This document shows positions 1-64,000 of a stretch of DNA of 64,000 bases, in pieces. This DNA is from Chitinophagaceae bacterium (GTDB lineage: Bacteria > Bacteroidota > Bacteroidia > Chitinophagales > Chitinophagaceae): the NCBI GenBank assembly GCA_024508725.1, contig JANINS010000003.1, positions 806,001-870,000 on the forward strand. Reading direction: 5' to 3'. Under the pieces are notes generated by a model that had not been told where the DNA came from, ran no database searches, and saw only the letters and a list, made by a program, of their open reading frames with translations. The position numbers and the translations under genes are program-made. Numbering within the stretch: the stretch's first letter is position 1; the number at the start of each line of letters is the position of its first letter.

Positions 1-19
1 GTTTAAGCATTGTAACTTC

Positions 20-1192
20 ATGCACCCCTTTATGAAGATCTGTAAACCTGAAACATTTTTCTCTCTACTATGCCTGGCACTTGGCTTAACCTGGATCTTT
101 TTTAGTAGCTGGATGTTAAGTCAGTTTGGACTTAGTCCTAGTCATCCAAACCAGATCGATTATTATACCGATGCCGGCTTCGTAGTGATCGTTTCACTCA
201 TCATTTTTATAGGTATTCGTTTTTACAGGACACGATTGTCTCATTCAGAATTTCATTATAAAACATTATTCAACACTTCGCCTTTACCCATGTGGATATT
301 TGATATTGCTACCAGCAGGTTTTTACTGGTGAATAAAGCAATGATCGATAAGTATGGATACAGTAAAAAAGAGCTATTGAATATGTCTCCGGTAGACATT
401 CGCCCGTCTGAAGAAGTGGAACGTTTTCTTGCTGATATGGCGTTGAAGAAAAGAGGCATCCAGGATGTTGGTATCTGGACCCATAAAAAGAAAAACGGCG
501 AACTGTTTACGGTGCAGGTGAGAACAAATATTCTAAATTATCGGGGTAAAGAATGTTACCTGGTGATTGCAGATGACATCAGTGATCTTGTAAAAAAAGA
601 AACTGAGATAGAAAGGCTTTCACTGGTAGCAAAACATACAGTAAACGGTATCATCATCACAGGAAAAGACCGAACTATTGAATGGGTGAATGATGCTTTC
701 ATTAAAATGACCGGTTATAGTTTTAATGAGGTGGCAGGCAGATCACCGATCGAACTATTACATGGTGAGGAAACTGATAAAGAAGCAGAAAAGCAAATGA
801 ATCATATCATTGCTTCGAATGAAAATTATTCAGGTGAGATATTGAATTATCGAAAAAATGGAAGTAAAATGTGGGTGCAGACAACTGTTTCACCTATTGA
901 AATAAACGGCAAAACAGAAAAGCATGTTGCGATATTTATCGATATCACCGACCGTAAGCAACATGAAGCAATGATCTGGCAACAGAATGAAAGATTAAAA
1001 GATATTGCTTTTGCCAGTTCGCATCTCATCAGGGCTCCTTTGGCTAATATTCTTGGATTAACCGACCTTTTGAACGAAGAAATCCAACCTGACCATGAGA
1101 TCATAGCTCATCTGAAATCTTCTGCAAAAAAACTGGATGATGTGGTGAGAGATCTCGTTATTCAAACCACAAACAGTATCCAGAAACAATAG
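20..1192 (+). CDS. Membrane PAS-PAS protein with DHp-like end and no kinase catalytic domain
   Basis: Two hydrophobic segments (about residues 13-33 and 48-67) are followed by two PAS/PAC sensory domains (about 80-195 and 200-315) and a terminal helical pair resembling a histidine-kinase dimerisation domain (325-390). The putative phospho-His is H335 in the motif SSHLIRAP. Canonical kinases have an acidic residue after the His; here it is Leu, and the protein stops before any HATPase domain. It is therefore probably a sensor or dimerisation partner rather than an autokinase. The reading frame is open to the window edge, so the true start could lie upstream; Met at 20 or 32 both precede TM1. 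A soluble relative lies at 21263-21907. Confidence 0.8.
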   Translation: MHPFMKICKPETFFSLLCLALGLTWIFFSSWMLSQFGLSPSHPNQIDYYTDAGFVVIVSLIIFIGIRFYRTRLSHSEFHYKTLFNTSPLPMWIFDIATSRFLLVNKAMIDKYGYSKKELLNMSPVDIRPSEEVERFLADMALKKRGIQDVGIWTHKKKNGELFTVQVRTNILNYRGKECYLVIADDISDLVKKETEIERLSLVAKHTVNGIIITGKDRTIEWVNDAFIKMTGYSFNEVAGRSPIELLHGEETDKEAEKQMNHIIASNENYSGEILNYRKNGSKMWVQTTVSPIEINGKTEKHVAIFIDITDRKQHEAMIWQQNERLKDIAFASSHLIRAPLANILGLTDLLNEEIQPDHEIIAHLKSSAKKLDDVVRDLVIQTTNSIQKQ

Positions 1193-1280
1193 CATTTTCT
1201 TAGCCGATTGATTATTAATTGATTTAAAATAGCTGCTATCCTGGTGGCATGGTTACTGTGCCATTTGCTAAAAAAAGCTT

Positions 1281-1658
1281 ATGCCAGGTAGAGGAGATAA
1301 TAACAAACACAATAGCGCCGGACGTGGTGCTTCCAATCAAAGTAACCAGCCGTTTGTAACAAGCGATAGAGAACATCCGGCTTCGAATCACAACCGAAGG
1401 GAATTCAATAACGAAAGAAGGTTAGAGATTAATGTTGATATGACGCCATATATTCTCATGATCACGCCATTTAAGTTCAATGAAGAAATGCGTTATCATG
1501 TGAGCTATAATGGTAGTCCCGATATATTATTTGCATGGGATAATACTGTAGGACATTATGCAGCGTTTGGAGACGATGCCTCTACACTGCCGGATAATCT
1601 TGAACTGGCAATCGCAGAACGTTTACAGCAAATGATGAAGAAAGATATGGTAAGCTAG
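1281..1658 (+). CDS. Conserved-looking hypothetical protein, 125 aa
   Basis: Not recognised. The first 45 residues are polar, Asn/Gly/Arg-rich and probably disordered. Residues 50-120 look folded, with alternating beta-type segments around Ile-Thr-Pro-Phe and a Phe-Ala-Trp-Asp stretch, then a C-terminal helix. There is no signal peptide or TM segment. It converges on icmF with a hairpin-forming repeat between them. The composition and length suggest a real small cytosolic protein, but no function can be given. Confidence 0.6.
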   Translation: MPGRGDNNKHNSAGRGASNQSNQPFVTSDREHPASNHNRREFNNERRLEINVDMTPYILMITPFKFNEEMRYHVSYNGSPDILFAWDNTVGHYAAFGDDASTLPDNLELAIAERLQQMMKKDMVS

Positions 1659-1664
1659 AGGCAT

Positions 1665-1714
1665 GAAGTAAGAAGTATGAGGTAGAATCAATTCTTACTT
1701 CATACTTCTTACCG
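1665..1714. repeat. Imperfect inverted repeat between convergent genes
   Basis: Two arms of about 24 nt (1665-1688 and 1691-1714), built around AAGTAAGAAGTATGA, are near-perfect reverse complements with almost no loop. The element lies between the stops of the 125-aa gene and icmF, so it may act as a bidirectional terminator. The repetitive make-up (GAAGTA units) also suggests a dispersed intergenic repeat. Confidence 0.6.
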
Positions 1715-1721
1715 CTTACTT

Positions 1722-4700
1722 TTACATATTTCTTCTATACTGTCCACCTACATCATACAAAGCATGTGTGATCTGGCCAAGCGAACAATATTTTACTGTT
1801 TCCATTAACTCTTCGAATAAGTTTCCATTGTTGACAGCCACTTCCTTTAAACGTTTCAAAGCTTCGTTACGTTTGTCTGCATTTCGCTTCCAGAATGCCT
1901 GGAGATTTTGGATCTGCTGCTCTTTTTCTTCTGTGGTTGAGCGAATCACTTCACCAGGAATAACAGTTGGTGATCCTTTTTTATTGAGGAATGTATTCAC
2001 ACCGATCAATGGTAATTCTCCGGTGTGCTTCTGATGCTCATAATAGAGACTTTCTTCCTGTATCTTATTTCTTTGATACATTCTTTCCATTGCACCAAGC
2101 ACACCACCACGTTCTGTAATTCTATCGAACTCACTTAATACCGCCTCTTCAACAAGATCAGTTAACTCTTCAATTAAGAATGAGCCCTGGTTAGGATTTT
2201 CATTTTTCGCAGTACCCAGCTCTCTGTTAATAATGAGCTGTATCGCCATTGCCCTTCTTACACTTTCTTCTGTTGGTGTAGTAATGGCTTCGTCGTAAGC
2301 GTTTGTATGAAGCGAGTTGCAGTTATCGTATATCGCATACAAAGCCTGTAATGTTGTTCTGATGTCGTTGAAATCAATTTCCTGAGCATGCAACGAACGG
2401 CCTGAAGTCTGGATATGATATTTCAGTTTTTGTGAACGATCATTTCCTTTGTACTTATTCTTCATTGCCTTTGCCCAGATCCTTCTTGCCACACGACCAA
2501 TTACACTGTACTCAGGATCCATTCCATTGCTGAAGAAGAAAGAAAGGTTTGGTGCAAAATCATCAATATGCATTCCACGGCTCAGGTAATACTCAACATA
2601 AGTAAATCCATTCGCCAAAGTAAAAGCAAGTTGTGTGATCGGATTTGCACCAGCTTCTGCAATATGATATCCACTGATAGAAACACTGTAAAAGTTTCTT
2701 ACTTTCCTGTCAATGAAATATTGCTGCACATCACCCATCATCTTCAAAGCAAACTCTGTAGAGAAAATGCAGGTGTTCTGTGCCTGGTCTTCTTTTAATA
2801 TATCAGCCTGAACCGTTCCTCTTACTTGTGAAAGTGCCGAAGCTCTTATCTGCTCATATACATCTTTCGGTAAAACTTCATCTCCACTCAAGCCAAGTAA
2901 TTTTAATCCCAATCCGTTATTCCCTTCAGGTAATCTTTCTGGTGCAGATGGATTGTAATAGATCGGTTGAGACGCATGCTTGTACTTCATCTCACTCACT
3001 TTCTTCACTTCATTCCATAATCCATTTTGTTCAATGTATTTTTCGCATTCCTGGTCAATGGCTGCATTCATAAAGAAAGCAAGAATGATCGGTGCAGGAC
3101 CATTAATGGTCATGCTAACTGATGTTTTGGGATTGCATAGATCAAATCCACTGTACAGTTTCTTGGCATCATCAACAGTTGCAATGCTCACGCCACTATT
3201 ACCAACTTTGCCATAAATATCAGGACGATGATCAGGATCTTCTCCATACAATGTAACACTGTCAAAAGCTGTAGATAAACGATGTGCAGGCTGACCTAAA
3301 GAAACATAGTGAAAACGTTTGTTGGTTCTTTCAGGTCCACCTTCTCCTGCAAACATTCTTGTCGGGTCTTCACCTTGCCTTTTTAATTCAAATACACCTG
3401 CTGTATACGGAAATTCGCCCGGAACATTTTCCTGTAGTTGCCATTTTAAAATATCACCCCAGTCTTTATACTTTGGTAAAACAACTTTTGGAATTTTCGT
3501 TCCGCTTAAACTTTTGGTTGTGAGATCTTGTTTGATCACCTTGTCTCTCACTTTGTACTCAAAAAAATCGCTATTGTATTTCTTTTGCACTTCACTCCAG
3601 TTATCGACCAGTTTTTTACAGTCAGGATGAAGTTGATCTTCATATTTCTTCTTTAAAGATTGCAACTCAGGAATGTTACTTGTTTCTTTTTCGCCGATCA
3701 CCCCTGTTATCTGGTACAATTTAGATGCAATAGCACATTGTTCATTCACCCAACTATCGTAGCTCCTGTTGTTTTCAGATATTTCGCTTAAGTAACGAAC
3801 TCGTTTTGGTGGAATGATCTGGCTTTTCGTGGTGGTATCTTTTGTATGAGCATGCACATCAACCTTACCAAAATGTACACTTGTTTTCTTTTCTATAGCA
3901 ACAACGAGTTTCTCAAACAATTCATTCACTCCTGCATCATTGAATTGTGCTGCGATCGTTCCAACGATAGGAAGTTCTTCGTCTTTTGCAGTAAACAGTT
4001 GATGATTACGTTTATACTGCTTCCTCACATCATGCAGAGCATCTAATGCTCCGGCTTTATCGAATTTGTTGATGCAAACTACATCAGCATAATCCAGCAT
4101 ATTGATCTTTTCTAACTGGGATGCAGCGCCATATTCTGGTGTCATCACATACAAACTAACATCACAATAATCCAGAATAGAAGCATCACTCTGACCAACA
4201 CCTGCACTTTCCAGAATGATGAAATCAAACCCTGCACTTCTGCAAATGTCAATTGCATCCTGCACTGCAGAACTTAAAGCCGTATTGTCATCTCTTGTGG
4301 CTAAGCTTCTCATGTAAGCTCTTGGATGAGAAATGGAATTCATCCTGATCCTGTCACCCAACAATGCACCACCGGTTTTTTTCTTAGATGGATCAACAGA
4401 AATAACAGCGATGGTTTTGTCATCGAACGTATTAAGATAACGACGAACGATCTCATCAGTTACGGAAGATTTTCCTGCACCACCTGTACCAGTAATACCT
4501 AACACAGGAGCCTTAGCGGTAGATTGTCGACCGTCGACCGTCGATTGATTTCCATTCTCAACATTGGTGATAAGCCTTGCGATCTTCCTCACATCTTTCA
4601 CCTCACCCAAGCCCATCGGAACTTTATACTCACCATTTCCGTTCAGGTTAAAGTCGCATTGCTTCACCACATCTTCGATCATTCCTTCCAAACCCATATG

Positions 4701-5072
4701 TCTTCCATCATCCGGCGAATAAATTCTCGTTATGCCGTATTGATGCAGTTCCCTGATCTCTTCCGGTAAAATCGTTCCGCCACCACCACCAAAGATCTTG
4801 ATGTGACCGCAACCATTTTCATCGAGCAGGTCTTTCATGTATTTGAAAAACTCCACGTGTCCACCCTGGTAAGAAGTGATCGCAATTCCCTGTGCATCTT
4901 CTTCTATTGCACATTCTACAATCTCTTTTACTGAACGATTGTGTCCCAGATGAATGATCTCAGCACCCTTGCTCTGTAAAATTCTTCGCATGATATTGAT
5001 GGCTGCATCATGTCCGTCGAACAATGAAGCAGCCGTAACGATCCTAACCTTATTTTGAGGAGTATAGCCCAT
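1722..5072 (-). CDS. icmF: Fused isobutyryl-CoA mutase (B12-binding, GTPase chaperone, mutase)
   Basis: At 1116 aa it has the three-part order of IcmF: an N-terminal cobalamin-binding domain (DGHDAA at residues 19-24, giving the base-off His), a MeaB-like G-protein chaperone (Walker [10 protein letters not shown] at 195-203), and a C-terminal TIM-barrel acyl-CoA mutase (FPYTAG and [11 protein letters not shown] motifs). IcmF interconverts isobutyryl-CoA and n-butyryl-CoA with adenosylcobalamin, and some members prefer isovaleryl/pivalyl-CoA. The length and order match the family. The B12-GTPase linker (173-187) carries an unusual [10 protein letters not shown] duplication. A TAnnTTTG box lies upstream (5092-5099). 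No cobalamin riboswitch was seen. Confidence 0.95.
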
Positions 5073-5091
5073 ATTGCTGTTTTCGAGGGCT

Positions 5092-5099
5092 CAAAATTA
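5092..5099 (-). promoter_or_regulatory. Candidate -7 box for icmF
   Basis: The minus strand reads TAATTTTG, a full match to the Bacteroidota -7 consensus TAnnTTTG, 19 bases before the icmF ATG. No convincing -33 TTG was found at the usual spacing, so this is tentative. Confidence 0.35.
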
Positions 5100-5200
5100 G
5101 TGTTTACAAGGTAAAGGTTAACAGATGTTAGTTTCTGAGCTGACGTATTCAGCCTTGAAGAATGTCGTTTTTGCACACCTCCAGAGGTTTAGAAAGGATT

Positions 5201-5208
5201 TAGGTTTG
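5201..5208 (+). promoter_or_regulatory. Candidate -7 box for the SRPBCC/VOC operon
   Basis: TAGGTTTG matches TAnnTTTG, 16 bases before the ATG at 5225. It would drive the three closely spaced genes that follow. No -33 element is obvious. Confidence 0.4.
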
Positions 5209-5224
5209 TAAAAAATTCAGCGAT

Positions 5225-5644
5225 ATGGAAACAACAACAACCATCACCGTTCAGGCAACGATAAATGCCCCGGTTGAAAAGGTTTGGCAATATTGGAACG
5301 AACCTCAGCATATTACCAAATGGTGCCAGGCTTCAGATGACTGGCATGCACCTTATGCAGAGAACGATCTTAAAACAGGTGGATCGTTTAAAACAACCAT
5401 GGCAGCCAAAGATGGTAGCTTTAGTTTTGACTTTGGTGGAAAGTATAATACCGTTGAAGAAAACAAACTGATAGAATACACAATGGAAGATGGCAGAAAA
5501 GTTTCGATCAGGTTTTCGCAAGAAAACAAGACAACTAATGTAATTGAGACTTTCGATCCTGAGCAGACTCACTCAATGGAGATGCAACAACAGGGTTGGC
5601 AGGCGATATTGAACAGTTTCAAAAATTATGTTGAGAATAACTAA
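5225..5644 (+). CDS. SRPBCC / AHSA1-like domain protein
   Basis: 139 aa forming a single START-like helix-grip fold of the Aha1-C-terminal (AHSA1) type. The family signature is visible in the first beta strand and helix (INAPVEKVWQYWNEP), in the KWCQASDDWHAP loop and in the C-terminal helix with GWQAILNSFKNYVE. These proteins bind hydrophobic ligands in a cavity; no catalytic residues are implied. First of three co-directional genes spaced by 10-15 bases, so probably one transcript. The substrate is unknown. Confidence 0.85.
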   Translation: METTTTITVQATINAPVEKVWQYWNEPQHITKWCQASDDWHAPYAENDLKTGGSFKTTMAAKDGSFSFDFGGKYNTVEENKLIEYTMEDGRKVSIRFSQENKTTNVIETFDPEQTHSMEMQQQGWQAILNSFKNYVENN

Positions 5645-5658
5645 TTAAAACCAGCCAT

Positions 5659-6099
5659 ATGCAAAAACAACAATTCACTCTCGAACTAAATGCCTCGAAA
5701 GAAAAAGTTTGGGATGTACTCTGGAATATTGATTCTTATCGTTCATGGACAGCAGCATTTTCTGAAGGTTCAACTGTTCAAACTGATAACTGGAAAAAAG
5801 GAACCAAAGTAATATTTGGTGATGGAAAAGGATCTGGAATGTTGGCTGAAATAGCAGATAATATTCCCAATGAGTTCATGAGTTTCCGTCATATAGGTGA
5901 AGTAAAAGATGGAGTAGAAGATACTACCAGCGATAAAGTAAAAGAATGGGCTGGCGCATTAGAAAATTATACACTTAAAGAAGTGGATGGAAAAACATTG
6001 CTAACGGTTGAAATGGATATCAATGATCAATGGTTGAATTATTTCATGGAAACATGGCCAAAAGCACTTGCCAACATTAAACAATTAGCAGAGCAATAA
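5659..6099 (+). CDS. SRPBCC domain protein
   Basis: 146 aa, a second helix-grip protein (LNASKEKVWDVLWNIDSY at the N-terminus and a long C-terminal helix beginning near NYFMETWP). It is only loosely similar to the preceding protein, so this is a family pair rather than a recent duplication. The gene begins 14 bases after the upstream stop and ends 10 bases before the VOC gene. Likely a cytosolic ligand-binding protein; the ligand cannot be inferred. Confidence 0.8.
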   Translation: MQKQQFTLELNASKEKVWDVLWNIDSYRSWTAAFSEGSTVQTDNWKKGTKVIFGDGKGSGMLAEIADNIPNEFMSFRHIGEVKDGVEDTTSDKVKEWAGALENYTLKEVDGKTLLTVEMDINDQWLNYFMETWPKALANIKQLAEQ

Positions 6100-6109
6100 A
6101 ATCAATATC

Positions 6110-6583
6110 ATGCAAAAGATAACACCATTTCTTTGGTTCGATGGAAACGCAGAAGAAGCAGTAAACCTTTACACGTCTTTGTTTCCAGATTCTAAGATCA
6201 CATCTGTAACAAGAAATCCGAAAGGTGCACCAGGACCTGAAGGTGCTGTATTAACGATGGGGTTTGAACTGTTTGGACAAAAATTCGCTGCCCTGAATGG
6301 TGGACCAATGTATAAGTTTACCGAAGCTGTTTCATTCGTCGTGAATTGTGAAACGCAGGAAGAAGTAGATAAATACTGGGATGCTTTACTTGCTGATGGA
6401 GGAAAAACGCAGGCTTGTGGATGGCTGAAAGATAAATTTGGTCTTTCCTGGCAAATAACACCAACCATCTTACCAGAATTGCTTGCAGCCGGAGGTAAAA
6501 AATCAGAAAGAGTAATGCAGGCAATGATGCAAATGATCAAGCTGGATATAGCAGAATTAAAAAGAGCTGCCGAAGAGGTATGA
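6110..6583 (+). CDS. VOC-superfamily (PhnB/DUF899-like glyoxalase fold) protein
   Basis: 157 aa with the PhnB-type VOC pattern: MQKITPFLWFDGNAEEAVNLY at the start, an FxLFGQKFAALNGG segment and GWLKDKFGLSWQI near residue 105. Members are often mis-annotated as ubiquinone methyltransferases; no SAM-binding motif is present. The fold usually coordinates a metal or small ligand. Last gene of the SRPBCC/SRPBCC/VOC group, a combination common in Bacteroidota but of unknown role. A hairpin follows the stop. Confidence 0.85.
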   Translation: MQKITPFLWFDGNAEEAVNLYTSLFPDSKITSVTRNPKGAPGPEGAVLTMGFELFGQKFAALNGGPMYKFTEAVSFVVNCETQEEVDKYWDALLADGGKTQACGWLKDKFGLSWQITPTILPELLAAGGKKSERVMQAMMQMIKLDIAELKRAAEEV

Positions 6584-6597
6584 TCAATTCTTTCGTT

Positions 6598-6649
6598 GCT
6601 TTTGGGTAGGCCATCATCACTTAAAAATTTAGGTGGCTACCCAAAAAGC
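6598..6649. repeat. Inverted repeat after the VOC gene
   Basis: Arms 6598-6613 and 6634-6649 (core TTTGGGTAG..CTACCCAAA) can form a stem of about 15 bp around a 20-base loop. There is no T-run after it, so it is a possible but not classical terminator. Confidence 0.5.
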
Positions 6650-6818
6650 ATAATGACAAGTCTATGTTTTTATTAATTGCTTTTTTCAATCAACCCTAAA
6701 CACAACAACACTCATAGCTAACATATCTGTAAAAAGTTGATCTGTAAACCGTATTTCCCCTAATTTCGCTGCTCTTCATTTTTCCTTGTCTGCCGCTTGG
6801 GTGAAGCAATAAATCATT

Positions 6819-7232
6819 GTGATGATAACACCACCAGACAAGCAGTATATTTTATACATAGAAGACGATCCTGAAGATGTAGAGCTACTCGATCATGTTT
6901 TACAGGAAAAAAATCTCCCTATCCGCATAGTACAGATGCTAAATGGTGCAGATGCCCTTGACTTTCTCGAAAAAGCAAAAGTGATGAACCTGCTTCCTGA
7001 AATGATCTTATTAGACATCAATATGCCAAAGCTGGATGGCAAAGAAACATTCGTTTGTATAAAAGCAGATAAGAGACTGGCAAGAATACCACTTGCCGTG
7101 TTATCAACTTCTAACCTTGATATGGATACCAGCTATTTCAAGAAATACCATATTCCGTACATTATCAAACCCGGCGACACGAAAAAGTTTGGCCAGGAGA
7201 TCATGGAACTGATAAAAAGAGTGATACGCTGA
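6819..7232 (+). CDS. Single-domain response regulator (CheY-like receiver)
   Basis: 137 aa containing only a receiver domain. The acidic pocket is E15-D16-D17, the phospho-acceptor D66 (LLDINMPKLDG), the switch Ser/Thr around S96 (LSTSN) and the conserved Lys K117 (IIKPGD). No output domain follows, so it is likely a phosphorelay intermediate or protein-interaction regulator. No kinase is adjacent; the nearest PAS/DHp-like protein is at 20-1192. Two adjacent ATG codons make the start uncertain by one residue. Confidence 0.9.
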   Translation: MMITPPDKQYILYIEDDPEDVELLDHVLQEKNLPIRIVQMLNGADALDFLEKAKVMNLLPEMILLDINMPKLDGKETFVCIKADKRLARIPLAVLSTSNLDMDTSYFKKYHIPYIIKPGDTKKFGQEIMELIKRVIR

Positions 7233-7302
7233 GGTTGTTAACTGAATAAAGCCATATACTCCCGTTTCACATATCTTTAACCGCATCCATCATTAATATT
7301 TG

Positions 7303-7310
7303 TATGTTTG
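7303..7310 (+). promoter_or_regulatory. -7 box directly before small peptide gene, copy 1
   Basis: TATGTTTG matches TAnnTTTG and ends 5 bases before the ATG at 7316. Transcription would start at or next to the ATG, implying a leaderless mRNA. The second copy of the gene has the same arrangement at 16986-16993. Confidence 0.5.
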
Positions 7311-7315
7311 TCTAA

Positions 7316-7480
7316 ATGAACATGCCTGTTATACATACCAGGAATTTACACATTAAACCACTGATCCTTGACATGAGGAACAGCTATACGTGTTCATTTA
7401 CCGAATTTTTTCCTTTTTGTCCGAAGCTTTACTACTTCAGCAATTTCAAAGACTTTAATACTTCTTCCCCAACTAAGTAA
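7316..7480 (+). CDS. Small aromatic, Cys-containing peptide, copy 1 (54 aa)
   Basis: Too short for routine gene calling. The C-terminal half carries TCSFTEFFPFC and KLYYFSNFKDF: two Cys nine residues apart in a Phe/Tyr-rich stretch. The gene at 16998-17159 encodes a homologue. Over 27 aligned codons (RNS to KDF) 22 residues are identical, and 10 of the 15 differing codons are synonymous, which indicates coding selection. Possible starts are 7316, 7322 and 7373; the conservation (L[IV]L[DN]xRNS) begins before 7373, favouring the earlier ones. No signal peptide is evident. It lies upstream of a membrane-protein pair. It could be a functional micro-protein or a leader peptide. Confidence 0.65.
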   Translation: MNMPVIHTRNLHIKPLILDMRNSYTCSFTEFFPFCPKLYYFSNFKDFNTSSPTK

Positions 7481-7491
7481 TTAAGTTGGGG
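7467..7491 (+). terminator. Hairpin overlapping the stop of the small peptide gene
   Basis: CCCCAACT (7467-7474) pairs perfectly with AGTTGGGG (7484-7491) across a 9-base loop containing the stop codon. A weaker CTACAG/CTGTAG hairpin follows at 7503-7523. Neither has a strong T-run, so an attenuator-like role is as likely as termination. Confidence 0.4.
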
Positions 7492-7587
7492 TTATGCCTT
7501 TGCTACAGTGTTTATTGCTGTAGCTCTCCGTTTACATCTTATCAACTGGCATGCACTTTATAAAAGTCGGCCGCAAAATTCCGGGCA

Positions 7588-8136
7588 ATGGAAGTAATCA
7601 TAGTACCAATTGTACTGCTTGCTGTAATAGCAGCTGTATCTGTTTTCCTGGTAAGATCAGAGAAAAAGCAACGCCATCGTCAAAAGCATCAACTTCTTGC
7701 ACAGCTAAGACAGCTGGGCCATGAAAAACAATTGCGGTTCAGCAGTGAAGCCTATTTAAAAAATGCTGCCATCGGTTTAGATGGTATCAACAGAACATTG
7801 CTGTACTATGAACCTGCAGTAAATGATTCACCAGAGAAAATAATGGAGATACATCTTGATGAAGTGCAGCATTGCTCCACCAAACATGTTTCCCGTTCCA
7901 TATATGCACATGATACGCAAATCAATAAATCAGAAACATTTTTAGAAAGCATTTGCCTGCGCATCACTTTCAACAATGGAAGATCAGCGGAGGAACTGGT
8001 ATTCTTTAAAAGTACACGTGATGGATTATACGAGATGAAAGAGCTGGGAAAAACATGTTCAAGATGGGAGTCATCACTCAACAAACTGATCCCCAAAAAA
8101 GTTGCCGGCATTAAACCGATGTTGGTAGTAAAATAA
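7588..8136 (+). CDS. Single-pass membrane protein of unknown function, 182 aa
   Basis: An N-terminal TM helix (residues 3-22) is followed by a basic stretch (EKKQRHRQKHQ) that places the remainder in the cytoplasm. Residues 45-180 look like a globular mixed alpha/beta domain (YYEPAV..., LRITFNNG, ELVFFKS). The family was not recognised. It ends 6 bases before the two-TM/Rnk-like gene, so the two are probably co-transcribed and may work together at the inner membrane. Confidence 0.7.
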   Translation: MEVIIVPIVLLAVIAAVSVFLVRSEKKQRHRQKHQLLAQLRQLGHEKQLRFSSEAYLKNAAIGLDGINRTLLYYEPAVNDSPEKIMEIHLDEVQHCSTKHVSRSIYAHDTQINKSETFLESICLRITFNNGRSAEELVFFKSTRDGLYEMKELGKTCSRWESSLNKLIPKKVAGIKPMLVVK

Positions 8137-8142
8137 TAAAAA

Positions 8143-8835
8143 ATGAGTTCTTCATCAAAGCTCTATACGAAGAATGAAGGGATTGTTGCCCTTACCGTAT
8201 TGGTCAATGGCATTGTGCTTAAAATGGCGCTAATCAATTCATCAGCCTGGTATAAGCTGCTTTGGATAACCATTCCATGGACGTTAGTGTCGTTAATAAA
8301 CATGCGGAAAAGGAAATATCGTTTGCATCACTACCCGGTAATCCGGCATTTCAGATATTTCTCGAAGAACAAAACACACAAAACAGATCCATGTTTAAAC
8401 GATACGGATAACCTGATTATACATTCAAATACTCAAACTTATTTTATGCAGATCACACAACAACAACCTATAATAAGACAAGATGATTATGACATCATCA
8501 TGAGTTACCTGAAAACAGGTGAATCAAGAACATTATTCAACCGATATGATGTTGAAGACCTGACAACAGAATTAAAACGTGCAAGAGTAATTCCACAAGA
8601 TCAGCTTTTACCGCCTGATGTAGTAGGACTAAACTCTTCAGTATTGATAAAAGACGACCAGGGAAAAACATTTGAGCTTACGGTGGTTACACCTAAGCTT
8701 GCGAACATCAAATCAAGAAAAGTATCAGTAATGTCTCCAATTGGCCGTGCACTGATCGGTTATAGAAAAGGGCAAACAATCTCATGGAAAGTTCCTGCCG
8801 GAGAGAAAAGCTTTACTATACTGGATGTTCAATAG
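8143..8835 (+). CDS. Two-TM protein fused to a GreA/GreB-Rnk-like domain
   Basis: Residues 1-60 form a two-TM hairpin (TM1 about 15-33, TM2 about 38-53) homologous to the complete 60-aa protein at 17322-17504 (shared SSxWYxxLxITIP). Residues 102-230 resemble Rnk/GreA-GreB-family proteins: RARVIPQDQLLPPDVV, then a C-terminal FKBP-like fold with MSPIGRALIGYRKGQ and a final ILDVQ. Those proteins bind RNA polymerase or nucleoside diphosphate kinase in the cytosol, so membrane anchoring is odd. The linker (61-101) is Asn/His/Thr-rich and looks like read-through sequence. An in-frame ATG at 8446 would start a normal-length Rnk-like protein and may be the true start of a separate product. Confidence 0.75.
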   Translation: MSSSSKLYTKNEGIVALTVLVNGIVLKMALINSSAWYKLLWITIPWTLVSLINMRKRKYRLHHYPVIRHFRYFSKNKTHKTDPCLNDTDNLIIHSNTQTYFMQITQQQPIIRQDDYDIIMSYLKTGESRTLFNRYDVEDLTTELKRARVIPQDQLLPPDVVGLNSSVLIKDDQGKTFELTVVTPKLANIKSRKVSVMSPIGRALIGYRKGQTISWKVPAGEKSFTILDVQ

Positions 8836-8900
8836 CTCATGCCCAGATTGAGTTAAACAATAAGATGTGTTTTATTGCTATAGACGATGGTTCGTAACCG

Positions 8901-8924
8901 AAAGCCCCTTTCCAGGGGCTTTTT
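8901..8924 (+). terminator. Rho-independent terminator
   Basis: AAAGCCCCT / AGGGGCTTT with a 4-base loop, followed by TTATTTTA. It closes the plus-strand unit before the convergent small gene at 8948. Confidence 0.85.
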
Positions 8925-8947
8925 ATTTTAAAATCATTAAATGGATC

Positions 8948-9187
8948 TTACTGGTCGAGGTGATGTTGTATCTCTGCCACTACTGCAGCAACAAGATGCT
9001 GATCTATCGTACCAGATAATTCCGGTGCAACCACGGCCCGATAATTTCTTTCTTCATCCGGTTCGAGAACAACCTCCATACCTTCAACATCAAGATAGAT
9101 TTTATGCGTATATCCTAATTGAAGAAGGCTGCCTTCTATTGTATAGTCTTTGCTATTATGATTGATCGTTAAAGAAAATGTTTCCAT
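8948..9187 (-). CDS. Small hypothetical protein downstream of antiporter, 79 aa
   Basis: A short, acidic, probably cytosolic protein (beta-rich start FSLTINHNSKDYTIEG, C-terminal helix VVAEIQHHLDQ). Its ATG overlaps the antiporter stop by one base (TAATG), so translation is likely coupled and a partner or accessory role is plausible. Family not recognised. Confidence 0.75.
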   Translation of the reverse strand: METFSLTINHNSKDYTIEGSLLQLGYTHKIYLDVEGMEVVLEPDEERNYRAVVAPELSGTIDQHLVAAVVAEIQHHLDQ

Positions 9188-11409
9188 TATTGTTTATTGG
9201 CAGATTTAAGTTGACGTAGTTTTTCCCTGTTGCTCACAACGAACAAGATGTCGTTTGGTTGAATGATCATATCTGACGAAGGATTGAGTATTCGCTCTTG
9301 ATTTCGTTGTAGTCCTACGATCAATGCACTTGCCTTTTCTCTTAAACCAGATTCACGGATAGTTTTTTCAGCGAGGTAAGGATATTGTGCTACACGCAAC
9401 TCTAATAATTCAACATCGCCATTATTGTCTCCAACAAGCGGCTCTTTGGGACGAAGCAATGCTTTTAATCGCTGTACCTGGTGATCGGTACCTAACACAA
9501 GTAATTCATCTCCCGGAAAGATCAATGAAGCTTTATCAGGTACTGGTATCTGGTATTCACCACGTTTTATCATTACAACGTTAATGCCTGCAATTTCACG
9601 CCATTGCAATTCAAGTAAAGATTTGCCAACGCAGGGAGCGTCGAAAGGAATTTTTACAGGCACAATTCTCGCATCCCATGGAGCAAGCTCAGAACGATTC
9701 AATCTGTCATCTTCCCGTTCTCGTTGATGCAGGTTACTAAGGAATCGTTTTTCAAGCCGATGATAAAATGATTGTATTCTCCCGCTGAAAATGATCAGCA
9801 GTACAATGATCATCGTTGTAAACAATATACCTGTATAAATATCAAAGAACCTATGCAGCAAAAATCCGATTACAAATGCTGTAAGTGCAAGTCTTAACCA
9901 GCGTGTAACGGCAACCGTACCCTTGAATCTTGGATTGTTTACTAATGTTGAATATGCCTGTGCCGGTGTTTTAATTGCCAAAGCCCACAAGAACGGACTC
10001 AACACAGCCAATGTAAGCAGGCAGGCCAAAGCTTTCGCCCAATCCGGATTATTATTTTTTTCCAGCCATGGTTTAACATATATAGACGCAAAAACCACTA
10101 CTGAAATGATCACGGTACATAACAACGTAATGTTTAGTAACGATGAACGAAGAAACAATTTCCATTCACTCGTTTTTGTTACCTGGCTTGTTGTTGTTGC
10201 ATAACGATTCAACCGTACAACCAATCCTTGCGGAAGCCGTTTCTGCAGCCATTGATTGAAAGGCTGAGCTGAACGGATCAGATAAGGAGTTGTAAGTGTT
10301 GTTACTGCAGATACTGCTACGGCAATGGGATATAGAAAATCGCTGGTAACCTTGAGCGTTAAACCAAGAGTGGCAATGATGAACGAGAATTCGCCGATCT
10401 GTGCGAGGCTAAATCCTGCTTGTACAGAAGTGGTGAGCTGTTGCCCGGAAAGCAATGCTCCGGCAGTAGTGCTGAGTATTTTACCTGCTATTGTTGCCAG
10501 GCATAAGATCAAAACGGGTATTGCATATTCAACCAGTATCGCAGGATCTATCAGCATACCAACCGATACAAAGAATATTGCACCGAACAGATCTTTTACA
10601 GGAGTAATAAGGTGTTCGATCTTTTCGGCTTTTGTAGTTTCAGCAAGTATCGATCCCATGATAAAAGCACCCAATGCAGGTGAAAAACCTACAGCATTGG
10701 CAAATACAACCATCAACAGGCATAACGCAATGGCGATGATCAGCAGCATTTCGTTACTGATGATATTGCGGATACGTTTAAGGAAAGTAGGTACCAGGAA
10801 AATGCCCATGAGAAACCATATCACCAGGAAGAATAACAGCTTTAGTATAGAATAGATCATCTCCATTCCTGCAAACTGACGGCTCACTGCTACAGTAGTT
10901 AACAATACCATCAGCACAATGGCAACAAGATCTTCAACGATCAAAACACCAAATACCAATGCCGCAAACTTTCTCGTTTTATAACCCAGTTCGTCAAATG
11001 CCCTGATAATAATAGTGGTAGATGAGATGGAAAGTATTCCACCAAGAAACAGGCTATCCATGCTGTTCCATCCCATGGCGGTTCCAACACCATAACCAAT
11101 AGCGATCATTACTACTACTTCAACAATTGCTGTTACCGAAGCAGGGCCTCCTACCTTTATCAGTTTCTTAAAACTAAACTCAAGCCCTAAACTGAATAGG
11201 AGAAATATCACTCCGATCTCGGCCCAGATCGTAATGTTTCCTCTTTCTGTTACGGTAGGCAGCCAATGAAAATAAGGACCAACTAAAAACCCGGCTATGA
11301 TATATCCAAGCACCAATGGTTGCTTAAGCCACTTGAATAATAAGGTGATCGCTGCAGCTGCAGCAAGTATCAGGGCAAGGTCAGTGATCAGGTGAGGAAG
11401 ATGCGCCAT
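9187..11409 (-). CDS. CPA2-family cation:proton antiporter with TrkA-C domains
   Basis: 740 aa. Residues 1-385 are a Na+/H+-exchanger domain with about 12 TM segments (early LGYIIAGFLVGP and GVIFLLFSLGLEF motifs typical of KefB/KefC/YbaL). Unusually, about four further TM segments follow (residues 415-545). Two RCK C-terminal (TrkA-C) domains end the protein (about 590-655 and 665-735; PGDELLVLG and PNDILFVVS). It probably exchanges K+ or Na+ for protons under ligand control. There is no Rossmann RCK-N domain between, unlike KefB/C. The start ATG is directly before a strong TM helix. Confidence 0.88.
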   Translation of the reverse strand: MAHLPHLITDLALILAAAAAITLLFKWLKQPLVLGYIIAGFLVGPYFHWLPTVTERGNITIWAEIGVIFLLFSLGLEFSFKKLIKVGGPASVTAIVEVVVMIAIGYGVGTAMGWNSMDSLFLGGILSISSTTIIIRAFDELGYKTRKFAALVFGVLIVEDLVAIVLMVLLTTVAVSRQFAGMEMIYSILKLLFFLVIWFLMGIFLVPTFLKRIRNIISNEMLLIIAIALCLLMVVFANAVGFSPALGAFIMGSILAETTKAEKIEHLITPVKDLFGAIFFVSVGMLIDPAILVEYAIPVLILCLATIAGKILSTTAGALLSGQQLTTSVQAGFSLAQIGEFSFIIATLGLTLKVTSDFLYPIAVAVSAVTTLTTPYLIRSAQPFNQWLQKRLPQGLVVRLNRYATTTSQVTKTSEWKLFLRSSLLNITLLCTVIISVVVFASIYVKPWLEKNNNPDWAKALACLLTLAVLSPFLWALAIKTPAQAYSTLVNNPRFKGTVAVTRWLRLALTAFVIGFLLHRFFDIYTGILFTTMIIVLLIIFSGRIQSFYHRLEKRFLSNLHQREREDDRLNRSELAPWDARIVPVKIPFDAPCVGKSLLELQWREIAGINVVMIKRGEYQIPVPDKASLIFPGDELLVLGTDHQVQRLKALLRPKEPLVGDNNGDVELLELRVAQYPYLAEKTIRESGLREKASALIVGLQRNQERILNPSSDMIIQPNDILFVVSNREKLRQLKSANKQ

Positions 11410-11571
11410 AAATTTATTTTCAACAGCTGCAGATCAGCAAAACAATTAAACCGATTTGTTGTTAGATAACAAGCAATACAACAAATGTTATCTTACAGTG
11501 CCGGTAAGATATGCTTCAATGCATATCGGGTGATTAATTAAATACAAACAGACCAGGAACAATTTTCCAGG

Positions 11572-11910
11572 TCATCGAAACTTATGATGCGGATATAATA
11601 GCAAAAAATGGTAAGTACTACCGCTTTCAACATTTAAAGAGATAATATCATCTGTATTTACAGATAAAAAAGAAAGTCTGGCATCAGAAGCAATTCCATC
11701 GCTACTTGTTCTGTCAACAATTTGAACCCCTGTTCTTACAAGGCTAATAATACCGCCAACCAGGTCGTCCTGGTTATCGTTGTGAGATCTTGTTAGTTTT
11801 GCTTTCTGTACGATGTTATGAGATGCTTTTATATTATTTGCAAGAACCGGAGAACCAGCACCTGCAAATAATAATATCACCACCGTCACTATGATCCGCA
11901 TCCATCTCAT
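11572..11910 (-). CDS. Small exported hypothetical protein, 112 aa
   Basis: An N-terminal signal peptide (basic MRWMR, hydrophobic core to about residue 20, cleavage near VLANN) precedes a polar region with SHNDNQDDLVGG and a C-terminal beta-type segment. Not recognised. It stands alone: the antiporter start lies 162 bases downstream and a terminator separates it from the DsbA-like gene. Confidence 0.6.
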   Translation of the reverse strand: MRWMRIIVTVVILLFAGAGSPVLANNIKASHNIVQKAKLTRSHNDNQDDLVGGIISLVRTGVQIVDRTSSDGIASDARLSFLSVNTDDIISLNVESGSTYHFLLLYPHHKFR

Positions 11911-12002
11911 GCTGCAAATATAACAAACCTTAACAAGCTTGCCGAAGCGTATGCATTTACTGATACGACAACAATATCAATCGGTGTTGCACCCAATGCA
12001 AA

Positions 12003-12031
12003 TAAGCTCAACCTTTTTACGGTTGAGCTTA
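12003..12031 (-). terminator. Hairpin terminator below the DsbA-like gene
   Basis: A perfect 11-bp stem (TAAGCTCAACC / GGTTGAGCTTA) with a 7-base loop, 21 bases past the stop of the minus-strand DsbA-like gene. The T-tract on that strand is weak. Confidence 0.7.
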
Positions 12032-12052
12032 CATTTTATCCAAAAGTTATCA

Positions 12053-12949
12053 CTATGCTATCTTTTTCCATAAACTACCATACGGAGTAGATATTTTACT
12101 GAATGTACCTGCTTCCTTCATCAAATGAAGATCATGTATAGCTTTATCAAGACCGGTTTCTCTGATCACCGCTAATTCTTTTTCAGCTATGGTGCTGTAC
12201 GATTGAAAGATCGCATCATCGTCTTTCAAAACCTTTTTAGTGATCCCTGGTAGTAACTGCAACAATGCAGTTTCATATTGCTCATAACTACTGCTACCAT
12301 AAAGTTTGAGCTTGCTTCCATCTTCACTGGTAAAATATATTGTAGGAAACCCTCTTACACCCCATTGTTTCGTGATTTCAAGGTCCTCTTCAAAAAAAGC
12401 GGTTGCTCTTCCTGCATAATCTACCATCAGTTGTTGTGTATCGAGACCACATTCTTCTGCTGCCTGCAATATGTTTCCTCCTTTGGCAATATTCTTTTTT
12501 TCAACAAAAACCATTTCACGCAAACGTCTTAATAATTTAATGGCTTTCTGCTCATCCTGTAACTGCGCTGCTTTAAAAGCGATGGATGCAGGATATGATG
12601 ATTGCAATGGATCTTCACGCCACACATTTGCATCGATAGGCATTTGGTAATGTTTCGCTGCTTCTTCCCAATGATCTGCAACTGAGGCAGGACCACTTAC
12701 ATCATTACCTCCATACGATTGCCAGCTTTTTAGCAGGCCACCCATCCGATATTCTATTTCGAAATGATCACCATATTCGAGTTTTAGTTTTCGCAGTTGA
12801 GGCTCTATACCCCAACATGCAGAACAGATTGGATCAGTAAAATAGATCATCTTCACTTTAGGCAATACAGTTGATGTAACTGTATCGCAACTTCCGGTAT
12901 GTATATCGCAGATCATGTTATTGTTTACAGGTGTTTTCATTTTATCCAT
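12053..12949 (-). CDS. DsbA-family thioredoxin-fold protein (FrnE/SpxH-like)
   Basis: 298 aa. A thioredoxin-fold core begins with IYFTDPICSACWG, giving a CxxC pair at C42-C45, and has the long helical insertion of DsbA/FrnE proteins. A second fold element (WGVRGFPTIYF, the cis-Pro loop) lies near residue 195. There is no signal peptide, so it acts in the cytoplasm, as a redox protein or a SpxH/YjbH-type protease adaptor; the sequence cannot decide. Last gene of the minus-strand run starting at 15581, with 28 bases between it and the DoxX gene. Confidence 0.8.
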   Translation of the reverse strand: MDKMKTPVNNNMICDIHTGSCDTVTSTVLPKVKMIYFTDPICSACWGIEPQLRKLKLEYGDHFEIEYRMGGLLKSWQSYGGNDVSGPASVADHWEEAAKHYQMPIDANVWREDPLQSSYPASIAFKAAQLQDEQKAIKLLRRLREMVFVEKKNIAKGGNILQAAEECGLDTQQLMVDYAGRATAFFEEDLEITKQWGVRGFPTIYFTSEDGSKLKLYGSSSYEQYETALLQLLPGITKKVLKDDDAIFQSYSTIAEKELAVIRETGLDKAIHDLHLMKEAGTFSKISTPYGSLWKKIA

Positions 12950-12977
12950 TTAGATGTTCATCAAAACTCAAATCATT

Positions 12978-13451
12978 CTACTGGTAAATTGCAACAGTAG
13001 GATCTTCCGGTTTATTTGCCGGATGATAGCCTTTGATATCATTTCGCTTTAATAAATAATCAACAGAATACTTACCGCTTCCGCCAATCATCAGGGCTGA
13101 GAAACCCAGCATATACATTAATGCGAGTTCCTGCTTTGCAAAAGGATCGGCTGCATGCACTACGAATGCCGCGATCAACATCGTAATAACTACAGGCACT
13201 GCTGCATATCTGGTTTTCCAACCAATCATCACCAGTAACGAACAGATCACTTCGGCAAATACTGCGAGCATTAATGAAGTTGTTGCACTCATACCCATCA
13301 CAGATGGAAATTGTATATCGGCAGAGGAAAAAAGCATGATCATTTTTGGAAGACCATGCACTAGCATTAAACTTCCTAAGCCAACTCTTAATAGCAGCAA
13401 GGCAGTATTGTTGCCTTTAGTAACTGCCGGTAACTCTTTGTTTCTTTTCAT
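12978..13451 (-). CDS. DoxX family membrane protein
   Basis: 157 aa with four TM segments and the DoxX pattern (LLLRVGLGSLMLVHGLPK at the start, a central LAVFAEVICSLLVMIG, a third helix near VVITMLIAAFVVHAADPF). DoxX-like proteins sit in the inner membrane and are linked to redox and thiol stress in other phyla. It lies between DsbA-like and SDR genes, in line with a redox/aldehyde-stress operon. A long inverted repeat upstream may modulate expression. Confidence 0.88.
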   Translation of the reverse strand: MKRNKELPAVTKGNNTALLLLRVGLGSLMLVHGLPKMIMLFSSADIQFPSVMGMSATTSLMLAVFAEVICSLLVMIGWKTRYAAVPVVITMLIAAFVVHAADPFAKQELALMYMLGFSALMIGGSGKYSVDYLLKRNDIKGYHPANKPEDPTVAIYQ

Positions 13452-13464
13452 AAACTAAATAATG

Positions 13465-13517
13465 TGTTACGCATTGCTCAAACCAACATACCCCAAATCA
13501 CACTGCAATGCGTAACA
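13465..13517. repeat. Perfect 13-bp inverted repeat between SDR and DoxX genes
   Basis: TGTTACGCATTGC (13465-13477) and its exact reverse complement (13505-13517) flank a 27-base loop. It fills the intergenic gap inside an otherwise tight gene run. It could be an mRNA-stabilising or attenuating hairpin, or a protein-binding site. Confidence 0.6.
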
Positions 13518-13528
13518 ATATTTTTAAA

Positions 13529-14278
13529 TTATTGCGCCAGGTATCCACCATCTGCAGGATAATAAGCACCTGTTACAAAAGATGATTTCGACGATGCAAG
13601 CCATAAGATCAATTCAGCGATCTCTTCTGCTTCTCCTAATCGTCCGATTGGGTGTAGATTTACCAATGCATCTAAAGCATTCTTATCAAGACTTTTCTCT
13701 ACAAGAGGTGTTTTAATATAACCAGGGCCTACTGCGTTGATACGAATTTTCTTATCAGCATATTCCAGTGCCGCTGCTTTCGTTAATCCAACCACGCCAT
13801 GTTTGGCAGCTACATAAGCAGGTGAAAATCTTGTTCCGGTATTACCCAGTATCGATGCGATATTAATGATGCTTCCTCCTTTATTAATCATTGCAGGAAG
13901 CTGGTAACGCAATCCGTAGAACACACCCGACAAGTTAATATCGATCACTTTTTGCCATCCGTCTAGTGGATACTCACCTGTAACACCTAACGGACCACCA
14001 ATACCGGCATTATTTACAGCAATGTCAACTGAGCCGAACGCTTCTATCGCTTTTTTAACCAGTGTTTCGTTGTCTTCAGGTTTCGATGAATCTGCTTTCA
14101 CAAAAACAGCCTCTCCGCCTTTCGAAATTATTTCTTTAACTACTGCGTCTCCATGTGTTTCATTGATATCCGACACTATCACTTTTGCTCCTTCAGTTGC
14201 AAATAATAATGCTGTGGATTTGCCTATACCCGAGCCTGCTCCGGTAATAATAGCAACTTTGTTCTCTAACTGTTTCAT
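13529..14278 (-). CDS. Classical short-chain dehydrogenase/reductase
   Basis: 249 aa, full-length classical SDR. Cofactor motif TGAGSGIG (residues 12-19), NNAG (about 90-93), catalytic Ser in NIASILGN and the YVAAK catalytic pair (about residues 155-159). The Asp in SDIN after the second beta strand suggests NAD+ preference. The substrate cannot be told. Member of the minus-strand redox run; 29 bases downstream of the YceI gene. Confidence 0.9.
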   Translation of the reverse strand: MKQLENKVAIITGAGSGIGKSTALLFATEGAKVIVSDINETHGDAVVKEIISKGGEAVFVKADSSKPEDNETLVKKAIEAFGSVDIAVNNAGIGGPLGVTGEYPLDGWQKVIDINLSGVFYGLRYQLPAMINKGGSIINIASILGNTGTRFSPAYVAAKHGVVGLTKAAALEYADKKIRINAVGPGYIKTPLVEKSLDKNALDALVNLHPIGRLGEAEEIAELILWLASSKSSFVTGAYYPADGGYLAQ

Positions 14279-14307
14279 GTGATTACTTTTTAGAGATGAA
14301 AAAATAT

Positions 14308-14892
14308 TTATTGAACGAACTCACCATCAGCCTTAATGCTCACCTTATCGCTGATCATTGGAGGAGGAAAGCCATTGCCAAGGTTGAAGTCTGAACGTTT
14401 GATTGTTCCGGTTACCTGGAAACCTGCTGTTTGCTTTTGATTCATCGCATTCACAGTTGAACCACGATACAAAAGATCTAGTGTTACCTGTTTCGTAACG
14501 CCATGAATCGTGAGGTCTCCGGTTACTTTGTATTTATCCTTTCCCGATTTCTTTAGGGATGTGCTCTTAAAATTGATCGTAGGATATTTTGCAACATCAA
14601 AAAAATCTGCACTCTTCAGGTGATTGTCCCTCGCCTCAACCCTTGTATCGATCGAGTTAACCTTTGCTGTAAACTCGAATACTGCATCGCTGAAATCAGG
14701 TTTTGATGATGTAATGGTTGCATCAAAATCATTAAACGTTCCTGTTACATCTGCAATGCCAAGGTGCGTTACTGTGAACTGTGCCTGTGAGTGTGCATCA
14801 TCATTTGTCCATGTATACGTTGCGTAACTGAATGCACTAAGCATAATGAAAGCTGCAAATACGATCGAGATTCTTTTTGTTATAGATTTCAT
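14308..14892 (-). CDS. YceI family periplasmic lipid-binding protein
   Basis: 194 aa with an N-terminal signal peptide (MKSITKRISIVFAAFIMLSA) and the YceI lipocalin-like barrel: AQFTVTHLGIADVTGTF at the start, DTRVEARDNHLKSADFFD in the middle, GDLTIHGVTK towards the end. YceI proteins bind polyisoprenoids such as isoprenoid quinones in the periplasm. The gene is 26 bases below the F420/NADP reductase-like gene and shares its probable transcript. Confidence 0.92.
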   Translation of the reverse strand: MKSITKRISIVFAAFIMLSAFSYATYTWTNDDAHSQAQFTVTHLGIADVTGTFNDFDATITSSKPDFSDAVFEFTAKVNSIDTRVEARDNHLKSADFFDVAKYPTINFKSTSLKKSGKDKYKVTGDLTIHGVTKQVTLDLLYRGSTVNAMNQKQTAGFQVTGTIKRSDFNLGNGFPPPMISDKVSIKADGEFVQ

Positions 14893-14918
14893 TGGTTTGT
14901 GTTTTATGTTTTTTTGAA

Positions 14919-15581
14919 TTAATGATGTAATATTTTCCAGCCTGCAAGCCAGTTATAATTGTATTTCATTCCCAGGCGTATCAGCAACAACTGCATCGCT
15001 TCGAGTGTACGGCTTGTACTAAGATCGCCTGCGATGATAGGATTGAAACCTGCAGTACTTACCAGCTCCTTTACAGTTTCCATAGCATCTTCATCATTCC
15101 CGGCGATAAAAGCATCTGCCTGTTTTCCATCTATTACCGGCGTTGCAAAGTCAGCCGCAAAAGTTGTGTTGAAAGCCTTTACCACTTTTGCATTTGGTAA
15201 TAAATTCTGTAATTCTTCAGCCGCACTTGTTAAAGGTGATGTTATCAATCCGTCAAATGTTTCGTTGAGTGGATTAGCGATAGATATCACGATCTTTTGA
15301 TTGGCCACTTCCCTGATCTTTTCAACTATTTCTTTTTCGGCCTGGAAAGGAACAGCGAGGATGATGATATCAGCTTCCCAACTTGCTTCAGCCGAACAGG
15401 TGATTGCTTCAAGATCAGCCAAAGGATGCTCTTTCTTAATATCAGCACTTAATGCATCAAGTGCATTCTTGTCGTTTCCCTTTAGCAAAAGCCTGTAATT
15501 GCCTTTTGCCAGCGATCTTGCAATGGCAGCACCCATATTACCGGTGGCTCCTATAATTGCTATGGCTTGTTTTGTATTCAT
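14919..15581 (-). CDS. NADPH-dependent F420-reductase-like Rossmann protein
   Basis: The family (NADP_F420 / NpdG-like) is shown by the N-terminal IAIIGATGNMGAAIARSL, the DIIILAVPFQ strand and KVVKAFNTTFA near the middle. ATG at 15581 is chosen because the fold starts directly there. A 22-residue upstream extension to 15647 is in frame but overlaps a -7 box and an inverted repeat and has no family character. Bacteroidota usually lack F420, so the partner is more likely a flavin or another NADP substrate. It heads the minus-strand run 12053-15581. Confidence 0.82.
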   Translation of the reverse strand: MNTKQAIAIIGATGNMGAAIARSLAKGNYRLLLKGNDKNALDALSADIKKEHPLADLEAITCSAEASWEADIIILAVPFQAEKEIVEKIREVANQKIVISIANPLNETFDGLITSPLTSAAEELQNLLPNAKVVKAFNTTFAADFATPVIDGKQADAFIAGNDEDAMETVKELVSTAGFNPIIAGDLSTSRTLEAMQLLLIRLGMKYNYNWLAGWKILHH

Positions 15582-15602
15582 TTTCGTTTCAAATTGATAA
15601 TG

Positions 15603-15610
15603 CAAAACTA
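15603..15610 (-). promoter_or_regulatory. -7 box of the redox gene run
   Basis: The minus strand reads TAGTTTTG (TAnnTTTG), 21 bases before the ATG at 15581. GCAAT-containing half-sites lie just upstream. Confidence 0.45.
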
Positions 15611-15656
15611 CTATTGCATGACGCCATGCACCATTGCGTTTGGGCAATAAATAGTC

Positions 15657-15670
15657 TTGATTAAAATCAA
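15657..15670. promoter_or_regulatory. FNR-type operator TTGAT-N4-ATCAA
   Basis: TTGATTAAAATCAA is an exact match to the known FNR consensus TTGATNNNNATCAA. It lies about 60 bases upstream of the inferred start site for the 15581 gene and just past the stop of a Crp/Fnr regulator whose recognition helix has the ETxSR pattern of FNR. Confidence 0.55.
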
Positions 15671-15717
15671 TGAAACGGGATAAAAAAGATAGTACGTTAC
15701 AAGCTCATCATTAACCG

Positions 15718-16299
15718 CTATCTACGTGTGGTGATCTTTTTCCGAACCCGGCTTAATGTTTCAGGAGTTAATCCCATATAAGAAGCGATCATGTGTTGCG
15801 GTACTCTTTGTACAATATGCGGATAAAGGGCAGTGAATCCCTGGTAGCGTTCTTCAAGCGGAAGACTAATCACAGAAGTTAGTCGCTTTTGCAATGCGAT
15901 ATATGCACTCGTGATCTGGAGGCGTATCCAGGTTTCATAAACAGGAAGCTTATGCAGTAAATCCTCGTGAGCGCCTTTACTTATAAGCAGCAACTCACAA
16001 TCTTCTATTGCATCAATGGTATAAGTCGCAGGCTCTGCCGTTAAGAAACTATACAGATCTGATATCAACCATCCTTCTATGGCGAACTGGATAATATGTT
16101 CGTTACCTTTTTCACCAATGGTATAAGACCTTAAAACACCTTTTTCAACAAAGGCAACGAATTTGCAAACATCTCCTTCCTGTAACAGGTATTGCTTTTT
16201 TCTAAGCTTTTTAGGCGTAAGATATGATTTAAGAATTGCCTGGTCTTTCTTAGTTAATGAAACTTGCTTTTGAATCGTTTCGAAAAATACTTCGTACAT
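15718..16299 (-). CDS. Crp/Fnr family transcriptional regulator
   Basis: 193 aa: an N-terminal cyclic-nucleotide-type beta roll (about 25-115; LLQEGDVCKFVAFVEKG) and a C-terminal winged helix (about 150-190; VPQHMIASYMGLTPETLSRVR). There is no N-terminal Cys cluster, so it does not carry an FNR-type iron-sulphur cluster, and the phosphate-binding Arg-Ala of Crp is absent; the effector is unknown. The recognition helix TPETLSR (E180, S183, R184) matches FNR contact residues. It precedes the redox run in the same orientation and is a good candidate for its regulator. Confidence 0.9.
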   Translation of the reverse strand: MYEVFFETIQKQVSLTKKDQAILKSYLTPKKLRKKQYLLQEGDVCKFVAFVEKGVLRSYTIGEKGNEHIIQFAIEGWLISDLYSFLTAEPATYTIDAIEDCELLLISKGAHEDLLHKLPVYETWIRLQITSAYIALQKRLTSVISLPLEERYQGFTALYPHIVQRVPQHMIASYMGLTPETLSRVRKKITTRR

Positions 16300-16368
16300 T
16301 AAACTGAAGTTACAGAATTCTATCAGCCACTCAACACCTTTTCATTTATTACCTATAAAGATCAAAAT

Positions 16369-16674
16369 ATGGATAACTATATTACTTTATCTGAAACAAT
16401 GAACAAATTGCGTAATGAAGGTTATACGGAAGATTTCAACCTCCGGCAAAACTGTATCGAATGTCGCAATGGCGAGTATAAAATTTTTGCGGAAGATTTT
16501 AAAGTAGATAAATATTATCGCTTCGAAGGTGCCAGCAATCCTTCTGACTCGTCTATACTTTATGCGATATCCTCAGACCGTTTCGGTTTGAAAGGAGTAT
16601 TGGTAAATGGATATGGCATATACAGTGATCCTGCAACAGATGAGCTGATGGAAAAACTTCGCATAAGAGAATAA
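16369..16674 (+). CDS. Conserved small hypothetical protein, 101 aa
   Basis: A family recurrent in Bacteroidota that is sometimes labelled phosphoribosylpyrophosphate synthetase without evidence; no PRPP motif is present. Residues 1-90 are alpha/beta (TLSETMNKLRNEGYTEDF, then FKVDKYYRFEGASNPSDSSILYAI), with a GLKGVLVNGYG strand near the end. Two Cys sit at residues 29 and 32. It is divergent from the Crp/Fnr gene and shares a 69-base control region with it. Confidence 0.75.
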   Translation: MDNYITLSETMNKLRNEGYTEDFNLRQNCIECRNGEYKIFAEDFKVDKYYRFEGASNPSDSSILYAISSDRFGLKGVLVNGYGIYSDPATDELMEKLRIRE

Positions 16675-16790
16675 TCTCTTTATCGATGCAGCTTTAATAA
16701 TGTTGTTGATTTATATCAATGCTATTTCTTATCCAAAGACAACGTATTCCAAAAAGCACAATGATAGCTTTGCATATAAATACTTTAGCT

Positions 16791-16898
16791 ATGTCAACAA
16801 CATATATCATTGCGCTGATCATTACAGCAGTCATATCAAGTTCTTTATTATTGATCTTGAAGATCAATCTTCAACAACAGAAGAAAATAAAGAAATGA
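16791..16898 (+). CDS. Possible 35-aa single-TM peptide
   Basis: A hydrophobic helix (YIIALIITAVISSSLLLIL, residues 5-23) is followed by a basic tail (QQQKKIKK), giving an N-out, C-in topology. It resembles the N-terminus of the 182-aa protein at 7588 (TM then KKQ-rich). It lies just before the second small-peptide gene. Coding is plausible but unproven; a 70-aa ORF in another frame over the same DNA looks less protein-like. Confidence 0.35.
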   Translation: MSTTYIIALIITAVISSSLLLILKINLQQQKKIKK

Positions 16899-16985
16899 TG
16901 AATATTAATTAACAAACGTTCAATCAAAGCTTCACTATAACTTAAACAGGAAGCTGCTTTACCTTTTTCTTAAATATTGAATTGA

Positions 16986-16993
16986 TAAATTTG
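16986..16993 (+). promoter_or_regulatory. -7 box directly before small peptide gene, copy 2
   Basis: TAAATTTG (TAnnTTTG) ends 4 bases before the ATG at 16998, the same geometry as copy 1. A leaderless transcript is the simplest reading. Confidence 0.5.
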
Positions 16994-16997
16994 AATT

Positions 16998-17159
16998 ATG
17001 ACAGGCAGGTGTGATCATATTGGTATCTTTCAAACACCGTTTCTTGTGTTGAATACGAGAAACAGCCTTACCTGTTCGTTTACAGAATTCTTCCCTTTCT
17101 GCGCTAAACTGTACTTCTTCAGCAGTTACAAAGACTTTAGTATTTCCGTTCCGGCGTGA
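16998..17159 (+). CDS. Small aromatic, Cys-containing peptide, copy 2 (53 aa)
   Basis: Homologue of the peptide at 7316-7480. The conserved block is RNSLTCSFTEFFPFC then AKLYFFSSYKDF, with the same Cys spacing and aromatic clusters; a third Cys sits at residue 5. The single clear ATG start gives nearly the same length as copy 1. Conservation extends N-terminal to the block at hydrophobic positions (LVLNTRNS). A 5-bp hairpin (17167-17193) follows the stop, and the 60-aa two-TM gene lies 162 bases further on. Function unknown. Confidence 0.68.
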   Translation: MTGRCDHIGIFQTPFLVLNTRNSLTCSFTEFFPFCAKLYFFSSYKDFSISVPA

Positions 17160-17321
17160 TTATTTGGCTGGTGAAATCGATTTAAAATCCAGCTCCGGCA
17201 AATACATGCTTCGTCAACAGATTGTTTGTCTGCAACAGCATAGCACCTATCCGTTTTATAAATTCTCGAGGGAGATATCCATGCTGTATCGCAGAAATTT
17301 CATCACTTAAAACCAGCAATC

Positions 17322-17504
17322 ATGAGAAAACAAGAACGTCATATTACACTGAGCGGTTTTCTTTTCGCAACGGTAATCCTGATAAATGTGTGGGTTATCT
17401 ATTTTGCAGTGATGCAAAGCAGCAGTTGGTATTGGTGGCTGATAATCACGATACCTTTATTGTATATGTCAGTAAAAGATGTACTGCACAAGAAGTATTA
17501 CTAG
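17322..17504 (+). CDS. Two-TM small membrane protein, 60 aa
   Basis: A basic N-terminus (MRKQERH), TM1 (about 10-30), a short SSSWYW turn, TM2 (about 38-52; LIITIPLLYMSV) and a basic C-terminus (HKKYY), so both ends are probably cytosolic. It is homologous to residues 1-60 of the 8143-8835 fusion, where the stop has been lost. It converges on chaA with an 11-base gap. The shared neighbourhood with the Cys peptide at both loci suggests a functional link. Confidence 0.7.
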   Translation: MRKQERHITLSGFLFATVILINVWVIYFAVMQSSSWYWWLIITIPLLYMSVKDVLHKKYY

Positions 17505-17515
17505 TATTGTGTTTA

Positions 17516-18604
17516 CTAAGGAACAATAGTGGTAAAAAGATAAACCGCAAATACTACAAGTAATACAACACCCTGCAGAACATTGGTTCTTCCTGTACCA
17601 AAAGAAAGCATGATGGTGAATAAAGACAACATAAGTAACACCATTGATTTGGTATCGATCCCCAATGTAACAGGAAAACCCGTAAACACCGATACCATCG
17701 CTACCGCAGGAATGGTTAACCCAATGCTGGCAAGCGCTGATCCCAACGCAAGGTTCAGACTGGTTTGCAACCTGTTTTTCCTCGCTGCTCTTAATGCAGC
17801 GATCCCTTCAGGAAGTAAGATCACCAATGCAACAATAATTCCCACAAGCGATTTAGGAGCACCGGCACTTACTACTGTGCTCTCAATCACCGGTGATAAA
17901 GTTTTTGCAAGTAACACAACAGCACCAAGGCAAATCAATAATAACAAGGTACTGAGTAAAGCTGCTGCATTAGTTGGTGGCAATGCATGCATATCTTCAT
18001 CCTGCTGTGCATCGGAAGGCAAAAAATAATCCCGGTGCCTTACAGCCTGTACCATTACAAAAGTGCCATAAAGTACTAATGAAACGATGGCCACAAATAT
18101 CAGTTGGCTGGAACTGTACACAGGTCCGGCAACACTGGTAGTATAGTTAGGTAAGATAAGTGTGAGAATGGTAATAGCTGTAAGCGTAACCAATGAAGAG
18201 CTGACAGCATATTTGCCGAATACCTGCTCATGATATCGAACTCCACCTACTAATAAGCACAAACCGATGATTCCTGTTAGAATGATCATTACTGCAGCAA
18301 ATACAGTATCTCTTGCAAGCGTTGCTGCTTCTGCACCTCCTGATATCATTAGCGAAACAACCAGTGACACTTCAATAACTGTAACAGCGATGGCTAATAC
18401 CAACGTACCATAAGGCTCGCCTATACGATGAGCGATCACTTCTGCATGATGCACCGCAGCCATCACAGCTGCCATTAACGCCAATCCGGCAAGTGATGCA
18501 AATAAAGTACCCGTTGTATCAGGTTGAAAAAAATAAAACAGCCATGCAATTATGGGTGCAACAATTGTCCAGAGTGGTAATGGCAGCTTTTTAATCATTC
18601 TCAA
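17516..18604 (-). CDS. chaA: Ca2+(Na+)/H+ antiporter, ChaA-type
   Basis: 362 aa, 11 predicted TM segments. The two alpha-repeat motifs of the CaCA superfamily are clear: HHAEVIAHRIGEPYGTLVLA then VIEVSLV (residues 52-80) and ILLPEGIAALRAARKNR then LGSALASIGLTIPAV (about 265-305), with the ion-binding Glu in each. It lacks the C-terminal regulatory tail. It would extrude Ca2+ (and possibly Na+/K+) from the cytoplasm using the proton gradient. Transcribed alone. Confidence 0.92.
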   Translation of the reverse strand: MRMIKKLPLPLWTIVAPIIAWLFYFFQPDTTGTLFASLAGLALMAAVMAAVHHAEVIAHRIGEPYGTLVLAIAVTVIEVSLVVSLMISGGAEAATLARDTVFAAVMIILTGIIGLCLLVGGVRYHEQVFGKYAVSSSLVTLTAITILTLILPNYTTSVAGPVYSSSQLIFVAIVSLVLYGTFVMVQAVRHRDYFLPSDAQQDEDMHALPPTNAAALLSTLLLLICLGAVVLLAKTLSPVIESTVVSAGAPKSLVGIIVALVILLPEGIAALRAARKNRLQTSLNLALGSALASIGLTIPAVAMVSVFTGFPVTLGIDTKSMVLLMLSLFTIMLSFGTGRTNVLQGVVLLVVFAVYLFTTIVP

Positions 18605-18811
18605 ATATAGCCAGTTCCTGTGCAGATAATAAATAGGTCAGTAACACACCGTTTATATTTCTTATCTGTTTCTTAACTTCTTCTAAGCGGCAATACACAA
18701 TAGGATTTCTGGATGCCGATGGAAGTGTCATTCACCACTTATCACTATTGCAAAAGTCAAAAAAAGTGCATCCTATAATTTCAGCATTATTAATAACCAA
18801 CAAACCCGCCT

Positions 18812-21253
18812 ATGCTTAGAATTGTATTGATTACTCTTGTATGTACTGCCCGTAGTGTGTTTGCCTTAGCACAAACCCACGGTTCAGTTTCTGGTAAAGT
18901 CATCGATTCTTTACAACATCCTTTAGAAGGTGCTACCATTATGTTAGTTACTGCCGATAATAATACAACGACAAAAACGGCATTAACAGATGATAAAGGA
19001 TCATTTGTAATAGAAAAAATTAACCCCGGAAATTACAAACTGCTCATCAGTCTCACCGGCTTCGGAAAATACAGTGCACCGATATCACTAACTGCGGAAA
19101 AAAATATCATCAATGCAGGCATGATACAACTGAACAGTATTCCAAAAAACTTACAGGACATAACCATTACTTCACAACGGGCAGCAATCGAAAGAAAGAT
19201 CGATCGTACCGTTGTAAACGCCGATCAAATGATCAGTGCAGCAGGGTCAACTGCAATGGATGTACTGGAAAGATCACCTGGTGTTTCTGTAGACAATAAT
19301 GGGGTGGTGAATCTAAAGGGTAAAAATGGTGTCACTATCTTTATTGATGATAAACCAACTTACTTAAGCGGAGCAGATCTGGAGAATTATTTGCGATCAT
19401 TGCCGGCTTCATCTATAGACCAGATTGAAATTATGACCAATCCACCTGCAAAATATGATGCAGCCGGAGGTGGTGGCGTTATTAATATCCGTTTAAAACG
19501 TAGTAAAACAAAAGGTTTTAATGGTGCATTGAATGCCGGGTACACACAAGGAGTTTATGCAAAGACCAACAACAGTTTCAACTTCAACTATCGAAACGGA
19601 AAGCTGAATGCTTTTGCCTCGCTTTCACAGAACTATGCAACGAACTTTGCCGATCTAACTATCAATCGTCACTTTTTAAAACCCGATGGAAGTCGTGATT
19701 ATGATTTTCTGCAACACACGTATATCAAACCCTCTGGCAATACAGTTTCAGCCAAAGTTGGTTTGGATTACTATGCAACTGAAAAGAATACATTCGGTAT
19801 TGTACTTACGGGTGTGAGCAGAGCTGGTAAACGCAACAATGATAACAGCAGCGAAATCATCAACACAGCTTATCAACTGGATTCTACGATTGTAGCACAC
19901 AACACACAGGATAATACTTTTAAGAATGGCGGTATCAATTTCAACTTCAGAAGACGTTTTGAAAAAAGCGGGCCTGAACTTTCTGTTGATGCAGATTATA
20001 TTCGCTATACTACCAGCAATGTGCAATTGTTCAACAACTTTACTTACCTGGCTGATAACACACTTTCACAACAGGATCGATTAAGTGGCGATCTGCCTGC
20101 AGGAATCGATATCTATTCGATCAAAACAGATTATTCGCATCCACTTGAAAAAGGCTGGAAGATAGAAGCCGGAGCAAAATCAAGTCAAACGAAAACAGAT
20201 AACGTGGCTGATTATTTTTCAACCATAAATAATGTTACCAAACCTGATTACGATAAAACAAATCATTTTATTTATACCGAAACGATACATGCTGCTTATG
20301 TAAATAGTGCGTATGAAAGAAAGAGATGGTCGATACAATTAGGGCTAAGAGCAGAACATACCATCTCTGATGGACGACAACTGGGAAATCTTGTTAAGCC
20401 AGATTCGTCTTTCAAACGAACTTATACCAGCATGTTTCCTACTGCTTACTTTAATTACAAACTCGACAGTACAGGAAAACATGTGATCACACTTGATTAT
20501 GGAAGGAGGATCAACAGGCCATATTACCAGGACCTCAATCCATTTATATCTCCGCTCGATAAGTTCACATATTATGTAGGCAATCCTTTTCTGCAACCGG
20601 CATACACACATAACATCCAGTTATCGTATAGTTACAGGAACAGGATCACCGTTGGATTCAGGTATAGCACTACTCTGAATAACACGAACGAAACAATAGA
20701 GATTGTGAATGGCACTTATTACAGTCGTCCTGCCAATATTGGTAAGATCATCAACATCAGTGGAACTTTGGAAGGTGATATACCATTATGGAAATGGTTG
20801 AGCTTTGGCTATTATACCGAGGTTACGAACATTCATACGAAATCAGATTTCTATACCGGGTTTCTGAATACAAGAGGAACATACTGGTTTGTACAGCCCA
20901 ACCTCAGGTTTACGTTTAAAAAAGGTTGGTCAGCACAGGTTGATGGATTCTATCAAACAGATCTTACAGCCAACCAGTTCATTTTGTTAGAAAGAGGCAG
21001 GCTGAATGCAGGTGTTTCGAAAAAAGTTTCTCCATCTCTCACATTGAGAGCTGCAGTGAATGATGTTTTGTATACAAACATCAACCGGGGCATCATCAAT
21101 AACCTGGCGTATACAAAAGCCAACTGGCGTAATGCAAATGATACACGTACCATCAGCATTGCAATAAGCTATCGTTTTGGAAAAGCGATCAATAACCTGA
21201 GAAGGCACGAGCAAAACAGTGCTCAACAGGAACAGAACAGGGTGAGAGAATAA
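18812..21253 (+). CDS. Outer-membrane beta-barrel (TonB-receptor-like) protein
   Basis: 813 aa. A signal peptide (cleavage near ALAQ), a carboxypeptidase-regulatory-like beta-sandwich (GSVSGKVIDSLQHPLEGATIMLV, residues 27-110), a plug-like domain (AMDVLERSPGVSVDNNGVVNLKGK...IDDKPTYLSG) and a long C-terminal barrel of the OMP_b-brl_3 type. Such proteins resemble TonB-dependent receptors but often lack a TonB box. Substrate unknown. A TTG-N23-TATAATTT promoter-like sequence lies upstream. It stands alone, convergent with the PAS gene at 21263. Confidence 0.85.
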   Translation: MLRIVLITLVCTARSVFALAQTHGSVSGKVIDSLQHPLEGATIMLVTADNNTTTKTALTDDKGSFVIEKINPGNYKLLISLTGFGKYSAPISLTAEKNIINAGMIQLNSIPKNLQDITITSQRAAIERKIDRTVVNADQMISAAGSTAMDVLERSPGVSVDNNGVVNLKGKNGVTIFIDDKPTYLSGADLENYLRSLPASSIDQIEIMTNPPAKYDAAGGGGVINIRLKRSKTKGFNGALNAGYTQGVYAKTNNSFNFNYRNGKLNAFASLSQNYATNFADLTINRHFLKPDGSRDYDFLQHTYIKPSGNTVSAKVGLDYYATEKNTFGIVLTGVSRAGKRNNDNSSEIINTAYQLDSTIVAHNTQDNTFKNGGINFNFRRRFEKSGPELSVDADYIRYTTSNVQLFNNFTYLADNTLSQQDRLSGDLPAGIDIYSIKTDYSHPLEKGWKIEAGAKSSQTKTDNVADYFSTINNVTKPDYDKTNHFIYTETIHAAYVNSAYERKRWSIQLGLRAEHTISDGRQLGNLVKPDSSFKRTYTSMFPTAYFNYKLDSTGKHVITLDYGRRINRPYYQDLNPFISPLDKFTYYVGNPFLQPAYTHNIQLSYSYRNRITVGFRYSTTLNNTNETIEIVNGTYYSRPANIGKIINISGTLEGDIPLWKWLSFGYYTEVTNIHTKSDFYTGFLNTRGTYWFVQPNLRFTFKKGWSAQVDGFYQTDLTANQFILLERGRLNAGVSKKVSPSLTLRAAVNDVLYTNINRGIINNLAYTKANWRNANDTRTISIAISYRFGKAINNLRRHEQNSAQQEQNRVRE

Positions 21254-21262
21254 AAATGTAAT

Positions 21263-21907
21263 TTATTTTTCTTCGGTACGGGGTGGAGTCTTGATAAGTT
21301 GAGACTCCATCTTGTATATATCATACACCTTATGCGTAAGATCTTTCACTGCTTCATCCAACTTGGCCGCAGATTCTGAAAGATAACTCACGAGTGAATC
21401 ATTGCCTGGCTCATGTTGCAACAAATTGGTGAGTGATAGAATATTGGCAAGTGGAGCCCTAACGAGATGAGAAGAAGTAAAAGCTACTTGCTTTAATGTG
21501 TGATATTGTTTCAGCAATAACTCTCGTTGCATCACATAATCTGTGATATCGGTACCGATCGCTGTAAAACCAATGATATTATTATCCCTGTCAAAAGAAG
21601 GATTGATCTCTACCCGCATCCAATGAAATGTACCATTCTTATGCATGCATTTTAATTGTACTGTAAACTGGGTCGAGCCTTCTTCACAGCTGGCAGGATC
21701 GAAAAGAAAATCATGCGGCCTTTTACCTTTGATCTCAGCAAGTGTATAACCGGTAAGTTCTTCGAATTTTTTATTTACCCAGCGAATCTCACGTTGTGGG
21801 TTAGTGAACATCACCGTATTGGTCATACGATTGAACAACTCAGCCATCAATGCAGCATCACGCTCATGGCCGAAAGTATCGGACAATGCCTGTTGAAAGT
21901 CTATCAT
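21263..21907 (-). CDS. Cytosolic PAS protein with DHp-like end, no catalytic domain
   Basis: 214 aa. One PAS/PAC domain (about 20-130; WVNKKFEELTGYTLAEIKGK, GTDITDY) is followed by DHp-like helices whose SSHLVRAPLANI puts the putative His at H147. As in the 20-1192 protein, the His is followed by Leu rather than Glu/Asp and there is no ATPase domain. It lies next to a complete TPR histidine kinase in divergent orientation, with which it could pair. Not a truncation by frameshift: the C-terminal tail is ordinary and charged. Confidence 0.82.
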   Translation of the reverse strand: MIDFQQALSDTFGHERDAALMAELFNRMTNTVMFTNPQREIRWVNKKFEELTGYTLAEIKGKRPHDFLFDPASCEEGSTQFTVQLKCMHKNGTFHWMRVEINPSFDRDNNIIGFTAIGTDITDYVMQRELLLKQYHTLKQVAFTSSHLVRAPLANILSLTNLLQHEPGNDSLVSYLSESAAKLDEAVKDLTHKVYDIYKMESQLIKTPPRTEEK

Positions 21908-22023
21908 AGAGTTACTAAAAACGATTTCGAGTTGTTCTGCACAGCAAACATAAGCAAATCAATGAACCTTGGTAACTTATGGAAAACGGAAAAATTATTC
22001 TCGTTACCGAGTTTTAATACATA

Positions 22024-23997
22024 ATGCACAGCGGGTTTTTTAATTTCATGGCCGTGAAAAATTCGTACCCTCTCCATAAAGTCAAACTGGCTGTTATATG
22101 CCTGCTTCTAAGTGTCACCATCCAGGCACAAAAAGATACTGCTTCGATCAATGCACTGTTGATGAAAAGCAGGAATCTTATCTCCGTTAACATTGATAGT
22201 TCATTGTTGCTTGCAGAGCAGGCTATTGCTTTGTCTGAAGATGCAGGCTTTACTCAAGGCATAGCAAAAGGTAATAACACTGCCGGCGTTGCTTTAATGA
22301 ACCAGGGAAATTATGGTGCCTCCTTCGAAAGATATAACAAAGCAATAGCAGCATACAGGCAAATTGGCGATAGCTCCGGAACAGCACAGGTGTATGCAAT
22401 GGTAGGTGTTTGTTATGGCTTTCAAAATTTACCTGCAGAAGCTTTGCAATGGTTTTTGCGATCACTAAAACTAAGAGAGCAATTAAAAGACAAACCCGCC
22501 ATAGCTGATCTAAACATAAAGATCGCTTTGGTGTATGATCTATCCGGCGATATCGAAAAAGCCATAGAGTACGCTTATCAGTCATTAAGCCAATCGCAGG
22601 CACTAGGCGACAAAAAAGGTATCATGGCCTGTTATAACAACCTCGGCATTTTTTACGGCAAGAAACAGGATTATAATAAAGCACTCGATGTACTACAAAA
22701 AGCAACAGCACTTGCTACGGAACTGCAGACGACAAAAGTGCTGGGAGATATAGAATTGAACAAGGGTAAAGTATATGCTGGCTTGAAACAATTTCCTGCC
22801 GCCATACAAAGTCTTCAAACATCTCTTGAACTATACAAAAAAGTTCACTTCCCTTTGGGTATAGCACGTGTGTACAATGCACTGGCAGGTACGTACATGA
22901 GCAATGGCAATGCCGGTGCTGCACAGGATGCTGCAAAACAAAGCCTCGAATATGCATATACAATGCACAATACACGGCTCATATACGATAATTACGAGGT
23001 AATGGCACAAGCGGCAAAAAAAACAGGAGATTATAAACGTGCTCTCGTGTATACAGATAGTTTGCTGGTATTAAAAGACAGCATTTACTCTGCCGATAAG
23101 AATGAGTTGATGGCCCGTACCCGTAACAATTACGAACTGGAAAAAAAAGAAACCGCTATCCAGTTACTCGAGAAAGAAAATCTTGCGGCTACAAGCCAGC
23201 GAAATATGTTCATCATCATTGCTGCATGTACCTTACTCGTAGTTTGTACCACAGGCTGGATGTATTACCAGAGCAGGAAGAAAAATAAAGCACTCGCCAA
23301 ACGGAAAGCAATATTGCAGGAAATGAATACGGTGAGGAATAAATTCATTTCATTATTAAGTCATGATATCAGAACACCACTGGCTGGTATCATTAGTGTG
23401 ATAGATCTGCTAACACAACATGATCTGCCAGATGAAGAGCGTCAAAAGATCTGGATGCAGTTAAGATCATCTACCGGTGCAGCACTTGATACATTAGACA
23501 GTATGCTGTTCTGGGCAAGAAACCAGTTAAAGAACACTCCTGCTCATAAAGAACGGATTCACCTGAAACAACTGGCAGCAGACATCCTCAGCTTATATCA
23601 AACCATTTCAATAACCAAGCAGGTTAACATCGTTGATGAAATAACGGGTGATCCTGTAGTGGAGTTTGATAAAGATCAACTCGCATTTATCTTACGCAAT
23701 CTCGTTGCCAATGCTGTGAAATTCTCCTATGCTGGTGGTTCAGTAGTGATCGGTGCAACACAAACAACAAACGGTATTGAATTAAGTGTTCGTGATAGTG
23801 GAATGGGTATGAGTAACGAACAGGTTCAGAAAATCCTGGCAGGCACCGGTGATGCATTTCAAAAAGGTACTGCAGGGGAACAAGGCTCCGGAATAGGCCT
23901 GGTGATGGTAAAAGATTTTGTAGAACACAATGATGCAGCATTGCAGGTTGAATCTGTAAAAGGACAAGGTTCAGTATTTACGATACAGATCAGGTAA
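22024..23997 (+). CDS. TPR-containing membrane sensor histidine kinase
   Basis: 657 aa. A signal/anchor segment (about 20-36), a periplasmic array of roughly six tetratricopeptide repeats (40-360), one TM helix (about 397-415), a short coiled coil, a DHp domain with H447 (LLSHDIRTPLAG) and a HATPase domain (N-box LRNLVANAVKFS, G1 DSGMGM, G2 GSGIGLVM). The phosphatase/kinase motif HD is intact. No cognate regulator is adjacent. The start could also be Met9 at 22048, which gives a more typical signal sequence. Confidence 0.9.
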   Translation: MHSGFFNFMAVKNSYPLHKVKLAVICLLLSVTIQAQKDTASINALLMKSRNLISVNIDSSLLLAEQAIALSEDAGFTQGIAKGNNTAGVALMNQGNYGASFERYNKAIAAYRQIGDSSGTAQVYAMVGVCYGFQNLPAEALQWFLRSLKLREQLKDKPAIADLNIKIALVYDLSGDIEKAIEYAYQSLSQSQALGDKKGIMACYNNLGIFYGKKQDYNKALDVLQKATALATELQTTKVLGDIELNKGKVYAGLKQFPAAIQSLQTSLELYKKVHFPLGIARVYNALAGTYMSNGNAGAAQDAAKQSLEYAYTMHNTRLIYDNYEVMAQAAKKTGDYKRALVYTDSLLVLKDSIYSADKNELMARTRNNYELEKKETAIQLLEKENLAATSQRNMFIIIAACTLLVVCTTGWMYYQSRKKNKALAKRKAILQEMNTVRNKFISLLSHDIRTPLAGIISVIDLLTQHDLPDEERQKIWMQLRSSTGAALDTLDSMLFWARNQLKNTPAHKERIHLKQLAADILSLYQTISITKQVNIVDEITGDPVVEFDKDQLAFILRNLVANAVKFSYAGGSVVIGATQTTNGIELSVRDSGMGMSNEQVQKILAGTGDAFQKGTAGEQGSGIGLVMVKDFVEHNDAALQVESVKGQGSVFTIQIR

Positions 23998-24184
23998 ATA
24001 TATTCTGTCATTCCTCATCTTATAGTTGTTGTAGCATATATGCCAGGTAACAATCATTTTCATAAGTCATTTCTTCGGGCTTAAGCCTTCATGCTCCTAT
24101 TATTCTGCTATTCACCGTTTTGCAATCCTGTTACCCGATTATGGCATATGGATTGGAGTTTTCGGAGCACCACAAATCCGCATC

Positions 24185-27061
24185 ATGCTACGAATCATAT
24201 TATTGCAGCTTGCCATCATCATTACTGTTGCAGCAAGTGCACAATTCCGTTTAAGTGGAACCATTCTCGACGGAGAAACCGGGCAGAAACTTCCCGCTGT
24301 TACTGTAAGGCTGCAACAACTAGGTGATTCAGCCAAAGTATGGGGCACTACCACAGATACTGCCGGACGATTTGTGTTTGTAAACATCCCTGCAGATTCC
24401 TTTCGCTTATACATGTCGCTGATCGGTTACGGCGTTACTACAAGAACGATCCCTTCACTCTCATCAGATCTTGATCTTGGTGATAATTATATCGTTGATA
24501 CAGGCAAAATGTTGTCAGGCGTTGTTGTTACATCACGGGTTCCGCCTGTAACACAAAAAGGAGATACTGTTCAATATAACGCGAACCAGTTCAAAGTAAA
24601 TCCTGATGCGTCTGCCGAAGATCTTGTAAGAAAGATGCCCGGTATTACTGTAGAGAACGGACAGGTAAAAGCACATGGTGAAAATGTACAAAAAGTAACG
24701 CTGGATGGAAGAGAACTTTTTGGTGATGATGCTACAGCAGCATTGCGTAACCTGCCTGCAGAGATCATCGAACGGATACAGGTATTCGATCGGTTAAGTG
24801 ACCAGGCACAGTTTAGTGGTGTAGACGATGGTAATACCAGCAAATCGATCAATATTGTTACGAAAGCAGGTATGCGAAACGGTCAGTTTGGAAGAGTATT
24901 CGCAGGCTATGGTACCGATAACAGGTACCAGCTAGGTGGTAACACTACATTTCTGAATAATAACAGGAGGATATCGGTTGTAGGCAACTTTAACAACATC
25001 AACCAGCAGAATTTTTCTGCACAGGATCTGCTGGGTGTAAGCAGTAATCAACAACGTGGTGGCGGACAAAGATCTGGTGGTGGTGGCGGCAACAGGGTTG
25101 GTGGAAATCCCGGTGGTGGAAGAGGATCCCAGGGTGGCAACCAGGGAGGTGGATTTGGTGGAAACAATGCTGGCAATTTCCTGGTGGGTCAACAAAATGG
25201 CATCAACCGCACCAATGCCATAGGCATCAATTATTCTGATCTATGGAGTACCAAACTAACGGTCACAGGCAGCTATCTATTCAACAATACCAACAACACC
25301 ACTGATGAGCAGGTGAACAGGCAATATTATTTAGAAGGTATTCCCAGTTTCTTTCAATCAACCACCTCTGCCAGTACCAATAACAATCACCGGCTGAACA
25401 TGCGTTTTGAATACAAGATCGATTCTGCCAATACCTTACTCATCACACCGTCTGTTTACCTGCAGCAGAATAAAAGCAACAGGCAAACGGTAACTGCATT
25501 TTTTAATAATACTCCTTCCAACCGGGTGAGCGGAACACTTAATGATGTTACCAGCAACAGGGACGGACTGAATGCAGATAATAGCATTCTCTATCGCCAT
25601 GCTTTCCCTAGAAGAGGAAGAACATTCTCTCTCAATCTAACAACCAGTTATAACAACCGTACCGGTGATGCTTATACCAACGTGTTTGATACCACCTTCA
25701 ACACAACAGGTTTTACTGATTCAACATCAGGAAGATTCACTGACCAGGAAAGCAAAGGATATACATTAAGAGGTAATGTAAGCTATACAGAACCCATCGG
25801 TAAGAAAGGGCAATTGCAACTGAATTACAATCCCTCATACAGCAATAACAAAGCAGACCAGGAAACTTACCAGCGTGATGATGCAACAGGCAAATATTCG
25901 ATATTCAGTCCTGATCTTTCCAGCAGATTCAACAACACAACCAATTCACAGAACGGAGGATTGAATTATCGTCACACGATCACGAATGGACAAATATCAG
26001 CAGGGCTCAACTACCAGCAAACATCATTATTCAGCGATCAGCAATTCCCGAGAACGCTTACGGTAGATAAAACATTTCGCAATATTCTTCCCAATGCCAT
26101 GATCAGGTGGCGGCCGAGTACAAAACACAATTTCATGCTCATGTATCGGGCTAACACCAATCAACCATCGGTATCACAACTGCAGGATGTTTTTGATGTT
26201 ACTAACCTGCCTTTTGTTACTGCAGGAAATCCGCAACTGGAACAACAATATACCCATCAGTTGAGCACACGTTATACTTTCACCAATACCCAGAAAGGAA
26301 TGTTGTTTGTTGCCAATGTTTTCCTTCAGTCAGTAAATGACTATATCACCAATGCAACCTTTGTTCCTTTACAGGATTCTACGTTGGCGAATGGATTTGT
26401 ATTAAGGCAGGGGCAGCAACTCACCATGCCTGTAAACCTGAGTGGCTACCGCAGTGTTCGTTCGTTTGTAACGTTTGCAATGCCGGTAGCTGCCATCAAG
26501 AGTAATGTAAATGTAAATGGCGGCGTTTCGTATAGCAGGTTACCGGGCATCATTAACAATGCAGCCAATATTTCTGATAATGTTACGTATAATATCGGTT
26601 CGGTTTTATCGAGCAACATCAGCCAGTATGTAGATTTCACTGTATCGTACGCCGCCAACTTCAATACAGTAAAGAACCGCTTACAGGTACAGAACAATAG
26701 CAACTTCTTTTCACATACAGCATCGGTTCAACTCAACTTATTATCCAAAACAGGATGGTTTCTGCAGAATGATTTTACAAATCTTTTGTATAGCGGCTTA
26801 ACCGAAGGCTTTAACCAGAGCTATTCATTATGGAATGTAAGTGCCGGAAAGAAATTCCTGAAAAACCAACAGGCAGAATTAAGACTGAGTGTTTTTGATG
26901 TACTTAAACAAAACAGGAGCATTGCCAGGACCATCACCGAGAATTATATCGAAGATGAAAGAAACCAGGTATTGCAACGTTACCTCATGCTCACCTTCTC
27001 TTACAACCTCAGGAATTTTGGCAGTAAGGCTGCAAGTACTGCACCGGCAAGAACGAGATAA
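24185..27061 (+). CDS. Outer-membrane beta-barrel (TonB-receptor-like) protein with Gly-rich loop
   Basis: 958 aa. A signal peptide (cleavage near ASAQF), a carboxypeptidase-regulatory-like domain (LSGTILDGETGQKLPAVTVRL), a plug (DASAEDLVRKMPGITVENGQVKAHG, in which RKMPG and LDGRELFGDD are typical) and a large barrel. Residues about 289-333 form a Gly/Gln/Arg-rich low-complexity insert in an early extracellular loop or periplasmic turn. Related in architecture to the 18812 protein. The ligand is unknown; no SusD partner is present, so it is not a standard glycan-uptake locus. Confidence 0.87.
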   Translation: MLRIILLQLAIIITVAASAQFRLSGTILDGETGQKLPAVTVRLQQLGDSAKVWGTTTDTAGRFVFVNIPADSFRLYMSLIGYGVTTRTIPSLSSDLDLGDNYIVDTGKMLSGVVVTSRVPPVTQKGDTVQYNANQFKVNPDASAEDLVRKMPGITVENGQVKAHGENVQKVTLDGRELFGDDATAALRNLPAEIIERIQVFDRLSDQAQFSGVDDGNTSKSINIVTKAGMRNGQFGRVFAGYGTDNRYQLGGNTTFLNNNRRISVVGNFNNINQQNFSAQDLLGVSSNQQRGGGQRSGGGGGNRVGGNPGGGRGSQGGNQGGGFGGNNAGNFLVGQQNGINRTNAIGINYSDLWSTKLTVTGSYLFNNTNNTTDEQVNRQYYLEGIPSFFQSTTSASTNNNHRLNMRFEYKIDSANTLLITPSVYLQQNKSNRQTVTAFFNNTPSNRVSGTLNDVTSNRDGLNADNSILYRHAFPRRGRTFSLNLTTSYNNRTGDAYTNVFDTTFNTTGFTDSTSGRFTDQESKGYTLRGNVSYTEPIGKKGQLQLNYNPSYSNNKADQETYQRDDATGKYSIFSPDLSSRFNNTTNSQNGGLNYRHTITNGQISAGLNYQQTSLFSDQQFPRTLTVDKTFRNILPNAMIRWRPSTKHNFMLMYRANTNQPSVSQLQDVFDVTNLPFVTAGNPQLEQQYTHQLSTRYTFTNTQKGMLFVANVFLQSVNDYITNATFVPLQDSTLANGFVLRQGQQLTMPVNLSGYRSVRSFVTFAMPVAAIKSNVNVNGGVSYSRLPGIINNAANISDNVTYNIGSVLSSNISQYVDFTVSYAANFNTVKNRLQVQNNSNFFSHTASVQLNLLSKTGWFLQNDFTNLLYSGLTEGFNQSYSLWNVSAGKKFLKNQQAELRLSVFDVLKQNRSIARTITENYIEDERNQVLQRYLMLTFSYNLRNFGSKAASTAPARTR

Positions 27062-27139
27062 AAACCAGGGCTGTATCAAAGTCTGGTACAGCCCTTTGGT
27101 TACTTTATTTACTATTTATACTAAGTTTACCCAACATCA

Positions 27140-28054
27140 TTATTTCTTTTCCTTCCATTCCCCACCGCTATATTGCCACAGGTCATTGGTCATCTTTCCA
27201 CCTTGCACGCCTCCATACAATAATATTCCACCTTTGGGTGATACCAGGTGAGCAGATGATCTGGCAGCAGGTCCGGAAGCGAAGCTCAACATTTCAGCCA
27301 TTCCTGATTTTATTTTCCAGAGATCTGTTACATCTACACGATCTCCATCCACGCCTCCAAACAAAAAGAATGCATCTTCTTCTTCGTTATATGTAATGCT
27401 GTACTTGCTGATAGATTTTGACAATGTTACCTCGAAACTTTTTGAGGCATCAGAAAGGTTATTCACCACAATACCTGAATCTTTACCGTAAACCACTACC
27501 AGGTTACCATACATGTCACCACATGCATAAAAATTACTATTATTATTCAAAGTAACCTGGTCTGCCTGAACGAATGTTCTATCCACTGCATCAAAACGCC
27601 AAACTTCTACCTGTTGCTTATTAGTGGTGGATCTTCCTATAAGCCACAATGTGTTTCGCAATGATACCAGTTGTGGCTGCTCCAGCAGCGGCCCATGAGT
27701 AAGATATTTCCACTTATTATTTTCCATGATGTACAGGTCGTTCAGTAGTGTTTCATTTTTGGAACTATCCCAGGCAAGACCTCCATATGCATATAATTTT
27801 CGCTGGTGAAAATTTAAACCCGAACCCCATCTTGGTGTTATGCCTGCATCTGCTACCATCTTCCATGCACCATCATAGATCCAGGTGGTATTGGTAATAG
27901 CCATATTACTTCCACTCATTTCTGCACCACCAAATACTGCCAATACATTTGTTTTACGATCAAGTGCTACCGCCTCATGATGACGTGCCTGTGGCTGAGC
28001 AAAACCAGTTGCAGCTAAGAAACATGCAGCAGCCAGGATAATAAATCTTTTCAT
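27140..28054 (-). CDS. Exported kelch-type beta-propeller protein
   Basis: Start placed at 28054, giving 304 aa with a clean signal peptide (MKRFIILAAACFLAATGFAQ); the 38-residue upstream extension has no such character. The mature part shows kelch-like repeats: LAVFGGAEM, LYAYGGLAWD, FFLFGGVDGD and ILLYGGVQGGKMTNDLWQ, with Gly-Gly pairs and Trp at repeat ends. Probably a periplasmic or surface binding propeller. It stands alone. Confidence 0.8.
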   Translation of the reverse strand: MKRFIILAAACFLAATGFAQPQARHHEAVALDRKTNVLAVFGGAEMSGSNMAITNTTWIYDGAWKMVADAGITPRWGSGLNFHQRKLYAYGGLAWDSSKNETLLNDLYIMENNKWKYLTHGPLLEQPQLVSLRNTLWLIGRSTTNKQQVEVWRFDAVDRTFVQADQVTLNNNSNFYACGDMYGNLVVVYGKDSGIVVNNLSDASKSFEVTLSKSISKYSITYNEEEDAFFLFGGVDGDRVDVTDLWKIKSGMAEMLSFASGPAARSSAHLVSPKGGILLYGGVQGGKMTNDLWQYSGGEWKEKK

Positions 28055-28469
28055 GATTTTTTTTATTAAAATAGATACAGATGTATCGCATGAAAAGCGA
28101 ATATTGACTACTGGAAATTGTATCGTTTGTTCAATATCATATCTGTGTACTTCGTGTTTTGAACTCATTAAAAAGTGACGGACTTCACCCGTCTGATATC
28201 ATGATTCAACTACCAGTTTCAACGCTTCGTTACCGTTGTAGCTAACTGCTATCCCCTTAAAAGTGAGGATCATTCAGGATAATGTTACATTTTCATTTAA
28301 GGATAAGCGGTCTTTTGATATGCGTGAAAATGATGTTGCTCCAGGTATATTTCTTTTAATTGTGATTACTTGGTAACCGAATTTTTAAGCAAGATCAACA
28401 ACAGCAACCACCAGGGCATTACCAGCCTTTGAACTAAAATATTTACATTTAAGTTCAACTACACTCCAA
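28055..28469. other. Intergenic region, no gene seen
   Basis: A 415-base divergent control region between the kelch and DinB-like genes. It holds a short GACGG/CCGTC hairpin (28176-28193) and AT-rich tracts; no RNA gene or convincing ORF was seen. Confidence 0.5.
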
Positions 28470-28916
28470 ATGAAATCTGTATTAGACAACGCCATCCGGG
28501 AAGAACTCATCCAAAGAATTCATTCACTTACACCACAGCACACGGCACAGTGGGGTAAAATGAATGTGCACCAGATGCTGGAACACTGTGCCCGTTGCGA
28601 TGATATGTATCTGGGTGCATTACACATTAAACGTGTTTTGATTGGAAGACTAATTGGCAGGATGTTTAAAAATAAGATCCTGAACAAAGATTTGCCATTT
28701 GGTAAGAGTTCTCCCACTGCCCAGGTATTAATGATCGCTGAAACCAATGCCAATATGGATCAGCAAAAAGAATCATGGCTTAAAAGAATTGAGCAGTACA
28801 ATAATTACAGCAATAACAAATTCATTCACCCATTCTTCGGACCTATGACAAAAGAAGAAGTGGGGGTATTCGCCTATAAACATGCAGATCACCATTTAAG
28901 ACAATTTGGTGCCTGA
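28470..28916 (+). CDS. DinB-like / DUF1569 protein
   Basis: 148 aa four-helix bundle of the DinB/DUF1569 type. Visible metal-site candidates are His in GKMNVHQMLEHCARC and the C-terminal HADHHLRQFG, a DUF1569 signature. These proteins bind a metal through three His and some act as thiol-dependent transferases; no role is known for this subgroup. Monocistronic. Confidence 0.82.
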   Translation: MKSVLDNAIREELIQRIHSLTPQHTAQWGKMNVHQMLEHCARCDDMYLGALHIKRVLIGRLIGRMFKNKILNKDLPFGKSSPTAQVLMIAETNANMDQQKESWLKRIEQYNNYSNNKFIHPFFGPMTKEEVGVFAYKHADHHLRQFGA

Positions 28917-28936
28917 TCAATTCCAATTTCTTATGA

Positions 28937-30106
28937 TCATACATAGCTAAGCCACCATTTTTCCCGATGGTTGGCTTTGTAACCTGCATACCATTTACAA
29001 AGTGGATATAATAATACCACGATAACCAGCCAAAAAATATACACGCCGGCTAAACTAATACCCGAACCCGGAGCTCTCCCAAATTGAAACGGTGCAAACG
29101 AAAGATCTTTTATTGAATAGCCCTGGGCAAATACCATTACAAACAAAGCGATCCTTATAAACAGCAGATGAAGTATATAATAGAACATCGGCACCTTACC
29201 GTAAACACTTAACACACCAAGTAGCCAACTTCGTCCACGCTCAAACAAACACAATAACACCAAAGTGATTCCTGTGAAAAGAGCAGTGTAAACTAAAGAA
29301 GGAGGGTATTTAGATACATTGATAAAAGACAGTATCGTATACATTGTATGCTTCTGCACAGACCATGCAGCAGGATCTCCGTATCCGTTTAATATCCTGA
29401 ACACAAAAAATATTGCTAAAGCAGTAATGCCTGCGAGCACCAGGTTTTTTCTTCTTTTAGCGGCATTGGCTGTAAACCAGCTACCGAATGAAAAGCCCAG
29501 TAACATAATTCCAAACCACGGTATCCAGGGATAAGCCACCAGGAACATAAAATCTGGTGTGGGTACAAAAACGGCACGCCTCAAGAGTATACCGGTAATA
29601 ACATCCAGGTAATTGTTTCCCGATATCAATACAGTAGCAAGCAACTGGTGTATGGCAATAATAACAATAGCGATCAACGCAAGCCACCGTGCTTTTATAT
29701 TCAGCATAAAAGACAATAGAATAAATCCAAACCCGATGGCTGCGATCACCTGTAAAAAAATGATCCTGAAATGAACATCGAACCACAGTATAAAGTTCAC
29801 AAACAACAACTCCAGTAAAATAAGCCACAAGCCCCGCTGTAACAACAATCGTTTACTGGCTGTATCATCTCTCCTGTTCTGATTAGCGATATAAGCAGAA
29901 ACGCCCGATAGAAATACAAAAGCAGGTGCACAGAGATAAGTGATCCACCTGGTAAAGAACAATACAGGAGTGGTTGTTTGCAGATCAGTTGGATCCTGGG
30001 TGAGTGATGTAGTATGCAAAAGATCACGTACATGATCGAGTGCCATAATGATCATGACCAACCCACGTACCCGATCGATGGAATGAATTCTTGGTGATGT
30101 AGCCAT
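28937..30106 (-). CDS. DUF1624 / HGSNAT-like multi-pass membrane protein
   Basis: 389 aa with about 10 TM segments. The N-terminal RIHSIDRVRGLVMIIMALDHVRD is the hallmark of the DUF1624/heparan-alpha-glucosaminide N-acetyltransferase-like group, which belongs to the acyltransferase membrane superfamily; the His of DHVRD is the likely catalytic centre. It probably acetylates a cell-envelope sugar or related compound using cytosolic acetyl-CoA; the substrate is unknown. Single gene. Confidence 0.82.
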   Translation of the reverse strand: MATSPRIHSIDRVRGLVMIIMALDHVRDLLHTTSLTQDPTDLQTTTPVLFFTRWITYLCAPAFVFLSGVSAYIANQNRRDDTASKRLLLQRGLWLILLELLFVNFILWFDVHFRIIFLQVIAAIGFGFILLSFMLNIKARWLALIAIVIIAIHQLLATVLISGNNYLDVITGILLRRAVFVPTPDFMFLVAYPWIPWFGIMLLGFSFGSWFTANAAKRRKNLVLAGITALAIFFVFRILNGYGDPAAWSVQKHTMYTILSFINVSKYPPSLVYTALFTGITLVLLCLFERGRSWLLGVLSVYGKVPMFYYILHLLFIRIALFVMVFAQGYSIKDLSFAPFQFGRAPGSGISLAGVYIFWLVIVVLLYPLCKWYAGYKANHREKWWLSYV

Positions 30107-30233
30107 GCCTGTATTTTATCATTGAAAGATAATTCTTTGGCAGGTTAAAGAACATTGTCTCAAGCAATATATATTTCAAACAGATACTGCCTGATCAAAG
30201 TATATCTTCCCTAACTTTAGAACAAACTATTGT

Positions 30234-30368
30234 ATGAGGAAAAGAGTCTTGATTGCTGCAGTAATAATTTTCGTTTGCCTGTTGCCTGTAATATACTTCT
30301 ATACGGTTACTGCTACAAAAGCTGTTAATACTGTTGAGATAGAGACTCCATCTTCCGAATCAAGATAA
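30234..30368 (+). CDS. Small exported or membrane peptide, 44 aa
   Basis: A basic start (MRKR), a hydrophobic helix (VLIAAVIIFVCLLPVIYFY, residues 5-23) and a short polar, Thr/Glu/Ser-rich tail. Below the usual gene-calling length. A TAACTTTA sequence (near TAnnTTTG) lies about 16 bases upstream. Plausible single-TM micro-protein; no homologue in the window. Confidence 0.45.
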   Translation: MRKRVLIAAVIIFVCLLPVIYFYTVTATKAVNTVEIETPSSESR

Positions 30369-30390
30369 TCGAACAAAAGAAAGTCGTTTA

Positions 30391-31146
30391 TCAACCTTTC
30401 ACCTTACTTGTTCTAAACTGTACAAAAGCGATCGTTAAGAACACCATCATTGTAATAACCGAATACCACTGGTAAGTAATGGCTTTGCCTGCATGCCCTG
30501 GAATTTCGGGTAAGATGGTGAACGCATAAGGATAATATTCAACAATGCTTGTCTTGAACTGAAATAACATCATAGGCGATAAGAACCATCCGGCGATCCC
30601 TATTCCCAGTGGTGCAATAAAGTTTTTAAATCGCAGTGAAAGCCAGAATTGCACACTGCTTAGTCCCAATCCCAGTATCCACAGTTGGGTGTTGTTTTGC
30701 AGGATCGCAAAAACATTGATCGGTCCATCAAATAATTCAGGATGTACCGCCTCTGTTATAAATGCTGTGATGCCAAGAAACAACATATAGGTTAACAGGA
30801 ACAGCCATATCATCGTTTGAACGGCAAGAAACTTAGCCATGAAAATATCAAACAATTTCTGCGGTGATGTTAACACCTGTTTCCATGTTTTATCCCGGTA
30901 TTCGATCTGCATCAAAAGCGTACATACCAGGATGATGTAAAAAGGTAAAAGAGCAATCGCCATCGGTTCTCTCCCTTCCAGAAAATGTTTGATCCAGGGC
31001 TGGTGTTTTAGCATTTTTGGTGCCTCGTCCATCACTTCTAAAAGTGACATGAAAGGACCAAATGCTGCGGCAATAATGCAGAGATATACAGATAAAGTTC
31101 TCTTTAGTTTTAATGTTTCGGAACGAAATGATATTAGCAGGTTCAT
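30391..31146 (-). CDS. ABC-2 type transporter permease
   Basis: 251 aa with six TM segments. The cytosolic start LISFRSETLKLKRTLSVYL is typical of permeases partnered with bacitracin/lantibiotic-type ATPases. Its start overlaps the ATPase stop by 4 bases (ATGA type), so the two are translationally coupled. Likely exports or protects against an antimicrobial peptide or lipid; no specific substrate can be named. Confidence 0.85.
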   Translation of the reverse strand: MNLLISFRSETLKLKRTLSVYLCIIAAAFGPFMSLLEVMDEAPKMLKHQPWIKHFLEGREPMAIALLPFYIILVCTLLMQIEYRDKTWKQVLTSPQKLFDIFMAKFLAVQTMIWLFLLTYMLFLGITAFITEAVHPELFDGPINVFAILQNNTQLWILGLGLSSVQFWLSLRFKNFIAPLGIGIAGWFLSPMMLFQFKTSIVEYYPYAFTILPEIPGHAGKAITYQWYSVITMMVFLTIAFVQFRTSKVKG

Positions 31147-32060
31147 GCTGCAGTAGTTGTAAGGTTGATGAATAATTGTTCAAGATCTGTCTCTGCAGGT
31201 TGCAGCAGGTATACATCCAGGTTGTTTTGTACCAATGTGCGGTTGATGGCAGCTGCCTGTTCTATACCGCTGAATGTAAGCATCAGCTTTTCACCATCGT
31301 ATTGCGGTTGATAGTTATCCAGTAATTGAATCGCAGCCTCGTTATTCGATGTATTGATGAAAAGCTTTGCATCCTGTTGTTGAAATGCATGCAATTGTTG
31401 CAATGTTCCCTGGAACAACATCTTTCCTCTGTAAATAATACCGAGATGACTTACCATCTTTTCTACTTCTGATAAAATATGACTTGAAATAAGAATAGTG
31501 ATGCCTGAAGCCTTGTTCAGTTGTTTGATCAGTTGCCGCAGTTCGATGATGCCTGCAGGATCCAAACCATTGGTAGGCTCGTCCAATATCAACAGTTCGG
31601 GCGAAGGCAACAAGGCCAGTGCAATCGCAAGTCTTTGCTTCATACCCAGCGAGAACTTCTTACACACCTTTTTACCGGTATCTTCCAGCCCAACGATCTT
31701 CAGTACTTCTTTAATTCGTTGGGGCTTTACACCATAGACTGGACGGTACACCTCCAGGTTTTCTTTTGCGGTAAGATGGCCATATAACGAAGGTGCTTCA
31801 ACAAGCGAACCGATCCTCCTGAGTACATCGATACGATGGTGCTTAAAATCTTTACCAAAGATCTCGATACTGCCTTGTTGATGGTTGAGCAAACCAAGCA
31901 ATAAGCTAATTGTTGTGGTTTTACCCGATCCGTTCGGACCCAGGAAACCATATACTGCTCCCTGCTCTACCTGCAGGTCAATGTTAGATAATGTTTGAAC
32001 CGCTTTTGCATAGCTGTACGAGAGCCCTTCGGTTCGGATGATCGTTTTAGTCATGTACAT
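31143..32060 (-). CDS. ABC transporter ATP-binding protein
   Basis: 305 aa. Walker A GPNGSGKTT (residues about 39-47), signature FSLGMKQRL, Walker B LLILDEPTNGLDP and the switch His in LISSHIL. The C-terminal extension of about 80 residues is typical of the BcrA/DrrA-type exporters. First gene of a two-gene operon with the permease at 30391. Confidence 0.93.
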   Translation of the reverse strand: MYMTKTIIRTEGLSYSYAKAVQTLSNIDLQVEQGAVYGFLGPNGSGKTTTISLLLGLLNHQQGSIEIFGKDFKHHRIDVLRRIGSLVEAPSLYGHLTAKENLEVYRPVYGVKPQRIKEVLKIVGLEDTGKKVCKKFSLGMKQRLAIALALLPSPELLILDEPTNGLDPAGIIELRQLIKQLNKASGITILISSHILSEVEKMVSHLGIIYRGKMLFQGTLQQLHAFQQQDAKLFINTSNNEAAIQLLDNYQPQYDGEKLMLTFSGIEQAAAINRTLVQNNLDVYLLQPAETDLEQLFINLTTTAA

Positions 32061-32293
32061 ACTCCTTCCTGTGCAGCATTACCACACGGGTTACCCGTTA
32101 TGAACGGTTTAGTTGATAAAATAAATGGATGGGAAAACACAGCCACTCCCTCGTGTTTGCAGCTGTTAGTTGAAGTAGTATAAAAATAGAAAGATGCGTT
32201 TACCGTGTTGCACTCAATACATGAACGGCAAATAAACAGGAACAGCAGCCATTATTACATCAACACATAGCAATGAGATGATGCTGCAAGAAA

Positions 32294-32479
32294 TTATAGA
32301 CCCATATCCTTCAAACGTTGAATACTCCTGATGCTCTTATCTAGTTGAAGTAATTGCTTTCGGCAATCCTTTACCAGCACAAGATCAGGTGTTTGTTTAG
32401 TCAACTCGTTGGTTAACCTGTGAGAAACGGTTCTGTACATGGCGTCTAATGATTGTAACTCCTGCTTCTTGTCCATCAA
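32294..32479 (-). CDS. Small helical hypothetical protein, 61 aa
   Basis: Mostly charged, predicted helical hairpin: two heptad-like stretches (LQSLDAMYRTVSHRL and CRKQLLQLDKSIRSIQRL) separated by a Pro-containing turn. The 60-residue protein at 44366 has a similar layout. Start Met1 or Met2. No TM segment. Function unknown. Confidence 0.5.
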   Translation of the reverse strand: MMDKKQELQSLDAMYRTVSHRLTNELTKQTPDLVLVKDCRKQLLQLDKSIRSIQRLKDMGL

Positions 32480-32648
32480 TAAATTTAAGCTTTTAAATCC
32501 GTTACAACTGTATATATTTACTTGTCTTCTGCAGCAATAAGGTTCTCACTGCCTCTGTTTTTCAGTTGCTGCACTTTATTACGTTTTTATTGTCAGGGTT
32601 CTGTTCAGCGTTAGTGTCTCAGTTATTGTTAACCATTAAACCAGCACT

Positions 32649-32897
32649 ATGACCATTTCAGAATTCATTGTTCTAGACGAGACAGCTATGAAGGCTACCG
32701 TTCTGCACGAAGGAATTTTAGTAGCTAAACGGAGAGATGCAGCCCACCTCGTGTTCCTTTTCCAGATGGATGATTATTATGTAGAGACCTATTTTACATT
32801 AAGTAACAAGATGGCAACCGAATACCGTGCTTTTAATAATCTTGTATGCCTGGAACCGTACCTGGAAAGCATCAGGATTGATGGTTTATTGCACTAA
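32649..32897 (+). CDS. Small conserved-looking hypothetical protein, 82 aa
   Basis: Beta-rich N-terminal half (ISEFIVLDETAMKATVLHEGILVAKRRD) and an aromatic central segment (LVFLFQMDDYYVETYFTLSNK); no signal or TM. It resembles short hypothetical proteins common in Bacteroidota but the family is not recognised. It is alone between the ABC operon and the stressosome module. Confidence 0.6.
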   Translation: MTISEFIVLDETAMKATVLHEGILVAKRRDAAHLVFLFQMDDYYVETYFTLSNKMATEYRAFNNLVCLEPYLESIRIDGLLH

Positions 32898-33194
32898 ATA
32901 TCAGGATATCAAAAAAAACAACATCCCAATAAGGCCTGCATTTATAATCTTGTTACACACATGCAGCCAATTTATCATGTATAGTCTGCAACCAATGGGT
33001 TTACAGGTTGTTGTCGTGAAAGTTTTGTTTATTCCAACATATACTCCAATCTTTACATCCCTTAATTACACTCCCGGCTGTTAGTACGCTTCATTCTTTA
33101 AAATATTTCGCCTGCTAATGGTGTATGAATCATTTATACAACCATGCTGGCTATACTGCCTCTTTATAATTAATAATTGGAAACCAAACGGATC

Positions 33195-34055
33195 ATGAAA
33201 CAAGACATTGCCAAACTGCTGCAAAAGAAAAAAAAGCAATTGCTCGAAAACTGGATGACCAATCAACTTGCCGATTCTGCATTGCGTGAAGACCTGATGA
33301 GCAATGAAGAACTGAGAGGTCAATCTGAAGAGTTCGTTGAGTCATTACTGAATACCATTAATGGATCAAATATCGCCGAGCCTTCGTCTTCAGACTTCGA
33401 TCCTGTACTAGAGATATTGGCCGGTATTTCCATGTCTCGTGCAAGACAAGGCTTTTCTCCCCGGGAAACGGGTTATTATATTTTCAGCCTGAAAGACGCC
33501 CTGCTGCAAATACTACAGGATGAGATAAAAGATCCGGTGCAACTGTTTGAAAGCAGTATGCAGGTAACGAGACTGGTAGATAGCTTTAGTACTGTAACAT
33601 TTGAAACATTTATCAAAGGCCGTGAAGATGTGATCCTGAGGCAAACCGATGAGATTGCCGAGATCTCTACACCCGTTATCCGTGTATGGGATGGCATTGT
33701 TGCCTTACCCATTATCGGTACACTGGACAGTGCCCGTACACAGGTAGTGATGGAAAACCTGTTGGAGCAGATCGTGCAAACCGGTAGCAGTATTGCCATA
33801 CTTGATATCTCAGGCGTACCCGCTGTTGACTCGCTGGTAGCACAGCACCTCATTAAAACCGTTAGTGCCACAAGATTGATGGGAGCCGAATGCATCATCA
33901 GTGGTATAAGGCCAGAGATCGCTCAAACTGTTGTGCACCTGGGTATCGATCTATCTAATATTGTTACTAAAGCTTCACTGGCAAGTGCTTTACGCTATGC
34001 ATTTAGCATGTTGCAATTGGAAGTAAAGAAAAAAACAAAAGTTATTACCCAATAA
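33195..34055 (+). CDS. rsbR: RsbR-like stressosome sensor (RsbRD-type N-domain plus STAS)
   Basis: ATG at 33195 is chosen (286 aa); the longer frame starts with TTG. Residues 1-150 are an all-helical RsbRD-type sensory domain (KKKKQLLENWM at the start, GFSPRETGYYIFSLKD), and 165-280 form a STAS domain with the phosphorylatable region GVPAVDSLVAQ. In known stressosomes RsbR and RsbS form a large cytosolic shell that captures RsbT. The stop overlaps the next ATG (TAATG). First gene of a six-gene unit. Confidence 0.88.
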   Translation: MKQDIAKLLQKKKKQLLENWMTNQLADSALREDLMSNEELRGQSEEFVESLLNTINGSNIAEPSSSDFDPVLEILAGISMSRARQGFSPRETGYYIFSLKDALLQILQDEIKDPVQLFESSMQVTRLVDSFSTVTFETFIKGREDVILRQTDEIAEISTPVIRVWDGIVALPIIGTLDSARTQVVMENLLEQIVQTGSSIAILDISGVPAVDSLVAQHLIKTVSATRLMGAECIISGIRPEIAQTVVHLGIDLSNIVTKASLASALRYAFSMLQLEVKKKTKVITQ

Positions 34056-34450
34056 TGGACCGGATTCCTATATTAAAAATGGGCAGGTTCCTGCTGGTTA
34101 CCATACAAGTAGACCTGTATGACCGACTCGCAACAAACCTTGAGGCCGATCTTGTGCAGGCAGTAAGTACTACCGGTGCAAGAGGAGTACTGATAGATAT
34201 TTCTGCGCTAACGATAGTCGACTCGTTTATGGGCCGCATCATTGGCAATATTGGAAGTATGGCAAAGATCATGGATGCTGAAACGGTGGTGGTAGGCATT
34301 CAGCCTGCAGTTGCAATTACCCTGATTGAACTTGGACTTGAATTGAAAGGTGTACACACCGCATTGAATGTAGAAAGGGGAATGCAGCTACTGCAGGAAA
34401 AAATTGGGCCTGAAGACGAAACCACCGATGATGATAGTAGTACTGAATAA
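34055..34450 (+). CDS. rsbS: RsbS-like STAS-domain stressosome scaffold
   Basis: 131 aa, one STAS domain (residues 5-115). It keeps the RsbS pattern RIPILKMGRFLLVTIQVDL at the N-terminus and the phospho-site Ser S57 in IVDSFMGR, comparable to S59 of Bacillus RsbS. The C-terminal 15 residues are acidic and disordered. Overlaps rsbR by one base and the rsbT frame by about 20 bases. Confidence 0.92.
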   Translation: MDRIPILKMGRFLLVTIQVDLYDRLATNLEADLVQAVSTTGARGVLIDISALTIVDSFMGRIIGNIGSMAKIMDAETVVVGIQPAVAITLIELGLELKGVHTALNVERGMQLLQEKIGPEDETTDDDSSTE

Positions 34451-34844
34451 AGATACTATCAACATCAGCCGTGAACAGGATGTGGTAGTCTTTCGCAATC
34501 GTGTTAAAGAATCTGCTACCAAGATCAGGATGGGGCTGGTCAATCAAACCAAGCTGATCACCGCTGCCAGCGAACTGGTAAGAAACATGCTGCGTTATGC
34601 AAATGGCGGCATTGTAACCATTGAAGTGGTGAGCAGGGGCAGGGATAATGGAATAAGACTCGTATTTGCTGATGAAGGTCCGGGCATTAAAGACATCCCA
34701 CTGGCAATGAAAGATGGTTACTCAACCGGCAAAAGCCTGGGTTTGGGGTTACCGGGTACCAAAAGGCTGGTAAGTGAATTTGACATCAAGAGTGTTGTAG
34801 GTACAGGCACTACGGTAACAATCATCAAATGGAACAATGGCTGA
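34428..34844 (+). CDS. rsbT: RsbT-like serine kinase of the stressosome
   Basis: 138 aa GHKL-type ATPase. N-box ASELVRNMLRYANGG, G1 box DEGPGIKD and G2 region GYSTGKSLGLGLPG are intact. RsbT phosphorylates RsbR/RsbS and, once released, activates a downstream partner. ATG 34428 or 34431 gives the family start (MIVVLNKDTINI); an upstream ATG at 34404 only adds residues overlapping rsbS. The stop overlaps the next gene by 8 bases. Confidence 0.9.
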   Translation: MMIVVLNKDTINISREQDVVVFRNRVKESATKIRMGLVNQTKLITAASELVRNMLRYANGGIVTIEVVSRGRDNGIRLVFADEGPGIKDIPLAMKDGYSTGKSLGLGLPGTKRLVSEFDIKSVVGTGTTVTIIKWNNG

Positions 34845-35847
34845 TCTTTCCCACTATCAATTCAATGCATCAGACCGGAGTTACTTTGCAGTAATTAAGA
34901 AAGATATTCATGCACTGGGTGCTACCCTCAGCTTTTCAGAGAACCGGCTGGGCGAAGTAGATATCGTAGTAGCAGAACTGCTCTCTAACCTCGCCAAATA
35001 TGCCAGGAACGGCCGGTTGCTCGTAAAATTAGTAACTGAAGGCACTACACGGGGAATAGAAATTATCAGCATAGACGAAGGACCAGGTATAACAGATGTA
35101 GCCAAGGTGATGGGAGACGGCTATTCTACTTCAAATACATTGGGCCACGGTCTTGGTTCGGTAAAAAGATTATCAGACCAGTTCCAGGTATATTCTCTCA
35201 AAGACTGGGGCACCATCATTCTCACAAGACTTTTTGTAACACCGGTAAAGATCATTGCCAACAGCGGTATCTGCATCCGCTCTATCGTTATTCCTAAACC
35301 CGGGGAAACAGCTTGTGGCGACGGCTTCTATCAAAAAGTATCCAAAGAGAAAGTAAAGCTGATGTTAGGTGACGGATTGGGCCACGGACCCGAAGCTGCC
35401 CTTGCGGTACAAACAGCAATGGAAGCTTTCAAAATATGCCCGGATGATGATCCTTGCGAGATCATTAAATTCATTAACGCTTCGGTAAGAAAAACAAGAG
35501 GTCTCGTTGCAACAGTTGCTATATATGATGCTAAAACAAAAGAATGGTTGTTATGTGGTATCGGTAATATCGCCACCCGTATGCAAAGCGCTACAGGTAC
35601 AAAAAGCCATATTGCCTATAATGGCATCATCGGTATGAACCTTCCTCGTACGTTGAATAATATGAGGATCGTTTCTGAACGAAATCAATACCTCATCTTC
35701 TGCAGCGACGGCATTAAAACAAAATGGGAGATCAGCAGGTGGCCGGGCATTCTTCGTTACGACCCGTCAATACTTGCTGCCGCTATTTATAAAGATCATG
35801 CACGGCATACGGATGATATGTCTGTTGCCATTTGTAAAGTCAACTAG
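34837..35847 (+). CDS. Fused RsbT-like ATPase and PP2C (SpoIIE/RsbX-like) phosphatase
   Basis: 336 aa. Residues 1-135 are a second GHKL domain (VDIVVAELLSNLAKYARNGR, DEGPGITD, GHGLGSVKR). Residues 145-336 are a PP2C-type phosphatase like RsbX/SpoIIE (LMLGDGLGHGPEAALAV with metal-ligand Asp-Gly, and the C-terminal HTDDMSVAICKV). One protein thus combines a kinase-like and a phosphatase module, likely to reset RsbR/RsbS. Six bases separate it from the kinase gene. Confidence 0.88.
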   Translation: MADLSHYQFNASDRSYFAVIKKDIHALGATLSFSENRLGEVDIVVAELLSNLAKYARNGRLLVKLVTEGTTRGIEIISIDEGPGITDVAKVMGDGYSTSNTLGHGLGSVKRLSDQFQVYSLKDWGTIILTRLFVTPVKIIANSGICIRSIVIPKPGETACGDGFYQKVSKEKVKLMLGDGLGHGPEAALAVQTAMEAFKICPDDDPCEIIKFINASVRKTRGLVATVAIYDAKTKEWLLCGIGNIATRMQSATGTKSHIAYNGIIGMNLPRTLNNMRIVSERNQYLIFCSDGIKTKWEISRWPGILRYDPSILAAAIYKDHARHTDDMSVAICKVN

Positions 35848-35853
35848 TGAATT

Positions 35854-37491
35854 ATGTTAGAGATCACAAAAGTTACACTGGAAAACGAGATGGACCTGGT
35901 AATTGCTCACCGGCGTACCATGAAACTTGCAGAACATGCAGGTTTATCCATCTCGGCTCAAACAACATTTGCTACCGCTGTGTCTGAAGTTGCGAGAACT
36001 TCGATTGACAGTGGTAAAAACGGATGCCTTGTACTAGGCATATCAAAAGATCTTAAAAAAGAACGCTATCTCATTGCTTCTATAAAAAATGAAAGGCAGA
36101 ACAGTATTAAGAAAAGCCCGGGTATTGCCTATGCAAAAAGGCTGGTCAATAAATTCAATATCCTGGAAACGGATAATGATACTACGGTACAGCTTTATTT
36201 GTTATTACCTGCTAACATTACTATTGAGAACAATAAAATAGAACATTGGAAAGCGCTGTTTTCAGAAGAAGGAGCACTATCACCTTACGAAGAGATCAAA
36301 AGAAAGAATAACCAGTTAAAAGAACTTGCCGAAAAATTACAGGAAAGCGAAAACCAGTATAAAACGCTTACCAATACGCTGCCCATCATGATATTCAAGC
36401 TAGACACGAACGGCAGCCTGAAGTTTACCAATGAATGGATGAGCCACTACCTCGGCACCCACAGCATAACAGATCTGCAGGAACGTTGGCAGGAATATAT
36501 TCATACAGAAGACCGTGCTTCTTTTTCGATCATCTCCAATCAAAAGATCACGCATTCTACTTCCACCATCCGTACGCAATGCAGGTTATTGCATGCTGCT
36601 ACAGGAGAATACGTGTGGCACCTTATCTCGGTCACGCCAAATAAAAATGTGCAGAACCACATCATCGAATGGACCGGCTATGCCGTAGACATACAGGCCC
36701 AAAAAGAATATGAAGCCACGCTACAGGATAATGAAGAGCTGAGGGAGATCCGCCACCAGCTCGAAGAAAATAAGCTGGCACTGGAAGAAAACATTACAGA
36801 ACTAAACCGAAGCAACGAAGAATTGCAGCAATTTGCCTTTGTTGCATCACACGACCTGCAGGAGCCCGTACGCAAAGTGGCTTACTATGCAGACATGCTG
36901 TTGAACAAGTATGGAGAATCTTTGGATAAAAAAGGTAAAGGCTATCTCGATTCATTATTTCTTGCGTCTGTAAGGATGAGAAACCTGATCAACGATGTGC
37001 TCTCCTATTCGCAGGTAAATACAAAAACAGCCCGGTTTGAACAGGTAGACCTGAACCTTATCCTGCAACAGGTACTCAACGACCATGAAGTTCGCATCAG
37101 AGAAAAACAGGCGAAAGTGCAGGTGCCGCAACTTCCATTCATATATGCCGATCGATCAATGATGTCGCAACTGTTCTCTAACCTTATCGGCAATGCACTC
37201 AAATACTCGAAGCCTGACGTAGCACCCGAAATAGTGATCACATCTGTAAATACCAACACAGATATACAGATCAGCATCCAGGATAACGGTGTTGGTTTCG
37301 ATAATAAATATGCCGACGGCATGTTCAAACTCTTCCAGCGATTGCATTCGAAAGATGAATATGCAGGTACCGGTGTAGGATTGGCCCTTTGCAGGCGTAT
37401 CGTTGACCTGCACCATGGTAACATTACTGCGATGGGCAAGCCCGATGCAGGCAGTACATTCATTATTACTTTACCTCTTTCACAAAATTGA
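35854..37491 (+). CDS. Histidine kinase with RsbT-like N-domain and PAS domain
   Basis: 545 aa. Residues 1-130 resemble a degenerate GHKL/RsbT-like domain (SAQTTFATAVSEVARTSIDSGKNG aligned to an N-box, SPGIAYAKRLVN to the G2 region; the DxGxG box is lost). A coiled coil (148-170), PAS/PAC (172-290), a second coiled coil (290-330), DHp with H333 (FVASHDLQEPVRKV) and an intact HATPase (LIGNALKYSKPD, DNGVGFD, GTGVGLALC) follow. It is soluble. The N-domain suggests the kinase is switched by the stressosome proteins encoded upstream. Confidence 0.9.
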   Translation: MLEITKVTLENEMDLVIAHRRTMKLAEHAGLSISAQTTFATAVSEVARTSIDSGKNGCLVLGISKDLKKERYLIASIKNERQNSIKKSPGIAYAKRLVNKFNILETDNDTTVQLYLLLPANITIENNKIEHWKALFSEEGALSPYEEIKRKNNQLKELAEKLQESENQYKTLTNTLPIMIFKLDTNGSLKFTNEWMSHYLGTHSITDLQERWQEYIHTEDRASFSIISNQKITHSTSTIRTQCRLLHAATGEYVWHLISVTPNKNVQNHIIEWTGYAVDIQAQKEYEATLQDNEELREIRHQLEENKLALEENITELNRSNEELQQFAFVASHDLQEPVRKVAYYADMLLNKYGESLDKKGKGYLDSLFLASVRMRNLINDVLSYSQVNTKTARFEQVDLNLILQQVLNDHEVRIREKQAKVQVPQLPFIYADRSMMSQLFSNLIGNALKYSKPDVAPEIVITSVNTNTDIQISIQDNGVGFDNKYADGMFKLFQRLHSKDEYAGTGVGLALCRRIVDLHHGNITAMGKPDAGSTFIITLPLSQN

Positions 37492-37493
37492 CG

Positions 37494-37913
37494 ATGGAAA
37501 AAAAACACCTCATATTATTAGCAGACGATGACCGTGAGGATATAGAATTATTATTAGATGTACTGGAAGATATAGACGTGAGCCGCCATGCTGTTGCCAC
37601 CGCTGTAAATGGTGTGGATGCATTGAACAAACTGAACCAGTATACCGATGAAGAAATGCCCTGCCTGGTGATCTTAGACCTGAACATGCCCATGATGGGT
37701 GGTACTGAGACCTTGCGGCAGATAAAAGCAAATGAACGATTGCAAAAGCTGCAGGTGGTGATCTACTCTACTTCAGAAAACCCGCATGAAAAAGAACTAT
37801 GCACAAAGCTTGGTGCACTCGACTATGTTACCAAACCCGTATTGTACGAGCAATCAATAAAAGTGGCAAAATTCTTTAAGCAGGTTTGTGACAATGTTGC
37901 TGCAGAAAGATGA
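37494..37913 (+). CDS. Single-domain response regulator of the stressosome unit
   Basis: 139 aa receiver domain: acidic pocket DDD at 11-13, phospho-acceptor D62 (LVILDLNMPMMGG), switch Thr/Ser in YSTSEN and Lys in VTKPV. ATG at 37494 is used; a TTG six bases earlier is also in frame. It starts two bases after the kinase stop, so it is the likely phosphate acceptor. There is no DNA-binding output; phosphate or a protein contact must carry the signal further. Confidence 0.93.
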   Translation: MEKKHLILLADDDREDIELLLDVLEDIDVSRHAVATAVNGVDALNKLNQYTDEEMPCLVILDLNMPMMGGTETLRQIKANERLQKLQVVIYSTSENPHEKELCTKLGALDYVTKPVLYEQSIKVAKFFKQVCDNVAAER

Positions 37914-37967
37914 TACATCTGTATACGGCCCGGATCGCTTCAAAGAAATGTTTAATGACAAGCACAC

Positions 37968-38975
37968 CTACTTCTTTCTTAACCACTCCTTTGCCGCCTG
38001 AACTACATTGTCTTCGCTTAGATTGCTGAACATATTGTTAGCAGCAACAAACTTTTGCGGCAATACATAATTGGATAACCGCTGCTTTTTCTTATTAGCC
38101 AAAGAAGCAACGGTTATAAGGAAATAGGCATTATCATTATCGAATACAAAACCGTTGGTGGTATTAGCCAGCCCTGCAGTAGCATCTCCAAAAATACGTG
38201 TACACTTCCTGGTAGAAAGAAACACAGCCGAGATCTCTCCTGAGCTTGCAGTACCTGCACCGATCAATACGGCAACTTTTGCTTTGGTAAAACCGCTGAT
38301 CTTATTCTTGACCGTTGCCTGTACTTTATCATCTACCAGGAATTCCCCATTCCTGAATGAAGAAGGCTCGAATGCAACACCTGAACGGTCCATGTAATAC
38401 CCTACAATACCATCTTTAAAAAAAGCACCCAGGCCTGCCATCATGGGCCGTATGTTGCCACCCACATTCAGCCGCAGGTCAATGATCCAGCTCTTAGGCT
38501 TTTGTGCTGCCAGCTTTGCCACACCATCGTATATCCAGTTAGCATACTGGTTGATCACTTCCTGTTTGGATCCGGTTAATGTAGGTATGCTGATGTAGGC
38601 AATATCCTCCATCATAAATGTTTTGATGCGGGCACCCCTCGCCCATTCTGCTTTAAGCGAATCATCCTGCCGCTTCAATAATGCACTATCTGTGAGCCTG
38701 AAGCTACTGTCTCCCATGTAATACGCTGCATGGTGATCTCCCAGTTCGGTGAAGGCAAGGGTGAGTGCAGTGAACGTTTCGGCTTTGGTTGTAGCGTGAG
38801 CGGCAGCTTTGTACACCTTTTCACGCAAGGCCGGCCAGTTAACCTTACCACTATACAGGGAATTTGCTTCCAGGATCAATAATGCAGTATCGATATGCTT
38901 CTTTAAAGAATCTGCGGGTTGCGAATAACCATGCAATGAGAATACCATTAACAATAGGAGAAGGCCTGTCTTCAT
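37968..38975 (-). CDS. Exported S41-family (C-terminal processing type) peptidase
   Basis: 335 aa. A signal peptide (MKTGLLLLLMVFSLHGYSQ), a helical N-domain and the S41 core: WIIDLRLNVGGNIRPM (substrate-binding strand) and LIGAGTASSGE with the nucleophile Ser. No PDZ domain is evident, so it belongs to the shorter tail-specific protease-like group of Bacteroidota. It likely works in the periplasm. Single gene, convergent with the stressosome unit. Confidence 0.85.
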   Translation of the reverse strand: MKTGLLLLLMVFSLHGYSQPADSLKKHIDTALLILEANSLYSGKVNWPALREKVYKAAAHATTKAETFTALTLAFTELGDHHAAYYMGDSSFRLTDSALLKRQDDSLKAEWARGARIKTFMMEDIAYISIPTLTGSKQEVINQYANWIYDGVAKLAAQKPKSWIIDLRLNVGGNIRPMMAGLGAFFKDGIVGYYMDRSGVAFEPSSFRNGEFLVDDKVQATVKNKISGFTKAKVAVLIGAGTASSGEISAVFLSTRKCTRIFGDATAGLANTTNGFVFDNDNAYFLITVASLANKKKQRLSNYVLPQKFVAANNMFSNLSEDNVVQAAKEWLRKK

Positions 38976-39076
38976 TCAACAAAAATCATTAAAAAAGGGC
39001 TGCAGCAGAAAGAAACCTGGCCTTAATTCTTATGAACGCAAAGTTAATATCATACACGTTCAGCAAACCTATGCCT

Positions 39077-39451
39077 TTACTTACTGATCATTGGCAAATA
39101 CTTCCTGCTGTTCACAACGATCACCGCAACATTGATCGCAAACAATACCAATGGCATCAGCAGCGTGGCCGGGGCATGTACCAGGTGATGAACGATGATG
39201 CCCGTCATTAAAGGCAATAATACAATAGCGCCCAGTGCTCTTGTTCGTGGCAATACCAGTAGTAAACCGCCGGCGATCTCTGTTATTGCCACCAGTGGCA
39301 ACACCCAGCCCAGCGTTAAAAAAGCGGAGAATATTTTCATCTCTTCAGGTGTAGGCGCCGGCATCGGTAGAAATGGCACCAGCTTATTCAGTCCAAATAC
39401 GATCATCAGTAAACCCAGTACTACTGCAGCGATCGATACAATTTTTTTCAT
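39077..39451 (-). CDS. DoxX-like four-TM membrane protein
   Basis: About 124 aa from the ATG at 39451 (a second ATG lies two codons upstream; the longest frame starts with TTG). Four hydrophobic helices; VLGLLMIVFGLNKLVPFLP and EIAGGLLLVLPRTRALGAIVL are DoxX-like. Divergent from the HxlR regulator gene across a 100-base region with a strong palindrome, so it is the probable target of that regulator. Confidence 0.8.
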   Translation of the reverse strand: MKKIVSIAAVVLGLLMIVFGLNKLVPFLPMPAPTPEEMKIFSAFLTLGWVLPLVAITEIAGGLLLVLPRTRALGAIVLLPLMTGIIVHHLVHAPATLLMPLVLFAINVAVIVVNSRKYLPMISK

Positions 39452-39510
39452 GTTCATTTGTTTAAACAGCAAAACTATTTACCTTTACTATCTATAGGTA
39501 ACCAGTATAC

Positions 39511-39532
39511 AAAAGGTAAGTAGTTACCTTTT
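39511..39532. promoter_or_regulatory. Palindromic operator between doxX-like and hxlR-like genes
   Basis: AAAAGGTAA and TTACCTTTT form a perfect 9-bp inverted repeat around GTAG. Further GGTAA half-sites lie on both sides (GGTAAC near 39497, GGTAAG near 39533). Placed between divergent genes, it is a good HxlR-dimer binding site. Confidence 0.7.
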
Positions 39533-39551
39533 GGTAAGTAACAATTATAAT

Positions 39552-39926
39552 ATGGAGACAACAGACATTACAACACATCAATGCAAAGCCAGCCTGAACG
39601 CCATCGGCGATGCCTTATATGCCATCGGAGGCAAGTGGAAGTTGCCGATCATCGTAGCCATGAAACATGGTCCTGCCCGTTTTAACGAACTGCAGCGCAC
39701 CATAGAAGGCATCTCACCCAAAGTACTTTCTGCAGAGTTAAAAGATATGGAGCTGAATGGCTTTGTGAAACGGCAGGTGTATTCTGCCACACCGGTCATC
39801 ATCGAATACGAACTCACCGATTATAGCCTAACGCTGGAGCCTGTACTCGATGCGCTGGTACAATGGGGTACCATGCACCGGCGTAAGATCCGCCAGGGCA
39901 TGAAGAAAAAAGAAGCGGCAGGCTAA
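39552..39926 (+). CDS. HxlR family winged-helix regulator
   Basis: ATG at 39552 gives 124 aa; the longer TTG frame would run through the operator. The HxlR features are complete: the N-terminal Cys C11 in HQCKASL, IGGKWKLPIIVAMKHGPARFNELQRTIEGISPKVLS (helix-turn-helix) and a wing ending VYSATPVIIEYELT. Members of this family sense electrophiles or oxidants, often through that Cys. Likely represses itself and the divergent DoxX-like gene. Confidence 0.93.
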   Translation: METTDITTHQCKASLNAIGDALYAIGGKWKLPIIVAMKHGPARFNELQRTIEGISPKVLSAELKDMELNGFVKRQVYSATPVIIEYELTDYSLTLEPVLDALVQWGTMHRRKIRQGMKKKEAAG

Positions 39927-40167
39927 CCGATCATTTATTATAGAATAATGAGAACGTCAGCCACCAGGCGTTTCGTTCTTTAGAAGAACTTTCCTTAGAT
40001 ATAAATAACCCATTTCTTTAGATGTATACTGCAAAAAGATAAGCTTATTTCTTTCAGGTTTGAATGGTATAGATTTTAATTATGTCGGTATATGTTCAAC
40101 GACAAGGATTCCTACAGGATGAGATTGGAATTGGCAATGCTGGTTATGATCTCAATCACAACAGACA

Positions 40168-40175
40168 TAGGTTTG
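40168..40175 (+). promoter_or_regulatory. Candidate -7 box for the Cys-rich operon
   Basis: TAGGTTTG (TAnnTTTG) lies 20 bases before the GTG proposed as start of the first gene. It supports the shorter gene model for 40196-40570. Confidence 0.4.
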
Positions 40176-40195
40176 TAACCTATCTTCGCATTACA

Positions 40196-40570
40196 GTGGC
40201 GAAAAATCTAACTGTTATACTATTTTTATTGGCATTTGCAGCCCACTCTTTTAACCGGGCTGTGATCATGTTAGACTATCGGCTTAATACTGCGGCATAC
40301 GCCAAAAATTGTGAGAACAAAGCAAAGCCGGTAATGAAATGCCACGGAAAATGCCAGTTAGCAAAACAGGTCAAAGCCGAAGAAAAAAAAGACCAGCAAA
40401 ACCCTGAGCGAAAGCTCGAGAACAAGAACGAGGTTACTTCGTCAAGATCTTTTTTTGCTAGCTATACTGTATTTTTTATAGCTTCCGCTGATTGCTTTAA
40501 CCATTATTCCATCGCTGCACTTCCCGCTACTCAGGCACAGGATATCTTCCATCCACCTGCATTTGTGTGA
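40196..40570 (+). CDS. Small exported CX9CX3C protein, probable metal-handling
   Basis: The frame opens at ATG 40082, but a GTG at 40196 gives a compact 124-aa protein with an immediate signal/anchor helix (NLTVILFLLAFAAHSF), and a -7 box lies in the excluded part; the start is therefore a judgement. After the helix comes KNCENKAKPVMKCHGKC (C39, C49, C53), then a charged Lys/Glu-rich stretch and a hydrophobic C-terminal segment. Similar small Cys proteins precede TonB receptors in Bacteroidota. Metal binding is inferred from the Cys/His/Met content. Confidence 0.7.
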   Translation: MAKNLTVILFLLAFAAHSFNRAVIMLDYRLNTAAYAKNCENKAKPVMKCHGKCQLAKQVKAEEKKDQQNPERKLENKNEVTSSRSFFASYTVFFIASADCFNHYSIAALPATQAQDIFHPPAFV

Positions 40571-40618
40571 TTTATTGTTCTGGCATACGCCAATTCTTAT
40601 TCACACAAACAAAACAAC

Positions 40619-42970
40619 ATGTCACTGTTATACAAGATGATAACCGGTGCATTGCTATTATCGTTATACACGGCAAGCCATGCACAGGATTTAAAACCTT
40701 TTAAAGGAAAGATCGTTGATTCTTTAACGTTAGAGCCAATTGCAGGTGCCACCATTCACTGTACGATGAAAGAATGCAATTGCGGCTGCACCTCAGATGC
40801 GAATGGCGGGTTCCACATCAACTGCTCCTGTAATAACGCCTGTACTACGTTTGTTGTCCGTTCGGTAGGTTATCAAACAGTAAAATTCAACACTTCTGAT
40901 GCCACAGTCATTTATTTAAGGCAAACAACTTCCTACCTGGAAAATATAGTTATTACTGCCAATCGGGGAGAATCTGCCAAACGTTCAGAAACACCTGTGG
41001 CTATCGCCAGTGTTAATGCAAAAACGATACAGGAAACCAAAGCCACAACGGCTGATCAATTGCTCAATAAGGTCAGCGGGGTTAATATGGTGAGCCTTGG
41101 CAATGAGCAACATCAGATGAGCATCCGTCAACCCATCACTACCAGGAGCTTGTTTCTGTATCTTGAAGATGGCATACCCGTAAGAACTTCAGGACTCTTT
41201 AACCATAACGCCATTTTAGAAATGAACATGGCAGCCGTTAAAATCATCGAAGTGATTAAAGGTCCCTCCTCGTCGTTATATGGCAGCGAAGCAATTGGTG
41301 GTGTAGTAAATTTTATTACCGCTGCACCCGCAGCCCTGCCTGTTCTTAAATTATCGCTGCAAGGGAACAACATAGGGTACAAAAGAGTAGACTTTATTAG
41401 TAGTCTTTCACACAATAAATGGGGGTTCTCTTTAAGCGGTTACCATGCTCAGAGAAGAAACGGCTTTATTGAATACAGCGATTTCAATAAAGGAACTATC
41501 ACCGCAAGGGCTGATTACAGGTTCTCTGGTAAAACTCAATTATCCAATAGCATTTCCTGGTTCAATTATTACAGCGATATGAGCGGTAGTATTGATAGTA
41601 TAATGTTTGCTTCAAAGGTTTTCCAGAATCTTCAAACATTTACCTATCGTAAGGTGAACGGTATACGCTACCACTCTACGCTGTCACATAACTGGACCAA
41701 TCAAAGCAGGTCAACAGTTACCGTACTCTATCGTGATAATCTCATCGGGCAAAACCCTGCCTACCGGGTAAAAGATGATTACCGCAGAGTCGGGTCAGTG
41801 TTTATCGGTAAGAAAGACCTGGCGCATGGCGAGATCAACGAAAGTGTTTTCAAATCTTACGCTGTAATGGCCCAGCACAGGCAAGAGCTTAAATGGAAGC
41901 GGGCTGCATTTATTACGGGCATATCTATGGACCTCAGCCCTTCAGGTTACGATGCAAGGTATCTACGCATCAAAAAAGACACGATCTCCCGGAAATATGT
42001 AAGTTATCAAAATACTGATAGTAGTTTAACCGATTACTCCACCAGGTTGAACAACTATGCAGCTTTCATGCATTTTGAATTTTACCCGTTCAAAAAAATG
42101 AAAATAGTTGCATCACTGCGTTATGATTATTTCCATTACGTATTTGATAACAACCTGCAACCTTCGGCTTTCAGTGGGTCTTCCGATACGCTAAGCAGTT
42201 TTAAGAGACTCAGCCCTAAGATCGGGTTCACTTACAACTTCTCTTCGCAGGCTGGGCTGTATGCCAACTACAGTGAAGGTTTTGTTCCGCCCCAGGTTAC
42301 CGAGCTTTACACCGGTGTTAAAGTTCCTGATCTCAATGCTTCGGTTTTTTACAACTATGAAATGGGTGGATGGCTGGCATTGTTTAAAAACAAACTATAT
42401 GCAGATGTAAGTATCTACCATTTGCAGGGTACCAACGAGATCATTTCTGTTAAGCTTGATGATGGCTCTTTTGCCAATCAGAATGCAGGTAAAACGCTGC
42501 ATCGTGGTATTGAATTAGGGTTGAATATTCTACCGCTGAAGGATATATCTTTCAGGATAAGTGGTGCCTGCAGCCAACACAAGTTTGTACAGTTCGTTGA
42601 AAAAGGAATCAGTTACAATGGTAATGAAATGAACAATGCACCACGGTATATCTATAATACAGAGCTATGGTTTAAGCCGTCTTGTATGCGAGGTTGGAGA
42701 CTCGGTGCCGAAATGCAGCATGTAGGAAAGTATTTCACTGACCCTCAAAACACCGCCACCTACAAAGGGTATAATGTACTTAACCTTAGAATAGGTTACC
42801 AGTTAAGAGGACTCGATATATGGCTGAATGTACTTAATGTAACAGATAACTATTACTCATACCTGACATCGAAAAGTTCATTTGGCTACAGTTACCAGTT
42901 GGCAGAACCCCGGAATTTCAACCTGGGGCTGGCATATGATTTTGCAAAATTTATCAAAACAAAAAAATGA
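40619..42970 (+). CDS. TonB-dependent receptor with Cys-rich N-terminal domain
   Basis: 783 aa. Signal peptide (cleavage near SHAQ), carboxypeptidase-regulatory-like domain (25-105), plug (115-230; TTADQLLNKVSGVNMV, GPSSSLYGSEAIGGVVNF) and a 22-strand-type barrel ending in a Phe-containing strand. The regulatory domain is peculiar: seven Cys at 48, 53, 55, 57, 69, 71 and 75 (CTMKECNCGC, CSCNNAC), unlike the Cys-poor domains of the other barrel proteins here. The barrel resembles siderophore/cobalamin/heavy-metal receptors. Starts 48 bases after the small Cys gene and overlaps the next gene by 4 bases. Confidence 0.9.
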   Translation: MSLLYKMITGALLLSLYTASHAQDLKPFKGKIVDSLTLEPIAGATIHCTMKECNCGCTSDANGGFHINCSCNNACTTFVVRSVGYQTVKFNTSDATVIYLRQTTSYLENIVITANRGESAKRSETPVAIASVNAKTIQETKATTADQLLNKVSGVNMVSLGNEQHQMSIRQPITTRSLFLYLEDGIPVRTSGLFNHNAILEMNMAAVKIIEVIKGPSSSLYGSEAIGGVVNFITAAPAALPVLKLSLQGNNIGYKRVDFISSLSHNKWGFSLSGYHAQRRNGFIEYSDFNKGTITARADYRFSGKTQLSNSISWFNYYSDMSGSIDSIMFASKVFQNLQTFTYRKVNGIRYHSTLSHNWTNQSRSTVTVLYRDNLIGQNPAYRVKDDYRRVGSVFIGKKDLAHGEINESVFKSYAVMAQHRQELKWKRAAFITGISMDLSPSGYDARYLRIKKDTISRKYVSYQNTDSSLTDYSTRLNNYAAFMHFEFYPFKKMKIVASLRYDYFHYVFDNNLQPSAFSGSSDTLSSFKRLSPKIGFTYNFSSQAGLYANYSEGFVPPQVTELYTGVKVPDLNASVFYNYEMGGWLALFKNKLYADVSIYHLQGTNEIISVKLDDGSFANQNAGKTLHRGIELGLNILPLKDISFRISGACSQHKFVQFVEKGISYNGNEMNNAPRYIYNTELWFKPSCMRGWRLGAEMQHVGKYFTDPQNTATYKGYNVLNLRIGYQLRGLDIWLNVLNVTDNYYSYLTSKSSFGYSYQLAEPRNFNLGLAYDFAKFIKTKK

Positions 42971-44172
42971 GACTACTGATATTACTATTCCTGTCTGGCT
43001 TCGTTGCCTGCAGAAATGATGCATCCTCTTTTATCACTGCCGAACAAGCAATACAACCTGATTCCATTCCCGGTCAATGCCCTTATCTTACCAAAGACAA
43101 CAAAGGCAATGCTGTGCTTAGTTGGGTAAGAATGACAAGCGATAGTACCGCCCAATTTTGTTTTGCAGTAAGTACCGATAGAAAAACTTTCAGTCAGCCT
43201 GTGGCAATACCCGGGAGTGAAACCATAAAGCCGCATGGAGAGAATTTACCAAAGATCATATATAAACCATCCGGTGAGATCATTGCTTTGTGGGGAGCCG
43301 CCAGTGCCAGCAAAAAAAATAAATATTCCGGCTCGGTTTATTACTGCCAGTCGTTCGATGGAGGAAAAACCTGGAATGCCGCAAGGCCGCTGGTGAAGGA
43401 TACTGCAGGGTACGATCAACGGTATTATGATGTTGCTTTGTTACCAAACGGTGAGGCAGGTATTATCTGGCTCGATAACCGTAAAACCACCGGTAAAGAA
43501 GGCTCTGCCTTATTCTTTGCTACCACGCAGGATACGAGCGGCTTTGTAAACGAACGTCGTATCAGCGAACCTTGCTGCCAGTGCTGCAGAACAGACCTAT
43601 TCATCGATTCGAAACACAACATCCACATCCTGTTCCGTGCCATCCTGCAAGACAGTATTCGTGATATGGTGCATGCGGTATCAACCGATGGGGGTAATAC
43701 TTTCAGTGCACCAAAAAAGATCAGCAACGATAATTGGGTGCTCCGTGCCTGTCCACACACAGGGCCATCCATGACGGAAAATAAAGAAGGTATTCATTTC
43801 GCATGGTATACCGGTGGTGCCAACCAGGGTTCATGGTTCACCAGCTCTACAGATAATGGTAATACATTTCAAGTACCCGATAGTGTTAGCAGCCTGGGAT
43901 CACATCCTCAACTTGCCACCTCGCCGGCAGGTGATATATTTATTGTGTGGGATGAATTTGGTGGCAATGGAAGCTCTAACAAAAGAATAGGTATACAACA
44001 ACGAAATGCCAGGGGAAAAGCGATAGCCCACAGGTTTCTAACAGGGGTGGATGTTAATGCAAGTTACCCGGTGCTTCTGCCCTTGTCTTCAATATCAACC
44101 TTAGTAGCTTATACTATCAAAAAAGGCGATCGCTCTTTTATTAATTACCAGTATCTAAAGATCAATGATTAA
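42967..44172 (+). CDS. Asp-box (BNR) beta-propeller lipoprotein with CCxCC motif
   Basis: 401 aa. A lipoprotein signal ends at GFVAC (C15). Three Asp-box motifs (SFDGGKTW about 129, STDGGNTF about 239, STDNGNTF later) mark a sialidase-like propeller, but the sialidase Arg triad and FRIP motif are not seen. Special features are CCQCC at 203-207 and RACPHTG at 261-266, both Cys-rich and likely metal ligands. ATG overlaps the receptor stop (ATGA), so it is co-translated with the receptor. Probably a surface or periplasmic metal-binding partner rather than a glycosidase. Confidence 0.82.
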   Translation: MRLLILLFLSGFVACRNDASSFITAEQAIQPDSIPGQCPYLTKDNKGNAVLSWVRMTSDSTAQFCFAVSTDRKTFSQPVAIPGSETIKPHGENLPKIIYKPSGEIIALWGAASASKKNKYSGSVYYCQSFDGGKTWNAARPLVKDTAGYDQRYYDVALLPNGEAGIIWLDNRKTTGKEGSALFFATTQDTSGFVNERRISEPCCQCCRTDLFIDSKHNIHILFRAILQDSIRDMVHAVSTDGGNTFSAPKKISNDNWVLRACPHTGPSMTENKEGIHFAWYTGGANQGSWFTSSTDNGNTFQVPDSVSSLGSHPQLATSPAGDIFIVWDEFGGNGSSNKRIGIQQRNARGKAIAHRFLTGVDVNASYPVLLPLSSISTLVAYTIKKGDRSFINYQYLKIND

Positions 44173-44208
44173 TATTTGATCTTAATACAATAGAAAAACT
44201 TCTAACCC

Positions 44209-44232
44209 GGGAGCCGTATATGGCTCCTTTTT
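44209..44232 (+). terminator. Rho-independent terminator of the Cys-rich operon
   Basis: GGAGCC / GGCTCC with a 6-base loop and TTTTT directly after, 37 bases past the lipoprotein stop. Confidence 0.88.
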
Positions 44233-44365
44233 GTTACACCCACCGCTGTCTTTGATGTTAATTGAGCATCACTACCAGGGCCATAGTGAAATCTACCACG
44301 AAACAGGTATTTTCAAAGAAGGCAAATTGTGTTTTAGAACAACTCTATATTCGCTGTTTATTTGA

Positions 44366-44548
44366 TTGCTGCCAGGTCAAATTACGAGCGAGTTAACGAG
44401 ACTTACCTATCTGCGGAAACATCATACAACACTTCTCAAACTTTTCTTCTCAGAGATACAAAAAGGAAAACCATTGCCTGAACTTTCCGAATTAAGACAA
44501 CTGATAGATAACGTGCAGCTCGAAATTGCCGAATTGGAAAAGAACTGA
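44366..44548 (+). CDS. Possible small helical protein, about 60 aa
   Basis: The frame begins with TTG; no ATG is available near the start, so the call is weak. The product is a charged helical hairpin (LTRLTYLRKHHTTLLKLF, then LSELRQLIDNVQLEIAELEK) with a GKPLPE turn, similar in layout to the 61-aa protein at 32294-32479. No TM or signal segment. Confidence 0.4.
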   Translation: MLPGQITSELTRLTYLRKHHTTLLKLFFSEIQKGKPLPELSELRQLIDNVQLEIAELEKN

Positions 44549-44635
44549 ACATCAGTACGGGTGATGATGTAACCCAGGCGCCGTAAATGCATATGGGTGC
44601 TTACAGCTAAGAGCAAAATACGCTAATATTGAAGC

Positions 44636-45187
44636 ATGAGTTATTGCACCGCTATCCCTGCCATGCAGCCCGAAGAAAGAAAAGCCTTGCACAAAAACTA
44701 CCACGATCACCTGTATGGTTTTCCCATTCATGACGATAATGAACTGTTCTGCAGGCTGGTGCTCGAGATCAACCAGGCAGGATTGAGCTGGGAAACGATA
44801 CTGAAGAAAGAAAAAACATTCCGCAAGGCTTACCACAACTTCAACATCAAAAAAGTAGCAGGATATACCGATGCTGACAGGGAAAGATTGCTGGCAGATG
44901 CAGGCATCATCCGCAACCGATTAAAAGTAAATGCAGCCATCGAGAATGCGAAAACAATACTGGCTTTGCAGAAAGAATTTGGTTCGTTTGAAAAGTGGCT
45001 GGAACATCATCATCCCAAAACAAAAGAAGAATGGGTGAAGCTGTTCAAGAAAACCTTTCGTTTCACCGGTGGTGAGATCGTGAACGAGTTCCTGATGAGC
45101 ATTGGCTATTTACCCGGAGCACACGACCATGATTGCCCGGTGCATAAAAAGGTGCTGAAAGCAAAGCCGATGTGGTTAAAGAAATGA
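44636..45187 (+). CDS. tag: DNA-3-methyladenine glycosylase I
   Basis: 183 aa, full length. Tag-family features: C4 near the N-terminus, YHDHLYGFPIHDDNELFCRLVLEINQAGLSW containing the catalytic-site Glu and the base-stacking Trp, and a C-terminal HDHDCPVH supplying zinc ligands with C4. Removes 3-methyladenine from alkylated DNA in base excision repair. A TAATATTG sequence lies 4 bases before the ATG, so the mRNA may be leaderless. Single gene. Confidence 0.93.
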   Translation: MSYCTAIPAMQPEERKALHKNYHDHLYGFPIHDDNELFCRLVLEINQAGLSWETILKKEKTFRKAYHNFNIKKVAGYTDADRERLLADAGIIRNRLKVNAAIENAKTILALQKEFGSFEKWLEHHHPKTKEEWVKLFKKTFRFTGGEIVNEFLMSIGYLPGAHDHDCPVHKKVLKAKPMWLKK

Positions 45188-45209
45188 ATGTTTATCATGC
45201 TAAGGAATA

Positions 45210-45339
45210 AGATGCCTCCTAACGCCGGGATGACAAACTACATTGCTATCAGCAGCTTCAGCCTAAACCACCTGCTTAGTTCCTATCCTGCGGTTGAATA
45301 AAGACCCAACTGCCTGTCATTCCGAGGCACGAGGAATCT
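45210..45339. mobile_element. MITE-like intergenic repeat, copy 1
   Basis: A 130-bp segment with imperfect terminal inverted repeats: left AGATGCCTCC...GGGATGACA, right TGTCATTCCGAGGCACGAGGAATCT at the far end. It shares internal GAATAAAGACC and terminal parts with 46281-46405. No coding capacity. Consistent with the non-autonomous TGTCATCCTGA-type repeats seen across Bacteroidota intergenic DNA. Confidence 0.6.
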
Positions 45340-45376
45340 AAAGACACTATCATTTATCTTTAGGCAGAGGGCATAT

Positions 45377-46234
45377 ATGAATAGATTGCTATTAACAACA
45401 TTGTTGCTTTATGTTAAGGTTTGTGCTGGTCAGGCAACGCAGTATACTGTTGTAAACAAACGCACACACGAACCAATACCTTATGCAACCGTGAAGGTGA
45501 TGAACAAACCCCTTGGACTATTTTGCACGGAGGCCGGAGTTTTCACATTAGACCTTGAAACAAGTGATACAGTAGTTATTAGTTCTGCCGGATTTGCAAC
45601 CAGGAAAATTCCGGGCTCCCTGCTTTCACAAATGATCGAACTGGAAGAAAAAACCAGGATGCTGGTGCCGGTTACCGTAGGTGCAACCGGGGCGCTGCCC
45701 ATCATCAGGATAGGAAGCGGTGCAACCTCATTTGGAATGAAACTGCCTGAAAAAGAAGAATTCGATTGGGGACCTTCAGCGGTTAGGGAAGAGTATGCCG
45801 AAAAACTGGAAATACCAGACACGACACTTGATTATAAGTTATCAGCATTATATATCCCTGTACGGAAACATGATTGCTGGGGACCTGTTTTCATACGCGT
45901 TTTCGAAGCCTCTGGCACTAAAGACAGCATATTCAACATACCCGGAGAAGAGATCTATTCATCCTACGTTTCCGTTTCTTCAGCTTCTGTAAAGAAGCAA
46001 AGATTAAAAATCGACTTAGATAGTGCAGGCATTTTCTTTCACCGTCAAAACTGCTTTTTTATTTCAGTTACCTGGCCCTACAAGAGCAATTGTTTAACCG
46101 CACTCCAAAGAATTAAAGACCCTGCAGCTGTTTTTTATAGCCGCAGTCTTAATAACAGATCGTACAATTGGATAGTATATAGTGCTATTGGATTTGGCAC
46201 CCATTACTGCGCAGAACTTAAAGTGTTACGATAA
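45377..46234 (+). CDS. Exported protein with carboxypeptidase-regulatory-like domain
   Basis: 285 aa. Signal peptide (cleavage near CAGQA). Residues 22-95 form a carboxypeptidase D regulatory-like beta sandwich (YTVVNKRTHEPIPYATVKVMN, TSDTVVISSAGF). The C-terminal 150 residues, which contain several Cys (HDCWGP, RQNCFF, KSNCL, HYCAEL), are not recognised. Without a barrel it is a soluble periplasmic or surface protein. A MITE-like repeat ends 38 bases upstream. Confidence 0.72.
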   Translation: MNRLLLTTLLLYVKVCAGQATQYTVVNKRTHEPIPYATVKVMNKPLGLFCTEAGVFTLDLETSDTVVISSAGFATRKIPGSLLSQMIELEEKTRMLVPVTVGATGALPIIRIGSGATSFGMKLPEKEEFDWGPSAVREEYAEKLEIPDTTLDYKLSALYIPVRKHDCWGPVFIRVFEASGTKDSIFNIPGEEIYSSYVSVSSASVKKQRLKIDLDSAGIFFHRQNCFFISVTWPYKSNCLTALQRIKDPAAVFYSRSLNNRSYNWIVYSAIGFGTHYCAELKVLR

Positions 46235-46280
46235 CCACTGTAGCAGGTGCAAAGGAATGAAGCATCTGATGTGATACAGT

Positions 46281-46405
46281 AGATCCCTCCTACCGTGGGG
46301 GATGACAAACAACATTACTATCGCCATTACACCTCTACAGTTACATTCACATGCTACAGCCGAATAAAGACCACGATGCTTGTCATCCTGAGAAACGAAG
46401 AATCC
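46281..46405. mobile_element. MITE-like intergenic repeat, copy 2
   Basis: A 125-bp relative of 45210-45339. Left end AGATCCCTCC then GGGATGACAAAC; right end TTGTCATCCTGAGAAACG then AATCC; GATGACAA/TTGTCATC are inverted. It lies immediately upstream of the next exported-protein gene. Confidence 0.6.
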
Positions 46406-46445
46406 AACCAAACATTATACGCTATCTTTATTTCACTTCTATAAA

Positions 46446-47213
46446 ATGAGATCGGCACTTTTATCATGGTTCCTGTTAGTCTTGCTTAAACCGTTTGAAA
46501 CAACGGCCCAGCTATCGTTAAAAACACCCCTCATATGCCACAACAGCAATAATCAATTGGAGCGATACGACGACGGCAGTTTTACATTGTTCTTTGAGCA
46601 GGGAAAGTTCTCCCACTTTAGCACACATGACAGTGCTGTTCAGTTTTATGAGAACGGCAGGTACTTATTAGTGAATCCTCCGCAGCCAGGACAATACCCC
46701 ATCAAAATTCAACTGAAAGGTAGTGCCATACGCTTCAACGTTGGCGATAGTTCTATGATCATCGATTCTGCGATAACAACAAGACGCTCCATTAACGATA
46801 TCCTGTTCAGCTTCTATAAACAAAACCTGTATTACAGGGTGGCTTTTTTTATAAACGAACAACAGTTTTATCTGGATGTAGACATCACCGGTTATCCAAA
46901 AAAAATGTGGACCTGGGATATGATAACGGTTAAGCAGGACTCGTCATCATTTCACCTCGGTTATAACCCGTTTTATTATAAAGGGCCTGATCTTATTTCA
47001 CGACAGGATCAGCGACTTCGTTTTGGTGTTAACATCTCTCACAGTTTTAAAAGCAACAAGTATGTTTGGCAGGTAGCTCCTGTTTTTTACGAAGACACAG
47101 AGACATCCCGGGTGATCAATGTATTACCTGATTTTTACTACGTGTATAACAGGAAAGGCAAACTGAAACCAAAGAAATGCATTGGGCCGATCAGGTACTG
47201 TGGTAGACCGTGA
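46446..47213 (+). CDS. Exported hypothetical protein, 255 aa
   Basis: Signal peptide (hydrophobic LLSWFLLVLLKPF, cleavage near TTAQL) and a beta-rich, Tyr/Phe-rich mature part with no recognised family. The C-terminal 30 residues are basic (RKGKLKPKKC) with two Cys. Its upstream DNA is homologous to that of the 45377 gene, but the two proteins are not clearly related. Function unknown. Confidence 0.6.
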   Translation: MRSALLSWFLLVLLKPFETTAQLSLKTPLICHNSNNQLERYDDGSFTLFFEQGKFSHFSTHDSAVQFYENGRYLLVNPPQPGQYPIKIQLKGSAIRFNVGDSSMIIDSAITTRRSINDILFSFYKQNLYYRVAFFINEQQFYLDVDITGYPKKMWTWDMITVKQDSSSFHLGYNPFYYKGPDLISRQDQRLRFGVNISHSFKSNKYVWQVAPVFYEDTETSRVINVLPDFYYVYNRKGKLKPKKCIGPIRYCGRP

Positions 47214-47324
47214 TATACCCCGTTTGCGACTGTCACGTTTTTCATCAGCACCGCCCGGTAGTTTACTAAGAGCAATACTTAGGTACGCCGTTGCATTTTT
47301 TCAATACCGAAACGCCTGAATCTA

Positions 47325-47332
47325 TATATTTG
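47325..47332 (+). promoter_or_regulatory. -7 box of the tRNA gene
   Basis: TATATTTG (TAnnTTTG) 30 bases before the tRNA, with T-rich sequence about 23 bases further upstream in the -33 area. Confidence 0.5.
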
Positions 47333-47362
47333 CAGTCCTTTTAAAACCGCTTTATGCGGTTC

Positions 47363-47439
<77 letters not shown>

Positions 47440-47444
47440 TCTGA

Positions 47445-47482
47445 AAAAAGCGAAGTAGAAATGCTTCGCTTTTTGTTTTTTT
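47445..47482 (+). terminator. Rho-independent terminator after the tRNA
   Basis: A perfect 11-bp stem AAAAAGCGAAG / CTTCGCTTTTT with an 8-base loop and a following run of T. Confidence 0.92.
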
Positions 47483-47497
47483 CCTTTGCAAGAATTC

Positions 47498-47578
47498 GCT
47501 GAGCTGTTTACAGCATCCCGCCGATAAGCGGAAGGGTCAGTGGTTCATCCGATAGCTATCGGGACAGGCGGCCAACCT
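47498..47578 (+). pseudogene. Possible tRNA-like relic with inserted palindrome
   Basis: GCTGAGCTGTTTACAGC resembles the D-arm region of the tRNA just upstream, CCGC-CGATAA-GCGG resembles an anticodon arm (GAT-type), and GGGTC then TGGTTCATCC resembles the variable and T-loop region. The 3' half of the T arm is replaced by the palindrome CCGATAGCTATCGG (47549-47562). AACCTCTGAAAAAAG after it repeats the tRNA's own downstream sequence. No proper acceptor stem is present. Confidence 0.4.
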
Positions 47579-47581
47579 CTG

Positions 47582-47612
47582 AAAAAAGCTTCCAAAAACT
47601 GGAACTTTTTTT
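47582..47612 (+). terminator. Second terminator-like hairpin after the tRNA-like relic
   Basis: TTCCA/TGGAA inner stem extended by an A6/T6 outer stem with a C-C mismatch, followed by T7. It parallels the true tRNA terminator, fitting a duplicated tRNA tail. Confidence 0.65.
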
Positions 47613-47655
47613 ATTGTACTACCAAGGTAATTATCACCTTGTACTAACCCTATCA

Positions 47656-47991
47656 ATGCAGGAATTCACTGCTTCACGTAATTTAGTGAATATGATATCT
47701 GTATTGAAACATATCATCACTCCCTTCATATTGCTTGCTCAAACTTTGTACTGTTGGTATTGTTTCTACCAAGCTCAATTCTTGCAGTATGATGATGATA
47801 TTAATCTGCTATTACATGCACTGATGATAGCAATTCTAACTCCCGTAGTCATCATGTTGCTAAGAAAATTTAAGGTGCAGTGGAGTTCAATGAACATCCG
47901 ACTATGGGCTTTATGGATGGTCGTTGGTTCACCGCTAACTTTTATTGTGGTTGGAATTTATTATTCTGACATATTTGGAGGCGTACAGTAA
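47656..47991 (+). CDS. Small multi-pass membrane protein, about 111 aa
   Basis: Three hydrophobic helices (IITPFILLAQTLYCWYCFY; LLLHALMIAILTPVVIMLL; ALWMVVGSPLTFIVVGIYY), with a basic cytosolic loop RKFKVQW. The frame opens with TTG at 47614 within the terminator; ATG at 47656 or 47692 is more likely. Family not recognised. It borders the accessory region that follows. Confidence 0.55.
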   Translation: MQEFTASRNLVNMISVLKHIITPFILLAQTLYCWYCFYQAQFLQYDDDINLLLHALMIAILTPVVIMLLRKFKVQWSSMNIRLWALWMVVGSPLTFIVVGIYYSDIFGGVQ

Positions 47992-48022
47992 TTGCATTAT
48001 ATCGGTTTGTAGCAGAGTGAGT

Positions 48023-48538
48023 CTAAGGATAATCCAACACATGTAGTTTACACTTGTTGTGAAGTTCTGAAAGTGCACTTAACACCGCATTTAAATCTAA
48101 TCTTTCACCGCGGAACATCAGCGAATTATCAAATGAATTATAGCCACGGTGATCGTTACCACTAAACCCTCCTCGCAGTGATGGATTCATTGCGAGATCA
48201 ATATAAACGCCTTGTGATTGCTTGCCAAACCACTCCTCTACTCTGCTATCGTAATGCTCAAAGAAATTATTTCGAAACTTGCGATCTAATAAAATATTAT
48301 CATCATTTACCGCCAGGAGTTGTCGCAATCTCTCACCACGCATTTTATATTTTTTATCGGGCGGTTTTAGAATTTTTGAAACATTCGCTGCAGCTACGAG
48401 AATAGATTGGATAGAACACCAGACCTCAACTCTATCGAAGGTTTCCTGGGTGCTTTCCAGACGTTCAGCAGCTCGTGTGGCAATTTTTGATTGAAGTACA
48501 ATCTCCCCCAAAAAAACCATATCCTTAATGCCTTCCAT
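48023..48538 (-). CDS. Hypothetical helical protein with possible HEPN motif
   Basis: 171 aa, mostly helical in the first 110 residues (VWCSIQSILVAAANVSKIL; GERLRQLLAV). Around residue 88 it contains RNNFFEH, which fits the Rx4-6H motif of HEPN ribonuclease domains, followed by a Trp-containing helix end. The C-terminal part is Gly/Asn-rich. Assignment as HEPN is tentative. No signal or TM segment. Divergent from the HNH endonuclease gene, in a cluster with defence-type genes. Confidence 0.55.
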   Translation of the reverse strand: MEGIKDMVFLGEIVLQSKIATRAAERLESTQETFDRVEVWCSIQSILVAAANVSKILKPPDKKYKMRGERLRQLLAVNDDNILLDRKFRNNFFEHYDSRVEEWFGKQSQGVYIDLAMNPSLRGGFSGNDHRGYNSFDNSLMFRGERLDLNAVLSALSELHNKCKLHVLDYP

Positions 48539-48662
48539 GTTTCGGCCGTTTTGCTAAATCAAATTACTAAAATCGCCTGAGGATGTTATCAATACATAAT
48601 CACTTAAATTTCCCCGCTCAACAAAGGCTATAAATTTCATATCTTGTCTTTAAACCGTACCC

Positions 48663-49394
48663 ATGCGTAACCCCCGCTGGCATAGAGATGAGATTATTCT
48701 CGCCTTAGACTTATACTTTGATAAAAACAGAGGAACGATTGACACCTCCAATCCTAAAGTGATTGAAGTGTCTGAGATCATCAATAAGCTGCCTTTATTT
48801 CAAATAAGACCGGATGCAGAAAAGTTTAGAAACCCTAATGGTGTTACACTTAAGCTGTCGAACTTCTTAGCGATAGATCCCAATCATCCCGGTAAAGGAA
48901 TGCAAAGCTATTCTAAACTTGACGAGGCAGTATTTCACGAGTTCGCGAATAACAAAGCGCAGCTTCATAGGTTAGCGACAGAAATAAGAAAAGTTGCTGC
49001 TGATCAAAGGCTACTCGCTGAACTCCATCAAATAGAAGATGACGAACAAACTCAAAAAGATGAAGTGATCGAAGGGCAAGTTTTATACAAGCTTCATAAA
49101 GTACGAGAAAGAGATAAGAAGATCGTGCGGTTGAAGAAGGAGGAAGCAATGGACCTTTATGGTAGATTATATTGTGAGGTTTGCATATTTGATTTTCACA
49201 GAACCTACGGAGACATCGGCAAAGGCTTTATAGAATGTCATCACACCACACCGCTTGCTGCATTCAAAGCTGAAACGAATACGACCTTGAAAGACCTAGC
49301 GCTTGTTTGCTCTAACTGCCATCGAATGCTACATAGAAAAATAGATACATTATCAATCACTGCTTTGCAATCACTGTTAAAGAAACCAGCCTAA
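48663..49394 (+). CDS. HNH endonuclease (McrA-like)
   Basis: 243 aa. The N-terminal 100 residues (WHRDEIILALDLYF, LSNFLAIDP) are typical of the restriction-type HNH proteins of this group. The C-terminal HNH nuclease is complete: CEVC near residue 177, GFIECHHTTPL with the catalytic His, and LALVCSNCHRMLHR, so four Cys form the zinc site. Likely cleaves modified or foreign DNA; no methylase is adjacent, in line with a type IV or solitary nuclease. Confidence 0.87.
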   Translation: MRNPRWHRDEIILALDLYFDKNRGTIDTSNPKVIEVSEIINKLPLFQIRPDAEKFRNPNGVTLKLSNFLAIDPNHPGKGMQSYSKLDEAVFHEFANNKAQLHRLATEIRKVAADQRLLAELHQIEDDEQTQKDEVIEGQVLYKLHKVRERDKKIVRLKKEEAMDLYGRLYCEVCIFDFHRTYGDIGKGFIECHHTTPLAAFKAETNTTLKDLALVCSNCHRMLHRKIDTLSITALQSLLKKPA

Positions 49395-49435
49395 TCATCC
49401 ATTAATTACTATATTCAATTACCTAAACACTGCTT

Positions 49436-50191
49436 ATGCGTCAATACTACATTCATGACGGCTCTTTAGAAAAAGGACCGTTTACTCTCGAGCAACTTAA
49501 GAACGAAACAATAACTTCAAACACGCAAGTGTGGTATGAAGGGCTTGCAGCTTGGACTACAGCTGACCAAATTGAAGAACTAAGGTCATTATTAGCAGTC
49601 AAACCACCGCCGCTACAAGTAAAAGTTCAGCCAGTGTCTGCCGTCGAGCATTACGAAAAAAACAAAAAGAGCAGTAAAGCTAAATACATATGGACAGCCT
49701 TAGGAATTGTTGCTGTAGTTGTAATTGGTACACTCATCTATTCTAATAATCAGAGCCAACAAGCACTGAATAACCTACAAAATTCGGTATCCCAGAAAGA
49801 GAGCCAAGAAGCAATTGAAAAGTTACGTCAAGCGGAAACGAGAAATAGATGGGCTCAATTTGTCAAGCTTGAAAGAGGTGACTATCAGTCCGGTGTTTTC
49901 GGTGGTATCTCTGGTCTTGATCTTACTATTCTAAACACGACAGAGTACGTAATAGATGAAATTGAAGTGGAAGTAGACTATATCAAAGAGAACGGAGGTG
50001 TTCACAAAACTGAAATCGTTGTGTTCAAAAATCTTCCTTCAAATACGAAGCAAACCAAGTACGCACCAGAGAGCAGCCGTGGCACTTCTGTAGATGTCCG
50101 CATCAAATCGGTTACGGCTCCTGCGTTTAATTTTTGTTACAACGTGCATAGAACAGGGGTTGGTGGTGACGATCCTTGGAAGTGCCAATAA
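49436..50191 (+). CDS. GYF_2-domain single-pass membrane protein
   Basis: 251 aa. An N-terminal GYF_2/DUF4339 domain (YYIHDGSLEKGPFTLEQLKN, WYEGLAAWTTADQ; residues 3-55), a TM helix (about 84-103; IWTALGIVAVVVIGTLIY), a coiled-coil stretch rich in Gln/Glu (105-140) and a C-terminal beta domain (VKLERGDYQSGVFGGISGLDLTILN) outside the membrane. GYF_2 domains bind short peptides in the cytosol. It sits between two nuclease-type genes; whether it belongs to their system is unknown. Confidence 0.8.
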   Translation: MRQYYIHDGSLEKGPFTLEQLKNETITSNTQVWYEGLAAWTTADQIEELRSLLAVKPPPLQVKVQPVSAVEHYEKNKKSSKAKYIWTALGIVAVVVIGTLIYSNNQSQQALNNLQNSVSQKESQEAIEKLRQAETRNRWAQFVKLERGDYQSGVFGGISGLDLTILNTTEYVIDEIEVEVDYIKENGGVHKTEIVVFKNLPSNTKQTKYAPESSRGTSVDVRIKSVTAPAFNFCYNVHRTGVGGDDPWKCQ

Positions 50192-50267
50192 GTAGGACTT
50201 GGTTTATGGTCTTGTAGGTATGTATAAATGAAAGCTCACAGTCTTGAACTTGTAAAATTCAGTTCGA

Positions 50268-51863
50268 ATGAAATTACCTGATCTCTCAGTCACACCAGAG
50301 AAAATTGATAAACTTATTACTAGAATTAACTCCGGCGACATTCGTATTCCTGCATTCCAAAGAGCTTACGTATGGAAACAGAATCAATTATTGGAGCTAT
50401 TAGACAGTATTATTCGGAATTATCCAATCGGCAGTATACTACTTTGGAGCACTAGTACCGAGCGACTAAAACATACAAGAAATATTGCGGGCTATGAAAT
50501 CCCAGACAACCCACTTGAATACCCAGTCAATTATGTATTAGATGGACAACAAAGACTTTCTTCCATTTATGCAACATTTACTGATAAAACGCAACAAGAT
50601 CCAACAACAGAAAAATACAATCCCAATTTAGACATATTCGAAATTTACTACGACTTCGCTTCTAAGACCTTTCTTACTAAAGCTGATGTAAGTGCAACTT
50701 CCACTAGCGTGGTTTATCTAAGAAACTTCTTAAATGGATCTAAAATGATAGATGCGTTGAAGACATTGGATCCCGCTTATCACTCAGAGGCACAAGAACT
50801 TTATTCTAAGTTCATTAACTATGAATTTCCCGTAGTGACTGTAAAAAATAGAACCAAAGATGAAGTAGGTATCATATTCGAAAGAATTAATAACACTGGA
50901 ACTAAGCTTACCACTCTGGACCTAATGACAGCTTGGACATGGACCGACGATTTTCACCTGATTGAATCAATCGACGATCTTCTGCAAGAGTTAGACGAAA
51001 AAAATTTTGGGGAATTGACACAAAATATTTTACTGCAGTCATTGTCTGGTGTTATTCTGAACGACACAACAACGAAAGCAATTACGTCTCTTTCTGGAGT
51101 ACAAGTAAGAGATAATTGGAATCTCTTCTGTGAAGCAATCCGAAAGACCATAGATTATCTAGCCACTGAACTGAACTGCAAACATCAAGATTTTCTTCCC
51201 CATCAGCAGCAGATTGTGGCACTATGTAAGTTTTTTAGCTTGCCTCAAAACGCAACAGCTAATCAGTTCCAGCAATTAAAAAAATGGTTCTGGAAGACAT
51301 CGTTTTCTGATAGGTATTCTACAGGCCAAACGACGTCTAAAATGAACGTCGATATACACACTATTCTATCAATTCGGCAGAATAATTTCGTGGAGTTGGA
51401 CAAATACAAGTATACTGTTACCGTTCCGGAGCTGATTGAAACTAAGTTTTCAAAGGGAAATCCAATAACTCGAGCATCTTTATTACTTATGGCTCAAAAT
51501 TGCCCTATTGATTTAGTCAAAAATATCAAAATCGATATTGCTACAGCTCTTTCTAAATATAATCGGAAGCAATATCATCACGTTTTCCCTGCGGCCTTCT
51601 TAAACCAACAAAAAGTACCACATGATAAGATTTTCAATGTGCTTAATTTTTGCTTCTTACCCGCCGATTCAAATAGAAAAATCTCCAAAAAGGCACCCTC
51701 GGATTATTTTTTCTCGTTAATACCGCCCACCGAGTTTCAACCAATTTTACGAAGCAACCTTTTACCTGAAGAGAAAGAACTTTACAAAAAAGATGACTAT
51801 GAGAATTTTCTAATTGCCAGGGGCTGGTTGTTTCTTGAAGAAATACAGAAAATAACCTCGTGA
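50268..51863 (+). CDS. DUF262/DUF1524-type protein (GmrSD-like nuclease)
   Basis: 531 aa. The N-terminal ParB-like DUF262 domain shows IPAFQRAYVWK and the hallmark DGQQR (about residue 94-98), which binds nucleotide in GmrS. The C-terminal part has HHVFPAAFLNQ and NVLNFCFLP...NRKISKK, matching the HNH-like DUF1524 of GmrD. A single fused chain of this kind restricts glucosyl-hydroxymethylcytosine DNA in known type IV systems; the target here is unknown. Promoter not evident. A hairpin follows. Confidence 0.88.
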   Translation: MKLPDLSVTPEKIDKLITRINSGDIRIPAFQRAYVWKQNQLLELLDSIIRNYPIGSILLWSTSTERLKHTRNIAGYEIPDNPLEYPVNYVLDGQQRLSSIYATFTDKTQQDPTTEKYNPNLDIFEIYYDFASKTFLTKADVSATSTSVVYLRNFLNGSKMIDALKTLDPAYHSEAQELYSKFINYEFPVVTVKNRTKDEVGIIFERINNTGTKLTTLDLMTAWTWTDDFHLIESIDDLLQELDEKNFGELTQNILLQSLSGVILNDTTTKAITSLSGVQVRDNWNLFCEAIRKTIDYLATELNCKHQDFLPHQQQIVALCKFFSLPQNATANQFQQLKKWFWKTSFSDRYSTGQTTSKMNVDIHTILSIRQNNFVELDKYKYTVTVPELIETKFSKGNPITRASLLLMAQNCPIDLVKNIKIDIATALSKYNRKQYHHVFPAAFLNQQKVPHDKIFNVLNFCFLPADSNRKISKKAPSDYFFSLIPPTEFQPILRSNLLPEEKELYKKDDYENFLIARGWLFLEEIQKITS

Positions 51864-51888
51864 AAATTTTTTATGCAAACCAAGTAGC

Positions 51889-51918
51889 AAACCTGATTGC
51901 TCGTCATCAATCAGGTTT
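51889..51918. terminator. Bidirectional hairpin between DUF262 and XRE genes
   Basis: A perfect 11-bp stem AAACCTGATTG / CAATCAGGTTT with an 8-base loop; it overlaps the XRE stop codon by two bases. Confidence 0.75.
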
Positions 51919-52309
51919 ACTTATCCAACATCTTCTCTAACAAAGCAAGCTTTTCTCTTTCGGCTTTGAGAAGTGCTTCATAGAGTTCAACAATTTTATC
52001 AATAGGGTTAAAATTGAAGGACGACTGATATGCAACAGATGTTGATTGATCATGGCTATGAAAAGTTGTAGAGACTATATTGATAATCCCGTCTTCATCA
52101 AAATTCTCTATCGCCTCCGGTGTCACATGCAAAGCCTTCGCCACCTGTTTCAACAATTCTGCATCTATCAATTCTTTTCCTTCCAGTAAAGATATCTTCT
52201 TCTGGTTCCAGTCTTCGCCCAGCTCGATCGCTAGAGCTTCTTGCTTAATGCCCTGTATCTCTCGTATGCGTTTTATGTTGCGTCCGTGGTGGGGTTTCTT
52301 GTCGCTCAT
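51917..52309 (-). CDS. XRE-family HTH protein
   Basis: 130 aa. A helix-turn-helix domain of Cro/C1 type (residues 10-65; NIKRIREIQGIKQEALAIELG, QKKISLLEG) and a C-terminal helical coiled-coil tail (DKIVELYEALLKAEREKLALLEKML) probably used for dimerisation. At the edge of the nuclease-rich patch, it may regulate it, but the convergent orientation gives no direct evidence. Confidence 0.87.
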   Translation of the reverse strand: MSDKKPHHGRNIKRIREIQGIKQEALAIELGEDWNQKKISLLEGKELIDAELLKQVAKALHVTPEAIENFDEDGIINIVSTTFHSHDQSTSVAYQSSFNFNPIDKIVELYEALLKAEREKLALLEKMLDK

Positions 52310-52437
52310 GGTTCACTGTTTAGGTTGGTTTCCCCTTGTACTACATAGAGGTATTCAAATATAGAAATTTCGGGCAAGGTATTTTACCAAACTCATTCTC
52401 ATATTTATACAACCTTCATGTAAATACTCATGCAAAA

Positions 52438-52941
52438 CTATTGCTTTACGGGGCTGCCGTCTCTCACTGTTCCTAAAAATCCAATTGTCCAGCGATGTTG
52501 ATTATTACTCATCGCTTCAAAATCGTGGTTAACCACTACCTGCTTCGGTTCAGGTAACACCAACGAGTCCACGTCAGGCAAATTAGTAGCGTCTGCTCCC
52601 ATCTCCGTCACCATAGAACGCATCAGCATCTTGCCCGAGGTGGAGTGATATGGAATAAAATTAAACAGCCTGTTATCCTCCGATGGTTTCACAATAACAA
52701 AAGGTGAGAGCAGGTTAATGGTATCGCCTGTTTGCTGCGAAACTACCATGTAATGATAGAAATACGCTGCTTTGCTATTATAATCCGGCCCTCCCGATGC
52801 ATAAATTACCTCAATAGGTTCGTTTGCTTTCAATGCAGCACTGTCTATTTTAAACGAACTCACATCACGAAAGCCATATTTACTATTGCACGAACACAGA
52901 AAGAATAACAGCAGTGTTGCGGAGATAAGAAGTCTATTCAT
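52438..52941 (-). CDS. Lipoprotein of unknown function, 167 aa
   Basis: Lipoprotein signal with the lipobox cysteine in FLCSC. The mature part is beta-rich (IEVIYASGGPDYNSKAAYFYH) and contains no recognised domain. It follows the 458-aa lipoprotein by 28 bases in the same direction, so both may be one transcript and form an envelope-associated pair. Confidence 0.7.
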   Translation of the reverse strand: MNRLLISATLLLFFLCSCNSKYGFRDVSSFKIDSAALKANEPIEVIYASGGPDYNSKAAYFYHYMVVSQQTGDTINLLSPFVIVKPSEDNRLFNFIPYHSTSGKMLMRSMVTEMGADATNLPDVDSLVLPEPKQVVVNHDFEAMSNNQHRWTIGFLGTVRDGSPVKQ

Positions 52942-52969
52942 TATTCAAATTTTACTTAAACAGGTAATG

Positions 52970-54346
52970 CTATCGCACATTCAATGCAGCATCCAGTTCT
53001 TTCATCGTAAATGCAGTAAAGCCAGTTAATGTAAATGGTGTCTTGCTTATTATCGCATCCGTCTTCGCCATCAATGGCTGTTCTTTACCGCCAAACGCTA
53101 TAGCAGTTATCGAAACACGTTTGCCCACAGGCACATTGGTAAAAACAGCCTTGCCATCCTTTACTGTTCCCTGCATCACCGAGCTGATGTCGGGAAATAT
53201 CAGTTGCACCTTCGGCCCCGTCACGTTCGGCAACGCAACAACAAAATCTGTTTTCTCTCCGGCATATTCATAAAACCTATCGCAGTTGATCCACCCCAGC
53301 TGTGTTGCATTCAAAATATACAGCTCCGCCTCTGTAGCATTCATTGCTTTTACAGCTTTGTCTCTACATTGGTCATACTTAGCTTTAAACGCTGCTGCAT
53401 ACTTTTCTCTGTCTATTGCGATTTGGCAGCAAAAAGCCAGGTGGTGCTCTTCTTTTTCAGGGCTCATGCGGCTCATATCAAAGGGAGGCATGTTCTTAAA
53501 AAACGTCGTAATAATCGTTTGTGCTTTAGCACTAAGACGCGGCGGCTTTTTGTCAAAGTTCTCACCTTGGTAAAAAGATACGGCAACAACTTTGCCCGCA
53601 CGGTCAAGCATTAAACCCATTTCATCGCCAATGCCAAATACATTTCCCTTCAACATTTCTTCCTTTACGTCATCAGGCAGCACAAGATGTTTTTCAACGT
53701 AGGTCCACACAGTCGAATCTTTATCCTTTACGATCCAGTCTATGTCGTAACCGCTTGTACTGGCTAGCCAGCTGCAAACACTTACCTGTTTGGTATATAA
53801 ACTCGAATCCCTGGTTAAAAGAGTATCTACTGCTTCGTACCCCTGCTTACGTGCTACCCCCGGCATCCAGTTAAAGCCTCCGGCATCAGTGGTGCTTCCG
53901 TAAAATACCTCCATCGAATCAATACCTTTCTTTCTGGGAAACGATATTACAATGCTCCTCCTGCTATCAACCTTCAACTGCTTGTTACCGGCTTTCGCTT
54001 CAACATACAACATCCCGCCGGTCTGCAACATCATGCTGTCGCTCATGCTCGATAGGTTCGCACTCATCACATCCCCGCTGCTGTAAAACTCCTTTAGCAA
54101 GATCACTGCATCACCCTTCACCGCACTGCCATCTTCAAACACCAGTGCCCCTGCAGGTATAAACACCTGCGTTCCCTTTTCACCCTTTATAAGATTGTCT
54201 TTAGTCGCATCAACGGTAAACGCCTGTTCCTGCGGAGCCAGGTTCCGGCTGATATCTTCACTGCTGTTAACGGGCAGGTAGTTCTTTCCTGCCTTGCATG
54301 CACAAAACAACAACAGCAACACTGCAGCAATATTTCTCATAAGCAT
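52970..54346 (-). CDS. Large lipoprotein of unknown function, 458 aa
   Basis: Signal peptide with lipobox LFCAC (Cys near residue 17; start Met1 or Met3). Early in the mature protein is KGEKGTQVFIPAGALVFEDGS, a motif seen in ZU5-like or similar beta-sandwich regions of Bacteroidota surface lipoproteins. The remainder, with a Cys pair in AFCCQI, is not recognised. It heads the two-lipoprotein unit. Confidence 0.72.
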   Translation of the reverse strand: MLMRNIAAVLLLLFCACKAGKNYLPVNSSEDISRNLAPQEQAFTVDATKDNLIKGEKGTQVFIPAGALVFEDGSAVKGDAVILLKEFYSSGDVMSANLSSMSDSMMLQTGGMLYVEAKAGNKQLKVDSRRSIVISFPRKKGIDSMEVFYGSTTDAGGFNWMPGVARKQGYEAVDTLLTRDSSLYTKQVSVCSWLASTSGYDIDWIVKDKDSTVWTYVEKHLVLPDDVKEEMLKGNVFGIGDEMGLMLDRAGKVVAVSFYQGENFDKKPPRLSAKAQTIITTFFKNMPPFDMSRMSPEKEEHHLAFCCQIAIDREKYAAAFKAKYDQCRDKAVKAMNATEAELYILNATQLGWINCDRFYEYAGEKTDFVVALPNVTGPKVQLIFPDISSVMQGTVKDGKAVFTNVPVGKRVSITAIAFGGKEQPLMAKTDAIISKTPFTLTGFTAFTMKELDAALNVR

Positions 54347-54576
54347 CTGAAGATATGATTTTTCTTTCGCTCCATTCTACCACCAAAGTCGCTCAGCATC
54401 CTCAAATGAGTATCTGATAGTGATTTAAAAGAAAGGAATAAACCGGATAAAATATCCCACTTGTCAGGGTATTTTACGCTTCCCGTTTCCATTCCGTCAA
54501 TCTCATGTTAACTACATTCGTCTACACGATCCTCACAGATCACCTTAGATCGTATTTCCCAGTCCCAGTAAATAAA

Positions 54577-54600
54577 AAAGTCCCGCTACGGCGGGGCTTT
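54577..54600 (-). terminator. Strong hairpin terminator on the minus strand
   Basis: A 10-bp stem AAAGCCCCGC/GCGGGACTTT with a 4-base loop and T-rich sequence after it, read on the minus strand. It would stop transcripts coming from the repeat region towards the lipoprotein genes. Confidence 0.75.
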
Positions 54601-54683
54601 CAGTATAAGGTCATCAACAAATCTATCTCGCTTTGCAGAGTAGCATCAAGATTACACTCACACTAAAGCACCGCACAAACTAA

Positions 54684-54955
54684 ATCAGCAACGCAAAGTT
54701 CATCACGGCCACAAAGATCATCTTCACGCATCATTTTATCCGGCCCCAAAACTTCGGGATTGAAAAAAAATGCCCCGCATATTTTTTCGAAGGATAAAAT
54801 GCAGCGTGCAGTACCAACATCAGGCAATTACAACTCCGCACTAAGAGTTTCGTCTCTGCATACTCATCCGCTTCCTGCATCACAACCCCTCACACATAGG
54901 GAGGCGTTGGCCGGTCCCGCTGCACGGAGTGTTTCGGCGGGACTTGATCTTTTGC
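54684..54955. repeat. 272-bp direct repeat, copy 1
   Basis: Shares long identical blocks with 55105-55376 (start ATCAGCAACGCAAAG; ACGCATCATTTTATCC; GGATAAAATGCAGCGTGCAGTA; GGGAGGCGTTGG; TGCACGGAGTGTTTCGGCGGGAC). Within it ATTTTATCC/GGATAAAAT and GTCCCGC/GCGGGAC are inverted pairs. Confidence 0.85.
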
Positions 54956-55104
54956 CTGCCCGACTGCCGGCGGGTTTCTTTTTCTTGTCAAGAGAAATGC
55001 GAAGCATTCACCGAATCCAAAATGCAAACAAACTATCTGAGGTAAAAAGAAAGACATAGCCGATAACAAAGCGCTGTTCTTTCATAAAACAGCGCTCGGG
55101 TATA

Positions 55105-55376
55105 ATCAGCAACGCAAAGTTGTTCACGGTTGCTAAGATCTCTTCACGCATCATTTTATCCGCTATCGCCGCAGGCGAGATTGAAAAAATCCTACGGCAT
55201 ATTTTTTCAAAGGATAAAATGCAGCGTGCAGTATCAACATCAGGTAGTACAATTCCGCACTAAGAGCTTCGTCTCTGCACACACTCATCCGCTTCCTGCA
55301 CTCCCACCGCTCACACATAGGGAGGCGTTGGCTCGTCCCGCTGCACGGAGTGTTTCGGCGGGACTTGATCTTTTGC
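55105..55376. repeat. 272-bp direct repeat, copy 2
   Basis: Same ends and same length as copy 1, spaced 421 bp start to start, with scattered substitutions and a different centre (GCTATCGCCGCAGGCG in place of GGCCCCAAAACTTCGG). Followed by CTTGATC/GATCAAG and CTTTTC/GAAAAG inverted repeats. Confidence 0.85.
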
Positions 55377-55660
55377 TTCTTTTCGATCAAGCGAAAAGAA
55401 GAACATTACTTGTTGTACTAGCCCATAAACAACCATTACAGCATGGTCAATGCGTCACCCGCCATACATTGCCGCAAGGCTCCCCATGCACTAGCCGTAG
55501 ATTACTGTACCATCTCGGCGTCATTACTGCGATATAAAGCGTTGCAGCATTACCAAATCAACCCATTTGTTACCAAACATGTCCAAACGTTCCCAAATCA
55601 TCCCAAAGCTTACCAAATCGTCCCGATCCGGCACGAACTACACATAACATCACCAAGGGT

Positions 55661-58600
55661 TCACCATATCACCCAATCAACATTGCCCGTCTCGGTTCTG
55701 CTGGTGGGTTTCTGCAAACCCATGGTAAGGCGTAACACACTCTCCCCTACCAGTTGTTTTAACCGCGATACGGTAAGCGTGGTGTGCTTATTAAACGCAT
55801 CGATAATACTGTAAGTGAATACGCCGTTCTGCAGGTCGCCACGCTCCTGTGCATACTGCATACCTCCTGCAGCAGATATGATGGTGGCTCCGGTTCCCCT
55901 GCTCACATTCACAAAAATATTCTGCATCAGTTCAAAGCTGTTGGTCATACCCAGCTTACTCTTCTTAACAATGATGCGGCTGCGGTTGGCATCACCGGTG
56001 GTGGTACCAAGGCTGTCGAGTTCTTTGGTAACGGCTTCTATCCGTTGAATGTCTTCTTTATCTACTTCACCGCTATGGCAGGCATCGATAAACATAACTT
56101 TCTGCCTCGGGGGTATATTATCGAGCAGGCTTTCCAGCTCTTCGTAAGCAAGGCCTTTCTCTTCGGGTTTATTGAAGTTGATATCATAGGTACTGAGGTA
56201 GTAATCCAGTTGCTTACTCAATACACCATGGCCCGAGTATGATACGATCACCCGGTCGTTGATGTGCATCGCTGCCAGTTTTGTTTTTAGCTGCATGATG
56301 TTTTCACGGGTAACCGACCGGTCGAAGAGTGTATCGATCAACATACCGGGGTATCTGGATCGTAGCTTTGCGGCAAGGTCACGGATGTCTTTCACACTCC
56401 AGTTGAGGTTGTAAGTAGAATCGGCAAAACGATTGATGCCGATGCCAATAAAATAGGTTCGCTTTGCAACGGGCTTCGCCGGTATATATTTCACCATTAA
56501 AGGTTGCCGGTAACTCTCTATGCCGCTTGCATCAGTTACCGATACTTCTATCCTGTTTTCGCCTTCACCCAGGGCTACTACAACACTGGTATCAAAACGT
56601 TTGCTCCCTGGCGTACCTACGTGTTTACCTTTTGCGCCGTAAAAAGGCACTTCGTTGATCCAGATATTGAATTGCTGTAAAAATGCACCGGATCCCCTGG
56701 CCGCTATCGAAAGTTTTAACTGGTTGTTGCTTTGCTCGTATTGTATGGCAGAGCGATTCTTTATCTCTGCCACGGGAACGGCAGATGTATTGCCCGACAA
56801 CTGCGTTGAATCGATGCCCAGCTTCTTTAACCGTTTAAGGTAAGCGCTTTTATAACCCTGCATTAAGGCCGTATCAGTATTACCTACTGCTTCCAATACC
56901 TTATCGGGACGGTTATACAGGATATCTAACTGCTGAAAGCCCAGCGTTTGGGTGCCCTGTGTTACATAATGCAGTTGCTTAACAATATCTCCCGATCCTG
57001 TATAATACCCATCCGGGGTCCTCATCAGGTAGTTATTATTGTTTTGTGTAAGTACCGTATAACGCAACTTCATTGCAGGAAACTCGTACACATAATCGAA
57101 GCCGGTAGAGCTCACCAGTAATTCTTTACCATCGCTTCTGAAACTGCAACCCAATACCTGGTTCTTTATTTCGGGAAAGCTGTAGAGCAGGTCTCCTGCA
57201 TCAACATCAAACATCGAGATGCGGCCATACGTAACAATGATAAGCCTTGTGCCATCGACACTGAACTGTGCATCTCTTACGGTTTCATATCCATCATCGG
57301 TAACATTGATACGGGTCCTGATCTTCTTTTGTGTAAGATCCCAGATCACTGTTCGTGGGCCGCAAAATGCAGCAAGATTTCTTTTGGGCTGGTAAACAAG
57401 TTTTTCTCCCCTGGCAATTGTTCCGTTATCATCCAATAAACCGGTGTGTACATTCCAGATGATGCTATTACTGGTGATGGACGAAAACACCATATCGTTA
57501 GTGGTACCTGTTAACAGGATGCTCGATTTGCCGTGTTCGTAAGGTGCATGATCTATTACCTGTGCTGCAGTATCGGCAAGAAAGGCATAGCTCCTCGCTT
57601 TCTTGTCATCGGATATTACCACTATATATCGTTCATCGGTGGTAAATGCAAGATCATAAATGCGCTGTTCACTTACATGTACTTCTTTTGCCAGCGATCC
57701 GTTTTCTAAGTGATAATAGCGCAGCTTATTACCACATGCAGCAATAATAAACCTGTTATCTTTTGTAATAAGCATATCGTTGGCCCGGCAATCGTCTTCA
57801 ATTGTATACAACAGCTTACCAGTATTCATATCCCATACACGTATACGGTTTTCGTTTTCTGCTGCAACAAAATATGCATCATTCGAAGAGAAGGCCATCT
57901 CCCTGGGACCGTAATCGTCCGGAAAGAATAAAGTATCTATTCGCTTACCTGCAGGCAGTGCATACATAATACCATGATCTAAAGTGTCGTAACTAAAAAG
58001 ATATTTACCGGTGTTGCTCAACAGGTGTGGGTATTTATAATCGGACAAGGTAAATAATGGCTGTAGCTGATCGTTGAACACCACCAGCGGTGATTTGTAG
58101 TTGATATTAGACTGGCGTGCTATGTATTTACCGGTCTTGTTTTTTAGTGCCCAGTCGAGCCACTCGAATTTCTCCTGTGGATGCAGTTCAAGATCATTTG
58201 CTTCGAGTAAATTAAAACTGTTACCAAAGTTGATCGCCAGCCTGTCGGTACCAATATAAAAAGTTCCTTCTTTACGAATATAATTCGGGTAGTTGAGATC
58301 CCTGAACAAACGCCTGTTCGCTGCATCCCAGATCTTACCGGTCATATCGGTTGATACGGAAACAAAGTATCGTGGATCGGGAGATACCGCTAGTTTCAGG
58401 ACCATGCCTTTGTGATCAGTGAGGTGTTGGACCAGTTTACCCGTGGCAGCATCCCATAGTTTAACCGTCTCATCCCAAGATCCTGTTACTACATATTTGT
58501 TATCACTGGTGAGCTTTGCATCGTATATCTTTTTAGCATGACTGAAAGAACTGATAAGTTTTCCCGACTTAACATCATACAATGCAGCAGTGGTATCGTT

Positions 58601-59422
58601 CAAAGCCGTTAATATTTTAGCGTTATCGGAGCTGAGTACCGCATATTCCTCGAAAGATGAGCGTGAATGAAATTTTCTTACGAGCTTACCGGTGGCTGTT
58701 TGCCATACGTAGGCATCAAAGCCGCTCCATTCAGCCGCCACTATATAATTTTCATCATTGCTGAATCTGGCCACTTTAATATAAGAGCCTTCTGCTACAT
58801 AACTCCGTATCAGCTTGCCGGTGCTGGTATTCCAAAGGCGGCATTGTCCGTCAAACGATCCGGTAAGAAACTTACTGCCATCTTTACTAAACGAAACAGT
58901 ATATACAGCACCTGTGCCTTCAATATATTCGTCGTAATCGAATACCTTGATACGTTGTATCATTTTACCCGTTGCAACATTCCAGAGTATGCAGTTGTTT
59001 TCCCTGGCACCGGTGATCACCATTTTACCATCGTTGCTAAACTCACCGGTTACTACACGGTTGGTGTGGCCTTTTAACCGGTGCAACAATTTTCGTTCTG
59101 AAAGGCTCCATATACAAGCGGTACTGTCTGCAGAAACGGTGAGCAGCAACTGATCGTCTTTGCTAAAAGCAACATCTTCCACATCATCGGCATGCAGTGC
59201 GGTAAATAACAATTGCCCGGTAAATGCATTCCACACTTTGGCTGTATGATCTTCAGAGGCTGTGGCCACCAACGCACCATTGTTACTAAAGCGTGTATTG
59301 GTAACAAAACTGGTATGCGGCACAGGCGTTACCAGTTCAGGTTGCTGGGCATGCAAACGAATGAACAATGAACTGCAGAGCAATAAAACACAAATGGCTT
59401 TTCCCGGGTAGTGATGCATCAT
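55661..59422 (-). CDS. Exported WD40-repeat protein with C-terminal caspase-like peptidase
   Basis: Start set to 59422 (1253 aa), giving a signal peptide (ICVLLLCSSLFIRLHAQ). Residues about 35-350 and 500-850 contain many WD40 repeats (ASEDHTAKVWN, TGSFDGQCRLWN, TGSWDETVKLWD), enough for two propellers. The C-terminal 300 residues form a C14-type caspase-like domain with an intact His-Cys dyad: H1065 in YSGHG and C1115 in IDACHSGE. The WD40 part is a likely ligand platform that gates the protease. No partner gene is adjacent. Minus-strand, divergent from the T9SS protein. Confidence 0.9.
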   Translation of the reverse strand: MMHHYPGKAICVLLLCSSLFIRLHAQQPELVTPVPHTSFVTNTRFSNNGALVATASEDHTAKVWNAFTGQLLFTALHADDVEDVAFSKDDQLLLTVSADSTACIWSLSERKLLHRLKGHTNRVVTGEFSNDGKMVITGARENNCILWNVATGKMIQRIKVFDYDEYIEGTGAVYTVSFSKDGSKFLTGSFDGQCRLWNTSTGKLIRSYVAEGSYIKVARFSNDENYIVAAEWSGFDAYVWQTATGKLVRKFHSRSSFEEYAVLSSDNAKILTALNDTTAALYDVKSGKLISSFSHAKKIYDAKLTSDNKYVVTGSWDETVKLWDAATGKLVQHLTDHKGMVLKLAVSPDPRYFVSVSTDMTGKIWDAANRRLFRDLNYPNYIRKEGTFYIGTDRLAINFGNSFNLLEANDLELHPQEKFEWLDWALKNKTGKYIARQSNINYKSPLVVFNDQLQPLFTLSDYKYPHLLSNTGKYLFSYDTLDHGIMYALPAGKRIDTLFFPDDYGPREMAFSSNDAYFVAAENENRIRVWDMNTGKLLYTIEDDCRANDMLITKDNRFIIAACGNKLRYYHLENGSLAKEVHVSEQRIYDLAFTTDERYIVVISDDKKARSYAFLADTAAQVIDHAPYEHGKSSILLTGTTNDMVFSSITSNSIIWNVHTGLLDDNGTIARGEKLVYQPKRNLAAFCGPRTVIWDLTQKKIRTRINVTDDGYETVRDAQFSVDGTRLIIVTYGRISMFDVDAGDLLYSFPEIKNQVLGCSFRSDGKELLVSSTGFDYVYEFPAMKLRYTVLTQNNNNYLMRTPDGYYTGSGDIVKQLHYVTQGTQTLGFQQLDILYNRPDKVLEAVGNTDTALMQGYKSAYLKRLKKLGIDSTQLSGNTSAVPVAEIKNRSAIQYEQSNNQLKLSIAARGSGAFLQQFNIWINEVPFYGAKGKHVGTPGSKRFDTSVVVALGEGENRIEVSVTDASGIESYRQPLMVKYIPAKPVAKRTYFIGIGINRFADSTYNLNWSVKDIRDLAAKLRSRYPGMLIDTLFDRSVTRENIMQLKTKLAAMHINDRVIVSYSGHGVLSKQLDYYLSTYDINFNKPEEKGLAYEELESLLDNIPPRQKVMFIDACHSGEVDKEDIQRIEAVTKELDSLGTTTGDANRSRIIVKKSKLGMTNSFELMQNIFVNVSRGTGATIISAAGGMQYAQERGDLQNGVFTYSIIDAFNKHTTLTVSRLKQLVGESVLRLTMGLQKPTSRTETGNVDWVIW

Positions 59423-59562
59423 GGTGTGTACAAGATATAAATAAAGTAGTGTACACTTTATAAGCAAGGCAGAGACCTGCATAATCGAAATAAGTGATCA
59501 TCACATTGGCCATTCCCTTACTGCCAAATATGCTTATATTGTAACCTTAACCAAAACTATAT

Positions 59563-62500
59563 ATGAGAAAACTGTACCTACTACTTATGTTAACTTTTCC
59601 CTGTGGCTATGCCTGGTCGCAGGTTACCGTTACGGCTTCTTCGGGAACGCCTGGCCCTACAGTATACACTACAGTCAAGGCTGCGTTCGATGCCATTAAT
59701 ACCGGTACGCACCAGGGTGTTATCGCCATCAGGATCGCTGCCAATACTACAGAAACAGCATCGGCTGTATTAAACGCTTCCGGTACCGGCGGATTTGTAT
59801 TCACAGCCATATCATTGCAACCCACTGGTGGTAATGCGATCACTATTACAGGAAATATTGCCGGGCCACTCATCGATCTTGATGGTGCAGATAATGTAGT
59901 GATCGACGGCCTTAATACCGGTGGCAACACACTCACCATTACCAATACCAACAATACTGCTTCGGCTACCACTATCCGTTTGATAAATGATGCAACCGCC
60001 AATACGATCACTAATAGTACAGTATTAGGTGCAGGTAATAGTGTTACTACGGCTACCATTTTATTGGGTACCGGAACGGTAACAGGCAACGATAACAATG
60101 CCATTACCAATTGCAATATCGCAGATGCTTCACCCGATTTTCCTGTTAACGCTATTCTTTCGATCGGTTCTGCTACTGCAGGGCAGGAGAACAGCAACAT
60201 CAGCATTACCGGTAACAACATATCCAATTATTTCAGTACAACATTATCTTCCACTGCGATACTTGCCGGTGCCGGAAACACTAACTGGATCATTTCGAAC
60301 AACAAGTTCTTTCAAACAGCCACACGCACCTATGCCTTTGCTGCGGCAACCATCATCCGGGTGATACAGGTGGCTTCGGGTGCAGGTCATATTATTTCAG
60401 GTAACGTAATTGGTTATGCCAGTGCAGCATCTACCGGCAGTTATACAATAGCAGGTGCCGTAGCTACGCGATTTATTGCGATTGACCTTGCTGTGGGTAC
60501 TTCATCTGCAAGCAGTGTACAGAACAATACAGTTGCCGGCTTTTCAATGATCACCAGTAGTAATGCCAACGCAAACACCGTTACCGGTATATGGTCTGCC
60601 ATATTCGTTTCGGCAGGTAACGTAAACATTGGTACCACCACAGGTAATACCATCGGCAGCAATAGCGGAACAGGAAGTATTGCGTTGAATCCTACTGTGA
60701 ATAACGGCTTTGTTGCAGGCATCGTTTCTTCCAGCCCGGGTACTGTAAATATTACCAACAATAATATTGGTGCGATTGACCTGGTGCCTTCGGGAGCCAA
60801 TGCAGGAACGCTGGTTGGCATTTCTACCAGCGGAACAAATGCGGTGATCAATATTGAAAACAATGTGATCGGTAATACCACTGCAAACAATATCCGTATA
60901 GGCACTGCTTCCGTTACCACGAACGGTGGTAACATACGAGGTATTTTTAATACAGCTACGGGCACAGTTCACATCTTAGGTAATACTATTCGTAACCTGG
61001 TTAACTATGGTGCTGCTGCCACTTCTTTGTTTCGTGGGATCGAGTACCAGGCCGGTACCGGAAGCATTGCGAAAAACATTGTTTCTGACCTGAGTACCGG
61101 TGGTTTTCTTGCCGGCTTTGGTACACAAACAGGTGTGGGCATTTTGGTAAACAGTACCTCACCAGGTATTGCTGTTGATTCGAATGTTATTTACAATCTT
61201 AAAATAACCAACACTGGTACCGATGGTGCTGTTGTTTCGGGCATTTTTGCCGGTAATGCCAGTAATTCATCGGGAGTACTTGGTGGCATCAATATTACCC
61301 GCAACCGCATTTATAATCTCAGCAATGCTACCACAAGCATCAGCACAACAGCTCCGTCCTGTATCGTAGGCATATCGTTGGGCAATTCTGTGTTAGGAAG
61401 CTTAGTGACCGTTGCCAATAATATGATCGGCCTGGGCCATGGGCAAACTACCAATACCTCCGTGATCGGTATTCTTAACCACTATGTAAGTGCAGTAGAT
61501 TATACAGCACGTATCTATCATAACAGCATCGAGATAGCCGGCACAGCAGCCAGTGGTGCACAACCATCATTTGATTATTACCGTGGCAACTTTGGCAACA
61601 CGGCTTTTACAACACCTACAGTTGATATCCGCAATAATATTTTCGTGAACAATCGCAACGGTGGTACAGGAAAGCATTATGCCATTGCCAATGGTTATCC
61701 GAATGCAGTAAGCAGTGCCACCGGTTGGCCTGCAGGTGCATCTAATTACAACGTGTTAAAAGCGCCTGAAACAAACTTAGGTTACTGGAACACGAACGTT
61801 GGCTTCGCCGATTGGAAAACGGCATCGGCGGGTGACCAGCAAAGTGGTTCGTTCGTAGTTACATTCCAGAACGCTCCTTCTGATCTGCACATTGCTCCCG
61901 GTGGAAACGCAGCTTCTATAAACAGTGCAGGTACTCCGCTGGCTGCAGTAACCATCGACATCGATAATGAAACAAGATATTTTCCTACGCCGGATATTGG
62001 TGCAGATGAATTCGCTATTCCTTTCGATATATCGATGGAATATTTCAATGGCACTAAACAGGCAGGCGGAAACATGCTTGCTTGGAAAGCTTCCTGCTCT
62101 GCTGCAAGCACCATCTTTGAAGTACAGAGAAGTAGTGATAGTAAACAATTCAAAATATTAGGCAGTATTGCTGCCAACAGGGAAAGGTGTGCTTCGCCTT
62201 TCAGCTTTAATGATGCGGCACCTGCAGAAGGTATTAACTATTATCGTTTGAAGATGACAGAATCGGATGGACGCATAAGTTATTCATCCATCATTGCCAT
62301 CATCAATCGCAATACAGGCATCAGCATCATCTCGCTTAACCCAACCATTGTTGATAAAGGTGTTGCTGTGTTACAGCTTGCATCTGCCCAACAAGGTAAA
62401 GCACAGCTCTCCGTTTTTGATCTCAACGGCAGGTTAATGCAACGCCAGCCAGTTAACGTAGCTGCTGGAAGCAATACCATTTCTATTGATGTTTCGAAAC

Positions 62501-62577
62501 TTGGAGCAGGTAGCTATGTGCTGCAGGTGGCAGCAGGTGACGGAAATACTGCTACTATAAGATTCATAAAACAATAA
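59563..62577 (+). CDS. Surface beta-helix protein with T9SS C-terminal domain
   Basis: 1004 aa. Signal peptide (cleavage near AWSQV). Residues 30-830 consist of Asn/Thr/Gly/Ile-rich repeats with NxIxxN and ITNNNI patterns, typical of a right-handed parallel beta-helix. The C-terminus (LSVFDLNGRLMQ ... SKLGAGSYVLQV) is a type A sorting domain for the type IX secretion system. Likely an exported, cell-surface protein. The repeat make-up resembles secreted lyases or adhesins, but no catalytic residues could be identified. Confidence 0.85.
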   Translation: MRKLYLLLMLTFPCGYAWSQVTVTASSGTPGPTVYTTVKAAFDAINTGTHQGVIAIRIAANTTETASAVLNASGTGGFVFTAISLQPTGGNAITITGNIAGPLIDLDGADNVVIDGLNTGGNTLTITNTNNTASATTIRLINDATANTITNSTVLGAGNSVTTATILLGTGTVTGNDNNAITNCNIADASPDFPVNAILSIGSATAGQENSNISITGNNISNYFSTTLSSTAILAGAGNTNWIISNNKFFQTATRTYAFAAATIIRVIQVASGAGHIISGNVIGYASAASTGSYTIAGAVATRFIAIDLAVGTSSASSVQNNTVAGFSMITSSNANANTVTGIWSAIFVSAGNVNIGTTTGNTIGSNSGTGSIALNPTVNNGFVAGIVSSSPGTVNITNNNIGAIDLVPSGANAGTLVGISTSGTNAVINIENNVIGNTTANNIRIGTASVTTNGGNIRGIFNTATGTVHILGNTIRNLVNYGAAATSLFRGIEYQAGTGSIAKNIVSDLSTGGFLAGFGTQTGVGILVNSTSPGIAVDSNVIYNLKITNTGTDGAVVSGIFAGNASNSSGVLGGINITRNRIYNLSNATTSISTTAPSCIVGISLGNSVLGSLVTVANNMIGLGHGQTTNTSVIGILNHYVSAVDYTARIYHNSIEIAGTAASGAQPSFDYYRGNFGNTAFTTPTVDIRNNIFVNNRNGGTGKHYAIANGYPNAVSSATGWPAGASNYNVLKAPETNLGYWNTNVGFADWKTASAGDQQSGSFVVTFQNAPSDLHIAPGGNAASINSAGTPLAAVTIDIDNETRYFPTPDIGADEFAIPFDISMEYFNGTKQAGGNMLAWKASCSAASTIFEVQRSSDSKQFKILGSIAANRERCASPFSFNDAAPAEGINYYRLKMTESDGRISYSSIIAIINRNTGISIISLNPTIVDKGVAVLQLASAQQGKAQLSVFDLNGRLMQRQPVNVAAGSNTISIDVSKLGAGSYVLQVAAGDGNTATIRFIKQ

Positions 62578-62600
62578 ACAGGTATAAAAAAGATAGAGTC

Positions 62601-62630
62601 GGCTGGTCATATGATCAGCCGTTTCTTTTT
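62601..62630 (+). terminator. Rho-independent terminator
   Basis: The GGCTGGTCAT/ATGATCAGCC stem (one G-T pair) is followed by TTTCTTTTT, 24 bases after the T9SS protein stop. Confidence 0.88.
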
Positions 62631-62703
62631 GAAGTATCTGATACAATATAGATAACACGATCATTACTGACCAAGGTTAGCTGAGAGATTAGCTGCTTTC
62701 AAT

Positions 62704-62711
62704 TAAGTTTG
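62704..62711 (+). promoter_or_regulatory. -7 box directly before the dehydrogenase gene
   Basis: TAAGTTTG (TAnnTTTG) ends 6 bases before the ATG at 62718, suggesting a leaderless or near-leaderless mRNA. Confidence 0.5.
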
Positions 62712-62717
62712 CACTCA

Positions 62718-63566
62718 ATGAATCAGGTATCAACGATCTGCATCTGTGGAGCCGGCACCATGGGTAGTGGTATTACACAGGTAGCAGCACAGCATGGTTA
62801 CAAAGCCATCCAGTTTGATGTGAACGATCAGATGCTGGAGAAAAGCAGGGCAGGTATTGAAAAGAACCTTGACTTTCTTATCGGTAAAGGCAAACTCGAT
62901 GCAGATCAGAAACAACAGATACTTGATCGTATTGTTTTTACCGGCAACTTGGCAGATTGCAAAGCAGATGTGGTGATCGAAGCCATCATCGAGAATAAAC
63001 AAGCGAAGATCGACCTGTTCAATCAACTGGCAGCGATCAATAACAGTGCTACCATCTTTGCTACCAATACTTCTTCTATTTCTATTAACGATATCGCATC
63101 TGGTGTAAAAGAACCATCCAGCGTTGCAGGCATGCACTTCTTTAATCCTGCTCCGCTGATGAAACTGGTGGAAGTAGTAAAAGGAAATGCTACCAGCCAG
63201 GCGGTGATGGACGTACTCGTTGATCTTTCAAAAAAGATGGGCAAAACACCAGTGGTGTGCAAAGATGCTCCCGGCTTTATTGTAAACCGTGTAGCAAGGC
63301 ATTATTATCTCGAAGCAATGAAACTGGTGGAGATGGGTGTGGCTGATGTACAAACCGTTGATGCAGTAATGGAGGCTTCGGGATTTAAAATGGGTCCGTT
63401 TAAACTGATGGACCTGATCGGTATGGACATCAACTACGGCGTGAGTAATATTGTGTGGGAAGCGCTGGGTAAACCTGAACGACTAACACCATCACCTTTG
63501 CAGAAAGCAAAAGTTGATGCCGGTGAACTGGGAAGAAAAACAGGAAAAGGTTTTTATCAATACTAA
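62718..63566 (+). CDS. 3-hydroxybutyryl-CoA dehydrogenase
   Basis: 282 aa from ATG 62718 (a TTG three codons upstream is less likely). N-terminal NAD-binding fold with GAGTMGSGI (residues 11-19), then the family motifs ANTSSISI, GMHFFNPAPLMKLVEVV (catalytic His in the HFFNP region) and KDAPGFIVNR. Length and layout fit the single-function PaaH/HbdA group, which oxidises 3-hydroxyacyl-CoA with NAD+ or reduces acetoacetyl-CoA. Butyryl-CoA chemistry could connect to the icmF product far upstream, though not adjacent. Confidence 0.94.
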   Translation: MNQVSTICICGAGTMGSGITQVAAQHGYKAIQFDVNDQMLEKSRAGIEKNLDFLIGKGKLDADQKQQILDRIVFTGNLADCKADVVIEAIIENKQAKIDLFNQLAAINNSATIFATNTSSISINDIASGVKEPSSVAGMHFFNPAPLMKLVEVVKGNATSQAVMDVLVDLSKKMGKTPVVCKDAPGFIVNRVARHYYLEAMKLVEMGVADVQTVDAVMEASGFKMGPFKLMDLIGMDINYGVSNIVWEALGKPERLTPSPLQKAKVDAGELGRKTGKGFYQY

Positions 63567-63568
63567 AG

Positions 63569-63590
63569 CCCCTCTCCTGTTAGAGAGGGG
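63569..63590 (+). terminator. Hairpin after the dehydrogenase gene
   Basis: CCCCTCTC / GAGAGGGG with a 6-base loop, then TTTGGGGTGAG, 2 bases past the stop. Matches a frequent intergenic hairpin type of Bacteroidota. Confidence 0.65.
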
Positions 63591-63621
63591 TTTGGGGTGA
63601 GATCTATACCCCAAAACAACC

Positions 63622-64000
63622 ATGGATACAACAAACAACATATCTCCTGATACTAACTCCAATGATGAGTTGATCCTCGTTACCGGTGGCACCGGGTTGG
63701 TGGGCTCTCATTTAATTACTGCACTTGTTGATAAAGGAAAAAATGTAAGGGCTATTTATCGTTCCACTATTCCGCAATTCAAAGGCAGTGATAAAGTAGA
63801 ATGGATCAAAGCCGATATACTCGACATACTTTCTTTAGAAGATGCGATGCAGGGTGTTACACATGTGTATCATTGTGCAGCGATCGTATCGTTCAGTCCC
63901 AAGAAACAAGAACTGCTCAACCGCACCAACATAGAAGGTACTGCCAACGTGGTGAATGCAAGCATTGATGCCAATGTTCAGAAGTTTCTCTTCGTAAGTT
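63622..64000 (+). CDS. NAD-dependent epimerase/dehydratase family protein, 3' end cut by window
   Basis: An in-frame start at 63622 gives 126 residues before the window ends. After a 15-residue polar leader comes the extended-SDR Rossmann motif LVTGGTGLVGSHL (GxxGxxG), then ADILD, HVYHCAAIVSF and NIEGTANVVNA, the last being the conserved extended-SDR helix. The active-site YxxxK lies beyond the window. Probably acts on a nucleotide-sugar or terpenoid/steroid-type substrate; not decidable from the fragment. Confidence 0.85.
   Translation, partial: MDTTNNISPDTNSNDELILVTGGTGLVGSHLITALVDKGKNVRAIYRSTIPQFKGSDKVEWIKADILDILSLEDAMQGVTHVYHCAAIVSFSPKKQELLNRTNIEGTANVVNASIDANVQKFLFVS

Follow-up and report, generated by a model that had tools for sequence, protein, structure and literature searches.

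The window, a stretch of 64,000 nucleotides from a Chitinophagaceae bacterium, contains two copies of a short open reading frame (ORF), each preceded by a promoter box (Table 1). The source genome (3.88 Mb) has two copies of this ORF. Copy 1 had been described in an initial annotation as a 54-codon ORF whose C-terminal part is conserved in what we call copy 2, and this was borne out. Our recount of the 27 codons from RNS to KDF agreed exactly with the figures given at that time (12 identical, 10 synonymous and 5 non-synonymous codons), and changes were indeed concentrated at third positions, the two copies differing 2, 4 and 11 times at codon positions 1, 2 and 3, respectively. The two Cys of copy 1 are nine residues apart, as had been claimed.

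Table 1. Features of the two proposed leader-peptide loci in the window. K, Lys codon of the FKDF motif; K+n, position in nucleotides relative to this codon.
Feature	Coordinates	Strand	Remarks
Bacteroidota -7 promoter box TATGTTTG	7303..7310	+	5 nt before ATG, copy 1
Leader-peptide ORF, copy 1	7316..7480	+	54 codons, ATG to TAA; K codon at 7448
Conserved C-terminal stretch MRNSYTCSFTEFFPFCPKLYYFSNFKDFNT	7373..7462	+	copy 1
Hairpin H1	7467..7491 (arms 7467-7474, 7484-7491)	+	5' arm at K+19; stop TAA 7478-7480 in loop
Second hairpin	7502..7524 (arms 7502-7510, 7516-7524)	+	copy 1
First downstream gene, PH-like, 182 aa	7588..8136	+	long N-terminal helix (probable membrane anchor) and seven-strand domain
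Second downstream gene, 230 aa	8143..8835	+	small-membrane-protein domain fused to Rnk/GreA-like domain
-7 box TAAATTTG	16986..16993	+	4 nt before ATG, copy 2
Leader-peptide ORF, copy 2	16998..17159	+	53 codons; K codon at 17130
Small membrane protein, 60 aa	17322..17504	+	downstream of copy 2; locus has small-membrane-family match

The first gene downstream of copy 1 encodes a protein for which the structural model (pLDDT 91.7) consists of a long N-terminal helix, seven strands and a C-terminal helix. The protein has sub-threshold Pfam matches only. Comparison of the model with solved structures gave none at E≤0.001, the best being the DUF1696 PH-domain protein 3dcx_B, with a weak E of 0.022 (probability 1.00, TM 0.36/0.55). 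Judging from the model, it is likely that the product has a PH-like fold. The product of the second gene matches PF01272 above cut-off (E 6.8e-21) and NF004396 (nucleoside diphosphate kinase regulator) under cut-off (E 6.8e-25; 87.5 bits, cut-off 109). The small-membrane and Rnk/GreA-like domains that are fused in this protein are encoded by separate genes elsewhere, for example in locus L127. The gene immediately before copy 1 (6819-7232, same strand) encodes a single-domain response regulator (PF00072, E 5.4e-11). A pair of ~420-nt repeats was also found at 54664-55376; such repeats (families D1-D4) lie mostly between longer ORFs, and their pieces are 73-92% identical, with a spacing of 419-421.

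Relatives of the leader ORF are concentrated in the family of the source organism. Its 35-aa C-terminal part matched 96 of 394 genomes of this family at E≤0.1 (own genome counted and weak matches included), while a 32-row profile at E≤1e-4 matched 82 of the 394, belonging to 34 of 101 genera. At the level of the order, 43 of 396 genomes matched at E≤0.01, of which 37 were in the same family and the other six had an E of 6e-5 or weaker; at the level of the phylum, 4 of 395 matched at E≤1e-4, three of them from the same family. A scan of 84,980 species gave 141 pattern matches, of which 82 were confirmed and 80 kept. From their genus we take these 80 to be Bacteroidota, save one bin titled Azovibrio restrictus (L192), and the leader of this bin is nearly the same as that of a contig titled uncultured Bacteroides (L072). 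Named genera with the leader are Chitinophaga, Niastella, Flavisolibacter, Dyadobacter and Pedobacter. There was no copy in the one other genome of the genus examined (76% complete), and no match at E≤1 in either plasmid or phage collections, for which the 35-aa sequence is a weak query. Some genomes have 2-3 copies of the leader, and those of Paraflavisolibacter caeni precede different members of the downstream gene set.

From the 119 matches to the 35-aa part in the family, the best 91 (E≤0.0054) were taken up; the peptide set A2 comprised 32 of 60 peptides. A pattern within the motif served to anchor the loci; five of them (L036, L037, L038, L055, L060) failed it and were anchored with a looser one. 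The 170 anchored loci contained 133 distinct sequences, from which we derived a non-redundant set of 100 (<88% nucleotide identity over K-45..K+15), to which all counts 'of 100' refer. The own-genome match L003 (E 0.48) and L085, which has no motif, were left out of the counts.

Judged from the pattern of substitutions, the leader ORF is a translated peptide under purifying selection. With the Lys of FKDF numbered 0, dN/dS over codons -18..+4 amounted to 0.072 in frame 0, compared with 1.9 in frame 1 and 1.4 in frame 2 (40 disjoint pairs), and to 1.9 for the antisense strand (all 470 pairs). Since the anchoring pattern falls within the motif, we repeated the selection test on codons -18..-8, which lie outside this pattern and thus provide an independent test of the conservation of the C-terminal motif; dN/dS was 0.104 in frame 0 versus 1.53 and 1.38 in the other frames. 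The N-terminal codons (-38..-19) gave 0.31-0.36 in frame 0 and 0.97-1.32 otherwise. Stops within codons -36..+4 were found in 3 of the 133 distinct sequences in frame 0, as compared to 96 and 129 in the other two frames. Nine matches from the profile search that covered 82 of 394 genomes had one stop inside the matched stretch, and in four of these (L074, L075, L082, L086) it came directly after FKDFNT or KDFNK. Among the 100 non-redundant sequences, mean entropy over codons -10..+4 was 0.69, 0.74 and 1.36 bits at positions 1, 2 and 3, and the Ser at -3 was encoded by five different codons from both Ser boxes. The initial annotation had proposed a translated ORF under purifying selection and had suggested that its homologues across Bacteroidota be checked for low dN/dS. 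This is what we observed: matches were many, dN/dS in the C-terminal part was 0.07-0.10 in frame 0 but exceeded 1.3 in the two others, and there were neither frequent in-frame stops nor signs that DNA rather than residues had been conserved.

Strong conservation is confined to the C-terminal part of the peptide, which ends in YYxSNFKDFNT. Mean pairwise amino acid identity (ungapped) rose from 0.13 over codons -40..-20 to 0.42 over -18..-9 and 0.63 over -8..+4, the conservation of Tyr, Ser, Lys and Phe in the motif being partly by construction, as the anchoring pattern sits there. The peptides have a median length of 54 residues (range 41-60; 59 peptides). The earlier remark that no described family like this was known to its author also stood up to searching: a scan of copy 1 against Pfam and NCBIfam profiles returned no family at E≤1, and an Rfam scan of 8 loci gave no match at or above gathering score. 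The only two Rfam matches in window positions 6500-17600 were far below gathering, and neither was at a leader.

Two other functions for the peptide were considered. A secretion monitor was discarded, as a strongly hydrophobic N-terminal stretch was present in just 1 of 59 peptides by a crude test (17-aa stretch with a mean hydropathy of at least 1.6). Programmed frameshifting at the motif was dropped by reasoning: both TTT and TTC are used for Phe and both AAA and AAG for Lys, and therefore no slippery heptamer is kept.

The sequence TAnnTTTG was found 2-9 nt before an in-frame start in 59 of the 100 loci, as compared to 5 of 594 control windows; this arrangement of box and start was absent in the other 41. 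In the 59 loci with a box, the start was ATG in 47, the gap between box and start was 4-6 nt in 49, and the distance from the start to the motif Lys was 44-46 codons in 50. In Flavobacterium johnsoniae, the -7 element has been assigned to positions -12 to -5, and a distance of 4-5 nt between this element and the transcription start was taken to mark a probable promoter (PMC6847099). Since the box adjoins the start codon, the same spacing would place the 5' end of the message at the start codon or beside it; the leader message is probably leaderless. Leaders this short are uncommon in Bacteroides thetaiotaomicron, where 5' UTRs of less than 10 nt are reported to make up ~3.7% (PMC7366714), and a start codon at the predicted transcription start is therefore unusual. 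Likewise, among F. johnsoniae transcripts for which a promoter was probable, 87% are reported to have leaders longer than 10 nt, and Bacteroidota messages are described as being without Shine-Dalgarno sequences (PMC6847099).

The initial annotation had favoured a protein instead of an RNA. Coding was confirmed, as shown above, but an RNA hairpin is also present at a fixed distance from the motif. A stem with a score of at least 15 started between K+9 and K+36 in 68 of the 100 loci, compared with 12-24 of 100 in six shifted windows, and among these 68 it started at K+19 in 46 and at K+18 in 10. A stem (H1) was found at K+17..K+20 in 78 of the 100 loci; in 22, copy 2 included, there was none with a score of at least 12 at this place. 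In the window, the folding z of the stretch that holds H1 and the second hairpin (7440-7540) was -2.94, while copy 2 has no hairpin at the usual place (z +0.30). The start of H1 is fixed relative to the motif Lys and not to the stop codon, the position of which ranges from K+15 to K+66 (100 loci), and the loop of H1 varies from 4 to 26 nt (78 loci). Thus, the hairpin and the tail of the peptide tolerate changes in length, which are seldom seen between motif and hairpin. H1 was present in 10 of 20 loci without Asp after the Lys, compared with 68 of 80 for the others (Fisher p 0.0018, kinship of the loci ignored). Its arm sequences differ between loci yet stay paired. At K+22, for example, the pair was C-G in 44 loci, A-T in 18, T-A in 6, G-C in 4 and G-T in 1, and the position was unpaired in 5 (of 78); since the stems were chosen by pairing, this shows variety and is no test.

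In 75 of the 78 loci, copy 1 included, the 3' end of the ORF runs into H1; the stop codon lies in the loop in 59, in the 5' arm in 14, before H1 in 3 and in the 3' arm in 2. Judged by this overlap only, folding of H1 and the presence of a ribosome on this part of the ORF would be mutually exclusive. Terminator-like structures were found in 39 of 100 leader regions, as compared to 6-14 of 100 in seven control windows; their stem started at K+15..K+23 in 26 of the 39 and later in 13. At least 5 T in the 8 nt after H1 were found for just 13 of 78 stems. The 8 nt after the window's H1 contain 4 T, and this hairpin does not belong to the 39 terminator-like cases; nor was it retrieved by a separate terminator scan, the 8-nt loop limit of which excludes its 9-nt loop. 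In several loci (L056, L063, L071, L195), the 3' arm of H1 can alternatively pair with a downstream CTTCGG that is followed by a T-run, which would be the layout of an antiterminator and a terminator. As a general feature, an alternative hairpin involving the 3' arm of H1 was unsupported by shuffling (mean z -0.48 versus -0.25 in the control). Terminator-like structures are thus enriched, yet U-tracts are few and the alternative hairpin is not general; we therefore propose an attenuator and do not assign its sign.

Profiles built from downstream ORFs define three families of genes (Rnk/GreA-like, small membrane protein and PH-like), at least one of which was found downstream on the same strand in 96 of the 100 loci (search over 3.2 kb, in many loci 1.5-2 kb). 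The Rnk/GreA-like family was present in 59 loci, the small membrane protein in 58 and the PH-like family in 36, whereas antisense or upstream ORFs yielded these families in 0-2 of 100 loci. In many loci the first gene of these families starts at about K+100, the full range being K+26 to K+1690. As read from gene starts, the Rnk-like gene is the first one downstream in several Dyadobacter loci and in Pedobacter namyangjuensis. The small membrane protein family occurs alone or as part of longer proteins of ~520 aa, whose sequence reads like FMN-type glutamate synthase. Other downstream genes were also observed. In L021 and L044 the gene following the leader reads like an alpha-glucosidase, and in L023, L024, L037 and L038 the leader is followed by the small membrane protein and by a large membrane protein that appears to resemble a sodium/proton antiporter. 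In Chitinophaga varians, fulva and qingshengii (L191, L194, L196) a gene of 373-374 aa comes after the leader, its product starting with MY(I/L)DICKKEIRQVNKT; L191 is one of the four loci without any of the three usual families.

These observations make it probable, in our view, that the ORF encodes a cis-acting leader peptide, on which the ribosome pauses and thereby sets the fold of an attenuator hairpin. Transcription would start at or next to the ATG, giving a leaderless message. The ribosome would translate a spacer of ~45 codons, whose sequence would be of little importance, and then the conserved segment ending in YYxSNFKDFNT. We infer that it pauses or stalls at this C-terminal segment in response to a cue, and that its position determines if H1, 19 nt beyond the Lys codon, is free to fold. 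A ribosome covers ~15 nt beyond the first base of its P-site codon. With the Asp of FKDF in the P site, its edge would be at about K+18, leaving free H1, which begins at K+19; a ribosome running on to the stop codon would sit on H1 and open it. H1, or at certain loci a later hairpin that uses the same 3' arm, would in turn set the amount of transcription that reaches the Rnk/GreA-like, small-membrane and PH-like genes. That the poorly conserved N-terminal part hardly varies in length would fit a chain filling the exit tunnel; against a pure spacer, this part is under some purifying selection, which a spacer does not need. Either direction of control would be compatible with the sequence. We lean towards H1 being a barrier to downstream transcription, because stems at its position are terminator-like more often than later ones (26 versus 13 of 100).

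More tentatively, the leader may act as a sensor based on the nascent peptide, confined to some Bacteroidota and translated at the 5' end of a leaderless message, in which FKDF-dependent pausing would report the state of the translation machinery or a metabolite. Through the abutting hairpin, this sensor, present in 2-3 copies in some genomes, would control an undescribed module made of a Rnk-type RNA-polymerase secondary-channel factor, a small membrane protein and a membrane-anchored PH-like protein. We regard this more specific proposal as slightly less likely than not.

The small protein family proposed in the initial annotation is real, conserved and translated; what we question is that it is free-standing. 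Its product could act in trans as the first gene of an operon, the hairpin being an intra-operon terminator that sets stoichiometry. Residue selection extends over the whole ORF (dN/dS 0.31-0.36 in the N-terminal part), the length is near-constant in 50 of 59 loci and the same genes co-occur, all of which would suit such a protein. Yet mean identity over codons -40..-20 is just 0.13, the hairpin keeps its spacing to the motif rather than to the stop, residues after the motif are gained or lost as the stop drifts from K+15 to K+66, and the 2-3 copies in some genomes may stand before different members of the gene set, as in P. caeni. We therefore find a free-standing protein unlikely. A regulatory leader is preferred because of the spacing between promoter and start, the N-terminal part that is poorly conserved but near-constant in length and the coherence of the downstream genes.

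The peptide could also act by translational coupling or attenuation, ribosomes on the ORF opening a structure that blocks initiation on the next gene, with no termination of transcription. Most H1 stems lack a good U-tract, the first family gene is close to the leader in many loci (start at ~K+100), and a translational attenuator has been listed for tetQ of Bacteroides (PMC5418344). Terminator-like structures are, however, enriched, and both the identity of the first gene and the distance to the first family gene (K+26 to K+1690) differ between loci; there is therefore no common initiation site that would be paired, and this makes coupling quite improbable. A structured non-coding RNA (riboswitch or sRNA) with an incidental reading frame is hardly credible: the promoter, the ~170-nt stretch and the hairpin, whose place is conserved, do resemble an sRNA gene, but variation falls on third positions with a dN/dS of 0.07-0.10, stops are kept out of frame 0 only, the Ser at -3 is encoded by five codons of both Ser boxes and no Rfam match reached gathering score.

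If the leader is a ribosome-pausing attenuator, it is of interest in several respects. Little is known of regulatory peptide switches among these bacteria of soil and water. One and the same leader is found before Rnk/GreA-like, small-membrane and PH-like genes and offers a handle on an uncharacterized module; as it is common to these genes, its cue, once found, would tell the purpose of the module. It also illustrates that the 3' end of a small ORF can serve as peptide code and RNA structure at once. In the open-licence PMC literature we found no description of this peptide family and no FKDF in connection with a leader peptide, and the portions of this literature that we covered held few nascent- or leader-peptide switches in Bacteroidota.

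The attenuators of amino acid biosynthesis operons (trp, his, ilv) have a leader ORF that overlaps alternative hairpins. In contrast with these, the present leader has no run of one amino acid, and its codons vary among synonyms; it is therefore the residues that are kept, and not the supply of one tRNA that is read. TnaC is, as proposed for this family, a short leader peptide that controls a downstream operon (PMC8429421). Compared with metabolite-sensing arrest leaders of the TnaC type, the motif is YYxSNFKDFNT here, the message is probably leaderless and the hairpin overlaps the stop codon. The translational attenuator of tetQ in Bacteroides is a case of leader-based control in the same phylum; it is described as drug-responsive and acting on translation (PMC5418344), whereas here there is a long and distinct conserved peptide, with other genes downstream. 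Candidate arrest peptides linked to Sec/YidC genes are also conserved uORFs with conserved C-terminal ends; they include the Bacteroidota clusters uDF_NAP-stop and uA_NSP-stop, and some clusters are reported as Bacteroidota-only (PMC10987492). These candidates end in N-A-P or N-S-P followed by a stop. Members of the NAP set are located before secDF, and that set was restricted to uORFs predicted to have an N-terminal localization signal (PMC10987492). Unlike them, the present family has the motif given above, shows a strongly hydrophobic N-terminal stretch in just 1 of 59 peptides and precedes other genes. In B. thetaiotaomicron, sORFs in long 5' UTRs have been called reminiscent of leader peptides (PMC7366714). 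Given these sORFs and the arrest uORFs of Bacteroidota, leader peptides as such have precedents in the phylum; the peptide family described here is new, and the kind of switch proposed for it is one already known.
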